This document shows, in pieces, positions 1 to 64,000 of a DNA stretch of 64,000 nt. The DNA lies in contig JAHLEZ010000004.1 in assembly GCA_020726505.1 (NCBI GenBank), positions 1,178,001 through 1,242,000 on the forward strand, written 5' to 3'. The position numbers and the translations under genes are program-made. Source of the DNA: Leptodontidium sp. MPI-SDFR-AT-0119. Lineage: Eukaryota > Ascomycota > Leotiomycetes > Helotiales > Leptodontidiaceae. The notes beneath the pieces are model-generated. The model was not told the origin of the DNA. It did not search any database and was given only the letters and a program-made list of their open reading frames with translations. The stretch's first letter is position 1. Every line of letters starts with the position of its first letter.

Positions 1-1118
1 TTATGATGGGGGAGTGGTAGAGGAAGCCTTGCTGACGGACACCGACATTGGTTGCGAAGCCAGTACCAGTTTGCTTCTTGGATCCTAGTGGTGGTAGGTT
101 GCAAGCTGGAGTCTTCGCTAGACCCGTCAGGCCACCTGCGAAGTTGAGAAGTTGTGCTGCTGTCAGGGAACCGATGAGGGCTGTGAGATTAGGGGCGAAT
201 AAGTTCATACGGGATTGAACGTAGTCTGTTAGAGTCTTCTTGGCTCTGTCCAGAGCAAGAGTCATGTCACATGCTTGCATAACTTGGTCGAGCTCAACGG
301 ATGACATCTCCCTTCCTTTCGTGGTGGTTGCCTCGACCGTGACAATCATCACCGACGGCCCATCTAGAACCGACCGAAGAGTAACTCCCAGTCTGTTGTC
401 TTTTGAGGTCTGAAGAGCCTTGATACTCTCTCCATCCATGGGGCCATTTCCAACGATAGCCACTACTTTGGCATAGTCCAAGGGATTCGTAACCAACGTC
501 TCCAGTTCAGGGAATCTAACCGAGTAATGATCGCGTATGAACTTGTGGACGATCATAATCTCCGTATCGATCGAAGTCGACAGAGTATTGGACTGTGTCA
601 GGAGATGGTATTCCGGATTATCTTCAATGGAACCCACGGACGTCGTCTGCTTCTCGGGGGGGTAGTGATTGAAAATGTGCGATTTTCTGTAAAATCGATG
701 CCACGTCAGGGCTAATGCGCAAAGGAATAGATGTAAACCTCGTGTCTCTTAAATATTTGGAAGGGGGAATGAGAAAATTACTGACCTCTAGAACTGGCTC
801 CAGTGTCTTCATCAACCGCGCGACACTTCGTACATCGTCAACGCCACCCAACTCCATCTTCTCCACCTTGGCTTTGGTCTCCTCTTCATCTTCTACATCG
901 AGACCCGTATCGGCGACGCCGCTCATCTCTTCGTCTTCCTCTACTTCATCCTCATCGCCATCCAGCTCCATACTGCCATTTGCGCCCAGGTACGTCGCAT
1001 TGCCATTCAGGCCATCCTTCGCGTCTTCATTGTCTGGAAACAGGCCCTCATTTTGTCCCTCGCCCTCTGATCCAGAGTCCTCAAAGTCCTGCAACAGTTC
1101 GTCTGCGAGAGTCGACAT
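1..1118 (-). CDS. PRP31: Prp31 U4/U6 snRNP splicing factor, 5' part, apparent frameshift
   Basis: Pre-mRNA splicing factor Prp31 of the U4/U6.U5 tri-snRNP, which binds the 15.5K-U4 snRNA complex through its Nop domain. The start is the ATG at 1118 (MSTLADELLQDF, then an acidic stretch). Exon 1 is 1118-786, intron 785-687 (99 nt, CTGAC branch), exon 2 runs from 686 off the left edge. Exon 2 reads KIAHFQSLPP, then the frame breaks inside a run of seven C (656-662 on this strand). Removing one C would restore a continuous family-like reading to the edge, including SIEDNPEYHLLTQ, IVHKFIRDHY, FPELETLVTNPLDYAK and, in the Nop region, FAGGLTGLAKTPACN. The break may be a sequencing indel or a real lesion. 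Divergent from CLF1. Identity is confident from the conserved blocks; the C-terminus lies outside the window. Confidence 0.9.
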
Positions 1119-1422
1119 CTTGATCTTGAGTGCGCGTTGTTGACTTGAAAGTGCTCAAAGAATGTTGGAACTTGCAGCCTCGAGTAGTTTATTGGAGGTG
1201 CACTCACTAGCGCCAAAATTTAGCTCTCAGCCTGATCCGAATTTGACCTGCAGCCTCCCCAAACACCACCACCACCACCAACACCAGACAAAGCCAAGCT
1301 CGATTGACAATTAACCACCCCCCCAGTCTTTGAATGGACTTGGATATTCCGCACACTGGGAACCTCTGGCACTATCAAAGAATCATCTCTCCGCCGCAGA
1401 ACTACCACCAAGGAACGCCATC
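1119..1422. promoter_or_regulatory. shared divergent promoter PRP31 / CLF1
   Basis: The 304 bp between the two start codons must hold both 5' leaders and both promoters. It contains a C/A-rich run of CACCACCACC type around 1266-1280 and no recognisable TATA box. Both flanking genes encode spliceosome components, so shared control is plausible. This is inference from spacing, not from a known motif. Confidence 0.6.
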
Positions 1423-3537
1423 ATGGAGTCCTCTCGAGGGCCCCCTAGGGTGAAGAATAAAGCGCCCAGCGCGATTCAAATCTCTGCTGAACAGCTCCTA
1501 CGAGAAGCAGTGGACCGACAAGACCCAGGATTAGAAAAACCAACGCAGCGTTTTGCTGATCTCGAAGAGCTCCATGAGTTCCAGGGCAGGAAGCGGAAGG
1601 AGTTCGAGGACTATGTGCGGAGGAACAGGATTAACATGAACAATTGGATGCGGTACGCGCAATGGGAATTGGAACAGAAAGAATTCAAGCGTGCGAGATC
1701 GATCTTCGAGAGAGCTCTGGATGTGGATGCGACGTCTGTCACGCTATGGATCAGATACATCGAGGCGGAGATGAAGACGAGGAATATCCAGCATGCTCGA
1801 AACCTGTTGGACCGCGCTGTTACTATCTTGCCCAGAATTGACAAGCTGTGGTACAAGTATGCCTACATGGAGGAGATGCTGGGGAATATTCCAGGTACCC
1901 GACAAGTCTTCGAGCGGTGGATGTCCTGGGAACCAGATGAGGCGGCCTGGAGCAGTTACATCAAGTTGGAAAAGAGATATGGCGAATTTCAGAGAGCGCG
2001 AGAGATCTTCCAGAGGTTTACCATGGTTCATCCGGAACCTCGAAATTGGATCAAGTGGGCTAGATTTGAGGAGGAATATGGGACGAGTGACCTTGTGAGA
2101 GAAGTCTTCGGGTCTGCTGTTGAGGCATTGGGTGACGACTTTATGGACGAACGACTCTTCATTGCATATGCACGATATGAGGCCAAGTTAAAGGAGTACG
2201 AGCGCGCCAGAGCAATCTACAAGTACGCCTTAGACCGTCTTGCGCGATCCAAGTCTGTAGCTCTTCACAAGGCATACACGACTTTCGAAAAGCAATTTGG
2301 TGATCGGGAAGGAGTTGAGGATGTCATTCTGTCTAAGCGAAGAGTGCAGTACGAGGAGCAAGTCAAGGAAAACCCCAAGAACTACGATGCGTGGTTCGAC
2401 TATGCCAGGTTAGAAGAGACAGGTGGTGATGTGGATCGCATTCGAGATGTCTACGAGAGAGCCATTGCCCAAATCCCACCGACGCAAGAGAAGCGTCATT
2501 GGAGACGGTACATCTACTTATGGATCTTCTACGCCATCTGGGAGGAGATGGAATCCAAGGATACGGAGAGAGTAAGACAGATCTACCAGGAGTGCTTGAA
2601 ATTGATACCTCACAAGAAGTTTACGTTCGCCAAGATTTGGTTGATGAAGGCTCAATTTGAAGTTCGACAACAAAACCTCTCGGCTGCGAGAAAGACCCTC
2701 GGCCAAGCTATTGGCATGTGCCCTAAGGACAAGTTGTTTAAGGGCTACGTCGAGCTTGAATTGAAGCTATTCGAGTTTGTCCGCTGCCGAACCCTCTATG
2801 AGAAGCACATCGAGTGGAACCCAGCAAACTGCCAAGCATGGATCAAGTTCTCAGAGCTCGAACGCGGTCTTGATGACCTCGAGCGAACCCGCGCTATCTT
2901 CGAACTCGCCATCGACCAACCGGTTCTCGACATGCCAGAACTGCTCTGGAAAGCATACATCGATTTTGAGGAAGAAGAGGGCGAGTACGAGCGCACTCGG
3001 CAGTTATATGAGCGACTCCTCGACAAGACGGACCATGTCAAGGTCTGGATCAGTTATGCGCACTTCGAGATCAACGTTCCAGAGGAGGATGAAGAGGAGG
3101 CGGAAGATGAGGAAGAGGAGAAGCCTGTTAGTGAGGCGGCGAAGGTGCGCGCGAGGAATGTGTTTAAGCGGGCATTGAAGAGTATGAGGGATAAGGAGCT
3201 CAAGGACGAGGTAAGGATGCTCATTTCCCTTCCATCAAGCATGTCAGATGAGATAGCTAACAACCCACAGCGCGCATCACTTCTCAATGCCTGGCTCTCA
3301 TTCGAGCGCACCCACGGCTCTGAAGAAGATATCGAGAAAGTGCAGAAACAGATGCCTCGCAAGACCAAGCGTCGCCGCAAGTTGGACGACGACAGCTACG
3401 AGGAGTATATCGACTACGTCTTCCCGGCCGACGATGTGCAGACGGCGAAGTTGTCGAATCTATTGGCTATGTCTCAGGCGTGGAAGAAAGCTGGCGGTGG
3501 GCTTATGGGGAATGGGAGTGGGAATGGTGTGGAGTAG
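1423..3537 (+). CDS. CLF1: Clf1/Syf3 crooked-neck-like splicing factor (HAT repeats)
   Basis: Scaffold protein of the Prp19-associated (NTC) complex that helps tri-snRNP recruitment and spliceosome activation. Exons 1423-3210 and 3271-3537 flank a 60-nt intron (GTAAGG to CCACAG) that is in frame and would go unnoticed as 20 extra codons. The product is 684 aa. Tandem half-a-TPR (HAT) repeats fill most of it, visible as repeated W..Y...E and R.R.IFERA patterns (for example [20 protein letters not shown] near residue 75). An acidic loop follows near residue 560, then a basic [10 protein letters not shown] segment near the C-terminus. I prefer the ATG at 1423 ([15 protein letters not shown]) over an in-frame ATG 93 nt upstream because family members begin this way. 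Length fits fungal Clf1 (about 670-690 aa). Confidence 0.95.
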
Positions 3538-4279
3538 GATGGTGGTTGGGGCGGGAACTAGTGGGGTCGTGTATTATTGTAGATTGGAGAATTGATGGCA
3601 CTTATGCTTTATGTGTCCGCTGGTTTTCGTTGCTTTTGATTTTATTATCATCCTTTTCTTGCGGCCCTAAGAGAATTCACAGCACTCACAGCACTAACAG
3701 CGCTTTGAGGCGCCCAAATTATTCAATGCCATGTAGCTTGAAGGTTCTTCAGGAGAAGATAAACACATACCCACAAGCTCCTTCGTCAAGAGGCTGAGAA
3801 GCTGAATGGAACGTTCCCTTCTCCTGCCAGTCCGCCATCGATTGCGTCGATTTTCCTAAGTAAAGAAGGTCACTTAGAAGAAGAAAATCATACTCACAAA
3901 CAACAGTGATAACGAGGACTGCCCCTTCAGTTCCGACTGCATCCGCGTTTTGGAACTACAGCACAGCACAACATTGTCAAGCTCAGGAGGCGAACTTTTT
4001 GAGAATATATTCAATATCATTATGCCTCCATGCTGTGGTGGTACATGACTAACGCCTCTATCATTCCTACACTTTTCAAACTCCATGATATGAAGAGGTA
4101 CTTACTCGCACGTTCGCCCCGTTGCTCATAATGACAGTAACGCCCACAATGGTATAATCCAAGTATGCATCCTTCTTTTCTTCCACACCGTGTCAAATCT
4201 CCATTCAAATTCCCACTCCTATACCATTTCAACTTCAATACCACGGCTATCCATCCAAACTCCCATCTATCCATCAAAA
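3538..4279. other. convergent intergenic region
   Basis: Tail-to-tail spacer between CLF1 and the next minus-strand gene. It should contain both 3' UTRs and polyadenylation signals. I see only short incoherent reading frames and no repeat or RNA gene. Confidence 0.6.
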
Positions 4280-6026
4280 TCACCCAATGTACACCGGCAT
4301 CCGACTCCCCTTCAAATCCGCGGGAACAATCTTGGTATCCGCCTTATCGAAATCATGCAGTAACAACCAACACAACATACGGAAAATAAGCGACACCCAG
4401 ATAACATTCCTATCCGCCTCGTCATCCTTCCTACTCTCTGTCTCTGTGCCAACGACAGCTGGGCGGATAGTCTGGAAATAGTAGCTCATGAGCGCATCCT
4501 CCTTGTTAGCAAGCACGATGACATTCAGCGGCGAGACGGGATCGTCCAGGACTTCCATGACATTAGTGATGTGCGCTACGAGGACAGCTAGGACTTCGGC
4601 CTGGCGGATGGAGAGGAGGTATGCGGTTTGTGCGTCTAGTGCGTTGTGGATGGCTTCGCGGACTTCTAGGGAGAGGTTCGCTTCGTCGCTGCAGTCGAGG
4701 GCTGTGATGGCCTTCCAATGCGTGCTGATCTCGGATATGGCGTGGTTTGAGGCGAGGTCCTCTGAGAGGATGAATTTGGAGAGTTGCGTTTGGAAGATGG
4801 ACATTAGGGTTGTTATCTTCCAGGAAGCTTTGGGGCCGTTCCTTTTTAGCCAGCTGTCGCTCGTGGGGTTGGGGACCATGCGGAAGTTGGAGCCGCGGAT
4901 GCGGAACACTTTGCTGAGCATGCCGATGATTTCGAAGGAGACTATTTGTCGTTAGTATGAATGAGTATTGAGCTATCAACTTTAGGTAAATGAGGGGGGT
5001 GGGGGCGGAGAAAGAGATAGGGCATATACCAGAAAATATGTGCTTGTGGTCTTTCTTGTATCTTTTTAACGTCTCGGCTTGACATCCAATGGACTCCAGA
5101 GTCGTCTCAACATCTTCAGGTGCTCCGAATACAAGATCAAGACTTTGCGTTTGCGTGTCCCGGTTCAAGTACGATTCCTCATCGAAGATATTGGGAACGG
5201 TACCAAAAGTCAGCTCTTTCACTGCTTCGCTTGGAATTACTCTGTTCTCTTTGAAGTTCGACTTGCCCGTTGTGGCAAATGCTACCATAACACCGAGGCC
5301 ATGAACCGTCGTAGATGTCAGGATAAAGCCATTGCCTTCAGCTCGCAGGTTCCATATCGATTGGTCAAAGACTTTCCAGTAAAGCCCTAGCATGGCCATC
5401 ATTTCTACCAGATGGCATATTGCCGAAGTGGCGTACGGTTTCGTGATTGAGGACGGAATGAAGTCCCAGGACCGGGTCTTGCATTGGAGCCCAACTGCGA
5501 GCGGGTATGTAGGATCCTTGATCTTAGTCAAACCACCTCGCGGTGGAGCTTTGGTCCGCCACTCCTGGTCCCAGGCTCTCGACTGCTCCTCCTTCAACTG
5601 TAGGGCAGAGAGTAGGTTCACCCAAGAAGCTTTCTCATCATCTGCAGTATGCACTCTAGCTGTCGCTTCAGCCTCCGCTTGTCTCTGAGCTCCGGGTGGC
5701 AGAACACGAGTATTGGTGTATGAAAGGGCCGTCCCATCGATGTAATATATGTCTTTCCCAGCAATTGGGCCCCTCTTGTTCGTAGGTGGAGCTACGAATA
5801 TGACGGGGGTTTCGAAGATGACTTCAATTCGGAATTCCTGTGGCCGTAGCTTTCGTTTTGTTCCCCGGGCCCATTCGCCCATCACCGACTCGGCACATCG
5901 TCGATACCCCTCAGCGCTTGAGAAGTATTGTTGCAGCACCTGCAGAACGGTCGTGAGGAGGGCGACGAGAGCGACTATGAGTGCTGTGAAGCCGAAGACA
6001 TTCTGGTTGATGTTGTCGAAGGCCAT
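4280..6026 (-). CDS. fungal membrane protein, modin-like family
   Basis: Predicted 552-aa protein from two exons, 6026-5030 and 4941-4280, joined across an 88-nt intron (GTATAT donor, ACTAAC branch, AATAG acceptor; phase 1, giving HIFSVSFEI at the junction). Residues about 10-32 form one strong N-terminal membrane helix (VFGFTALIVALVALLTTVLQ), followed by QQYFSSAEGYRRC. The rest is soluble-looking, with a hydrophobic stretch near the C-terminus (VSLIFRMLCWLLLHDFD). The N-terminal pattern resembles proteins named modin in other filamentous fungi; I recall this resemblance and cannot verify it. No catalytic motif is visible and I assign no function. Confidence 0.8.
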
Positions 6027-7539
6027 TGTGAAGCTGAAGCTAAAAGGGAAGTGAGACGGGGCTGTCTGGGAGAGGCAGCTGAAGATTGAGAGGTATATCT
6101 ATACTCATTATTCGCATCTGATTAGGAAATGCACGAGAAGAGAAAGTTGGAATTGTCTGTGGAAGACATGGAGAGATATTTTGTCACTTTCTCCTGTTTT
6201 GCGTTGTTCGAGCCTCCAGCCCCCAAATGCAAAGTGCTCAGCCATGCCTAGTTCGGAAACTGAACTTGCAGCCACAGCGGCTGAAGAGACACTGCCCCCC
6301 TGTCTTACCGTCACGAAGACTTGGCTCTTCTGTTGGTGAGGTTGACTTTCTGTGCATCGTGGCGTGGCTTCGAGCTTCACAACGATAATCACTTCTTACT
6401 GATTAGTGGACTGAAGCTTGATGATATCCGGCTGTGTGGAATGTTGAAAGCCGGGCCGGGTAAGCTTTCAGGGCCGAGCCTAGCGCATGATTTGTAGATT
6501 AGTAACCTCGGGGCTCGAGGAGGCTCAGCTCTGGTTTGAAAGAAGGAGTGCGAAAGGGACCCTCTCTACTAAAATTCTCCGTTATTTGTATCTCACGCAA
6601 AGTACTTCTGTCAGAGCATGTGTAAATACCATCCCATCAGATACCTTGACCTGAGCCAATCTCAGAGTCAAAGGCACAAGTTTTCAAAATCACAAGTCGA
6701 CCAAAACCTAGGGACGACAACCGAATATTTGTGAATGCTGGCTCCATTCTTGCTTGCTATTGTACAGGTGGCAGCAAAATCCATTTTATGAGTTCTTTCC
6801 ATTCCTTCCTCACGTTCGTTGGTTTCTCCCTCTATCTAACCACATCTGCTGAAAAGCTTGTGCTTTCAAAACAGGAAGGTGGTGGGTGGGTGCATGCTCG
6901 AATGCCTCGCACGCAGAACTCATGTAGATGCCTTTTAATTTTGGTGTGAGAAAAATCCTCCAAGCTCGGCCCCATTAATCGAGATTCGAGTGAGCATGCA
7001 TGCGATCAGATCAAGCCAGATCCAGATCCAGATCCAGTACAGGCGAAACAAAAAAGCAGTAGGTCGGGACGGTACGAACGCTTTTCTCTTTTGGCCTGAA
7101 GGAGTAGAAGAATGCATGGACTTTTCTTTTTGGAAGTCGAGAGGAAGAAAAAAGAGGACGGGGACGACGTGGCTATGCAGAAATATGAACAAGTAAGCAG
7201 ACAAGAGTGGCAAGGAAAGCAAGCCGTGTGCGTGCATGCCCATAAACCCTCAGGTTCCGAGAGGTGATGAGTGTGAACACCAGGCGATGAAGATGATGCC
7301 ATAAAGATCTCCAATCTTTCTGTGAGCTCCTAACAAACGCCGTGATACCATCAAACAAAACTCGTAGATACAATCAATGTCAAGTGGCTCAACCAAAGAC
7401 CCGCATAACAGCAGGAATTGAGAGCAAGTGCTAGCCGGCGGTGAAGAAAGCAGCAGAAGAGAGCTATCCTGGGGAGATCCAGGTTCCGTGTGGACGAACG
7501 AGACGACCACGGCCAGCAAGACCAAAAGTATTAAGTCGA
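6027..7539. other. intergenic region
   Basis: Upstream region of the modin-like gene and downstream region of the LARP1-like gene (both minus strand). It contains a short direct repeat of AGATCC units around 7018-7034. No reading frame with family resemblance, RNA gene or mobile element was seen. Confidence 0.5.
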
Positions 7540-10500
7540 TTAAGACAAATCCGACTTCTGATGTGGGGCGCGCTCAAGCTCCTCCCTAAGCTTGGAGTCA
7601 ACAAGGTTGTCGATTCTCTTTCGACTCTTCATATCAAGGGCTCCATCTCTCCAGGCAACGCGGAGCTTCTCCAAGGCAGGACGGGGACCCGAAGGATCCT
7701 CATTCTTGACCAAGTCCACATAGTGTAGAGCGAGAACACTAGGAATGACCTTCTTCTTGCTGCTGAGTACCTCGGCGTAGTAGCTAATGAGACTAGTCAC
7801 ACCACTCATAGCCTTGCTTTGGGCATCCTCAAAGGCGAAGTTGCGGAACTCCTGGTACATGGCGGCGTTGAAGTTTCGGCACAAGAAGTGTGACCAGAAT
7901 TCGTAGAGCAGCTTCATATCAGCATGGCTCTCGCCAGGAGCGGAGGTCTCACGGTGTTGCAAAGCACGAGAACGGAACTTGGTATACAACTCTTCCGAGC
8001 TACCAGGTGAAACGAAAGCCTGTTGCTTTTGGCCCTTGACCCACATCACTGGAGGGCCATTGTTGAATGAGCTTTGGGTGGGCGACATGGCACCGAATGG
8101 GCTTCTTGGACGACGGAGGCTATCAGGGGAACCGCTGAGGAAAATATTAGCTGGGTGCATACCAGTGAAAGTTCGGTATTGCTTACGTTTCGGACGCATG
8201 AGAACCATTTACCAAGGATCGGCTCTGACGTTGGTCATCATACAGTTCTTCAGCGATCGATCTCCCATCGATTGAACCGTTGGAGAAAGTTCTTGAAGGC
8301 ATGCTGTGGAAAGGTGACTTTGGCTTCGAGTCCTCACTGCCTTTAGGAGCCTTGAATACAAGGATCAGGTGAGCAACTTCATCATCGCTGAAGGTAGTCT
8401 CAATGTCCAGGGGTTCAGAGGTGCCGCCGTTGCTGAGTGTGGGTAGCACACCAGGGGAGAAGTCAGGTACAGCGGCTGAAAGGGGGGTCTCGGGGAAGTA
8501 TGCTCCACCATTTCCGTTTGACAGAGCGGGTGCTGGGATGCCGTTACCATTAGTATACTGGTGAAAGCCGGCTTCAGCACCGTTGGATGAGAATGCAACA
8601 GGAGACATGGTTTGCTGATTTGGCATGACCATTGAGCCCCTATGCTGGTTTTGTTGTGAGCGTTGGTGGAAGGTAGGGCCTGCATTTCTGACAGACTCAT
8701 CGCGCTCCTCCATGCCCTTGAAGACCCATTTTTCCCAACCCTCCTTTCTCCGCAGTCGGTCATGCCCATCATCGCCTCTGACAAGCTCAATGATACTAGA
8801 TTCCTGGCAGGCAAAGCGTAAGAGTTCGAACTCTTGAGTCAAGGCTTGTATACGCTTGAACCCAGCAATGAAAGCCAAGAAAACAAAACCCTGGGAGTCC
8901 ATATGCTTTCGCAGAAAGACATCCTTGCAGAGATTGTCAATCGAGAAGTAGTACTCCAACTGCATTGTGACCATTTGAAGAACAGATACTTGATCCATAT
9001 ATGGTTGATATGGCTGAGCGCTCATGGGTCCTTGCATGTGCTGGTAATCATACAGGTTAGAGGTTTGAATTGGGGACATGTGCTGTGCTAGACCACCATT
9101 TGGTGGGTAGCGTCCATACATGCCGTTGTTGGGTATCGATTGTGATCGAGAACCCCCACGTCCTCCTCGAGATGGTGGCGGTGCGTATTGGTTGCTGAAT
9201 GGGAGAGGTTGAAGAGGTGGGCTGTAAGGACCCGAAGCCTGTCGGACAGGGTATCCATTAGGTGGTTGTGGACCACCATGACCGTTGGTGAATACATTCT
9301 GTGGATGGGGTTGGCCGTTGGCGAAAGTACCATGCCCAGCTCTACCACGGAAACCACCACGACCACGGTTTGACTGGCCATCATTCCCACGAGATTGGTT
9401 CAAACCATCTTTATTGAAGTTCAAATTGTCCTTGAACTGATCAGGTGCTCTCATGCTTTGGTCAACCTTGCGATCAGCACTTGATCGCTGAAATGACTGG
9501 TTTTCAAAGAAATTTTGCTCCTGCTTCAGACCCTTGTTGTCACCACGAGTGTCTTGGCTAACTTCGAAAGACTGGTCTGGCTGACTGCCATTTGGAAGAT
9601 TTCGAATGTCACTGGTAGACTCGTTCTTAGACGAACTGGTCTTAGCCTTCTCCCCTCCTTGTGCAACGGAAGGTTTACGTCCACTTGATGGCTCGGTGGA
9701 TGGTCGGCCCTTGGTGGGAGGAGGGACAGAGCTTGATCTCGAATCACGATCGGCTGGTGAAGCTTCAGTAGCAGAAGAATTCTGCGGCTTCTCTCCTGTA
9801 CCATTCGTCGAGTGACCTGTACGTCCACCAGCCTCTGTTCGGCCACCACGAGCTCCACCACGTCCTCGACCTCCTCTGGTTGGTAGAGGTGTGTTGAATG
9901 TAACAGATGGGGTATATGGGACAGCAACCCACTTCTCCTTTGGACGAGGCTTGTTAGAAACTGTCTCATCTTTGTCCTCCTTCTCGAATTTCTCTTGAGC
10001 CTTGCGCTTCTCTTCTTCGAGTGCTGTCTCGGGAGTTGGCCATGACATAGCATCCTCTACCGGAGGTGGCAACTGGCTTGCTGCTGCCTTCTCATCCTTC
10101 TCATTTGCTCTACTCCCTCGGGCTCCAGTACGTTTGCCATTTGGGTCTTCCTTCTTTCCTGGAGTATCGCCTCCCTTCTTCTGACCTCTACTGGCACTTT
10201 GAGCATCCTTGGGCGTACCATTCTGGGATGGACTCAAAGTCTCTTCGGTCTTTCCGCGCTTCTTCTCCGCTATCTTGCCATTTGGCGTGGAGTTAAGATC
10301 GCCTGAGCTTGGTCCTACAGTCTGCGGACTCTGCGCAACCACAGGGCTTGGCCTTGCCTTAGCTGCCTCTTCCTTCCGCTGCTGCCAGAAGTTCACTGTT
10401 GGTAACGGAGCTGGGACAAAGACCTCTGGCTTGACCTCTTCCTTTTCTTTCTCAGCCTCCTTCTCGGCCTCCTTCTCGGCATTCTTTTGCTTCTTGCCTT

Positions 10501-10969
10501 TCTTGGCTCTCCGACCTTCACCATCCGCATTCTTGTCAGTGGCCGCGCTATGACGATCTCTGTTCGAATCAGGGCCTCCAACCAATGTAAAGTCGTCATC
10601 CTTGTCCTCCTTCGGTAGGGTCGACGTAGAAGCAGTGCCAAAGCTTGGGGATGCTGTGGAAGAGCTGGGTTTTAATGATGTAGAAGCCTTGGTCTCTGTA
10701 TTCCGACTAGATTCCGTCACCTCAACCTTACCCGGTGCCTCAACACTTCCATTGACACTTCTGTCGCCTCGCTCAGAGCCGGCAGATGGGGTGTGGATTG
10801 TGGATTGCGGTTCCTTAGCTGGTGTACTGATCCCGGACGCGGTGGATTGGTGTGACTGCATGGCGGAAGCTGTGGTAGAAGCAGCGCGGCCTTTGGCAGC
10901 CTGTGCATATGAAAATACCGGTGGAGCCGGCGCGGCATCGCCGTTTGATCTGGAGGGCGTGGTGCTCAT
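7540..10969 (-). CDS. LARP1-like La-motif RNA-binding protein
   Basis: La-related protein expected to bind mRNA and influence translation or stability of ribosomal-protein-type messages (Slf1/Sro9/LARP1 family). Exons 10969-8187 and 8134-7540 flank a 52-nt intron (GTAAGC to CCTCAG), giving 1125 aa. A long disordered first half is rich in S, P, G, Q and RGG-like tracts (GGRGRGGARGGR). The La motif lies near residues 655-740 (LEYYFSIDNLCKDVFLRKHM). The C-terminal exon carries a DM15-like helical repeat region (LLYEFWSHFLCRNFNAAMYQ and following), the hallmark of LARP1 rather than of genuine La. I start at MSTTPSRSNGDAAP; 25 further in-frame codons lie upstream with an ATG at 11044 but look like leader. 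No following RRM is evident. Confidence 0.9.
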
Positions 10970-12344
10970 TGTGAGTGACATGTAAGATACCAATGGAGAG
11001 ATCTCAGAACGCGTCTCCGGAGCAGACGGGTTGGTTCTCACCAAATGCTCAAATTCTCTGTACTGGACGGCGATTTAAAAATCACCACCAGATTTTGATG
11101 TCCGGAGAGGTTTGTCTGACCTCTCCGCACGATTTCCCCACTTCACCTATATCACCTGGGAAGAGATGTGGGTGAATGTAGCTGCGAAACTGAACCGTGA
11201 GTTCGGCTTCGATATTTGAGGGTATCGTCGGGGCTTTTTGGAGGGGTAAACTTCGACGAAAGGGGCGAAGTGGTCGCGCGATCTTCGAGAGAACGAAGGC
11301 CGAATTAATGTAGGAAATGAGTTGGGTATCAAGGACGGGTCGTTGAAAAACGTTGCAGGTTGGGAGATCCGCTCGCGTGGAGAGATCGAAATGGTTTGCC
11401 TGATGACACGGAAGGTGCTGGCAACGACCACAGGACCGCACAATTCCTGATTTGAAGAGAAATATTAGCTTGACAGGTCCAGCGGAGGATGACAATAGGA
11501 CGGGAGTGCAGGCAATTTGGTGAATCGGGTTGGGGATCGAGGGGATGTGCTGCTGCGCGAATAACGAGACACGCACACAAGCTGTTTGAAATGTCGCAGA
11601 AAACGGCAGACGAACCTCGAAAGATCACAGTACGAGCAAGCCAGTTGATGTGAGATGCTTCGTGAACCCCGCGGAGGGCGAACGAGTCCACAATGCAGTG
11701 GGAGAAGTGTCTCGAGCTGTTTGACAAGTACCACTGGGTGGTGGGAAAGTGGTGGCACGCTCTCGTCGCAGGAAATGCCCAGAGAAGAGGTGGTAGAAAA
11801 TCTCAAGTCGATTTCGGTGATGGGGGCGGTAGGGACGGCGCACCTCGAGAAGCTCCCAGGTGGCGAAGGGGCAAGCTGAGCGACGGGTGGTGGGAAATGG
11901 GGGAGGATGGAAGAGGGAGAGGAGGATGTTAGGGCTTTCGGTGGTGGTGGTGGTGACAGTAGAGAAGTCTTGAGGTTTCTAGTTGGCTCAATTTTTTTGG
12001 CCGCTAAGGAAGGGAAGGGAAGGCAGAAAGACGGTCCCGTCGCTTTTTTAGCGGAGTGCCTGCCGAGAGCGAGCGAGCAGAGCAGCAGTGTGAGGGAGAA
12101 AAAGAGAGAGAGTGTGTGTGTGAGTAAGTGAGTGGAGGTGGACCGACCCGATGCACAACTCATTCCTTATTTGCCTTTGCTGCTCTGTGAATCAGCTTTA
12201 TTAGGTGGGTATGTATGGTATTTACAGATCTGCGCATCTACCTAAACAAGGCCTTTTCATTTGATTGATTATGTATTACCACAGGTACTGTACATACCTG
12301 CCTGCCTATCTCTGGTCTCTTCTGGCTCTCTTGTCTTGTGTACA

Positions 12345-12366
12345 GCACGCACGCACGCACGCACGG
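12345..12366. repeat. ACGC tetranucleotide microsatellite
   Basis: About five perfect tandem copies of a four-base unit, in the spacer upstream of the LARP1-like gene. Confidence 0.8.
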
Positions 12367-12704
12367 GGGAGATTGGAGTCCCTTCCGGCTATACGATGCC
12401 GATACTTTATTACTTCAATATCACTTACTTGCCTTGCTTTCCTTCCTTCCTTGTCTTCTCCGCTGAAACATGTTTGGCAACAAACCTTCAGAACACCCAA
12501 TCGAATCCAGCAACTAACTCTTCAAATGCTCAACTCTCCCACTTTCAATCCTTTCCCAGCACCGCAATTGTGAGCAATTGTGAAGTAGGTATGAGTCTAC
12601 CGGGCACATAAGAAGGTACAGTACCTGCACCAATTGAATCCAAGCCCGGTCCTGCGGGGCTGGCCGGCTTCCTCCTAGCGAGGCCGAGGGCCAAACAGTT
12701 AAGA

Positions 12705-12750
12705 GAGGAGAGGAGAGGAGAGGGAGAGAAGAGAAGAGAAGAGGAGAAGG
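12705..12750. repeat. purine (GA-rich) tandem tract
   Basis: Runs of GAGAG and GAAGA type repeats on the + strand with almost no pyrimidine on that strand. Confidence 0.75.
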
Positions 12751-13747
12751 AAGGGACGGGAACCAAGAACCAGAGCTTTCCATTAATAATCCAATAACCG
12801 TGTAACAGCCGAAGTATGTTCTTTGAAGCTTTTGTGTCAAGACTTGGAACGAGAGTTTCCAGGTAGTGAACAGAAAATATATAAAATTCCTGTTCGTCCA
12901 CCTTCTCAACTCTACATGAGTTCATTATTCCCGACGTCATGTCTCCAACCCGATTCTGTCTAGCGTGGGTTCAGATATTAGTAGGGAAAGGAAAGACAGC
13001 GTCTGATCACTCAACAAAAAAAGCTGTGTTAGGTATTTTATCAATGTCAACCTCCTCTACAAAATCCAAAAGGCAGTAAATGCATCCAGACAAAAAGCCC
13101 AGCTAGCTAGGTACCTTATGCATTCACAATGGCGGAGTCAATCAGCAAGAAAAGCTTTGTTGGGTGCCTACCTACCTACCTTGCCTTACTCTACTAATGC
13201 CAGCTAACTCAACTGTACGAATCCCACAAAGTAACACCTCATTTCCAAACTTAAAAAAGATGCTGCGAGGGAAAACCTTGTAGCCCTGTGGGTTATTACT
13301 AGAACACAAAGCGCTAATTCCCGATGTCTGATTCCCGATTCCGTTCGTAGTCGTAACTTGTAACCATGCATGAAATTGCCGTGTCCTTGTCTTACCCAGG
13401 TACCCAAAGTACTCACTCAGCTAGCTAGGTGTCGCCCGTGAATCCGTCTGTTACCGCACCGGAAGTACGTACTTACTCCAAGGACACAATGTGCAGTTTT
13501 CATTCTTTTCAACGGTGATTCGAATCCCTAGATCCCGCTGAGAGGACTTTCTGCGTTCGTTCACATGGCAGCCTGCTGACCTGCCGAGTTCCAATATTGC
13601 CTGAAAAATGTTCGAGTTAAGTTGTTACATGATGAAGGGGAAAGAAAGAGCTGCGAGGGTGCTGGAAATGAAATTGAGTATCCTTTCGTGAGGGTAGTGA
13701 TGTACAAATGGTATTATTGGCAAATTCAAACTTCCTTTCTTCAACGC

Positions 13748-14959
13748 TCAGCCTGTCATCCAAGCTGCGGCCCTTTGAGCACCAAAACTCGTTGCGAGTC
13801 GTAGTCTGCACACATGTCAGTAGGGATTCTTCCGTATCTCCAGAGCTTCGAAATGACTGAGGGTATGATCTCAAGCTTCGCATGCATAACAATATGGGAA
13901 ACTTACCCGCTGGATCCCATGGGAAAATAACTGACAAGATACCAAATCAAGCATGCTAGTTGAATCAAAGCTGATATCAAGGTTAAGATTGTACTTTGGA
14001 GCTGAACATCGTTTCAAATTAGTAAAGGGACTGCCATGGATTGAGATGGAAGAAGACCTACACCAAGACTGAAGTACAGAGTAAGTGCTATCGATCCAAA
14101 GTAGGCTGCGGTGAAAGGCAGTCGTTGCGCGGACATCAGGTGCGAGGCGTATGTCCAGGGACCCATCATGGCTGCCCATGAAGCAAGAAACAAAGCTGAC
14201 CCTAGAGACCATCTAGTGTGTCACAAGATCCAGTCAGTGTCTAAGAAAATCAAGTATATCCTGAATCATGACAATGGACAAGATAAGAGATTCTTGGAAT
14301 TCCCACACAGTCGGAATCATGGTGGCTTAGAAATACCATATTACTAGAGCTGCATAATGCAAGACGGATAGCTGCATGAACCGAGCCTGCCGATGAGGAG
14401 GGTTGTCTCGGGCAACAGATGCAGAGGTGCAAAATAGACAGTGAAATAGGAAAGATGGGGCTTACAGGAGAGCAAACTTCCGTGGCTTAGCCATCATTAT
14501 TGGCCACAGCGCAAAGACTAGTACGAAGCAGGCGAGGGCACCAATGTTGCACCCCGCAAAGATCAGAAGTCGATCCCATCGACTCACTTAGAGCATCACA
14601 AGTCAGCCTCTCGGTGCTTCTCCAGAGTAATACGAGCAAGATCCAGCCACATGCGCTGCATGTCGCACATGGTCCGTGAGGCATGCTTGCGCAGGGGCAG
14701 CGGAACGTAAACGTAAGGGTGGAAAGGGTGACTCACAAGCAAACCATGCCTCCTCCTCTTCCCGTCTATTTCGAGCAGGAAGAGGAGCTCCGGAGCCTTC
14801 AACTGTTGGAAGTCTGACATAACCACTATCTCCGAAAGGATTCAATGATTTGATCGACGATAGGAGACCGGTCTGCTGAGAGGTATTGACGGGGAGGTCC
14901 GGCTCGCGGCGAGACCACCCTAGGGAATTCATAGAATCTCTGAAGGACGAGGATGCCAT
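13748..14959 (-). CDS. SFT2: Sft2 Golgi/endosome vesicle-traffic protein
   Basis: Small tetraspanning Golgi protein involved in retrograde endosome-to-Golgi vesicle fusion. Five exons: 14959-14737, 14586-14466, 14212-14062, 14001-13907 and 13805-13748, giving 215 aa with phases that agree at all four junctions. The cytosolic N-terminus (MASSSFRDSMNSLGWSRREP) is followed by the family block SRWDRLLIFAGCNIGALACF. Hydrophobic segments follow at FVLVFALWPIMMAKPRKFALL, SLGSALFLASWAAMMGPW, YFGSIALTLYFSLGLQSTIL and LIQLACLIWYLVSYFPMGS. The tail is GLRLATSFGAQRAAAWM. Introns are 150, 253, 60 and 101 nt. Failure to splice the last intron would end the protein at once (GGG TAA). Length and topology match fungal Sft2. 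Confidence 0.93.
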
Positions 14960-15489
14960 GGCTGAGTCGTGCTAGCTTCAGATCACCGGTAGTTGTAGAT
15001 TTAAGGTTGCTGAGACCCGGTCAAGCAAGCGGTGCTACTCGATAGAGGACCCTTCTGGGAAGGAGATCTGCAAGATATGTGTAGGTTGGGTTGTTTCGAG
15101 GAGAGAGAAGGCGTGTGGTATCGGTCGTGCTGCGGAATACGCTGCAAGTATGTTATGCGTCGATCGACCAGGCGGAATGAATACGACTGGTTTTGAAGGG
15201 GGGCCCAATGACCACAAGAGCCGAAAGGGTTGCAAGAGGATAGGCGATTCTGTGCTGAAGTTTGGACTCGTGATCGGAATGATCCCTGATAGCTCTTTCG
15301 TAGAAGGGGGGGTGGAGGGGGTGGAGGTAGCTATTGGAGGGTCGGAGAAGCTGGAGCTTTGTTTGGACTCTGGGTTCTGGCTGCAGACGAACAAGTCGAT
15401 TATGTAGGGGATTTGGCGGTAGGCAGAAGCTCGAAACAAAGGCCAGGTTCGTTGAGATGGGAATGTCCGGAGAGTACGTGTGCGCGATG

Positions 15490-15535
15490 ATGTGGTGTGG
15501 AGTGGAGTGGAGTGGGGTGGTGTGGTGTGGTGTGA
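15490..15535. repeat. GGAGT/GGTGT pentanucleotide repeat
   Basis: Three GGAGT-type units pass into about five GGTGT-type units on the + strand. Confidence 0.8.
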
Positions 15536-15562
15536 AGGCAACAAACAGGAAATATTGTTTGG

Positions 15563-15597
15563 TGATGGATGGATGGATGGGAGGATGGGAGGATGGA
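15563..15597. repeat. GGAT repeat
   Basis: Tandem GGAT units followed by GGGAGGAT variants. Confidence 0.8.
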
Positions 15598-17765
15598 GGT
15601 CTGGAAGAAGTCGATGTCTTACCTACAAGTGGCCAGTAGCCGCGCCTCGCGTTCTGGTCAAGGTGTGTGTGGACAAGGTCCTGGTGGTCCGTGAGTGAGT
15701 GAGTGAGTGGGTGAGTGCATGTCACCAATCAAAGCTTCGACATCAGCCACAGCACAGTGGAGTCGAGAGTGAGAGTGGAGAGCATCACTGCATCCATCCT
15801 ACGGTTGGTTCTCTCGTCTGTCCGGCAATCGGCTCGCACCGTTCAATAGAAGGAGGCGAAGCGGTGCGGTGCGGTACATTCATCAGTACCGTACCGTCAC
15901 GGACCGCAGCCAGCATCGGGATAAGACAAGGCCACCCATTCATTACAGTACAGTACATCCTGGGAAGCTGGAAGCTGGAAGCTGGTGGAGGGGGAGGGGA
16001 AGGGGCAGGGGAATCGAGGCTGGTGAGACATTCATTGGCAGGCTGACTTGACTGGCTGATGACTGATGTTTAGCGAAAGTCTCCGAGAAGATCATGGAGG
16101 GGAGGGCATGGCAGCCACTACGGTATTGGTATGGTAGGGAGGGAGCCAGGGAGGGGAGATGTGAGGTTTCTTGGATGACGGTTGATATGCTATGCTATGT
16201 ATGTATGTATGGATGGTATGAGGGATTGATTGTACTTTTTTTGACTTCGCCCACCTTGGTCTTCCACCCCCCTTACCAAGTCTTTCACCCCCCCTTATCT
16301 GCTGAACTCCCTCATGTTTTGAGACCATCGAGAACCAAAGCGGGCCCCATGGCCAGATAGCCATCTGAGTAATGAGAAACCCATCTCGTCGTGGAAAGTA
16401 ATCAGGAGGCTCCGTATTCATGAGGCTTGCTTGGTGAAAGCAGGAACAGATCTTGCACATAAGAGCAATCCCCCCCTCCGTCTCGCCTCCATCCCTTCTT
16501 GCCCAACATACATCCCCATCCCGTCTTCTTCCCTTCATTTTGAGTGGCTGCATCATCACTTACAAAAGAGCCCCAACTCTCCCTACCACACTAAGTCCTA
16601 CTTGGTGCAACACCGATGATACTCAATATCAACAACAATACTTCCCTCCCAGAACATCTACTACCATCCCTTCCCTGTTATCTTAGCAAGATACGAAAGT
16701 ACACCACCGGATCTATCAGCTTCCTCATTCGACCTTGGTTAATATATTTCAATATATAAGCCGCAGGACAACTTTCGTACATCGATCGCTTCCATCAATC
16801 ATATCTTCGCACCCATCAGTACATCAGGTACCACTGACTGTTACCAAACAAAAGCCATCGCCCGAGTCAGAGAAAGTCTAGGGGAGCCCAGACCAGTAAG
16901 TCTGTGAATATCCGGCTTGGTGTCCTCGACTACTAAGGTAGACATCCCGCCCGAACCACTGTGCCTTACTCGTAAATCAACACCCTCCCTCCGTCCCTCT
17001 TGGTTCTTTGAAGCTTACATCTCTGCCAGACATTGAGCCTGCAGTCCAGAAATCGACTTGAGCAAAGGTCCTACCAATCGACAGTTAAACATACCTATCT
17101 ACGCAGCCAGCCGTCCTCCCTCGAGATTCTGTCGATCCAGGGCCGAGGCAGCATCAAGCAACCAGACCAGACCTCATACCCGTCGTTCCCGCCGCCTAAA
17201 CACCTAGCTCGAACTCACTTCCGATCTGAATCGGAGATCTTAGAAGGATTGTCCAGTACGGTACAGTACAGCACCGGCCGAAGAGACTTCGGATCGATCT
17301 GTCGATTATTGATTACGAGAGAATCACTATAATTCTCAAGCCTCGCCCTCCTTCCCCAGGCCTCAAGCGTAAGAATTAATCAAACCCCGCGGTTCGCATC
17401 TCAAAATAGCCTATCGCCACAACCCTCCTAGCCTTGCTGGTCGCCCACCATACGAAAGCGAGCTTGGATCTGACCCAAACGAGAATATTGCCAGCTGCAA
17501 GTCCTGGACGGTGCATGCAACTTCTCGGAGAAGCGACTGTTGTGCTTGTTGACATATTTACTGCGCATCCGACGTTCTGGTGTTGTTGCAGTATTGCAGT
17601 GTTCGTATTCTTCCAAGTACAGAGCACCAGTACAAGTAGAGCGGCACGAACAGGAAGCTCGAGGGGTTCACGCTTGACGTTGACTGACGTTGACCGACGT
17701 TGGCCTGGACATTCTTCACTCACTTCGCTGCTGCTGGCTGGCTGGGTTGGCTAGCGAGTCATCCT

Positions 17766-17790
17766 CGTCTCGTCTCGTCTCGTCTCTCCC
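17766..17790. repeat. CTCGT pentanucleotide repeat
   Basis: About four and a half perfect tandem copies at the start of the pyrimidine-rich leader region of the bHLH gene. Confidence 0.8.
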
Positions 17791-18590
17791 TCGCCCTCCC
17801 TCACTTCACTTCACTTGCTGCAACCTCGCATCCCACCACTCACCTCCTCCTCCTCTTCCTCGACCTGCATCTCCCCGAATCTTCAAAAATCCCACGCTTC
17901 ACCCACGACCGCCCTCCTCTCCCACGCATCCTCGAGCGCCCAGCGACTACTACTGCGACTGCGATTGCGACAACGGCCCCTCCGAAACTTCACTCCTCGA
18001 GTCCAACTGAATCCCTCCCTCCTTTTCAAACCTTCCTCGATTTCCCCCATCACCGCCGTCGCACAGCACCGCACCTTATCCACCACATCTCCACACTCCA
18101 GTTGTCCCGCAACTCATCGTCAACTGTGTCACCAAGCTCGGTATCTCCAGGCCGAGCCAAACCGCGACCCTCACCGTATCCCTCGTCCGCCTATCTAAGG
18201 CTGCAGCAGCACATCGTGGGTTTATTACATTCAACGCAGCGGCTGTTTGAACATATTCCCGCTCCTCAAACATTCTGTCCGCCCTCTCAAGCGCACCTAA
18301 ATAGGTAACTACTTCTCCCTCCGCATCTGCCATTGTCATATTGCCGGCCGACCCGTCAGAGCTGTCATTCCGGTCTTGTCCTCGAGCGCTAACTGATGTT
18401 CTGCTAGACAAGAACCCCTCCCAAGAGCATCCGGGAGGAATCGCCCTCGTCGCCAAGACCAGCAATCCCTCGTGGCAGCATAAGAACATACGAATAGACT
18501 CCGAAACCTGTGAATTTCCTTGTTACATTCAGCACTGCAGCATATAAATTCAAGTTCGCACTCGCGACCCTCGCGACAATCTCGGCCGAT

Positions 18591-18769
18591 GTAAGTGCGC
18601 TTTCTCTTTGAGTACGATGCGCATATCCATCAAGTCTGGCAACGCCCGAACATCCGTCTTGTCAAACTTGCGATGTTGCTCCTAGGCTGTCAGAGTTTTT
18701 TCAATGATTGCTTTTCCCATCAGATGGCGCATTTGAACTGAGACCGATGGCTAATGTTTGTCACGCAAG
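18591..18769 (+). other. possible 5' UTR intron of the bHLH gene
   Basis: A strong donor (GAT/GTAAGTGCG) at 18591 pairs with a GGCTAATG branch-like site and a CGCAAG acceptor ending at 18769, about 110 nt before the start codon. The signals are good but nothing in coding phase tests them, so this is tentative. Confidence 0.35.
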
Positions 18770-18878
18770 CCAGATACGATCGATTGTTTCTACTTTCATC
18801 GACCCGTCAAACACCCGCCCATCATATACTCCTAGTGGCATAGTTCTCGATAAGCTTCTGCAGGTCAAGGACTGAAAA

Positions 18879-20639
18879 ATGGCTGGCACGGGCGCGTCCA
18901 GCCCATTCATCAAGGACGAGCCTGAAGACCAATTCTTCTCGTCCCACAATTCACGCTTCATGGGAAGCGCGCAACAAGGCTACAACATCCCGCAACCTCA
19001 GCAGCACTTCAATCAGTTCGGAAATTCGCACGGAGGTAGCATCGACCCTAACGATCTGGCTATGGGTGGAAATGGAGTAGCTATCCCAAATGGGGGATAC
19101 GGATCGTCCTACCAGAATAACTACAATAACCAGGCCTCAAACCCCAATGCCAGCTTCTCGAAAGGAATCTCGACCTTCGGAGATGACGAGCTACTAGATA
19201 GTCTCGGAACGAATGATATGCACTCGAATCAGTCGGGAATGCAGGGCAATGGTCAAGACTTCGGTATGGACTTTGACTTTCCAACCAATGCCATTTACGG
19301 TGGTCACAATGGCACTCCCGCATTGTCAATTGATCCAAATCACATCAATGGGTATTCGAACACCCCAGATGGCGATCCAATTCAGAGTCCTTTCGTCACC
19401 AACTTCAATCACGAGCAGTTCCGCCACATGGCACCTCAGCATAACTTTGGAAGCTCTCTACATTCAGGTTCGTATACTGGGTCACCAATTGCTGGGTCAA
19501 ATGTGCACAATGGCTTGGCAGATGGGGGCTTTCCCAAACAGCAACGACCAAGACTGAATGCGTCATTAGGAAGGAAGAGCTCCACTAGAAGTCCTCTTAC
19601 ACCAAAGACTACTTCCACCATGGCAGCACTTCAAATCGGGTCAGCTGAGAATTCGAATTTCACACAACCTATTCGGACACATTCGTCTCATAGGCATCAG
19701 AAGACACTCTCTGGGCAATGGGACCAGACTCCAAGCAGTCTCACCTCGTATCCCGGTTCCGACTTCTCGCCAATTCAAGGAGTACATCCCAATCCTCAGA
19801 TCTCGGACATTCTCAAAGGGGCATCAATGCCAACAAAATTGAACAATGGCCACTCGGTCGGTAGTGCACCAGCCTTACAGTCCCAAGAAATGAAACGGAG
19901 GAGACGGAGAGAGTCCCATAATCTCGTTGAACGTCGTCGACGAGATAACATCAATGAGCGAATTCAAGAGCTTAGTCACCTTGTCCCAATGCATCGTCTT
20001 GAGGATGAGAAAGTACGGAAAGCGCTTCAGAACAACTCGCCTCTCTCACCTACCCTTGCCGGCCTGTCAGCTCCACCTACTGGTATGAGCCCTCCTCAAG
20101 CTACTTCTGGCCTTGCAGGACCAGGTGCCCGACGAGCCACGGCTGGCAATATCACTACTGGTATTCCAATTGAGGAGAAGGATAAGGGGCCTAACAAGGG
20201 AGATATTCTCAACGGGGCAGTGAGCTGGACTCGCGATCTGATGTGGATGCTTCACACCAAGCTTCAGCAACAGGAGGAGCTCGCTGAACTGATACATTCA
20301 CTTGGCGGAACCTTTCCTTTCCAGCAAACTGAAGATGAGAAGCGTATGCATACAGAGTTGATGGATGCTATGGTGAAGAATGAAGGCTCCAAGTTCGAGT
20401 ATTCTCGGGCTCCAGGTACCGGCTTGCGTGTGCCCAAACACACCGATGTCAGAGGCGAATATCTAAGCGGCCAAGGTGGTCTCTTGGACAACTCTCTTAG
20501 CCCGGATAATCACAGCACCGGGGAGGCTGGTCTGGGTGGTGCCAATCAATACTGGAGTAACAACAATAGTGGGGGAAGTGGTGCAGGGTCCATCAGCTTC
20601 AAGGAAGAAGATGAATATGGAATGGACCTCACGCAATGA
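18879..20639 (+). CDS. bHLH transcription factor
   Basis: Intronless 586-aa nuclear regulator. The basic region and helix 1 lie near residues 338-365 (RRRESHNLVERRRRDNINER), with the H-E-R arrangement that contacts CACGTG E-boxes. Helix 2 lies much later, near residues 437-465 (NKGDILNGAVSWTRDLMWML), so the loop is about 75 residues long and rich in proline and glycine, as in several fungal bHLH factors. A Q-rich helix (KLQQQEELAELIHSLGG) extends helix 2. The first 330 residues are disordered and rich in N, Q, G and S, with repeated GDDELLDS-type acidic patches that could activate transcription. I cannot name an orthologue with certainty. The long upstream region suggests complex control. Confidence 0.9.
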   Translation: MAGTGASSPFIKDEPEDQFFSSHNSRFMGSAQQGYNIPQPQQHFNQFGNSHGGSIDPNDLAMGGNGVAIPNGGYGSSYQNNYNNQASNPNASFSKGISTFGDDELLDSLGTNDMHSNQSGMQGNGQDFGMDFDFPTNAIYGGHNGTPALSIDPNHINGYSNTPDGDPIQSPFVTNFNHEQFRHMAPQHNFGSSLHSGSYTGSPIAGSNVHNGLADGGFPKQQRPRLNASLGRKSSTRSPLTPKTTSTMAALQIGSAENSNFTQPIRTHSSHRHQKTLSGQWDQTPSSLTSYPGSDFSPIQGVHPNPQISDILKGASMPTKLNNGHSVGSAPALQSQEMKRRRRRESHNLVERRRRDNINERIQELSHLVPMHRLEDEKVRKALQNNSPLSPTLAGLSAPPTGMSPPQATSGLAGPGARRATAGNITTGIPIEEKDKGPNKGDILNGAVSWTRDLMWMLHTKLQQQEELAELIHSLGGTFPFQQTEDEKRMHTELMDAMVKNEGSKFEYSRAPGTGLRVPKHTDVRGEYLSGQGGLLDNSLSPDNHSTGEAGLGGANQYWSNNNSGGSGAGSISFKEEDEYGMDLTQ

Positions 20640-21579
20640 TTGCTCTAGCTTCGACTGGATTGGGCTTGCTGACGACGCCGGCGGGTTTTTGCTGATTGGC
20701 TTGCTGGAACACAAGGCTACTTTTTATCTTTCTCCTTCTCTGCTACTCATTCTTCTTATCAATTTTAACTTCGTTGGGCGTTTTTTGCATTTGGAGGTAG
20801 TTTCGGAGCTTTGAATCTGGGCAGGGGTTGGTTGGCGTTGTTTGCAGAACACGAGTCTAGCATGGAATATGATATCTCCGAGGGTCTATGTCTTGGATGG
20901 GAACTTCATTCGTTCGTCGGTTCTGGGTTAAGGATTATGGCAATCATGTTCTGGGATTGTTCTCTTGCATCACTATCTGCTTTTAGTATTGAATTTGTTT
21001 TGGCATTCGTGCCCCATATGATACCTTTGCATCCGCGTCTTGCTGTAGTATGTTTTTGGTGTTGTTGTTTTACCCGTTGAGTATTTCGGTTCGGTTTAGT
21101 TCAGATATGTCCTTGGAGCTAGCTATAGGTACCCAGTTTGCTTTGCTTCACTTACCTGTCTCTGTCTGCCTTATGCAGATATATACGGATCATCAATATA
21201 TCACCTCCATCCTGACGTTTCTCGCCGTCCCATAATATCTCTGAATCTGTGAAATTTCCCACCGTGAAAACAAGCATCTTCTTGACTTGAGTCGAAAGTA
21301 AACAAACTCCTCTTTTATTGTACTTCCCTCCCAGCTCCATTTCAGCAAGCGCCTGCGTCATAGAGCATATTCCAAGCCGCACCGACTAATCACTATTCCC
21401 TGACTCTCCGAGCGGTGAGTGTGTGGGTGAGCAAGCGAGCGAGCCTCTCCGATATCACCTTATCTCAACAATTCCCATCGTCCCAATCCAGAAATCGCAT
21501 CCCCTCCTTTGCTATCTCCCTCACTTACTCATTCCACATTCCCACATTTCCTTAATTGCTTAATTGAGTGCTTGCTCAA

Positions 21580-21626
21580 GCCACACTCACACTCACACTC
21601 ACACTCACATTTACACACACACACAT
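21580..21626. repeat. CACACT / CACA simple repeat
   Basis: About five CACACT-type hexamers pass into a CA dinucleotide run. Confidence 0.75.
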
Positions 21627-22082
21627 CCATCTCGCATCCATCACGGTGCCATGTGACTTCCGCTTACCAGCCCAAGTGACTTCTTGATCAGGAGGGGACG
21701 TGGTCCGAGTCTCGGGTTGGGAATGCAATGGAGGCTGGAATGTTGGCGCGGATAAGGGTGTTTGATGAGGACGAAAGAGGATATGGATATGGATTGTTTA
21801 TGGGGCGCGTGGTGTGCCTATCTATTATTGTGGTTTGCTTTCAGGGTGGTGGGTAGAGCGTGAGAGAATGGAGGAGTAGAGAGAATGAGGGGGGAGGTAA
21901 GATAGAGAGGGTCTAGAATGGGTCGGGTATGGCGGCTATCTGTTTGTTTGTTGCTCGGTATGTGGAAAGCGATGAGTCCAGTCTACAGGTTCCAGATTTA
22001 GGAGGGGGGTATAGGATTGGGATGGCTGTGTGAGAGGGGGTAGTTGGTTGCGGGATGAGGAGTCGAGTTGTTGAACTGTGAT

Positions 22083-22139
22083 TATTGAATGACGTTTTTG
22101 TTAACTTCAAACAAACTTAAACAAAAACGTCATTCAATA
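22083..22139. repeat. perfect 20-bp inverted repeat with 17-nt loop
   Basis: The arms 22083-22102 and 22120-22139 are exact reverse complements (arm begins TATTGAATGACG, ends TTTTTGTT). It lies about 240 bp beyond the NPR3 stop codon. It could be a palindromic MITE remnant, a transcript hairpin or a regulatory cruciform. Confidence 0.85.
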
Positions 22140-22377
22140 TCGACAAATTGAACTTGGTTACGTCAAACTGGGCGGGATGATAAACAGTACTCAATATCAA
22201 AAGTAGATACATGGGAGCACTTTATTTGACGCAGGTCTGGTGCTCGATGAGTATAATTATTCTCACTTTCACATTCGGTGTCTATATGAGTCTCTTACAA
22301 TATTATATCACTTCTTGGGTGTACATCTCCTAACAAGTCTCTCTCAGTCTCTCCAAACCCACCCAGAACCCCTTCCC

Positions 22378-24570
22378 TCACCAATGCCTACACACCAAAA
22401 GATGTTCTTGATAACACATCACCACACCCCACGTCTCCTTCCTCTTCATATTCTCCCTAAGGGCAATCATCTCCAGGGCCTCGGTACCATTAAAATACTT
22501 CACAAACCTCGCCCAACACTCGTTCGCCTTGACCTCTGTGAACCGCTTCCCAAGCGCCGCTATATACAGCGACTCTTCATGCGAGACTTTATGTGGGTCC
22601 TTGATGATATATGGCGCTATACCCTTGAGATGCTCGGCTTTGTTTTTCGACGGGTGGTCCGTTGCTTCAGGTTTCGGCATCTTTGAGAACTCGGCTGCTT
22701 CTTCAGCGGCTTGTTTTGCTACTTTGGAAGCGAGGCGCTCGAGGCGAGCGTTCTCTGCTACTTGTTCGGTTGTCAACGGCGCGCTGTGATCAACATCACT
22801 GCCTCTGTCTGGACCAGATTCGTCGGTTGAGCCGGTGGATTCGCTGGAGCCGTTGTGGGATTTGACACCCTTCTTGGCTTTTTCTATGGCGTCTGCTCGG
22901 AGCTGATATTCTACTTCGTAGATTATTTCGGGCCAGACTAGGATCCAGGCGAAGGTGCGGAGTTGGGTCACCCAGCCGCCGCGGATCAGCCAGGCGAGCA
23001 TGTCCAGGTAGGTTGGACGGTGATCTTTGCTCGGTGCGTGGATCTTGTAGGGACGGGGGACGAGGGAGAGGGTTGCGAGGAAACTTGGAAGGGATGGCGC
23101 GAGGGGGAAGGCTTTCTTCCATGCGATGCTCGCGATTGGCAGTTTGCGGTTGTCGCAGTTAGGGGAGACGATATATATCTCCCGGGGGTGGAGAGGTGGG
23201 ATGGCGACCGCTCGCCGGTATTGCATGAGATGGTTGGCGAGGATGAGAAGGCTGCCGATCTCGATTGAATGGGCTTGGGCGACTTGGAGGAAGGAGAGAG
23301 TGGGTTTACAAATTCGTATACATTCTATAAGAGGCGCGGAGAGTTCTGTGTCATCTGCTTGGATCTCTGATATGATTTTGCTTTCGTCGTCGAGGAGAAG
23401 AAGGGCGAAGTGCTTGTTGATGTATGATGGATCCTCCACTCCTTCCTCATCGACATAGGGATTCGCAGTAGTGAGAAGCAACCCAGGTACAGCTCTTTCG
23501 GCGAAGGTTGGAATGCTCACTAAGAATGACGGGACTGGTATCTGGAGTGAGATGTCTTCTGGTGGTTTACTTCCAATACGGAACGTCGCAATCTTGTTGT
23601 TTGATATCGAAGTAAATACATCCCTAATTGTAGCAGCCAAGGTAGATTTGAGTAAGATTTCGCTCCAAAGCCAGCTCATAGGACGTCCTAAATATACGTC
23701 AGAAACCAAAATTGTAAAGATATATCATCACTTACTCTCCTCCCGAGCTTTCTCTTTCATCGACAGGATCATCTCCGACTCTTTCCACACGTAATTGGCA
23801 GAGGCCTGACCATGCTTCAAAGCTTTGTTGAGTTTCTTGATAACATGGTCGTAAATAGTAGCAATACGTTCATCAGCTTCATCCTTAGGTACGTTCAGAA
23901 TAAACACCACATTGAACATCGTCATTCCACCATGATCATCTCCATCCTCCGAAACCGTCTCGGCAGGCGTTGCAGTGCCAGATTTGTCATTACCCACACT
24001 CTGAACTGATTTCGATTTACTCGACATGACCGTTTCTGAATCAGTAGCTTTGGGTTTCTTGGATTTCTTCAGCTTCTTCTTATTCCACAATCCATCGGGC
24101 CGTATATGCATCGGGCACGAAACGAAGTACAGCGGATCCAGAGACAGCTCAAATCTTTTCTTATGATAAACCTTAGACGGCGTAAGGATCATCTCCAGAT
24201 CCGTCGTTTGAAAATCAAACAGATGCTCCCAAGGTACGACATGCTCGCCAGAGCGATCATCATAATGACCATCACCCTCGACAGACTCCACGTGATCTTT
24301 TGATTCGACTATGGAATCACTCAAGTCTGTGGGCTTGTGGGATTTGTGAGCGGGGTGGTTACCATCGTCGAGATCGGAGTTGTCGACCTGGGGCGTGTCG
24401 TCTTCGGAGTCACTTTCGTCGAGTTCTGTCCCGTATAGACCTCTCCGGCGGGAAGTTTTGGTGTCGGGGTGTGGTGGGTAGTGGAATACGAAGCGTGGAC
24501 CGTCGCGAGATCTGATTACTAGGGCAATTGCTATCAGACCGGACTCCATCGCTGCTGTAGGGTATGCCAT
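22378..24570 (-). CDS. NPR3: Npr3, GATOR1/SEACIT subunit
   Basis: Nitrogen permease regulator 3, partner of Npr2 and Iml1 in the vacuolar complex that restrains TORC1 when amino acids are scarce. Exons 24570-23736 and 23687-22378 flank a 48-nt intron (GTAAGT, TCTGAC branch, TTTAG), giving 714 aa. The N-terminus (GLIAIALVIRSRDGPRFVFH) and MTMFNVVFILNVPKDEADER form the longin-like part. Later family blocks include SFLQVAQAHSIEIGSLLILA, PTYLDMLAWLIRGGWVTQLR and the C-terminal GLRENMKRKETW-like helix ending in RHW. Acidic and Lys-rich insertions interrupt the N-terminal half, as is usual in filamentous fungi. Confidence 0.93.
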
Positions 24571-25068
24571 TGACTAGATTCTGAGATAGCTTTCTGCAGC
24601 TGGAAGCTAGGACTGGAGCGGTGTTAGACTTTGGACGAGGATGAGGGAGGTTCATCCACACAAGGATTCAAGCGATTGGAACTAGTCAATTTTGAGCCAA
24701 ATGGAAGCTCCTCTGGGAGAGAAGCGAGATACCCCTTTTACCGTTTGTTTACAGGCGCTCACGGTTGCGAACGCAGTATGAATCCAGGCAAGAATCGCTA
24801 TCGCTCAAGCTTCAACAATTTCTTTTGCAACTTCTCACAAGCATGTGGTCTAAAAAGTCCCCCAGGAGCTCTGTAGAACTGGTCACATGAGGATGTCACA
24901 TCACTCTGCCGCTGAGAAGCAATGCTTGAGTAGAGAGATCGCAAGATCTATATCAATTTATCAAAGTTCCACAATGTCACATAGACACTAATTGTCCACC
25001 CATTCCACTCCGAACGCCATGTATATAATACACCGTTAAGTTTACCCTGCTTCAGATGATTTCTTCTG
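24571..25068. other. NPR3 upstream / COX19 downstream spacer
   Basis: About 500 bp holding the NPR3 promoter and the COX19 3' end, both on the minus strand. Nothing else recognised. Confidence 0.5.
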
Positions 25069-25702
25069 CTACCACCTCAATTCCCCCTTCACACCTCGTT
25101 CTTCTTCCTTCTTCGGTACCACTGCCGCCTTCCCCTTCTCCTTCTCATCCCCAAAGCCCAGATTCTTAAACTCGTCTTTCGCCATCAGATTCCTATTCAT
25201 ACAATCAGCATCTTATCCCAGCCTATAGATAATTCCCCCTCCTCATCTCAAATCCACAACAAAAGAAAATGTAGAGCCTCACCTATCCATCCGACACGAC
25301 AAATACTCCTTCGCTTGTAATCTGCACTCTTGATCGTTCAAACCCTTGACCCGCTTGATGCACGACAGGTAGCTCATCATGACATCCTTGCACTCTCCTA
25401 GAACCACAAACAGTATCAGCCATATATCCCCTTGCTACCCATCATCACAACCACCGCTAAACCACCATATACGATTCCGAAGTCACCGTCGAGCTACGCC
25501 GTAGGGCAGAAGGAGAGAATCGTACCATCGTGATCGAGAGGAAAACTTCCTCGTTCAGGCCTGTCGCATCACACCACATCCCATTAGCATCTCTTCTCCT
25601 CTCTTCCCTTGTCAAATTGGCTAACAGATACCCCAGGGACGGCAGAACTTACGGACTCGGTTTCGCATTCGCAGCCGCACCTCCCGGACCTCCGAAACTC
25701 AT
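25069..25702 (-). CDS. COX19: Cox19 twin CX9C copper-delivery factor
   Basis: Mitochondrial intermembrane-space and cytosolic protein needed for copper delivery to cytochrome c oxidase. Four small exons, 25702-25653, 25560-25526, 25397-25283 and 25192-25069, encode 107 aa with consistent phases. The N-terminus is [20 protein letters not shown]. The CHCH domain has C31-x9-C41 ([11 protein letters not shown]) and C53-x9-C63 ([11 protein letters not shown]), the oxidised twin motif imported by the Mia40 pathway. Residues [19 protein letters not shown] are typical of Cox19, and a charged Lys/Glu tail follows. The first two exons are only 50 and 35 nt. No other CHCH family fits as well. Confidence 0.95.
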
Positions 25703-28472
25703 CGTTGCGTGATTAAGGCGTGAAGTGTTGTTCGCTCAGAGCAGAGCTCATCAATTAAGCTTTGATATTGCACTGGATTGGGGGGTCGGCGTTTTCGAAA
25801 CTGCAGCTCCGATGCCAAGAGTGCCAATGTGCAATGGCTGACTTCCCCGGATTTTCGGGAGAGCTGTTATGACGTAACCGAGACAGCGGCTTGAAGACGA
25901 TTGTTTACCTTTTGCTTGCTTCTATCCACCAACATTTTGACACACTGTTAATTTAAGTTTGATTTGATGATTTACTAGGTTAAATTACTATTTCAGAATA
26001 TTGAATGATGGATTTGACTATGTTCTGTAGCTTGGGACATCCGAAAACTGCTTGTGTGGGGTCAACAACTGCCTGGACCCCCCTTGGCGCTCTGCTTTTG
26101 TTTTACAACAGTTGCTCCGAATCCTCGAATCCTTGGTCTTCATCCCATATTAATAGCGTTAAAGGACGTCATCTAAATCATCCACAACTGGTAAACTGAC
26201 AACAGTTCATGAACGAGGGGCTGGGAAAATTACAGACGCCATCTATCCGAATCAAGATCCAGCCAGGCCGGCCCAAACCCACCTCTTGATCTAGTTGTCA
26301 ACAAAGAAGCGGTGAGATTCACTCCCCAACTCCTCTTCCACAAGACGGCATCGTACCGCATGGCAAGGCATGACAGTAATTTGAGATTACCATGTTCTCA
26401 AAAGTATGGCATTGACCATGTCGATATAGAGACATAGATGGATATAGCTTCCCGTGCCTCGGCATTGGCGAAAGCCGGGAATCTTGTCGCCAAACCAAGA
26501 TTGGGTCTGTGAGTAGGTGATTGCAAAGCCGTGGATGTATATAGTACTTTGAGATGTCCCGTGTCTGTGTATGATGTGTATTATTTCAGACAATTTGGAT
26601 TTTGGGGCGAGTTAGAACGAAAGATAGCTAGCTAGCTAGGTTGTTGTTGAAGAAATCTGACTTGCCCGTTCCTACTATTATTCGCCAGCTTGATGTAAAT
26701 CCTTCCCTCTATCTTCGGAAGATAGGAAAGAATCTTCGAATCAGCTCTTCCATTCTTCAGCTTTCCTACTCCCCCACCTCAGATCAGATCAGGCACTTCT
26801 ACAGCGAGGCAGAAAAAGAAGAAAAGGAAAAAGAAAAGCCTGTAGTGGATGTCGTCTTGTATCCATCCCCATGCCAGGCGCCACCCGACTAATTTGTACT
26901 TTTTCAAGTTGCCTTGACTTGTCTTGATTGACTGTACATTACGAGTAACAACAGTGAGGAGTGAATAGTCATCTGAGACTCACCTTGGCACATACATCCT
27001 CCCGTTCACTCCAGCTCCTGCCCAGTAAGTGTCCGGTATAGAAAACATCCCAAAGTAGCACATCACATCCACCTTTCCTCGCTCGTCCTATCATCCATCC
27101 CGCATTTGTTTTTTGCAAAAGAAATCTCGCTTTTCGGTGAAAACTAACCTGACCTAGTCTAACTGTTAGGAAATTATCGCGGCTGGCTGCCAACATATCG
27201 TCATCATGCATATCACCCAATCATGCCCGGCCCAACAACGATCATCAACTAAACGCCTCTCCCTCTTCTCCCACCACTACAGAAAAGCCAGTCTAGACCC
27301 CTCCTCCTCTCTCTTGTCCCATCTTCGCGGTGGGCGGTTTTACACAAGCATTAGAAGATCGTCATTATCAGCGGCACCGAGAGTCTTCAAGCGGGCGACA
27401 GGTCCACATTATCACCCATTCAGCTCCTGTCTAAGTACAGTACTACAAGAAGAAACTAGACTCGAACGAGCACCCTTGACCGCCATTCGCCTCCATCCAT
27501 AATAAGATTTCATTTGCATTTCGTTATTTCCTAAACCTAGCATGACATGACCTAATACCTGACCAAGCCAGCCCAGTCCACTCATCCCATTCATCAAACC
27601 CACTCTCAACCCCCCCCCCCCCTCCCCAAATCGCATCGCGTTACAGACAAAAAGAAAACGAAAACGAAAACCAACTAGAAACTAGCAAGAACGAAAAAAA
27701 GAGAAGAAAAAAGAGGAGAGTCATAAAGCCGTTTCCGTAATATCCCAAATCCCACTGCAGCCACTAATGTAATGCTGGCATTATCGTTTCATTCCGTTCC
27801 ATTCATCCCGAGTCGCGTGCGTGAGTACGTGCGTATGTGTAATGTTGCATACTACCCTACCCACCTACCAGCCGCCCCTACCGTCCCAACCCCCATCCCG
27901 ATCCCGATCCCCAATATCCACTATCGTGTACTCCAAACCAATCGTTGCGGTCCTCCATTCGTGCCGGATGTGGAAGAACGTCTGAATGTGATGTTACAAG
28001 CTTGCGTTGGAAGCAGGTTCACTTGCAGTTGATTGGATTTTGATTCTGATTTGATGATTTAGTAGCGTGGAGCTGTGCACATTGGTTGATTATCAGTTAT
28101 GATTCTTTCTTCTTGAATAGGCAAGAATTTTGCGTGGTGGTCTATAATTTTCTCTTTGCGATAGCCCCACAAACGCCCAAACGTAATGAAATGGAAGAAG
28201 AGGCATTAGGTGTGATATCAGAGTAGGAGAGAAGATGTGCGTGTATGTAAACAGGTAGGTGGTAGCTTATCGTGAAGAAGAAGAATTTCATCAACCATCA
28301 AAAAGCGCGCGACCTTTGTGTGAAGAAAAGAACAACATTTCTCGTGAACATTCGTAACTTCGTAAATCGTGACCATGAGACTTGAGAGGCACGACGCTGG
28401 GTCGGCTGCTTTGGATGCATGGCAGGCTGTTTAAGCGAAGAGAAGAAGAAGCGTGCGTACGTGACCAAGGGG
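25703..28472. other. large intergenic region COX19 / DUF3824 gene
   Basis: About 2.8 kb with no recognised gene. It is AT-rich near 25920-26010, contains GCTA repeats at 26626-26640 and a C12 run near 27609-27622. Short frames here are incoherent. COX19 promoter elements should lie near its left end. Confidence 0.5.
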
Positions 28473-30803
28473 TTACCTCCTGTCATAACCGACGGGAGGG
28501 GCCGGTAAAGCTGCTGAGTATGGGTTGTCATCGACGTAGCGAGGTCCGTAGTCAGCGTAGCGACTGGGGGTGCTTGGGGCATAGCGTTCTTCTGGTCTGC
28601 GTCTGGCGATTTCGTTGCCGGTGCTTCTGCGAGGTGAACCTCGGGGAGAACCTTGCTGTAGCCGTTCGAGTCGTTTCTTGTGTCGCTCTTCTTTCTTCTC
28701 TCGAAGCTCCCTGCATTCGTGTCTCATCTCATTGGCCTCTTTGATCTCTGAGAAGGCTCCTTTGATACCAAGTGCAGCAATCCCAACGGATGCCACGTCT
28801 TGTAAAGTAGCTTTGGCTTTGAGCTTTCGTGCCTCCTCTGGGGTCATATCTCCTTCCGCCACAGCCTTGTGCCGTGCATCTCGCTTCTCCATGCTCTGAT
28901 ATACGTTGTGCGCAGCATGGATGGTGGCAACAGTAGCCAAACCAGCCGTAAGAAGTTGCTTACCTTTCATCTTCTTGATCCGCTTCTCATCCCCCGACGA
29001 AGATCCCAGACTACTCTCTGAGTCTGAATATGGCTCCCTCTTGCCTTCCGCGATGTCCCTGTTCCTATGATCCTTCTTGCGTCGACCTCCTCCACTCCGC
29101 GAGCCTACATTGCTCGATCGTGAATCGGCATATCGTGAGTCTCCGTATGGGTCGCGGGAATCAGTGTATCCGTAATCTCGAGAACGTCTCGATCCACCAT
29201 ATCCATCATCAGATCCTCCACCGCGGCGAGAGGAGTGACGAACAGTAGTCTCTTCAACTACCTCTCCACGGTCACGGTTTCTGTCACTACCTGCTGCCGC
29301 GGCCGCTCCACCGATTCCAAGAGCTGCAAGACCATTTCTGGCGTAATCTGTAACACTCTTGCTTCTCTTGTGGCGGTCTTTCTTGTCCCCTCGTCTTGGA
29401 GACGGGCTTCGGCTATCGTAAGAATCTGAGCTGTCCCTACGTCTTCGAGAACTGCCACGGCGAGACTTTGATGCTCCTCGCGATCTTGAGCGGGATCGGT
29501 CCAAGAGTTTCTTCCCAGCAATCGCACCAAGACCTGCCGTAGCCAAAGCAGCTAGAGGACCAGTAGATGCTCCACCGCCTGGACCTCTGGATCGAGAACG
29601 AGAGCGCGACCTAGATCTGACTGAACGGCCATCGTCTTCAATGTTGTTTCTCGAACCGTTGATGAGTCGGTTTCCGGCAAGACCTCCTACCACAGCCTCG
29701 AGGATGTGACGTTTGCTCTTCTTGTCAGGATCACGATCAGCCGCTGCATCAATACCTCCAGCTCCGATCGCCGCGGTAAGGATACGCTTTCCCTTGTCTC
29801 CTCCCCATCCCCCAGGCTCATTTCGGACACGGAAAGCTTCGGTGGCACCGGCCAAAAGAGCAGCCTTAGCAGCTTGTTGGAATTTTGCGGCTCCTTCAGG
29901 AGACTTTCCACGTCCTCCCCGGGATCGATCTCTTGAATCGTAGCTACTATCGCTTCCACGACGGCTTCGACCTCCCTTGTCTCTGCTTCCACTTGTAGCC
30001 TTGGCCGCAGCGCCGAGACCAGCAAGACCTAAAGCACCTTCTACAATAGACTTGCGACGGCTCTTTGATCTCTTTGGTTTGACGGACTCCTCGTCAGATG
30101 CATAGTATTCGTTCACTTCGCCGTCCCGACCTCGATGAGCGACATAGGTCTTCACTTTTTCTTCTGCCTTGCCTCCATGCTTGGCGTAGAGCTCGGCTCC
30201 TTCATAGGCGGCAAATGCACCTGCTGCTCCAACTGCAGCGGATTGCAGAGGGCTTCGGGATACATGACGTCCATCAGCTTGTCTGCGGTCCCAAAGTTCT
30301 TTGCCACCAACTGCCAGAGCGGCTCCTCCAACCGCAGCAATTATCTTCTGATTTCTGGACAGCGACCGACGGCGAGGCTTGACCACTTCTTGTTCGATAT
30401 ATGTTCCGCGGGTCTCACGTCGGCGGTCGTCTAGATCATTGTGCGATCGTCTGGGGTCGAGATATACTGCTCCGTATTGAGAGCCTCGCTCGGCCGAGCG
30501 AGATCGAACTGGCGGGCCGTACCGATCATCACGTACCATGGTACGCTGGGTGTAAGTGGCCGCGCCGGGTGGAGGGAAGTCCCTTCTAACTTCTTCGACT
30601 GACATGTCGCTATCTTCCCTAGTTGGGCGGCGAATAACGTCGGTGGTTCGAACTGCGTAGGGAGGGTCGGGAGCAGAGACGGGTGATCGAACGTAGGTTT
30701 CTTGAGTCTCGACATATCGTGGTTCACGCTCATCTCTGGAGTCGCGGTGACGGTGGGATCGACGACGGTCATCGACTCGGTCGTAGGAATCGATGGTCGA
30801 CAT
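28473..30803 (-). CDS. DUF3824-type RS- and glycine-rich protein
   Basis: Single-exon 776-aa protein of unknown function found in filamentous fungi (DUF3824). Arg/Ser/Asp-rich disordered stretches alternate with short Ala/Gly helices that look like glycine zippers: KIIAAVGGAALAVGGKELW (near residues 151-169), ILTAAIGAGGIDAAA, HILEAVVGGLAGNRLI, PLAALATAGLGAIAGKKLL and GLAALGIGGAAAAAG. An RS run (RSRSRSRSRSRG) lies near the middle. A C-terminal region has AGLATVATIHAAHNVYQSME and a charged coiled coil (ECRELREKKEERHKKRLERL). The zipper segments could insert in or coat membranes, or drive self-assembly; that is inference. The start MSTIDSYDRVDDRRR is the first ATG of the frame. Confidence 0.88.
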   Translation of the reverse strand: MSTIDSYDRVDDRRRSHRHRDSRDEREPRYVETQETYVRSPVSAPDPPYAVRTTDVIRRPTREDSDMSVEEVRRDFPPPGAATYTQRTMVRDDRYGPPVRSRSAERGSQYGAVYLDPRRSHNDLDDRRRETRGTYIEQEVVKPRRRSLSRNQKIIAAVGGAALAVGGKELWDRRQADGRHVSRSPLQSAAVGAAGAFAAYEGAELYAKHGGKAEEKVKTYVAHRGRDGEVNEYYASDEESVKPKRSKSRRKSIVEGALGLAGLGAAAKATSGSRDKGGRSRRGSDSSYDSRDRSRGGRGKSPEGAAKFQQAAKAALLAGATEAFRVRNEPGGWGGDKGKRILTAAIGAGGIDAAADRDPDKKSKRHILEAVVGGLAGNRLINGSRNNIEDDGRSVRSRSRSRSRSRGPGGGASTGPLAALATAGLGAIAGKKLLDRSRSRSRGASKSRRGSSRRRRDSSDSYDSRSPSPRRGDKKDRHKRSKSVTDYARNGLAALGIGGAAAAAGSDRNRDRGEVVEETTVRHSSRRGGGSDDGYGGSRRSRDYGYTDSRDPYGDSRYADSRSSNVGSRSGGGRRKKDHRNRDIAEGKREPYSDSESSLGSSSGDEKRIKKMKGKQLLTAGLATVATIHAAHNVYQSMEKRDARHKAVAEGDMTPEEARKLKAKATLQDVASVGIAALGIKGAFSEIKEANEMRHECRELREKKEERHKKRLERLQQGSPRGSPRRSTGNEIARRRPEERYAPSTPSRYADYGPRYVDDNPYSAALPAPPVGYDRR

Positions 30804-32711
30804 GATTGAGGTGGTAGATTGCTGTCTATGCTGTTGGAAGGGTGAGGTGAGGCGTGGGTTATTGTCCCTCCCTGCCCAGGCTTCAAGTGCACGATCGAGG
30901 GACTAATTCTTAGTGTTGGGCCTTGATTGTGGTAGAATTAATCGTAGAGCAAAGATGAAGATGCAGATATCGCAATGTATTCTCGATACGAGTTGTTTTT
31001 GTTTCGTTGAGGTGCGTTGATGTGTCTGTCGTGAGGCTTCAAAAGATTGATTGATTGATTGATTGCTTGATTGCGACGATGACGAGGAGGGGAGAGAAGA
31101 GGGGTGCTTTTTGCGGTGAAGTGCAGGTGAAGTGCAGCAGGCGAGGGAGGTGGCTGGGGGCTTGACTCTGTGGACTGGAGACTGGAGCCCGAACTGGCGT
31201 ACAATAGGAACCTGATTCGATTCGATTTGCCTCAATTCAACAGCTGTTGGGCATGCACAGGACTGACTGACTGACTGACTACTGACTGCACGTATGAAGG
31301 AGGAAGTGTGATTGATTATTGGGCAGCTGGACGAGGTTCAACAGGGTCTACCCACCAATATGCAGATTACATTCATTCATTACTTGCTTCTTGTGGAATT
31401 TACTTGCGCGGGCAGTATTCGACTCTACTGCACCAGCCGGTCTGCCTCGAAAGCACAGCCGAAAGGGAACAGTGCAAGTTCACAAGTTCAAGGAGAAGGG
31501 CATCATCGTGCATACTGACCTACCTTACCCTACTGCATGCATTGTGCCATCTTGTCCCGAGAAGAGGCCAACTGCCACCCACGCTGACACTGACTGACTG
31601 ACTGACTGACACGGTGAGTCCTGGAGGGCATGCTACAGTATTGGAAGGAAATCAGACAGAGCCTTCTACATATCCAGGGCCATGCATGTCCCAGCAGCTA
31701 CTTCCCAGGTCTTTCCTTCTATCTACTTCTTGTAGTTCTAGGTATGCTGGCTCTGAGACGTCATGGGGATGGGATATATCAGGCTCTGCTATCAACTTAA
31801 CTTCCAGAAGGGAGTTCCAGTCTGCTTGCACTTATTTTCCCACGCACCCACCACGCACCCACCACGCACCAGCCAGCCAGCCGCCTGATCGAACCACACC
31901 ACACGCACAACCTCTGCCACGCAACGGCTAGAAACAACGGAAGGGGAGGGAAGGGCTACGGCTGCGCTACCTACGGCTGCAAGACACCTTCGTGCTTCGA
32001 GGGACGGGCTGCGGCAAATACGCGGCAGCTAAAATGCTTGTGCGTAGGTAGGCACAGTACTGTAGCTCGAGAGTAGGTGTTGCCTTCAGACTGTTTTGTT
32101 TTGAAGGCTGTGGCTGTGGCTGTGGCTGTTGTGGCTTTGGCTCAACAGAGGAGGGAGGGGTCTCCTGCCAAACTGCGCCTCGTTTGATGGCTGAGTTCTG
32201 GTCGAGACCACAAGGGCAAATCACAAGCCCATTCATTACTTTGGCTATGAGGTTGTGGTGTGGTGTGGTGTGGACAAGGCTGGCTGGCCTGTTTGAAGCG
32301 TGTGAAGCGTGATGCGATCGATCGATGCTGGTGGAGGAGTGAAGGTGAGGTGAAGTGAAGTGAGACAAGGAAACTCCGAGTTCCCCGCCATGATGTCATA
32401 TCACGCCCTCGCATATCACGTGTTATCTTTCAAATCTCTTCGGATCTGAGGTTGGGAATGTTTTCTGTTCCATTAGTAGGGTTAGGGCTCATATAATGGT
32501 TGTATGTAGCCTTCTCCAAGCCGGTATCCTTACATGATCTACGAGTCTCTCTCCATCCGTTCAAAGTCCTAGCCTCACTACCTACTTTTACTCGTTTATC
32601 CACCACCGTCCCAGTATTTCTCAGCACTACCCAGTTGAAGTCTGTAGCTGCTGCACTAGGTACTGACTTGGAGCGGGTGTCAAGTCTACAAAACCTTAAG
32701 GAAGCTTCTCT

Positions 32712-32743
<32 letters not shown>

Positions 32744-33435
32744 TTTCTTTCTTTCTTCCATCCTGTTTACTTTGGATTCCAAACTCCGCTTTTCAAACCT
32801 GAATTAACAACAAGAAGGGGAATCGAGTGTTTCCCATCCCATCCCATCCCATCCAAAGACGTCAGCCACAGCAGATCTCACGCCACAGCGGATGCTGCTC
32901 GCTTAAGCACATCTTTCATCACCACCCAGCCATCCCACTCAGAGCTTCCCTTCCCATCCGCTCGCTCGCTTCTCATCCAAAAACCAGGTTTCAACAGCTC
33001 CACCACCAAACCCAACCCCCTCAAAACTTTCCAACAAATGGCACAGCCTTGCAAGGCAGGTACTGTACTCTATGAACCAGCATTATTCCATGGTTCTGCC
33101 ATCGCATTCCTCCATTGGCGATATCCTCCTTCTGCAATTGGATCAGATGTTTTGTTCGGTACCTTGAATTAACTGCCTTACCTTGTTTGTTTGCACCTTC
33201 ACCGTGCGCGAGCTGTTCTATGACATGACGCCGACGCCTTTTGACTGGCGATCTGGCTCAGAAACCTTGGCTAGGTAGGAAAGTTGACGATGTTAAATTC
33301 AGTGGATTGCCTTCTCTGTTAATACTTTCTACTCTTCTTAATTGTCTATCCATCAGTCTCCCCACCAGTCAATCAATCAAATCTTGAGACTTCTCATTCC
33401 CATCTTTGAAGTAAACAGTACCCTCTTCATCCATC
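30804..33435. other. intergenic region with clustered short tandem repeats
   Basis: This 2.6 kb is the divergent upstream region of the DUF3824 gene and the serine-rich surface protein gene. It carries GATT runs (31046-31072), GACT runs (31262-31281 and 31588-31609), CACGCACC repeats (31840-31870), GGCTGT repeats (32106-32130), TTTC runs (32710-32757) and CCCAT repeats (32834-32853). No conserved reading frame. Confidence 0.55.
32710..32758. repeat. TTTC tetranucleotide microsatellite
   Basis: About a dozen TTTC units with two interruptions; the longest microsatellite of the window apart from the G tract at 60 kb. Confidence 0.85.
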
Positions 33436-34432
33436 ATGCACTCTTCAACCCTCACTCTCGCTCTCCTGAGCGTCACCTCCTTCGCCCTCGCGCAAGAAAA
33501 GCGCCAAGCAACAGACGAGGCTCAGTTCGCTTCTGCTGCCAGCGCAGTGATAGCATCTTACATCCCCGCGACAGTGCTCCCAGGTCTCGAATCAGCAGTC
33601 AGCTCAGCAGCAGCCGCTGCTTCAATAACAGGCGACGCCAAATCCCTCCTATACTCAGCGCTCCTCGCTGAAAGTGCTCCAGCATGGCTAGGATCCGCCA
33701 TCCCAGCCGAGTACTCTAGCCAATTCGCCGCGCTGGAGGGGACTATTGAGGTTCTTCGTCCGAGTGCCACTGGAGCTTCGCCCGGTGGACTGATCATTCC
33801 GGTTATCATTCCGGTTACTACCACGGATTCGAGTGGAAATACTATTACTACGAGCGTCACTTCTTTGTCTACGTAGGTCACCTTCTCATACTAGCTGAAT
33901 GTCAGGACTTTTGAGATTGACATTTTACAGGCCTACTGGAGTCCAGGCTGCTGCAAGCACATATTCTACACTCACTACCCAAGTCGTGGATGGCGTTACC
34001 TCCGTCTTTAGCACTGTTGTTACCGGAGTAGCCAGTGTAGCAAGTGAGATCTCAAGCGGAGGATCCAGCGTCGCGAGCCATATTTCTACCGGGGTTACTG
34101 GAGTAGTTGGTACCATTTCAAGTGGAGGATCAAGCGTGGCTTCCCACATCTCGACTGGAGTTACTGGCGTAGCAGGTACTATCTCAAGCGGCGGAAGCAG
34201 TGTCGCAAGCCATATTTCAACTGGAGTTACAGGTGTCGCGGGTACGATCTCTGCTGGTGGAAGCAGTGTCGCAAGCGAGGCGTCAACCGCTATCACCGGT
34301 GTGATCGGCGGAGCATCCAGTATTTTGAACGGAGGCACCTCGTCGTCTACTGCTGGAGGTTCTGTGCCAACTGGTGTCTCTGGAGCGGCGGCTGGTGTTA
34401 TTGGTATGCTTGGGATGATGATTGTGTTGTGA
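33436..34432 (+). CDS. serine/glycine-rich GPI-type surface protein with 22-aa repeats
   Basis: Predicted secreted wall or membrane-anchored protein of 312 aa from exons 33436-33872 and 33931-34432 (58-nt intron, phase 2). The signal peptide is MHSSTLTLALLSVTSFALA, followed by QEKR, a Kex2-like site. The N-terminal domain is helical and Ala-rich. Exon 2 holds four tandem 22-residue repeats of the form ISSGGSSVASHISTGVTGVA, rich in Ser and Thr for O-glycosylation. The C-terminal hydrophobic tail (SGAAAGVIGMLGMMIVL) after small residues fits a GPI-anchor signal. No enzyme or known adhesin domain is recognised. Function is probably at the cell surface. Confidence 0.85.
34049..34312 (+). repeat. 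4 x 66-bp in-frame tandem repeat
   Basis: Units begin at 34049, 34115, 34181 and 34247, each 66 bp and in frame. Units 1-3 are close copies and unit 4 is diverged. They encode the 22-aa repeats of the surface protein. Confidence 0.9.
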
Positions 34433-35412
34433 CTACATTTCATCCATGAGCATGGATCCGGGGAGAATTACTGTGATTAGGTTAATGATGCTATGCATGA
34501 ATGATGGAGTATGGTGTTGATGAAAACATTTAGTTAATATCTAAATTCTTAATACTATTGAGCAGTCGTCCAAACTCATTCCAACGGTTTAATGTATTAT
34601 AACTCTTTCAAAAAATAGTCTATGGTTTGTATTGGTATTGTGGAGTGTTCAAATTTCTGGCAATGGATTAATCAATAGATAGGGCTGGAGAGAATCTGTC
34701 GTACGGCGAGTCTGCTGCAAGGCTTCGAGTCTGGAACCCTTGATATTGTTTGTAACGATCATCGGGTACGTAGTTCTGTATGATATTGCGTCTTCCCAAT
34801 TTCAACAAGAAGAAACAAAGGCTTTCCACCTCTAGAAATAGTTCAATCTTTCTAGCAACATTCGAGGAAGCATGATCCGGGATACTTCACGTACCCGTCA
34901 GATTAATCGATAGAACAGTAGTCGATATCCTGTACCACAACAGACCGAGTCTCGCATGTCATGTTTATCCCTCGAGAAATTGATTACACAGAACAAATAT
35001 GCATCAATAAATCAGAGTCCACAACCTTGACCTCGGTCGGAAAGTGAAGTGTGAGAACGACCCTTGTCTCTCGAAAGCTGGGGCTGCGCCAATTGGGTTG
35101 CCATGCCACCAGCCAAGACTAACCCATGTCGAAAGTCAACACCAAGAGCCGATCGACTGCAGTCGAGAAACTTGCTTTTGGACCTCACCGAATTGCAATT
35201 GTTCTCGCAGGATTCTGGGGAAGTCTTCACTGATATCTATCTCTATCTGGACAATCGCATACTCACGAGGCTTCAGGATCTTTTCTCCCGTCAATTGAAT
35301 TGTCCGTGAGGATTCCCGGGACTTTGCTGGACATCGGTCAATCAAGTAAGTGGAGTGGAGGCTTCAGGAATGCGGATTATATCAGGTCATGTCAGCTAAC
35401 ACTCAATGAAGA
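34433..35412. other. spacer between two surface-protein genes
   Basis: About 1 kb with no recognised gene; 3' region of one and promoter of the next co-oriented gene. Confidence 0.5.
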
Positions 35413-36330
35413 ATGCGTTCCTCTACCACAACGACGACAGCGACATACCTAGCTCTCCTCCTGCTCCCAGTACCAGCATTACAGATACCATCAATACTTG
35501 CACCCTTCTACGAACCATACATCGAAATCGACAACTCCATCCTCCTCACCAACACCTCCCTCTCCAGCCCACCCCAAGAACAGCAACAACACGAACTCCT
35601 CAAACGAGACGGGAACTGCCCCCTAAACTTCAATTCATGCAGCACATTCCGCGACTCGGCCGGCGGCGCCTGCTGCACAGCAGGCTCATTCTGCACGACC
35701 GACCGCGCGAGGAATATAGCATGCTGTCCCACCGGAGCGACCTGTACAGGGTCTCTTGACATCGCAACCGCCACCACCACAGGCATAGGCGGGGGAGTAG
35801 TATTTGGTACAGGAACAGGGACGACGACGACCACAGGCACGACGACAACAATTACGACCCCGGCGACGATCACAGACAGCACGCCCGTCTCCTACGTCGC
35901 CAACGCCTTCTTCCCCTTCCCCTACATACCCACCACGTACGCCAACAGCGCAGCATGCAACTCAGCCTTCCAGGACTGCCAGACCAACTACGCGGCTTGC
36001 ACATCTGCCCTCGATGGCTCCGGGTCGAACGTAGGAGGAGCAGGGTTCGGCGTTACTATAGTTGCGCCGAATGGAGGGATCACCGCTTCGCCTACGATAC
36101 AGAGTCTGGGCGTTGCGAGCGCGACGAGTATCTGTAGTTCGTTGAGCGCTCAGGGCTGTTATAATATCGTGAGTGAGAATTGTGCGCAGTTTGGGACGGG
36201 TACAGAGGTTAATTTCGTGCCGGGCACGACGGGGAATGTGGCGGCGAGGGCGAGGCCTACTGGGGGTTGTTTGGCTGTGGGTGTTATGGCGGCAGGTGTT
36301 GGGTTGGGGATTGCTGGGCAGATGATTTGA
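35413..36330 (+). CDS. cysteine-rich GPI-type surface protein
   Basis: Single-exon 305-aa secreted protein. The N-terminus is Thr-rich followed by a hydrophobic core (YLALLLLPVPALQIPS), a signal peptide. A dibasic site (LLKRDGNCP) precedes a compact cysteine cluster (NCPLNFNSC, GGACCTAGSFCTTD, IACCPTGATC) like that of fungal GPI-anchored proteins. Thr/Gly low-complexity sequence (TGTGTTTTTGTTTT) follows, then a second Cys region (AACNSAFQDCQTNYAACTSA, SICSSLSAQGC, SENCAQF). The hydrophobic C-terminus (LAVGVMAAGVGLGIAGQMI) fits a GPI signal. No enzymatic motif. It lies downstream of and co-oriented with another surface protein gene. Confidence 0.85.
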   Translation: MRSSTTTTTATYLALLLLPVPALQIPSILAPFYEPYIEIDNSILLTNTSLSSPPQEQQQHELLKRDGNCPLNFNSCSTFRDSAGGACCTAGSFCTTDRARNIACCPTGATCTGSLDIATATTTGIGGGVVFGTGTGTTTTTGTTTTITTPATITDSTPVSYVANAFFPFPYIPTTYANSAACNSAFQDCQTNYAACTSALDGSGSNVGGAGFGVTIVAPNGGITASPTIQSLGVASATSICSSLSAQGCYNIVSENCAQFGTGTEVNFVPGTTGNVAARARPTGGCLAVGVMAAGVGLGIAGQMI

Positions 36331-36885
36331 TGAAAAATTGGGTGTAGGAAGGGAGGCGATTTGAAGTGGAGGAATTACGTTTATTCGATGAGTGACTTTG
36401 CATGGCTATGGTGTTTGGGTTACGTCGTTGTCTACCTTATGGGACTATGTGCTATGTTATTTATGAGCTCTATTTATGTACCTTGATGGAGGGAAAAGCG
36501 CGGTATAGTAATTGGACGATGGAAACGTAGATACCGCTTTTGATTTCCCGGACTTGCTCCAGAACATAGATACTGTTCGAGATATATGGTTCAGGAATGC
36601 TCACCTCGTCTTGGTCACAATATGTTGTGTGATCTAAAGATACGGACCAGAAGCGTATCGAAAGAACTACCTGCGTGTCACCTGTTGGTGCTTCCAGTAT
36701 TGTGCTTATGATAAACGTTTTCATTGAGAGGCATATTGGTATCTAATCTACTGAGTAGAGAGCTGAACTGAAGACAGCTAGAAGAAATCTTCAAAGCTCA
36801 ATCCATAACGCTGACTGCGCCGACAAATATCTAACCTCAATGCTTTTAAGAGCCCACCATAAGACCCATTCCCGTCAAGATGCCT
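36331..36885. other. convergent spacer
   Basis: Tail-to-tail region between the Cys-rich surface protein and the tRNA ligase gene. Nothing recognised beyond 3' UTR-like AT-rich sequence. Confidence 0.5.
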
Positions 36886-39432
36886 TTAACGTGAAAGAAC
36901 TCCCTTAACGACACCGTCGACAACATATCGACCACCAATGACAACCTCGCCAATACCTGAATCATCACCACTGCCAACTTCGATCCATCGCTTCAAGAGG
37001 TCGTTACTCTCCTTTGGCTTGACTTCCTCTCCTCGAGTACCGACTGTAACATGTGCGACTTGGTTGGTACACTCCCAACCCTCGTCGACTAGTCTAGCGA
37101 CGATAGCCATGATGCGGTTATCCCACACGATCTAAGAGCCATATTAGTAAAAGAGTCACTGATAGATATCACAAACTTCATACCTTCTCCAATAAAATCT
37201 TGCAGTCACCTAGCTTGGCATTCGGGTTCCAGGGATCTCCATCAGCAGCATGAAGATCACTGTATTTTTGCCAAAGCTCGGGGTAGGCCTTTGAAGTTGC
37301 ACGATGGATCAGGGTGACGTGGAATTCGTTCTGGATACGGCGGGTTTGCTGAAGCTGTCTGAAGAATCGACCCTTGTTTGAGGAGACTGAGCTGAAGGCG
37401 GTTTCGAGAACATCAAGGATTTGTGATTTAGGGAGGTTAACAGAGACGTATTCCAGGGGCTTTTGCTTCTTGGCGATCGGCGCTTGCTCTCTCTGTAGTT
37501 TTGTTAGCATGATTTAAAAAGGCTTCATGAGTGAAGATAACTTACACCCTGGCCCTTCTGGTTCTTCTGGTCCCTGTTCTTGTTGTTGTTGTCCTTAGGT
37601 CCACGCTCACCAATAGTATGTCTGATCTCAGGTCTGTATTCACTGAGTGCGACCTTGATGGCCTCGTCAAGATCGTCGCTCGAAGGCATGTCGGTGATGA
37701 GCTTTGGGAAAAAGTTGTGGAGTTGACCGACGACAGTTTCCAAGTTCTCGCGAGAGTCCAAAGTGGGGTCGAGCTCAATAACAGCGTCGAATCCGTCGTC
37801 TGGTCTGTTCTCGGTGTTGAGTGCCTCGAAGCGGTGGATGAATCCTTCCATGATTCCAACGACCTTGTTCGAGTCCGTGGCTGCCTGAATAGTCTGATGA
37901 TTGTCACCGCGGGCAAGAACTCTGTCCTGGGTGACCTTTCTAATCTTGGCAAGAGAATCTGGAGAATGAGAGAAATTGAGTGCGACTAAGCGAACGTGAG
38001 GATGAGTTCGGTGGACATCTCCAATGATCTGCTCGCGCTCATGTTTCTGCGCATTGTTCCGATCAGCAAATACGACTGGAATATCATCCAATTGAGTCAA
38101 AACCTCCTTGGTGAAGCGAGGTGGTCGACCCTTGCCACTGATGTTGTCGTTCTGTACATGGCCCCAGTTGAAAAGATGTGTGAGCGCAACAGCGAGTGTT
38201 GTCTTTCCGCAGCCGAGAGTAGCAATGGGTACCAGAATGACATTCTTGGAAACATCTTCTGGGGCACCTCCAAGTGCAGCATATTCGGACCGAATGATAT
38301 CAGAGCCCTTCAAATTCTTCTCCTTCAAGAAATCGTCACGCAGCTTGATGATACCGTGATTTTGTCCGTATGCCTTGCCCAACATAGGGTTCTCAGCAAG
38401 CTTCTTCCGAGCAAAGAGGAGGTACTCCTCAGTGATCTTGGTATGCTTCTTGTATCGAGGTGTCTTTCCAGTGATGATGGCCTTGGTACACTCACGCCAT
38501 TGTCGATACATCAAATAAGGCTCCTCGAACTTGTATTTGAAGAACCAATCCGAGAAGTGATTTGCAGAATCCTGGCGAGCCTTGCATCTGATGACGAACC
38601 CTTCGATATCTCGCCCATTATAGTGACCGGTCTCGGCAACCTCATCCAGGAAAGTCTTGGTTGCATCGATGTCCTCGTAAACTAGAAAGTCGGTCTTTCT
38701 GAAACCCCACTGCTCAGCAAAAGCCTGAACTTGAGCACCTGAGTAAGTCATGAACTCCGGAAGGTTGATGTTGATACCATGAAGATACAGTCCAGCGTTT
38801 TCTCGGTCGTAAGCAAGGATATGCTCTTCGAACTCGTCATCGCACAACTCGAACACAGCAGTAGCATTCCTATTCCGCAGTTCCTTCGCAAGATCCTGTC
38901 GAGTCTTGCCAACAGAGGCGAGATGCTTGTCGACCCACTTCTCTCCTGCCACGGCATGGCTGAGTTCCTCATTTCTAGGACCAGTCGAGTGCTTGCTGCA
39001 AACCAATAAGGAGCCATCATGGAGTCCGCTGATGAAGATAATGCAACCGTTCTCCTTGAGACTCAACTCATAAGAACCCTTGGTGGCCTGCTTGATGGTA
39101 CGCCATTCGGTAGCATGAACTTCACCAGTGTTGAAGAACTTGTCGTAGCCTCTGATAGAGATCTCGGCTTGACCCTTTGCATTTTTGCCAGTGAAGAGTC
39201 CTCGGGCGTAGGTAGGTAGATCTGGACGCTTGTAGTCCCAATCCTGGAAGCGCCACGAGTGGACAACAAGGTGTTCTGGTGAATTGGAGACGTTAAAGCC
39301 TGTTCTCTTGCAGCTGAAGCCCTTCTTGGCCGAGTTGGGGTTCTTTTTGAGGCCTGCCTCGAGATTCCTAATCAAGGTCTGAACTTCCTCCACGTCTTGT
39401 GGCTGGTACGGGACGTTGCCAAGGTCTGCCAT
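36886..39432 (-). CDS. TRL1: fungal tRNA ligase (ligase-kinase-CPDase)
   Basis: Joins tRNA halves after intron excision and, in fungi, HAC1-type mRNA exons in the unfolded-protein response. Exons 39432-37546, 37492-37184 and 37131-36886 give 813 aa; introns are 53 and 52 nt, both phase 0. The adenylyltransferase domain has the nucleotidyl lysine in LKENGCIIF (about K126). The polynucleotide kinase P-loop is TLGCGKTT (about 406-413). The C-terminal cyclic phosphodiesterase has the two HxT motifs, FHVTLIH (about 687) and AHVTVGT (about 759). All three activities therefore appear intact. I start at MADLGNVPYQPQD; an in-frame ATG 60 codons upstream adds a basic Ser/Leu-rich stretch (see findings). 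Length is usual for the family. Confidence 0.95.
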
Positions 39433-40134
39433 GATTGCAGAGTGTCTGTGAGGTGTGAAATGAGAAAGCTTGCTTAATGTGATGTATTGGAAGGCGATAG
39501 AAGGTCGTCTGTGTCTGGAGGTAAAAGAAAGTGAACAAACAGATCGAGTGAGAGGCAAGATGATGACTTTCTGCGAGGTGGAGAGTTGAAGGCTTCGCTT
39601 TAATAGCGGCATTAAACAAGGAGCGTGGCAGCCTCCTTTGTACTAGGCTTCCCTTTCCTTCCCGTTCTTTAGGTGAATAAATGCAATTTCAGCCTGAAAA
39701 TGACGGTTCGAAAAGAAATGTTAGTCACGCCGTTGTTGGGGGGGGGGCCTCTTTCAGACAGAACAGAACCGCACGGGCTGAAGAGAGGTGACGAGCTGCT
39801 GTTGATAAAGCTAAACAAAGCCTGTCCTGTGGTGTGGCTGGTCTCGTCTACGCGAATTAATGGGATGGATGACTGTTCGGTAAGGGGGAGCTAGTGATTG
39901 GCCGCCCGGCCCCTGTCTTCTTCCTCAAATATTCTCATCTCAGCCTTGTGGCGCGGGGCAAGGCACTGCACGGCAAGGCAGGGAAGGCTTTGAATCATCT
40001 TCAATGTCTTGAATATCAGCTACAACAACCTTTGCTCTATTGTACTGCATCGCACTGCAGGAAAGAGAGACTCGAAACTTGAATATAACCTTCTTCTACC
40101 GTCCCAAATACTCAACACAAGTACGGGTCACAAA
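39433..40134. promoter_or_regulatory. divergent promoter tRNA ligase / ankyrin gene
   Basis: About 700 bp between two divergent start codons, with a G9-10 run near 39739. No specific regulatory motif identified. Confidence 0.5.
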
Positions 40135-40815
40135 ATGAGCGTCAACCTCCTCCTTCTCGCCGCAGACAACCCCGCCAAAGTCCTCCAACATCTGCAAGAG
40201 GACCCTTCGAATGCATCTACCCAGGACGAGCATGGCTACTCACTCGTTCATGCAGCTGCATCTTACAGCCACCTCGAGCTTTTGAGAGCAGTAGTCAACG
40301 CCTACCATGTCGACGTTAATATCAAGGACGAAGATGGGGAGACTGCTCTATTCGGAATAGAGACCGTGGAAGTTGCAAAGATACTGGTGGAAGAGCTACA
40401 CGCGGATATCACGGTTAGAGGCGAATCGGGACAGTCTGCGAGAGAACGGATTGCAGAAGACGGTGATTTCCCCGAAGTGGCTGTATATCTTCGGATGAGG
40501 GAGCTTCAGGATCAAGTCAACAGCACGAGTGAAGTTGGAACGGGCACCACCAGTCAGATCTCACCAGCTCAAACGGATAACAGAATTCATCCACCTGCAC
40601 CTCTGCCAGAAGGGATGTCTGTAGACTTCGGAACAATGGCACCTGAGGATGCAGGCGAATTGCTGGACCCTGAATTCAAACGCAGAATCGACGAACTGGC
40701 TGCCCGAGACGATTTCAACGAAGAAGAAGGACAGGAGGCTTTAAGAAAATTGGTCAAGGAAGCCCTAGGAGGTAAAGTAGGAGAAGAGAGAAATAGTCGC
40801 CCACGAACGAGTTGA
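40135..40815 (+). CDS. small ankyrin-repeat protein
   Basis: Single-exon protein of 226 aa. Ankyrin repeats occupy residues 1-130: STQDEHGYSLVHAAASYSHL, VNIKDEDGETALFGIETVEV and ITVRGESGQSARERIAEDG. A Pro-rich linker and an acidic/basic C-terminal region (LDPEFKRRIDELAARDDF) follow. It resembles the short ankyrin proteins of the Yar1 type that chaperone ribosomal protein Rps3, but I cannot separate that from other small ankyrin adaptors. I prefer the ATG at 40135 (MSVNLLLLAADN) to an in-frame ATG at 40009, because the extra residues are not ankyrin-like. Confidence 0.85.
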   Translation: MSVNLLLLAADNPAKVLQHLQEDPSNASTQDEHGYSLVHAAASYSHLELLRAVVNAYHVDVNIKDEDGETALFGIETVEVAKILVEELHADITVRGESGQSARERIAEDGDFPEVAVYLRMRELQDQVNSTSEVGTGTTSQISPAQTDNRIHPPAPLPEGMSVDFGTMAPEDAGELLDPEFKRRIDELAARDDFNEEEGQEALRKLVKEALGGKVGEERNSRPRTS

Positions 40816-40837
40816 TTTGGTCCTCTCTATATCCTCT

Positions 40838-42154
40838 CTATGCTATCTCCCATGAGACATACTCGTTCGGAGCATCTGGAACCTTTAGTACTGTACAATG
40901 CTTGCTATATCCTGGAGAGCCCTCGCCGAATCCATCCACACAGTATGCGAACCATCCATTTCGAGTTGTGGCTAGCAACATCTGAACGAACATCTTGTGT
41001 GCCCATGTCGGAGACAGGAGACCTCGCCATGTGATCTTGACGAGCTTGCATGATGTATGAGTATCTCCTGGGGGAACGTAGCGAGAAAGATATGGGTCTA
41101 TCTTGTCATCGGGATTTATTCTCTGACTGTTGAGGGAAATAAGGGAGATCCACTCTTGAGTTTCGACTGCGTAATCCTCGAAGTCGTCACCGTACGAGTT
41201 GTCTACCTCTGTGGGTGGATTGAGTGAAGGTTTCTTGACTTGCAGTTCTTGAATCTCAGGAGACACTGTCTTTGTGATCGGGAAATGTGCTTCCATAGGG
41301 CTGGGTGTTGGGGCTAGACCTTTTGTCAGTTACATAATGAGAACCGAAGACAGAGTTGCATACTATTCGCTCCCAAGTCCACGAAGAGCCATGTGGCCGG
41401 CGTGTTGAGAACATTCTTAAAGGCATAGACAATTCGGTCAAAGCCTTTCTTGCCATGAAGCATTGAGGGGAGACGAAGCTCTATCTCTACAACTATGGTG
41501 TTGTCAGCGAGATCCCTTGTAAAGCAGTGCCATAGACTTACCCCAACGAGGCTTCGTTCCGCGTTTGCCCTTGACACCATCTGGCTTTCCCACTAGACCT
41601 GATCGTTCGTAACTCTCCTTATCCAAGTGCAACGTCAAGATTCCTGAACAGATTGAGCAAATTGACCATTTGACATTGAGAGCCAGGAAATACCTTCTCG
41701 CAGGGAGTAGACATTGTCGACATCTGACTTCCCTTCTGAAAGCATCAAGACATGGCCTAAGGAAGCATTAAAACCCTGATGGTCAACCACCAAAATCGAC
41801 CACGAGTCTGTCACTGACCTCTCTTGATATACTCATTGAAGAACTCTCCTTCCAGAAGCGCTCCGAGAGGAAGGATGACACGGCTATAAACCGGCTTCGA
41901 AAGATCCGTCAAAACATCTTTCTTAATAATCTCATACAATTCTTCTGGTAGTATAAGCTCAGTCTATATCACTACATTAGTCCAACCATCAAAGTAACCT
42001 GAACAAAGCTTGCCTTCTGGATGAAGCTCTGACTCAAAATCGCCGCGAAAGGTTTTCTCTTGACAGGCGGCTGTTTGGGGTCCAGATGGCCCATGACACC
42101 ATGCGTAACATTGCATCTCTGCTCATTCTTTGTTCCCGAGGGGAAGTCCAACAT
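40838..42154 (-). CDS. RPP40: Rpp40, RNase P 40-kDa subunit
   Basis: Protein subunit of nuclear RNase P/MRP, which removes tRNA 5' leaders. Six exons: 42154-42014, 41963-41819, 41756-41694, 41643-41542, 41492-41364 and 41319-40838, all in consistent phase, giving 353 aa from MLDFPSGTKNEQ. An in-frame ATG 72 nt upstream (42226) would add 24 residues. Family blocks are VMGHLDPKQPPVKRKPF, LPLGALLEGEFFNEYIKRGH, ERSGLVGKPDGVKGKRGTKP, LPSMLHGKKGFDRIVYAFKN, QEWISLISLNSQRI and ISLxxxRVPPGDT-like YVPPGDTHTSCKL. Intron 1 has a GC-AG boundary (AAG/GCAAGC). Introns are 44-62 nt. The 3' end is convergent with the ankyrin gene, only about 20 bp from its stop codon. Confidence 0.92.
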
Positions 42155-42439
42155 CTTGACTTGTTCAAAAGCTAGCTTCTCGTTGTTGTGTTGATAGATG
42201 TTGTGTCCAAGCCGCAAGAGCCCCAAAGAAGCCTAGCCTGTCTTTTTTCAAGGTCCATTCCATGAGGCGGCGCTAGCGAAGCGGCACCCAAAATATTTCC
42301 AGAAGTAGAATCGATTTGACGATAAAGTCATGACTCAAGCGCCCAAAAAACAAACACAGAGCAAATTTCGAGAGCGGGCTGGGATTTATCTCATGGATAT
42401 TTGCAACGGGCTGGGGCTAGTTCATCATCAAACTTGACG
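42155..42439. promoter_or_regulatory. shared divergent promoter RPP40 / TRM11
   Basis: Only 285 bp (213 bp if RPP40 starts at its upstream ATG) lie between two divergent tRNA-processing genes, so the promoters must overlap. Confidence 0.6.
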
Positions 42440-43912
42440 ATGGAGTATATGATTAGATTCACGCAAACTCATGAGACTTTCCGTCTTGCGGAAATCAAAG
42501 CCCTGGCTGTGTACGAGGGTCTTGAGTTAGAAATCCTATCTTACAGTCCGAGTGTGAGCCTCTCATAGCCATCTCCATTCATACACTGACGATCGTTCAA
42601 GTCACCTTACTGCTTCATTAAACTTGCATCGGAAGATGAGGCCATCAGACTGGTCCGACGAAGCATCCTCGCCAAATCGATCTATGAAGTCTGGGGCAAT
42701 GGATCGACCTACGAAGATCTCCACGACAATGTCAGAGGCGTCTCACAGCACTTGTGGCATCTGTACAAGAAATGCACTTTCAAATTCACTATTGACTCGT
42801 TTCAAGGATCCAGATCTATTACCGAGCAGAGGAAGCTGATCGAGGGCTTCAAGTTCCTTGGTTTGGAAGGTCCAATCAGGATGAAAGACGCTGAGCAGGA
42901 GTTCTGCCTGTCAGAGGAGTGGCAGTACGATGCTTCTGCTCTCGGTGTGCATCAACCGCAGTCCGTACATCTAGGTCGTTTCCTAGGTGGAAGTGACAGA
43001 GACGTTATACAGAAATATGATCTCAAGAAGCGGAAATACATATGCACCACCTCCATGGATGCGGAGCTCGCTCTCATCACGGCCAACATGACCCTAGCCG
43101 GCCCTGGGAAACTCTTCTACGATCCGTTCGTCGGATCGGGTAGTTTCCCTGTTGCATGTGCCCATTTCGGCGCCCTTGCTTTCGGTAGCGATATCGATGG
43201 GCGGAGTATCCGAGGCAAAGGCAAGACGAGTTTACATGCGAATTTTGTGCAGTATGGTATTACGGATCAGTTTGGAGATAGTTTTGTCGCGGATCTAACG
43301 AATACGCCGTTGAGGGTTGCAAGGATCTTTGATGGCATTGTTTGTGATCCCCCGTACGGCGTACGGGAGGGTTTGAAGGTGCTTGGGAGCAGAGATCCGA
43401 CGAAGGGGAAGGAGATTGTTTATAGGGATGGGAAGGCTCACCATCTGTAAGACTCTCATCTCCGGTGGAGTTTGTGCTGGACTGACTTGGCACAGAGAGG
43501 AGAAATATGTCCCACCGAAGAGACCGTACAGTTTCCTGGCTATGTTGGACGACATCCTCGAATTCGCAGCGCAGACACTGGTTGACAATGGCCGGCTGTC
43601 TTTCTGGATGCCAACAGCGAATGACCAAGACCAAGAGATCAAGACACCGGAACATCCATGCCTTGAAATCACCAGTGTTTGCACACAAGCTTTCAATAGA
43701 TGCAAGAATTCTAACTCCCATGATTTAACCGCAGACCAAGCTAATTTTCTGTAGGGTCAAGAAGACTCATCACATATCGCAGGCTTCCAGATTCAGAAGT
43801 CAAGGAAGGTCCTGCTCGTGAAGAGAGGGCCAAGGAGAACGGTGTGAATGCCGATGATCTGAATCCATTCAGGAAAAGCTACTTCACAGGATTCAAGGCA
43901 GCTTTCAGGTGA
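42440..43912 (+). CDS. TRM11: Trm11 tRNA guanine-N2 methyltransferase catalytic subunit
   Basis: With Trm112 makes m2G10 in tRNA. Four exons: 42440-42553, 42602-43446, 43496-43701 and 43755-43912, giving 440 aa. The N-terminus MEYMIRFTQTHETFRLAEI starts the THUMP-containing part. The Rossmann methyltransferase shows TTSMDAELALITANM, the SAM-binding KLFYDPFVGSGSFPVACAHF, GSDIDGRSIRG, and the catalytic DPPYGVREG (about D287). Exon 3 has LDDILEFAAQTLVDNGRLSF and exon 4 the SRRLITYRRLP block. Intron 3 has a GC-AG boundary (AGAT/GCAAGA to TGTAG), required to restore NRWSRRLI. Other introns are 48 and 49 nt. Confidence 0.94.
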
Positions 43913-45004
43913 AGGCTTCATACCGACGACAACCGCGATTGCACCGGGTCGAGGGGTTCTACAGCGCTTATGGAGGTATTGAAGGATGAGCGGAACCACA
44001 GAGAATGGGTTGTATCTTCCCACTCGACCATCTCGATAAGCTCTCAGAGGCATCCTCGGATTTTTGCTCTTTAGATGGGCTCGATTGAGTGCAGAGCCGA
44101 AGGGAGCATAGATGCCCAGGCCGAGAACTGAAGGATATCATTGACAATCCCTCAGCTGTCAAACATCAAACAGAAAATGACGACATGTAATCCTCATTTA
44201 CATAGTCAAGCATATGATGGTTGAGAGTCAAGTGCATAGCCGCAAGCATCGTGCCAGATGGTGCGTTGGTCTGAATCTCGCAAATAATGTGACTGCTAGG
44301 AAGACGGTTGATGATTGTGCGGATTGCTGCTGTTTGGTAACTCGAGAAAAAGGAAACATCCATGGACCATGGCCACGTATTGATCGTGATGTGAGTGATG
44401 TCCGGTGATGCCGTTTGTGCGGTTTGATAGTGGTAAAGAGAGGCAAGGTAAATCAAAGCAAACAGACCAAGAGTCCGATGTTCCTGCATCGTTTGTGCTT
44501 GAACTTGATCTTGACTTGCTCACGGTTGACCGGGACACTCCCATTCGTTCGTTCACTTCCTTACTTTCTCCCTTCAACCCTTCAACCCTTCCCTTCGCTC
44601 GCTTCACTCCTTCGGATCCATTCCCGCATTCAGGATTCGCGCACGGCCCGGCCATGCCATTCACGGCCAAGAGTTTTAAAGTCCTCGTCCCTGCACATAT
44701 CCACTCCCAACCCACATGTGCCCTGAGGGAGTTCTGGACTTCGAACTTGGACTTCCTGGTCCCCATCTCTATCGTCTACTGTATTCTGCTTGTAAAGCAA
44801 AGATGGCCTCGCCATAGCTGAAATTCGGTTTCTACATCCATCGCAGTATCAATTCTCTCCATTACGAATTAAAGACAATTCACTCGTTCTCATATCGCCA
44901 CTGCGACTATTCCATTCTTACCTTACAATTTTGGCGGCTGGCAGTGCAGCTCCATCTCCAAATCGTGCGCGCACGACATTCTGCCCTGCGGCGAATGCTA
45001 AGCC
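43913..45004. other. spacer TRM11 / UBTD gene
   Basis: About 1.1 kb, downstream of TRM11 and upstream of the co-oriented UBTD gene. No convincing coding or RNA gene. Confidence 0.5.
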
Positions 45005-46036
45005 ATGGTACAGCTCTTCCCAATGCATATCAGAATGGTAGATGTCTAATCTTTACATCTCCAGGGCTGCTGTGCCTCCACCGTCTCTGCCTCTCCATAC
45101 CCCGCCCAGAACCCCAATAATGGCAATTCCGCCTCGCCCATAAACTCATCGCAGCCAGCCTCGCAGGCTATGATACCCAGGCCATCAACAAATGCCTCGA
45201 ATCGCAGTGGTCCACAGCCGCCATCACAGCAACACCAGAGCCAGAGACACCATCGAGATCTCACCAAGCACCCAACCAAGGACCTCAAACCGCATGTGTG
45301 GAAGAGCCAGACACGGACGTGGACTCGTGCTCAGATAGACGAAGAGCGTATTGCTTTCTTCGATACAAGGACGAGTGGGAGACAGGAAATATGGCAAGCT
45401 ATCAGGACGGCGCTGGAAATTATGTGGGCTGGGGGAGATCCAGAGGAGAATGATGGAGGGTTAGCTACGGCGCAGGTCATCCTGAAAGCGGCTGGTGTGA
45501 CGATACCTAATGGTGACATGACTGCTGCTGTGTATGATGGTTTCGGGGCCCGATACGAGTTACCTGAGCATATCGTTTCCGATCCTACGAATCTCGTCGA
45601 GTTGCCTACCAGATCAGAGGAGGAAGAAGAGGGAGACAAGAGTGAAGATGGCGGCGAGACAGCTGATGAGGATGAGCTTCTGAGGAGGAGGAGGGAGGAT
45701 ATCCGTAGAGGCAAAGCGGTGGCCAATCCTGACGACATGATCGACATCAGAGTCAAGCTTAGTGATCGGGACAATCGACCTCTCGTTATCTCAATCGACA
45801 AGAACGATCTGGTCAGGATAGTGACCAAGAAGATCTACGAGGAGTCAGGAGTAAGCCATTCTCTAATATCTCTCTATCATGATCCTTTTCGATGGAACCC
45901 AACTAATAACCAATAGCTCGAACCACCAAAACACATCCGCATAGCCTACCTAGGCAAGATCCTCAAAGACAACAAAACACTGAAAGAGCAAAACTTTGAC
46001 GAAGAACATGTCCTGAACGGATTAGTCCTGGGATGA
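45005..46036 (+). CDS. UBTD (DC-UbP) family ubiquitin-domain protein
   Basis: Ubiquitin-domain-containing protein of the UBTD1/UBTD2 type, thought to link ubiquitin E2 enzymes and regulators. Exons are 45005-45007 (only the ATG), 45065-45850 and 45917-46036, giving 302 aa. Splicing the first intron (GTACAG, CTAAT branch, CTCCAG) yields MGCCASTVSASPYPAQ, a myristoylation glycine followed by two cysteines for palmitoylation, as in the family. The UBTD domain lies at about residues 80-165 (RAQIDEERIAFFDTRTSGRQ, ALEIMWAGGDPEENDGGLAT, YDGFGARYELPEHIV). The C-terminal ubiquitin-like fold runs from IDIRVKLSDRDNRPLV to LGKILKDNKTLKEQNF. The acidic linker near 175-200 is low complexity. Confidence 0.9.
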
Positions 46037-46700
46037 GCTGCTCTACCTTGCAATGCGGGCTGCTGTATATACATATGCGCACGGACACATACGATAAAGT
46101 AATTTGGGGAATGGCGCTGAGGCATGATGGAACTGACATCATCTTGTTCTGGGCATGCGGAGTGCGGAGCGAGGAGCGAGGAATTTGGGTAATACCCCCG
46201 GCGTTTTGACTCATTGATTGGTTCTTCGCGTGTGAAATGGGATGGATGGTTGGGCAAGGATACCACAAACACATTGCAGTTGATCGGACTAGGTTACGTC
46301 GAGCATTTTAGCGTGCTTTTCATACTTGCTTGCTGAAGGGAGGCGTACATACGTACTTAGTTTCCTTACTTCTTCAATGTTTAATACCGTTACAGTGTCG
46401 AGAGGCATTTCTCTCATTTCTGGTCTTAATGCTTAGATTGGTGTGATGATGTTGCTTGAGGTTCAAGCTGGTGCTGACTTGGATGGGAATTTGCGGCATA
46501 GTTGAGCTGGTATGTTTGGATGAATAGTTTCGGCCTCGCCAGGATCTTAAGATATGCTAAGGCAGAGAGGGGGAATAGGGAGACTTAAGATGACAGAACC
46601 ACAGAGGTAAAGAGTCACTGAAGCTAGGGAAATAGCACGACTAAGGGAATAGAGGTTTGTTCGAAAATCTTCATTGCATTCACATCTAAAGCTAACAAGT
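46037..46700. other. spacer UBTD gene / snoRNA host 3' end
   Basis: Contains the UBTD 3' UTR. The last exon and end of the minus-strand snoRNA host transcript probably extend into its right part. No protein-coding signal. Confidence 0.4.
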
Positions 46701-46742
46701 GTCATTCCTCCCCAAAGTTTGTTCTAAACCCGAAACTGAGAA

Positions 46743-46931
46743 CTGGAAAAAAAAGTTAGCAAAGTTCTGTCAGAGAATGCTGGAGTCAAGAACAGAAGAG
46801 TGAGTAGCTATCTCAGTTCTCCAAAGGTGAAATGTTGGTTCGTCAAGTTTTGATTCGGAAAGAACACAGCGAATATTTGGGTTCATCAGAGATATGGAAG
46901 GGTGTAGTTAACAAGATGGAAAAAGGCTTAC
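46743..46931 (-). other. snoRNA host intron 5
   Basis: Donor GTAAGC after ATG, branch TTGCTAAC followed by a T8 tract and CCAG. Contains the box C/D snoRNA at 46809-46894. Confidence 0.65.
46809..46894 (-). ncRNA. box C/D snoRNA candidate (host intron 5)
   Basis: On the minus strand a terminal stem TATCTC/GAGATA encloses box C (TGATGA, 46888-46883) and box D (CTGA, 46816-46813). Length is 86 nt. The 14 nt before box D (CACCTTTGGAGAA) has about 9 bp of complementarity, one G-U pair included, to a 25S rRNA segment I recall as TCTCCAAGGTGA; this target is weak. An internal TTGACGA could be box C'. Confidence 0.7.
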
Positions 46932-47113
46932 CATAGACGTGCCAGCAGATGTCGTGTGTTGTTGGCTGTACGTACCTAGGCGAAGCCAGTATGTTAGCAA
47001 CGTTTCGATATGGTATTTGATGCTTCATGTGTGATGTGCAAAGAACCAAAGCAAGTTTCAGGCTAGAATGTGTTAGCTGACGGCCCGAGAAACTTGGATG
47101 GAAGAACATACCT

Positions 47114-47196
47114 CATTAAATCAGAATTTTGTAAGTACGTTCATCTGCAAACAGAGTTTGCTCAAACAGTGTGAATAACAGTTTCATCATTTGATG
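47114..47196 (-). ncRNA. box C/D snoRNA candidate (host intron 4)
   Basis: Terminal pairing CATxAAA/TTTAATG encloses box C (ATGATGA, 47190-47184) and box D (CTGA, 47124-47121); 83 nt. An internal D'-like TTGA follows a guide whose + strand sense reads CAGTGTGAATA (47167-47177), matching a 25S rRNA segment I recall as TTTTCAGTGTGAATACAAACC. An internal C'-like AGATGAA is present. It lies in the intron 47063-47241, with the GCTAAC branch about 40 nt downstream. Confidence 0.72.
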
Positions 47197-47310
47197 CGAT
47201 TGGTCTGTGGAATGTAGAGGAAGAGACAAGTGGATAATTACCTAAATAGAAAGTTAGCAATGATGTTCGGGTTCAAGAGGACTCCAATGATCCCAGAATC
47301 ATCGTGCAGT

Positions 47311-47445
47311 AGATCAGGTGACGAATTCTCATCAAGCACTTCCTATACATCTACCCTCACAAGGTTTGTACGCCTTGTTTTTGATGAGAGCAGAGCCGGA
47401 GTGAATTTATGTCCGCCCGTTCGTTCAAAGTTCATCATGGTATAG
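47311..47445 (-). ncRNA. possible divergent C/D element (host intron 3)
   Basis: Host intron 3 holds a box C-like ATGATGA (47438-47432) and a CTGA (47317-47314) about 55 nt upstream of the branch site, but they are 115 nt apart and no terminal stem is evident. A second TTGATGA lies at about 47333. This may be an atypical snoRNA or chance. Confidence 0.3.
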
Positions 47446-47550
47446 AAAGATTGTGGGGTATCAGAGTGTGTAGAGGATGTATGTACCTATTGCGATGCAT
47501 GGTTAGCAAGGTTCATTGAAGAGCTCCATTGAAATCGGCGATAGACATTT

Positions 47551-47649
47551 GAAGGGTCAGACAAGGCTGAAACTTAATTTGACAGTATCTAACATATATA
47601 TCTTCAGAATGAGGAATTCCTATTTTGTCGATTCATCATCACCCCCTTC
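47551..47649 (-). ncRNA. box C/D snoRNA with two 18S rRNA guides (snR41/U32-like)
   Basis: Terminal stem GAAGGG/CCCTTC encloses box C (GATGATGA, 47640-47633), D' (CTGA, 47607-47604) and D (CTGA, 47560-47557); 99 nt. The guide before D is complementary to CAAGGCTGAAACTTAA, 16 nt at 47562-47577 read on the + strand, a universally conserved 18S rRNA segment. The fifth-nucleotide rule points to the first G of AAGGC, the position methylated under yeast snR41 and human U32 guidance. The guide before D' matches GAGGAATTCCTA (47611-47622), also an 18S sequence. The yeast and human equivalence is from memory. Confidence 0.88.
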
Positions 47650-47805
47650 GAGGCGTACGCAAAGAAACAGAGAGGAAAATGCTTTGCTAACCTTTTACTT
47701 TTGTGCTGGGTATCGAGGGTGTCGTTTGCGCTTGGTGTTATTTACTGCAGTCGGGTTAGCTGTGCTCCGACCGCGGAGGTAGACAGTTGAGGCTGATGTG
47801 CTGCG

Positions 47806-47891
47806 CATCCTGACTCAGAATGGTATATAGGACTCCCCATAGTAAAGTAAGAGTTGGATTGTTCAAAATGTATTACTCTCATCATCGGATG
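47806..47891 (-). ncRNA. box C/D snoRNA candidate (host intron 1)
   Basis: Terminal stem CATCC/GGATG (47891-47887 with 47810-47806) encloses box C (GATGATGA, 47886-47879) and box D (CTGA, 47818-47815); 86 nt. The guide upstream of D would target the sense AATGGTATATAGGACTCC, which I cannot place in rRNA, so it may be an orphan or guide an snRNA. It lies about 45 nt upstream of the GCTAAC branch site of its intron. Confidence 0.78.
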
Positions 47892-48313
47892 GATTGACAG
47901 CGGCAGATGAAGAGGGGTTTGGGAATTGGAATTGGAGGCTTACCATTATGCAGGCAGACACCTGCGATGTAGACGGAATAGAAGTGATTATAAAAATGAG
48001 GTAATGGGCGCCGCAAGCAGTTGAAGCTTCGCGAAGACAGTGTTGAAGGTGGTTGTTGAATTACTTGAAGAAGAGGAAAGCTCCAAGAAACGAAAGCTTT
48101 GAAGTCGTTTTTTCTGTGGAAGGACGCTAAGACTAGCTCCTGAGCTTGCCCATATCGGGCCAAGCTTGTCGCCCGTGGCACAGCCACATACCTTTCCAGC
48201 CCCAATTGAAAAGTGGAGACTGTTATTCGCCACTAAGTGAGGAGGAGTAATAACCAACTCCATTCCCGCGGTATCTTGACTTCTGCATTGTAATTTCAAA
48301 GCAGTCTTCAAAT

Positions 48314-49686
48314 ATGGCACCGGCACCGGGCATTTTTGGCCCAGCTGCCGTCAAGGCATTGCGGTAAGTTATCATCGATTTCCAGGACTTGAAGTAGCTA
48401 TCCGCTCTATTATCAAAGTCCCGGCAGGCTGCAGCTACTGACATCAACTTCACAACAGGCATGTCTTGAAGGAGACATCGAAGAAGATAAAAATTCGCCT
48501 TGCACAAATCGGAAATCCTCTCGATAATCAACTTCAACCTATTCTTGTTCGATCGACTCCTCGTCATCCAGTCCACCCCGCGGCAGCGCTTCGTCAGGCC
48601 AAGGGAAGATGGTACACAACCCAGAGTACCATCAACGCAACTGTTCGTCGGTTTATGAGCACTGGTCCAGCCCATGGCTCTAAATTCAATCGAGCAGCTT
48701 TCCCAAAGTCTGCAACAGCTACTGCAGTATCCCGGTTGACCATTCGAACCCCATTCTCGTCAACCCTTCGACCGAACCTTACAGGTGGAACTCTACCTAG
48801 AACCTCTGGAGGCTACAGTCTTGGAGGCAGTCGACCGGGTGGAGCCCGCTACTTCTCCCATACACCGGCTGCACCGGCACAGGTGGTCAACAATGTTTCC
48901 GCCGCTGTCCGAGCTTTTTGGCTGTCTGGTCAAAAGGCCCAGTTCGACGGTATGACTCCAGCTGGAGAGAAGAGATATCGTGGAATCAGCAACCTTCAAG
49001 AGAAGACCACACGCCAGATGCAAGCAATCCCAAGATCTACCCCTGGCTCCTTCATCGACTTCCACGTGAACCCGACTGTGACTGCTCTTTCTCCACTTGG
49101 AGCTGCCTTTGGGTCTACCATGGAAGTTTCAGCCACCAACTTGAACACTGAGGGCTTCTTGGATGTTCTCTCCGTTGACTTTGCCAGAGCCTTGAAGGAT
49201 CTTGCAGCCATCATGAATGATCTGAAACGCTTATCGACCCTTGGTGACCTCCCGATAACTCTGGAACAGAAATGCATTCTGAGAGTGCGTTTCCCAGGCT
49301 GCGATGCCGAGACCGTCGACAGATTATGCGATGAAGTCGGCGTCCAACGTGGTATCATAATGCAAGACGAGGACTTTGATGCTAGCGCAGGAACTCACAT
49401 GGCTTTACTATTTCCCTACGCGCCAACTTCCGAGCATTCTCTGTCATCTCCAGGCGGCTCGTTACGATCACAAACAGGCCACGACCTTGGATTCGAGTAC
49501 GAAGACTTCGAGGAAGACATCATGGACAATCCCTGGATCGAAGGGTACGAGAGTCTGGAAGATGGGAGTGATGGCGAATCGGCCTATTTCACCAAACCTA
49601 GCGAGCACCCTAACTCATCGGATTATGAAGGTTTGGAAGGTATCTACCGATTTCTAGAACACTGCGACAACTCGCGACGGATATGA
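48314..49686 (+). CDS. conserved fungal protein, often named casein kinase II beta 2
   Basis: Exons 48314-48363 and 48459-49686 (95-nt intron, CTGAC branch) encode 425 aa. It begins MAPAPGIFGPAAVKALRHVL, continues through a Pro/Arg-rich region (NPLDNQLQPILVRSTPRHP), RWYTTQSTINATVRRF, and a block typical of this family (TLRPNLTGGTLPRTSGGYSL, GGARYFSHTPAAPAQVVNNV, FWLSGQKAQFDG). Basic residues and RYFSHTPAA recall mitochondrial presequences although they are internal. In other fungi the family carries the automatic name casein kinase II beta 2 subunit, but I see no CK2-beta zinc ribbon, so that name is doubtful. The C-terminus is acidic (EYEDFEEDIMDNPWIEGYE). Confidence 0.85.
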
Positions 49687-50427
49687 TCTTTAAGATCTGC
49701 TTTCTTTTGTTTTTTGATTGTATGAATTTGCAGCGAGTTTAGGAGGATACCTCGGATGAGGTGGGATGTGACTGGATTTGCGGAATCGCCCTCGTTATGG
49801 GCTGGCTTTTTGCCCGGGAATGAGGCAGAAGAACACATTCGTTCCGCTGTCCATTGTCTCGCGATGTATGGGTAAATTCGGTCCTTTAGGAATATGACCC
49901 TATTTGAATTTACATATGTGCCTAGTTGAGACACTTACAACATTTTATTGTCGTCAGTAGCTGGGAACGATTGAATGTTCCACTACAACGTCAACGGCCC
50001 AGCCGAGCTCCGACATTCAATGGTCTGCCAGTGTCCAATTAACCTGAAGGCGAGCAACAACAGCTCTTCCGACTCTCTTTTGGATAATAGCCGCTGCTCC
50101 TACTGTAATTCTGCGGGCCCTCGCTGCACAACTTTTGGGTTCTAGGCTTGCTTTAGGAAATGTCTTCCCGAGCAATTGAAGCGTCCGAAAATCAACTCAG
50201 CGCTTAGAAGAACACCAAGGTCTGATATCATTTCCAATTCCTTTCGAGAGCTCGAGGCCTTGCAAGCAATATTATCACCAGTTGGCTGTGTAACAATTCA
50301 GTCAAAAGAAACTACTTCTCTTCCCACTATTATCACAGCATCTCACCGAAACATATGAAGAACATTTTCAAAAATTGGTCTAATGTACTTTTTATTTATT
50401 TATTTCACCCTTCCTCTCACAAGCACA
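49687..50427. other. convergent spacer
   Basis: Tail-to-tail 3' regions of the preceding gene and the aldo-keto reductase gene. Nothing else recognised. Confidence 0.5.
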
Positions 50428-51601
50428 TTACTCGTCATCACCGAAGAAGACCTTAATAGGCAACCAAGCGTCACCACAGACCTTGAAGCGATCCTTCAAG
50501 CCGTCCAACTGCTTTACCTCATCCGCGGTCAAATCCCAGCCATCAAGCTCAAAGTTCGTCTCGATACGCTCTTTGTTGACGGACTTGGGGATAACGGACC
50601 AGCCCTTCTGCAGACCCCATGCGAGAAGTACTTGTTGAGGAGTCTTACCCTTAGCCTTGGCGAGGCTGAGGAGAGTCTCGTCCTTGTAGAGGGGTGAGTT
50701 GGTGCTACCGAGACAGGAGTATCCGGTGCTGTGGATGCCCTTGGAGGCGTTGTATGCGACGAGCTTTGGTGAGGGGTTGTTGGGGTGGAGTTCGATTTGA
50801 TTAACTGCTGGGACGATCTGGAGGAAGTATCAAGTCAGCTTCATCTCTTCCTTGAAAATACACAAAAACATGGCTTTCTATTTCTGTCAGGGCTATATAC
50901 CTTTGTTGAAGGATCGTTAAGCAGAATCTCCAAGTTCTTAATGCCAAAGTTGGAAACACCAATGTTCTTTACTTTGCCGGTACCGACCAGCTTCTGCATC
51001 TCTTGCCACGTCTTGATGAAGTCCCAGTCTGGGAGGTGCTTCTTCAGATCGGTGGGATCGGTAGAGCAGGGCCAGTGCATGAGATACAAGTCAACGTAAT
51101 CGGTTCCGAGAGACTTCAGGGAAGAGTCAATTCCCTCTTGGACTCGCTTGTGCCATGGGTTGTCCAGCTTGGTGGTCAACCAGATCTGCTCGCGGGGGAC
51201 GCCGGAGTTCTTAATTCCTAATCCGACCTCGGCTTCGTTGCCATAGGCCAACTTGTGCTGATTAGCAACTGCATGAAAATACCAGGGATAGGAGGAAGCT
51301 TACAGCAGTGTCGATGTGACGGTATCCTCTGCGGAGAGCAATCTCAACAGCCTTCTCAACCTCGTGAGGCTGCGATTGCCATGTTCCGAGACCAAGAGCT
51401 GGGATCTTGTCGCCGGTGTTCAAGGTAAAAGTCTTTCTGGAAACAGCAAAGGGTTGTGAGCTGAAGAGTCGAGCTGGGGAGAGCTGTGAGGAAAGGGTTG
51501 CCAGTCTGCGCAGACTTCTGCTTGCCAAACATGAATCCAGGTGCGGGGAGCGGCAGGATGTGGGAGTGTGTTTCTTACGAGGTAACGTTGGCAGAAGCCA
51601 T
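50428..51601 (-). CDS. aldo-keto reductase
   Basis: NADPH-dependent reductase of aldehydes and ketones, 298 aa. Exons 51601-51579 (23 nt), 51436-51304, 51251-50901 and 50817-50428 are in consistent phase; the start is [20 protein letters not shown]. The catalytic tetrad is visible: D50 and Y55 ([13 protein letters not shown]), K80 (IWLTTKLDN) and H111 (YLMHWP). Later AKR blocks are [22 protein letters not shown] and cofactor-binding [11 protein letters not shown]. It resembles glycerol dehydrogenase/Gcy1-type enzymes, but the substrate cannot be read from sequence. Intron 1 (142 nt) contains an open frame, continuous with exon 2, that looks like a mitochondrial presequence. Confidence 0.94.
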
Positions 51602-52617
51602 TTTGACGGTTGTTTCGAGGGGGTTGGGAATGAGTCTGTGGGGATTTCAGGGGAGTTTAGAGGAGGGGAGAGGAAATGGGAGGAAGGGAGGAAGAAGGAA
51701 GAGTGGGAGAATGGCTTCCTACTTATACCCAGCTAGCTACACATACATCCAGCAACAGGAAGGAAGAGCAACAGCAAAAGAAAGCGCTTGCTTGCAGCTC
51801 CAACAAAAATTGTTCCATTGCGCCAAAAGAAGGCTTTCCTTCCTTCCTTCGAAACGCAATTCCGCAGCAGAGCTATGCTGCATCCAGCAGCCTTCAACCC
51901 ACCGGGCACAACCCCTCCCTCCACTCCTGTCAAAATGTCAATCCGAGTGGAGAGTGGACGGGGGATCCTTTCGGCCTAAATGGAAAATGGCCATGCGCAC
52001 GAATGAAAGAGCAGGACGGCTGGTGCCCATCCATGTCAACAGAGCGCTGGTGACGTTTGGGCAACCTCGCGTGTGGCGGGGTACGAAAGGCTCGGAAGGT
52101 ATTGATTGAATTCTTGGGGCTTCGAAGAATACTGCAGTCTGATTCGAGCGCGAGTTGAGAAAGGAAGGGCTGCTGATCGATCGCAGGGAAGGATGGATGC
52201 CAGCATTGTGCTGTACCCGGGACTGCACTGCATGCATTGCTTGGGTGGGTAGGTGGGTAGGTGGGTAGGCTTACAGTACCATATTAATAAATACCGAGAA
52301 GTGAGTGAGTGAGTGAGCGAGTGAGTGAGTGGTTGAGTTGTGACCGACTCAGGGGAATGGGGTGAAGAAACTGCGAGGATTTGCCGAAAGTACAAAGTGC
52401 AGGTACGTAACTACCTACCCCTCCCACGTGATGGCCCCGTCTTGGCGCATTTTAGCCTCGTTGTCGGCGATGCGAGCGAGGCTGCGCTGCTTCCGATGTT
52501 GAGAGAGTTACTGTACCCACCCACTGCAGTGAGGAAGAAGTGAGTGAGCGAGCGAGCCTTGGAGCTAGCATCTCAACCATCGCCCAGAACCAGCCATTCA
52601 TTCAATTCACAAACACC
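51602..52617. promoter_or_regulatory. divergent upstream region AKR / Fyv6-like gene
   Basis: About 1 kb with GGTGGGTA repeats (52242-52270) and a GTGA run (52300-52331). A CACGTG E-box lies at 52430-52435, a possible site for bHLH factors. No gene recognised. Confidence 0.5.
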
Positions 52618-53394
52618 ATGTCTTCCGGCTTCATATCTGGTGGCACCACTGATGCACCTCTCCAACGAAGTGACGAATGGCTAGCAGCCCAGAAAGAAAT
52701 CGAAGCCAATGCTCTCCGTCGAGCTGAGCAGGCCAGACAGACCGATGGCAAGAGCTTGTTCGAGACACTGGAAGCCAACAAAGGTATTTTGCGCCCTTCA
52801 ATTCTCCTCGATCGACTCAATCCTCCGATCATGGGCTGATCACGTAGTGGTGCTTTGAACGACACAGCCGCCAAACAAGAAGCATTCGAGGAAGCGAATA
52901 AACTCAAGAACCAATTCCGCGGTGTCGATGAAGACGAAGCTGAGTGGTTGGACTCCGTGCTAGAGAGTACACGAGCAGAAGAGGACCGCGTGAAGAAGGA
53001 GACTGCAGAAGGACTCGCCCTATTTCGCCAGCAACAAGAAGAAGCAGACAAGAAGGCTCGGACAGGAAGTGATGCCGCAGCTACTGAAGCAGGATCGCCA
53101 ACTGCAGAGGAGGAGTCTTGGGCTGCTGGTGGCAGGAAGCGAAAGAGGACGAAGGAAAAGGAGGGACTGAAAGGTGTTAAGATTCGAAGAGCATCAACAT
53201 CCACAGAAGCTGCGAAGCCCACTGAGGCCAGCTCGAAATCTCCAAAATACGAGGCACAGAAGTCACAGCCTCCATCTCAAACAGAGCCACCAAAGCGCAA
53301 ACCAGTTGTCTCTGATACCAAAAAACCTTCCGATCCTCCTAAACCAACCTCGGGGTTAGTAAATTATGGTTCGGATGAAGATGATGATTGGTAG
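52618..53394 (+). CDS. FAM192A/Fyv6-type (NIP30) protein
   Basis: Exons 52618-52783 and 52868-53394 (84-nt intron, phase 1) give 230 aa. The N-terminal domain matches the FAM192A/Fyv6/NIP30 family: GKSLFETLEANK, then KQEAFEEANKLKNQFRGVDE and DEAEWLDSVLESTRAEED at the exon junction. The rest is charged and disordered, with a nuclear-localisation-like GGRKRKRTKEKEG and an acidic end (NYGSDEDDDW). Yeast Fyv6 acts in the second step of splicing and human FAM192A binds the PA28gamma proteasome activator, so a nuclear role is likely. The in-frame ATG at 52540 lies in the leader and is less likely. Confidence 0.85.
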
Positions 53395-54039
53395 TAAAAG
53401 CGACCCTACCGGGAGCACTGCTCTCGGGGTAGAGAGGGACAAATTCAATTTATTTTAATCTATACTGCTATGCAATACCAAAGACAATACCAGACTGCAC
53501 CAGACTGCACCGTGTAAATGAACAAAATGGAAAGGCGTGGGGAGGCGTTGGGACATCTGGCGTATTTAACAATGGGTGGTACTTTGGAGGCAGCTTTTTT
53601 AATGGTCAGCCAGAAATTCAAGTTCCGAATCATTCTGAGTGAGCACATACATATGCCGCAAATTCTCGCTGTTTAGAAGGCTTCATTCTGGTCCCTAAGC
53701 TAGAGTAGATTGAAATGATAACTGCGTTAACGGTATACTCTACAATTAAACATGCAGTCTGCAAGCAGGCATACTGTGCCTTCAACGTCATTCTCTTGTA
53801 TACAATGGAATAATAAAGGCAAGCTCTAATCAAAAGCTGGACTTTCTTTGGTGGGAGCGCAAAGTAAACATTCCAGCTCGCTATCCCTCCCGCCCCTTGC
53901 AACCTCGGCTCGCTTCAGGTGGTGCACCCAATATGCAGCCGCAGGTAACCATCTTCCCAACCATCCTCACCATGCGCCGACACCAATAACGCCAGCACCG
54001 TCCTCCCCCAGGGCGAGCAACCCATGTGCAGCATTCGCC
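53395..54039. other. spacer Fyv6-like / HIT gene
   Basis: 3' UTR and promoter between two co-oriented genes; no other feature seen. Confidence 0.5.
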
Positions 54040-54712
54040 ATGTCCGACTGTCCATTCTGCAACATAGCAATCCACTGGCCACCATCCGCCAATCCATCCG
54101 CAGACTATGAACTCATATCTCCCTCCGCCTTCGTGGTGTTGAGCACGCCGCTCGTTATGGCTTTCCTTGATAGTAGGTGTTCTCCTTTCCTCGTCTCCTC
54201 CTCATTTGGGTTGTTTTGAGATCTATATCTGCAGATGAAGTCAGATGGAAGATTCTCTGTCTTATTGGGTATCTCTCTGCATGAAAATCTACTAATCCTT
54301 CAAAGCAAGAGCACAGCTAACCTCGTTCACAGTAATGCCCCTCTCCCCAGGCCACCTCCTAATAACAACCCGCCAACACCGCGAAAAGATCTCCGACGTA
54401 ACCGATGACGAAGCACGCGAACTCGGCTCCTACGTTTCTCTTCTCAGCAGAGCGCTTGCCAACCTAACAGGCGTCTGGGACTGGAACATCGTGCAGAATA
54501 ACGGGGCGGCAGCCAGCCAGGTTGTGCCCCATGTGCATTACCATTTGATCCCCAGACCGAAGTTGGTTGGCGAGGAGAGGAATAGGAGTTTTACTATGTT
54601 TGGGAAGGGCATGAGGAGTGAGATTTGTGATGAGGAGGCTAGTGAGCTGGCGGGGAACTTGAGGGTTGAGGTGGAGAGGGAGAGGGAAAGGAGGGAGAGG
54701 GGGAAGTTATAG
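54040..54712 (+). CDS. HIT-family nucleotide hydrolase/transferase
   Basis: Exons 54040-54172 and 54333-54712 (160-nt intron, phase 1) give 170 aa. The N-terminus MSDCPFCNIA has a CxxC pair as in zinc-binding HIT proteins of the HINT branch. AFLDIMPLSPGHLLITTRQH spans the junction. The histidine-triad signature is HVHYHLIP with H111, H113 and H115, preceded by NNGAAASQVVP. The tail is a charged helix (EVERERERRERGKL). Expected activity is hydrolysis of AMP-linked or dinucleotide substrates; the exact substrate is not readable. Confidence 0.9.
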
Positions 54713-55216
54713 GATGGTGTTTATTTGAGGAGGTGGTGTGAGGGTGGCGTTTGTAGGATTTTTAGACCTAGGGTCTGGGTGGTATAAAGGGTTGTCTAGA
54801 TGGTGTATGGCGTTACGACTGTAAGATGTGTAGGAATCTGCTCTGTGTGGGGAATGAGAAGGTGCGAAGAGTGATGGAATATATGTATATATCCTAGAGA
54901 GGGCTGGATAGGCACCTCAGAGAGACTGGTGGGAAAGAATCGGCAATGAATTGTGACAAGAGCTGTTAGTTGCAGTGTCTTGAAATAGAGTCCGATGTAC
55001 AAATTACCCGAGGGTGATACATTAGCGAAGCAGTAAGATATCTGCAGGTGCTTTTGTGATGATTCGGATTCTGGGTTGCCTCAAAGCATCAGGCCATCTG
55101 GCTGTAGCTACTATCAGAATTTCAATCCAGTGACATAGAGAATCAGCTGCCCAGGAGACTGCGGGTCGGTCGTGTCACTGAAGATACATCGTTCCAAACC
55201 ATCGTTCTCCGCATTA

Positions 55217-55740
55217 TCCCCGTACTGCCATAAACACATGGTGCTGCGCATAGCGCCTGCATTTACAGGGGCCTTTAGCGTGTGCGCGGGGCATTATCAA
55301 AATATCAATAAACCCTTGTTTCCTCCCCAAAATCATTCACTGTCAGATGAATACAAAATGTTGGAACTAGTAATCAAAGGTACAACGAAGGGGATAACTA
55401 CTTTTAACTATATATATAATAAATTATCCCCTTAAATGCGGCATGCACATCTGCTTCAGGGAGGTACAGCGTGCGGGGCACCACTATCCCTGGTCTTAGT
55501 GGCTGATCTGCGAGCCCTTCAGGCTTAGTCACCTTGCGTCTAGGCTTCGCTTACAGGCAGGCCTTTCGGGATGGTGCATGGAATCGCATTTAAGGGGATA
55601 GATAATATACCTGAAAATCGCCCTTTTAGATGTTTGGCCTGAATTTTGATATTCCTCGCGTAAATAAGCTATCCCTCGCTTAATTTACAGGGCCTTTAGC
55701 GCCTAACTTCAGGTGTGTTTCTGGTCACAGTACGGGGGGA
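55217..55740. mobile_element. outer MITE-like element, TA-flanked
   Basis: Left end TCCCCGTACTG (55217-55227) and right end CAGTACGGGGGGA (55728-55740) are inverted copies differing by two C, each flanked by TA (55215-55216 and 55741-55742). Subterminal sequences also pair loosely (TTTACAGGGGCCTTTAGCG at 55262, TTTACAGGGCCTTTAGCG at 55684). Length 524 bp, no coding capacity. The TA target site suggests mobilisation by a Tc1/mariner/pogo-type transposase. Confidence 0.6.
55427..55598. mobile_element. inner MITE-like element with perfect terminal repeats
   Basis: TATCCCCTTAAATGCG at 55425-55440 and its exact reverse complement at 55585-55600 enclose 144 bp; excluding the outer TA pairs the element is 172 bp. 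It sits inside the larger TA-flanked repeat. A further terminus-like AAGGGGATA lies at 55389-55397. Confidence 0.65.
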
Positions 55741-57265
55741 TAGCAATTGCAACGTCAAAGATGACCGGTTGCAGAGCATAGATATCCATTTTTATGGCTC
55801 CAGGTATAGCTGCTAGTCGATTTCTCGTCGCGAATAGTAGATGATAATCCATCCACTCTATTGGGTGCCACCTACTGACAGTTCGACAGTGTGAGTGTTA
55901 GCAAGAACCTTTAGTGATATCCGCCACTGCATCAAGTCTTCCTGGAACCCTGCTATACTCCTTCTTCCTGGAGTAAACTTTCGACCGTATTAACGTCTGA
56001 AGACTCGGCCTCGGTTTTCAGAGAGTCCTCGCTGACCTAAACGGCAATGTGCCCAAGAGAAAATTAGGAGCATTTCCCAGGGACTTCGGATATTCCTCCG
56101 CCTCGTCCTGCTGGGCAGGAAATGACTCTTTACTCCATAAGAAATTTTCTGATTCTCAATTTCCTCGCATCGCCTTCCTGCCGAAGATAAACGCGTTTTC
56201 ATGCGAATGATGGCCCCTATGGGGGTTTCATAGGATGCAGCTCAGCCTATCTCTCGCTGCTTCACTTGTTCCTCTCGGCTTTCGGCATCGCGACGGTCGA
56301 GAAGACCCTTGGTTGAGAGGGTTCAGGTGCCGACGACGAATTTAGTTTCCCCTGGGCACTGGATTGCGCTTGTTTGAGAGGTTATGGTTGAAGGGAAGAG
56401 GTTGTGGGGCGTTTGAGTGATTTGTGGATTGAGTAAGTTAGATGAGCTGTATGTGGGGCATGAGATGATAAGAGTAGTGAAAAAGGCGGGAAATGGCTAA
56501 AATTTAATGAGAATGTGCCGGTGATCTGTGCAGTCTCTAGTGTGTGACGATCGCTAGCTGGATGAAGGAATATTATCAAACAGAAGGGAACTCGCTTAAA
56601 GTTTGTAAACAATGCATCAATACCTTGCCAGGAAGTCCCTTCTAGGGAACCGGAAAGGGAAAAATGTTTGAGGTGATATGCGAAAGGTCACCAAAATATT
56701 TCTATGTATTAATATTTCCCACTTGTTAGTCACGAAGACCACATCGCGCCAGTTCTAAGCGTTCCCCCATTCTCAGAATCCTGCGTCGTCGCTCCGGCGC
56801 CTTTCGAGTTGCCACCGGTTCCAGCCCAAACTCCATCCTCTTTGACATTACAAGAGTAGCTCTCATCAATGCGGGTGACTGTGGTTGTTCAATAAAAAGA
56901 TAAAGACTAATAACAATTAAGAGCAAAACCCACAAAAGAAAGACTCCATGAAAAAATAGCGCAAGAAACAGTCCCAGGACAGGGCCACCACACATATATT
57001 CGGCGTTTCTCATTTCGGTTCATCTCTGGGCATATGGTTGTTTGTTCAGGCCTCTCTTATGTTGCAGTTGGTGTGGATTGTAAGATATGAGCAGTGGTGT
57101 TGTAGAACTGGTAAGTCACTCCTCCATCTCCGAAAACCGATTAAGGCGCAGCTTGAGATGGCTTGTTTAATTACTCTTTTTTTGTTTCTTACTCCTGCCA
57201 AGCGAAGCAACCGCCACGCGAACACACCAAACACCTCGAAAAATGGTACCTTCCTTCTCCTTCTC

Positions 57266-60247
57266 TCAAGAGTTATAAAGCTCTCTGAAAGCGCTCGCCC
57301 TACCCAACAACGCTTGCGGGGCATCAAACTCCTTTAACTCGCCCTCGCTCAACAACGCAATCCGATCGAAATCTAAAATCGTATCCAAACGATGCGCAAC
57401 AGCGATAATCGTACAATCGTGGAACTCCTTCCGAATAATCTCCTGCATTAAATCATCGGACTTGGTATCGACATTACTCGTTGCCTCGTCTAAAATAACG
57501 ACTTTACTCTTCCTTAGAATGGCCCTCGCGAGACAGAATAGCTGGCGCTGGCCGTGCGAGAAGAATTCCGCGTCTAGTAGAGCGTCGAGTCCGCCTTTGT
57601 TGTTCACGATGTCCCAGAGGTGTACTTTCTTGATAGCGGAGACTATTGCAGCGTCGGTGTGTTGATGAATGGGATCGGCGTTGGCTCGGACAGTGCCACG
57701 GATGAAGAAGGGTTCTTGTGGGATGGCGTTGAGTCTTGAGCGGACGGTTTCCCTGGGGAGTTTGGTAATGTCCATTCCGTCGATGGTGATTGAACTATCT
57801 TCCGTGACTTCCAGCATCCGGAAGAGCGTTGTGATCAATGAGCTTTTGCCGCTACCGCTACGCCCGCAGATGCCAATTTTCTCTCCTGGTTGGATCGACA
57901 TATTAAGGTTGCGAATTACAAGATTATCGTCAGAGGTGTATGATGCAGACACATTCTTGATTTCGATCGAGCCATGCATAGGCCAGTTATCAGGAAGGGG
58001 TTGGTCCTCTCCTGGCAAGTTTTCGGATGTAGTATGTCCGGAGAAGCTGATTAGGCGGGATATGGCGCCGAGCGAAGTTTCGAGGTTCGTCCAAGTCTTG
58101 ATGATATTTGCTAGATTTTCGTTGAAGCTCATCACGTTCAATAATGCCAGGCCTACAAATCCGGCACTGATCTCAGATCGCTGTGAATATGTTAGCACTG
58201 GGTTGGATTGATCCCGGAATCCTGTTCCTGCGATTGTACTCACGAGTTTGACGACGAGCGACATGAGAATAACAGCCAAAGCCATCACTAAGAGGTCTAG
58301 AGCGAGTGCTAACCAGCGCTGGATACAGAACAGGAGGTAGTAGGGCTTCTGGGAAACATCCAGCAGAGCGAGATTTCGAGTCTGAGTATGAAGTCAACAT
58401 GGTTGCTCCAGGCATTGGTGGGGCTTGACGTTGTTCCCTAAACACACGAAAAGCTGGGTTGCAACTTACCTTGAAAGTTTCGCCCCAGCCAAATGCTCTG
58501 ATAGTCACAAGTCCAGAAAGGGATTCAATAAAGTGGGAGTACAATGGAGACTTTGCTTCGAGGTCGAGAAGCCGCATTTGGCGGGAGGTCCTCAGGTAGT
58601 ATTTCTGTAAAACTACAACTCTGTCAGCATAGTGCCACAGATGCGTGGGATAGTACTAACCCCATACCAGGAGAATAACTGGCGGTACAGTGATGGCAAA
58701 GTACCCAGCCGAAAGACACATCTAATTTTACACAAGTGAGCTTGAGATAAATGTATTTGCAACGGAAGGGGGCTAGACAGAGTATGGCGTACCAGTATAG
58801 CACCCATAATGACTCCAATCATGGCGAAGCAAAAGTCAATGAGGGAATAGGGCAGCTCTGTATCTATGATTGTCATGTCCTGGGAAAATCTTCTAGACGT
58901 CAGTCGGAGTGTTGCCCAAAGAGTAATTCTGCCCATGCTCACCTGTTGGTCGTGATACCCGTGTCAGTTGTCGTGAAAAATGACAAAGGTGCCCCCATCA
59001 CTGTATTCAGCAATCGTTCGTGGAGAAGCTGGGCGCTGCTAGGCACCATCTTCAGAGCTACCATGTAGACCGCGAGACAAAGTCCAAACATTCCAGTAAT
59101 CGCAAGCATGGCATAGAGACCCAGGTAAAACGTGTTGACTTCGTTTCCCCGCGAATCGACTGCCTTCGTCCAGTACGTCAACAGAAACTCCGTCATTTTG
59201 GTCGCAACACCGAACGTTATAATACTTGCAAAGAAGGCAGCCGTGTTAAACCATCCAGTGGCACGGAAGTAATATTTGTAGACGGTAAGGTCGCCGGACT
59301 GTCTGTTGATTTCGAGTTCAGCAATCTCCAACTCCTCGTCTTCTGAAGTGAGAGTGAGTTTTAAAGGACCGCCATTCCCCCTTCCACTTGCCTTGGCCGT
59401 TCCTTCACCTTTCAATTTGGATGCAAGACTTTGAACGTAGCCACCGGTATTTCTTAGGTGCTGGAAGGATCCTTGTTCGACAACACGTCCAGTTGAATCC
59501 TATATATGGGTCAGCTCTTATCGTTGCACCGTTTTGAAAGTTGAGTGATGGTCTGAAATCAAATTTGCCCTCCCTACATGGATGTGCCTACGTGGACTAG
59601 GAGTAGGAAATGTGGGACTTACAAGGGCAACAATATGATCGGCGAAGCTGAGTCTCTGTACAGCATGGGTCGCCAAAAGCACAGTAATGCCCATCGAACG
59701 GAAGAGTCCATCTTTTCCGAGAAGAGAAGCGCAGATATGATCCTCGGTAGAAGCATCAAGACCAGAGAATACGTCGTCGATGATGATAAGTTCCTTTCGT
59801 GCATACAATGCCCTTGCGAGAGCCAGCCTTTGCTTTTGCCCTCCGCTCAACGAGATTCCTGCACTTCCTACAGGCGTTGCTGCGTTTTGTCAGCCTGGCT
59901 CTGCGGGGTTGTGTAGTTAGCTGAGATGGTGTCTACTAACAGTGACCTTTGGGGAGGATAGCTATGTCAGCTTCAAGACCACATGCGTGGACAACTTTGC
60001 TACTACACGAGATATATGAGTCAGTACTACCGCTATTGATGATTTGAAACCCCTCAAAACCGATGCGCGACAGTCACAGGCAGAAAAATAGAATTCCAGA
60101 GTACTCACTACCAAGGCTCCTCGAATGGTGAAATGCCAAGGATGTTCTGCTGTATGGTACCATTTCGGACCCAACTGCGCAAGAGTTAGTATTATGAATT
60201 TTTATAGTCCACACAGACTTAAGCAGCATGTAGAGTCGGGTAGGGGA

Positions 60248-60289
<42 letters not shown>

Positions 60290-62848
60290 GGGGCAAGACT
60301 TACGAAGTTTGGTCAACAAATGCAGTATCAGGCGAGTTGCTGTAAACAAAGCCTTGGGAAGACGGAGTCTCTCCCAGCAATCCCTTCAGCAACGTGCTCT
60401 TGCCACAACCGACGGGCCCAATAACAAAGCAGAGTTGATGACGCTTTAATACTAAGTTTAGATCTCGGATAGCTGGTACACCACCTTCGCTCCATGCGAA
60501 GCTCGCATTCTGGGCGACTAGTAAAATCGAGGAGGATTCCGCGGTAGGCGATTTGAGTGATTGGAGCTCAATGTCCCCATTTCCTTGTGGAATTGACGAT
60601 ATTTGGCCAGCAGGATCTATCAGAGGGAGCCTGTGATCTTTTCGGGCATCTGATTTCAGGAATGATTCGATTCGGGTAAACGAGGCCAGTGCAGCATTCA
60701 ACAACGGTATTGCCATAACCTGAGTCTTGGTTAGCAGTCGATTTTTTATGGGGCTTTAGTATCCATCTGACCAGCGTATTCATCGGCTCTGCCTGTAGCA
60801 CTGTTAGCAATATTCTTTGTTAAGCATCATAGATTCCCTCCGAGTCTTGCTGGGAAGCGGAAGCCAAGGAAGCCTGAGATAATGGGATCAAAAAACTTGG
60901 TGTATACATACTAATAAGGTAATCAAGGATAACGCAGTATATGCTGATGATGTATTCAAGGTCTCACCTGTCGTACTAGCGATTATGACGAACAACGTAA
61001 ACGTTGCTAGAGGTGCGAGTATTTGGGTGCTGTTTCCTATACGTAGTTTGATTAGCCCCTCGCATATAGAATGACTTCTTGCATCTATGTACCGAATAAT
61101 ACGCGTACACAGAGCAGTCTTCTGTATAAGTTTGACAGTTTCACCTCGGCGATTCTCAGTCCTTGGATGATGTTCGTTAGGATGCTCGAGAAGCCGAGCA
61201 TCTTGCATGGCTACACACAGAATTAGTTAGTGGTTGCAGTATCAGGATATATGATCGTTTGTGTACCTTCATTGATCCAAGCATAGAAGCTGTAACATCA
61301 ACTCTTGTTTGTATACCTTCCATCCATACCTTTTGGGCACGGCCCTGTGTGTCAAGTTAGCGTATGCGATGACTGAACGTCCCGAGAGATTTTGGCACAA
61401 TTAAGGGGGCTCAAAAGTTACTCCGATTAAATTCCACTTCTAAAGTTGAACATGCTCACCATGTATCTCGCCATGGCTAGAATCCCGACAGTGGAAATGA
61501 GAGCTACAGCTGCTGGGGCGAGAAAAGCGAGTCCCAATTGCTGATGGAGCAAAAAGAGGGCTATGGCCAGTTCCATGGGAACCGCCCAGAATTCATGGAG
61601 AGTTCTGAAGGACTGACAAATGGCTTCTGAAATGGGGGTTAGTCGAGGTTTCATGAACCACATCAAAGCAAAGGAAGCTTCACCGGTGTCATTTGCCATC
61701 AAAGTCACAGCGACGGATTCATCAAGAGCAGTGATGCTCAGATCCATAGTTTTTGCATAGATGAGACTGACCAACGATCCTCGAACGGAGGTGACAAATC
61801 GATAATCCATGTGGTAATAGGAACCATTCGAAATCGCCAAACCAAAAAAGACGAGACCAAAAGCAGCTGTGAGTGCCCATCCAACTCTGTCGGGATCCTC
61901 TGGATTGTTCGCAAATTTAATGGATCTCTCCAGAAGAAATGGTTGTGCATAGCGAAATCCAATGACACAAAGCCGGGGGAAAATGCAATATGAAAAGGCT
62001 ACTATGTTTGCCCTGATAGTGGTCCAGAATAGTGCTTGTGATCGGTTCTTGTTGGCCGCTTTCCACGTCTTCTCTGAGCGAGCCAGAAGAACGCTCGATG
62101 TCATATCGTCGTCAATAGGATACAAGTCATCGTTCACGAGAACTTTGGTAAATCCCGTCCGCATCAAGTGATTGAGCCAAAAGAAGAAGGACCTATTATA
62201 GATCCCACTGGTAACCTCCGGAGACGTGTAACGATATTGATCAAGCAGGATGTTACGTTTCTCGATTGCCTCTGAGATGAGGATCAAGACCTTGATGGCA
62301 AGAGCACTGGTAAACACAGCACCAAAAATCTGTGTAGTTCCATGTATCAGGAGGGTACGCGATCGAGCGACATCAAATGGCAGCGTGATGATCAGATAAA
62401 CATTGATGATAGCCGAGGGTCTGATGGAGTGCATATGCTCCATATGAGACAACAGACACAGACCAACGGCATCAACCAGCGTGAGAGTTGCGGCAGCAAT
62501 TGATGAGCGAGTCCTGAGAACCGGAGTTGCAGCATTGAGTATTAGAAGAGCAGTTTGCATGCAGGCAAATGCCACGAGGAAAAGCTAAAAAAAAATTCGA
62601 TTAACTAAGACTAGTAGCAAGAGGCGTACAAAACGTACCAGTTTATTTTCGTAGAGGAAGCTTTTAGAGACCTTTCTAGGCTTTCCATGGAGTGTGAAAA
62701 TTCGGAAAGGAAGTACAAGGAGTAACAGAGCAGATGGTAGGATGGAGAGGATCGTATTTTCAAAGAGGATAGTGAAATCAAACTCGTTTGGAACAGTTGG
62801 ACCAAAGGAGTTCAAGGAGAATTCAAGCGACGAGTGGTTTGAAGCCAT
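57266..62848 (-). CDS. ABCC-type (MRP) full ABC transporter
   Basis: Multidrug-resistance-associated export pump, 1443 aa from 17 exons: 62848-62639, 62584-61684, 61626-61460, 61344-61267, 61210-61093, 61036-60912, 60792-60772, 60719-60304, 60174-60109, 60002-59947, 59879-59623, 59499-58943, 58889-58793, 58721-58661, 58618-58470, 58381-58244 and 58180-57266; all phases agree. Order: TMD0 (exons 1-2), TMD1, NBD1, TMD2, NBD2. NBD1 has Walker A GPVGCGKSTLL, signature LSGGQKQR and Walker B IIIDDVFSGLD (D in place of the catalytic E, usual in ABCC). NBD2 has Walker A GRSGSGKSSL, an altered signature FSHGQRQ and Walker B VVILDEATSNVD. Exon 7 is 21 nt, and the intron after exon 8 carries a 38-base homopolymer. 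Substrate unknown. Confidence 0.93.
60251..60288. repeat. G38 homopolymer tract (C38 in the transcript)
   Basis: Thirty-eight consecutive G on the + strand inside intron 8 of the ABC transporter gene (intron 60175-60303), beginning 15 nt from its donor. Such runs are slippage-prone and unreliable in assembly, so the exact length is uncertain. Confidence 0.9.
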
Positions 62849-63813
62849 CTTGACTTGACAAGAACACTGTTAATACAGATAATCCCGAATGGAGATGCAG
62901 GTATAGTAGAGCCGACAAAACAACAGAAAGATAGGGTGTTCAATATATGAAAGACGAGGCCAATGACGGGGTTGAGCACCGAGCGCCGAGTATGGAAGGG
63001 CTGACTCCTAAGTACGTACTGTCAAGAAACCATGTACGCAAGCATGTGAGGCAACAACAAATTTTAATTAAGGGTATGCAGTTTATTATTAAGTAACATG
63101 CAGTTGGTACAATGGCGTCTGCTGTGCCGCACTTCAATCAAGAGAGAGCTCTGGGACCCCGCAAGCTGTGAGATAGGGCGAGAGTTAGCCCGGCAAAAGG
63201 CACCGCACCCCTATGCTTATGGGATGCAAGTAAGAGAGAACACCACTGGGTGGGCGGTTTGCGCTATCAAGCTGACGCGGAGATCCCAAAGAGGAAGCTC
63301 AATATGGAGGCTGCCTCTTCAAAGTGTCCAAGACTCAGTTGAGTAGAGCTCGAGGACGAGCAAAGGTGTCACTTCCAAGGACAGCCAGCCATATATTAAT
63401 GGTACTTGTAGATACCGCATAGGCTATGAGAGCCGGCCAATATCGAATCAGTTCAACTTTGAGCATGTCTATTATAAGTCTCGGTTTGAACTTCAAGGGA
63501 AGGCAAGGCGCTGCTGCTCACGACTCATAGCAAAGACTTACTTGTGAGACGATTCGCAGACGAGAACATAACAGACATACCTACAAGAGGTATCTCCTAG
63601 TCGAAATGGAAAATAACATATTCTGCTGTCGTCAGACTGAATGATGTTGTCGTCAGGGCTTCAGGCTCCGAGGTCTCTGCCCCGCCAATCGGGCCAAGCT
63701 CCGAACGCCTGGCCATCCTATTCCACCCCAGCTTCGAGATGCATCAACTTCCAAGGTTATTCTCTCTCAACAGCTGTGCCAGCTATCACTTCGATTGACA
63801 TCCAATCGATACC
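62849..63813. promoter_or_regulatory. divergent upstream region ABC transporter / edge gene
   Basis: About 965 bp between two divergent start codons. No repeat, RNA gene or specific regulatory motif recognised. Confidence 0.5.
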
Positions 63814-64000
63814 ATGTCTATCCCGCCTTTGACGATCCGGAACTTGACCGCCACTCCTCTCGAGTTGAAGGTGGTAGAGCGCTTCGAAACCGCCGGATCA
63901 GACAAGAGTGGCAATGGAGGGGGAGGAGGGGTTGCCAACATCTCGAGAGCCTTCGGTGGCTTGATGAGCAACTTCACCAGTCCATCCTCAACACAGCTTG
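63814..64000 (+). CDS. unrecognised protein, N-terminus only
   Basis: An open frame from the ATG at 63814 reads to the window edge without a stop (62 complete codons). It begins MSIPPLTIRNLTATPLELK, then VVERFETAGSDKSGNGG, a glycine run, and NISRAFGGLMSNFTS. The well-formed start context (ACCATGTC) and even composition suggest a real gene. The LTIRNLT..PLELK opening looks like a beta-rich N-terminal domain seen in some fungal proteins, but I cannot name it. Confidence 0.6.
   Translation, partial: MSIPPLTIRNLTATPLELKVVERFETAGSDKSGNGGGGGVANISRAFGGLMSNFTSPSSTQL

Follow-up and report, generated by a model that had tools for sequence, protein, structure and literature searches.

The window analysed here is a 64-kb stretch of DNA on whose minus strand, between positions 47943 and 46743, splice motifs allow five outer introns and one nested intron of 49 nt (intron B) to be read. 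Box C/D elements are found in all five outer introns, although the snoRNA assigned to snR51 is complete only once intron B has been removed. Along this one strand the order is snR41, snR70 and snR51, of which snR41 and snR51 are recognized through Rfam and guide pairing, and snR70 only through its guide and the placement of C1639 at D'+5. The features are as follows.

47745..47943, minus strand: outer intron 0, GTAAGC...GCTAAC...CAG, 199 nt (splice motifs only)
47806..47891, minus strand: putative box C/D snoRNA, snoA (box C near 47886, box D CTGA 47818-47815)
47692..47744, minus strand: host exon 2, 53 nt (7-nt uncertainty at the 3' edge)
47487..47691, minus strand: intron I, 205 nt, its AG directly against the intron II donor (splice motifs)
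47551..47649, minus strand: snR41 homologue (Rfam and guide pairing)
47242..47486, minus strand: intron II, GTACAT...TTTAG, 245 nt, exon-less on both sides (splice motifs)
47312..47441, minus strand: snR70-type snoRNA (box C 47438, D' CATA, box D CTGA 47317-47314)
46976..47241, minus strand: intron III, GTAATT...CCTAG, 266 nt, holding snR51 and intron B (splice motifs)
47112..47197, minus strand: snR51 5' part, with box C, D' guide TATTCACACTG and D guide CTGATTTAATGAG (boxes and guide pairing)
47063..47111, minus strand: intron B, GTATGT...GCTAAC...TCTAG, 49 nt, between the snR51 guide element and box D (splice motifs, published precedent)
47045..47062, minus strand: snR51 3' part, box D CTGA 47061-47058 (guide pairing once joined)
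46932..46975, minus strand: host exon 3, 44 nt, beginning GTACGT (splice motifs)
46743..46931, minus strand: intron C, GTAAGC...TCCAG, 189 nt (splice motifs)
46810..46893, minus strand: Afu_294 family C/D snoRNA (Rfam 73.2 bits and D' guide)

The outer introns are evenly built, with about 42-57 nt from donor to box C and 54-64 nt from the end of box D to the branch A in each of the five, and GCTAAC is present in all six introns, its branch A lying 11-18 nt before the end of the outer introns and 10 nt before that of the nested one. Of the 16 minus-strand GCTAAC motifs in the window, six fall in 46700-47990, for which a Poisson estimate from the other ten gives ~9e-8, a value to be read in the knowledge that motif and stretch were picked post hoc. 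The five minus-strand introns of shared architecture described in an earlier sequence-only reading can thus be recognized, and its view of them as abutting or near-abutting holds strictly for I/II and II/III, where AG is directly followed by GT (47487/47486 and 47242/47241) and no exon intervenes, while the remaining inner exons measure 53 and 44 nt. For intron I, either GTTAGC at 47691 or GTAAAA at 47698 may serve as the donor. Exon 3 starts with GTACGT right after an AG (46976/46975) and could therefore itself be a donor, giving a third exon-less AG|GT junction in place of a 44-nt exon. The same reading had placed a snoRNA in nearly every intron and had listed four; those four introns do carry one, and the count rises to five of five, since the intron 47486-47242 fits snR70. 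It had further described the exons as short and devoid of a conserved reading frame. The two inner exons are indeed short, and a spliced model (transcript ends assumed at 48150 and 46400) contains no ORF longer than 52 aa, this longest one falling entirely within the last exon. Three minus-strand ORFs that lie within the locus or immediately upstream gave no Pfam family, and the locus gives a single match in the 77-Mb assembly.

Two neighbouring protein-coding stretches were also observed. A gene at 45170-45916 encodes a ubiquitin-binding domain (Pfam PF16455). Its product shares 99% identity, at 92% query coverage, with a Leptodophora sp. 'Broadleaf-Isolate-01' protein; Leptodophora belongs to the Helotiales (Leotiomycetes), and the host organism is by this sequence measure close to it. 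Also on the minus strand, further up the numbering than the host gene, is an aldo/keto reductase stretch (Pfam PF00248) at 50844-51251.

Covariance-model scanning, which had been proposed as a check, gave a mixed outcome. Two of the five snoRNAs exceeded the Rfam gathering score, namely Afu_294 (46810-46893, 73.2 bits) and Afu_455 (47555-47646, 56.2 bits), snR51 remained below it at 47104-47194 (34.7 bits vs a cut-off of 44), and no convincing Rfam family was obtained for snoA or the snR70-type snoRNA. The snoRNA matched by Afu_455 also matched snR41, at 34 bits and below cut-off. Terminal stems, earlier ascribed to all of these snoRNAs, stand out on visual inspection in three of the five (snoA, CATCC/GGATG; snR41, GAAGGG/CCCTTC; and the Afu_294 type) and none is apparent in snR51 or snR70. 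Regarding folding energy, the four snoRNA stretches other than snR51 do not exceed shuffled sequences in stability (z of 0.64, 0.41, -0.82 and -0.35).

Guide capacity was assessed by comparing eight D- or D'-anchored elements (seven guides, plus unspliced snR51 as a comparison) with 300 dinucleotide shuffles of rRNA. The 18S and 5.8S targets were taken from fungal rDNA within a bacterial public record because the organism's own rDNA is apparently, if not surely, missing from the assembly: a 5.8S family search reached only 28.6 bits, below cut-off, the 10-kb stretch around that match held no Rfam match at gathering score, and exact 5.8S and 18S patterns found no match in the assembly. Two bacterial public records contain fungal-type rDNA, probably as contamination; each includes 5.8S, and the one used here also has the complete 18S. 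Searches of viral collections with fungal 5.8S and 25S patterns returned none. For 25S, pairings relied on a provisional yeast sequence and had no shuffle control. Three of the seven guides, those of snR41 (D), spliced snR51 (D) and the Afu_294 type (D'), formed a duplex beyond all 300 shuffles.

In yeast, snR41, snR51 and snR70 are reported to guide modification of 18S at G1126, A100 and C1639, respectively, with snR51 also acting on 25S U2729 and snR41 additionally making Am541. The D guide of the present snR41 forms 17 bp with 1 GU to 18S and places G1126 at D+5 (0/300 shuffles as good), which points to a guide for G1126 methylation; an Am541 pairing is absent among its seven best listed. 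The D' guide of snR70, ACGGGCGG at 47420-47413, pairs over 8 bp and sets 18S C1639 at D'+5, a duplex that 37/300 shuffles equalled and which is not significant alone, and its D region has no convincing 18S or 5.8S target (252/300 shuffles). The assignment to snR70, and with it a predicted role in C1639 methylation, draws on this 8-bp guide, which is weak taken alone, and on position and order. The 3' end of this snoRNA is unsure, as formation of a rival stem, UUCUAUAC/GUAUAGGA, would place it ~30 nt earlier, without CTGA; a perfect 8-nt inverted pair, CTCATCAA/TTGATGAG, lies within the snR70 stretch at 47381-47388 and 47328-47335. As for snoA, no convincing 18S or 5.8S target was found for its D region (34/300 shuffles), and its D' element of 13 nt is presumably complementary over 13 bp to a 25S segment (provisional yeast sequence, no shuffle control), so that this 5' outer snoRNA would probably guide 25S methylation. 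An identification of snoA as snR39b was dropped, its D guide having no convincing 18S or 5.8S match and none among the pairings listed for the provisional 25S segments.

The snR51 homologue is divided. Box C and both guides lie at 47197-47112, and CTGA follows only at 47061-47058, beyond GTATGT...GCTAAC...TCTAG; the stretch 47114-47196, earlier taken for a complete snoRNA, is consequently just its 5' part. Removing the 49 nt of intron B in silico restores box D, brings 18S A100 exactly to D+5 and yields a 14-bp D guide duplex (0/300 shuffles), whereas the unspliced form keeps 13 bp (1/300 shuffles), shifts the +5 position to U101 and has no CTGA. The D' guide TATTCACACTG we take to pair over 11 bp at the 25S U2729 region (provisional yeast sequence, no shuffle control), and snR51 would then direct methylation of both 25S-U2729 and 18S-A100. 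This two-guide pattern has a single match in the assembly. For euascomycetes, Luo et al. 2013 (PMC3596301) report an intron in the same place, separating the snR51 guide from its box D.

At the 3' end of the locus, the Afu_294-type snoRNA carries a D' guide with 15 bp and 2 GU to 5.8S that sets A42 at D'+5 (0/300 shuffles), and its D region has no convincing 18S or 5.8S target (285/300 shuffles). The snoRNA would thus be a candidate guide for 5.8S-A42 methylation, and since the Rfam consensus of Afu_294 contains the same guide core, the assignment may hold in Aspergillus as well. It was not found in a limited literature search, whose scope ended short of the original A. fumigatus ncRNA paper (A. 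fumigatus ncRNAs were reportedly described by Jochl et al. in 2008), and may be new. In Neurospora, A42 methylation of 5.8S has been inferred by primer extension and assigned to CD29, encoded on another chromosome, and that report states that CD29 relatives in other fungi carry a U2 guide only (PMC2780460). A second assembly match to the 5.8S-guide pattern (C45:1874533) combines TGATGA and a 5.8S-type guide with a following CTGA, and its flanks CCAAGAA/TTCCTGG pair at 6/7 positions by eye. It was set aside as a second 5.8S guide because, by estimate, a genome of this size should contain about half such a match by chance; it also has no Rfam match, lies within an opposite-strand ORF and by eye aims at A43, not A42.

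Host genes of this general kind are familiar from other systems. Mammalian hosts of the UHG/gas5 type likewise have non-coding exons and intronic snoRNAs, and retain exons between their introns. The closest counterpart is cluster III of Luo et al. 2013 (PMC3596301), reported with the same core order, the exon-less I-II-III series, intron B in snR51, snoRNA introns at both ends and a non-coding host. Its end introns hold U45 and U55, whereas here one end carries Afu_294 and the other has no family; as Rfam calls neither U45 nor U55 in the present locus, the outer snoRNAs may differ or carry other names. A Leptodophora-like lineage falls outside the species list of that study (PMC3596301). Cluster III of Neurospora crassa (CD9, CD17, CD6) also combines a low-coding host with snR41 and snR51 homologues; the targets given there for CD17 are 18S-Am154 and 26S-Gm2875, which do not occur among the pairings listed here, and the snR51 homologue is exonic with a 26S guide only, in contrast to the intronic form with both guides described above (PMC2780460). 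The yeast snR41-snR70-snR51 cluster reportedly has the same three guides, with sites G1126, C1639, A100 and, on the provisional 25S sequence, U2729, and, unlike the present locus, is intron-less in Saccharomyces (PMC3596301). Recursive splicing with zero-length exons, resembling the exon-less junctions here, has been described for the Candida and Debaryomyces clusters, which also have intronic snoRNAs and non-coding exons (PMC5033589). Stwintrons similarly place one spliceosomal intron within another, although their inner intron usually interrupts a splicing signal belonging to the surrounding intron, whereas here it splits a snoRNA and leaves the outer signals intact (PMC8469720). Further literature drawn on comprised PMC5199042, PMC3938493 and PMC8351944.

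Because of the precedents in Luo et al. 2013, Neurospora and the Candida cluster, the minus-strand interval 47943-46743 is read as orthologous to the host gene of euascomycete snoRNA gene cluster III, with a probability of roughly 0.93. The kind of locus is already published, and the present copy is a local example of an arrangement known across filamentous fungi. The earlier proposal of a non-coding host whose introns are the product is likewise supported, because two Rfam matches, guide pairing to known sites, the lack of a long ORF or a Pfam match, and close precedent all speak in its favour. It could be argued instead that the host encodes a conserved small protein, with the snoRNAs as intron passengers. 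Short minus-strand ORFs do exist, but the 52-aa maximum confined to the last exon, the negative Pfam result and the reports of non-coding cluster III hosts (PMC3596301, PMC2780460) make this extremely improbable. An equally implausible suggestion is that the locus is a degenerate remnant of cluster III: a 1-base insertion in the Afu_294-type D guide relative to the family consensus and, by eye, an extra A in the snR70 guide relative to 18S would agree with decay, yet boxes, branch points and spacing are intact in 5/5 introns and the assembly offers no other copy of the locus.

Within the cluster III ortholog, two structural alternatives were weighed. The snR51 homologue might be unsplit and end at ATGA (~47114), with the downstream GTATGT...TAG either simply belonging to intron III or acting as an alternative unit of splicing. 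ATGA is accepted as a box D variant by Luo et al. (PMC3596301), a 13-bp pairing exists before splicing (1/300 shuffles), and the Neurospora table lists an exonic homologue with the 26S guide only (PMC2780460). However, such a box D would fall within the A100 guide, A100 reaches D+5 solely in the spliced form, and an intron is reported at the very same place (PMC3596301), so that an unsplit snR51 appears very improbable. More weight, albeit still on the unlikely side, can be given to the view that introns I-III constitute one compound intron in which only the intron I donor is used and a choice is made among three acceptors. The AG|GT at both inner junctions permits such splicing, and acceptor choice is named by Luo et al. 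(PMC3596301) as the alternative to stepwise splicing in the cluster III of other fungi. On the other hand, every inner intron retains a donor and a GCTAAC branch, for which a compound intron would seem to have no need, and stepwise removal remains the preferred reading.

Intronic C/D snoRNAs usually arise from a host transcript through ordered splicing, debranching and trimming to the C/D core, followed by guided 2'-O-methylation. For the present species, transcription, splicing, processing and methylation along this route are deduced from the DNA: a single polymerase II transcript would be spliced, with the introns as product and the exons as waste. Since introns I, II and III follow one another without intervening exons, they would most likely be taken out stepwise from 5' to 3', each removal placing the upstream exon beside the next donor. 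The 2'-O-methylation guides would then be released by debranching and by exonucleases that trim the introns back to the C/D core. Intron B would have to leave the interior of intron III before snR51 could gain its box D. A tentative extension, which we consider rather doubtful, is that cluster III has here captured a 5.8S-A42 guide and that both snR51 output and A100 methylation are gated by removal of intron B ahead of intron III.

In conclusion, the sequence allows a confident reading of a host gene that offers little to protein annotation, and the locus adds, from a lineage close to Leptodophora, a case of exon-less intron arrays together with an intron-split snoRNA. If the 5.8S-A42 assignment is right, it would explain how fungi with a CD29 relative that has no 5.8S guide could methylate A42. 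The split snR51 represents a natural test of splicing order; as the amount of snR51 appears to be limiting for 18S-A100 methylation in yeast, ribosome heterogeneity could be determined by intron B splicing. Should the proposed gating be true, splicing order, and not transcription alone, would set the amount of each methylation guide obtained from one transcript.
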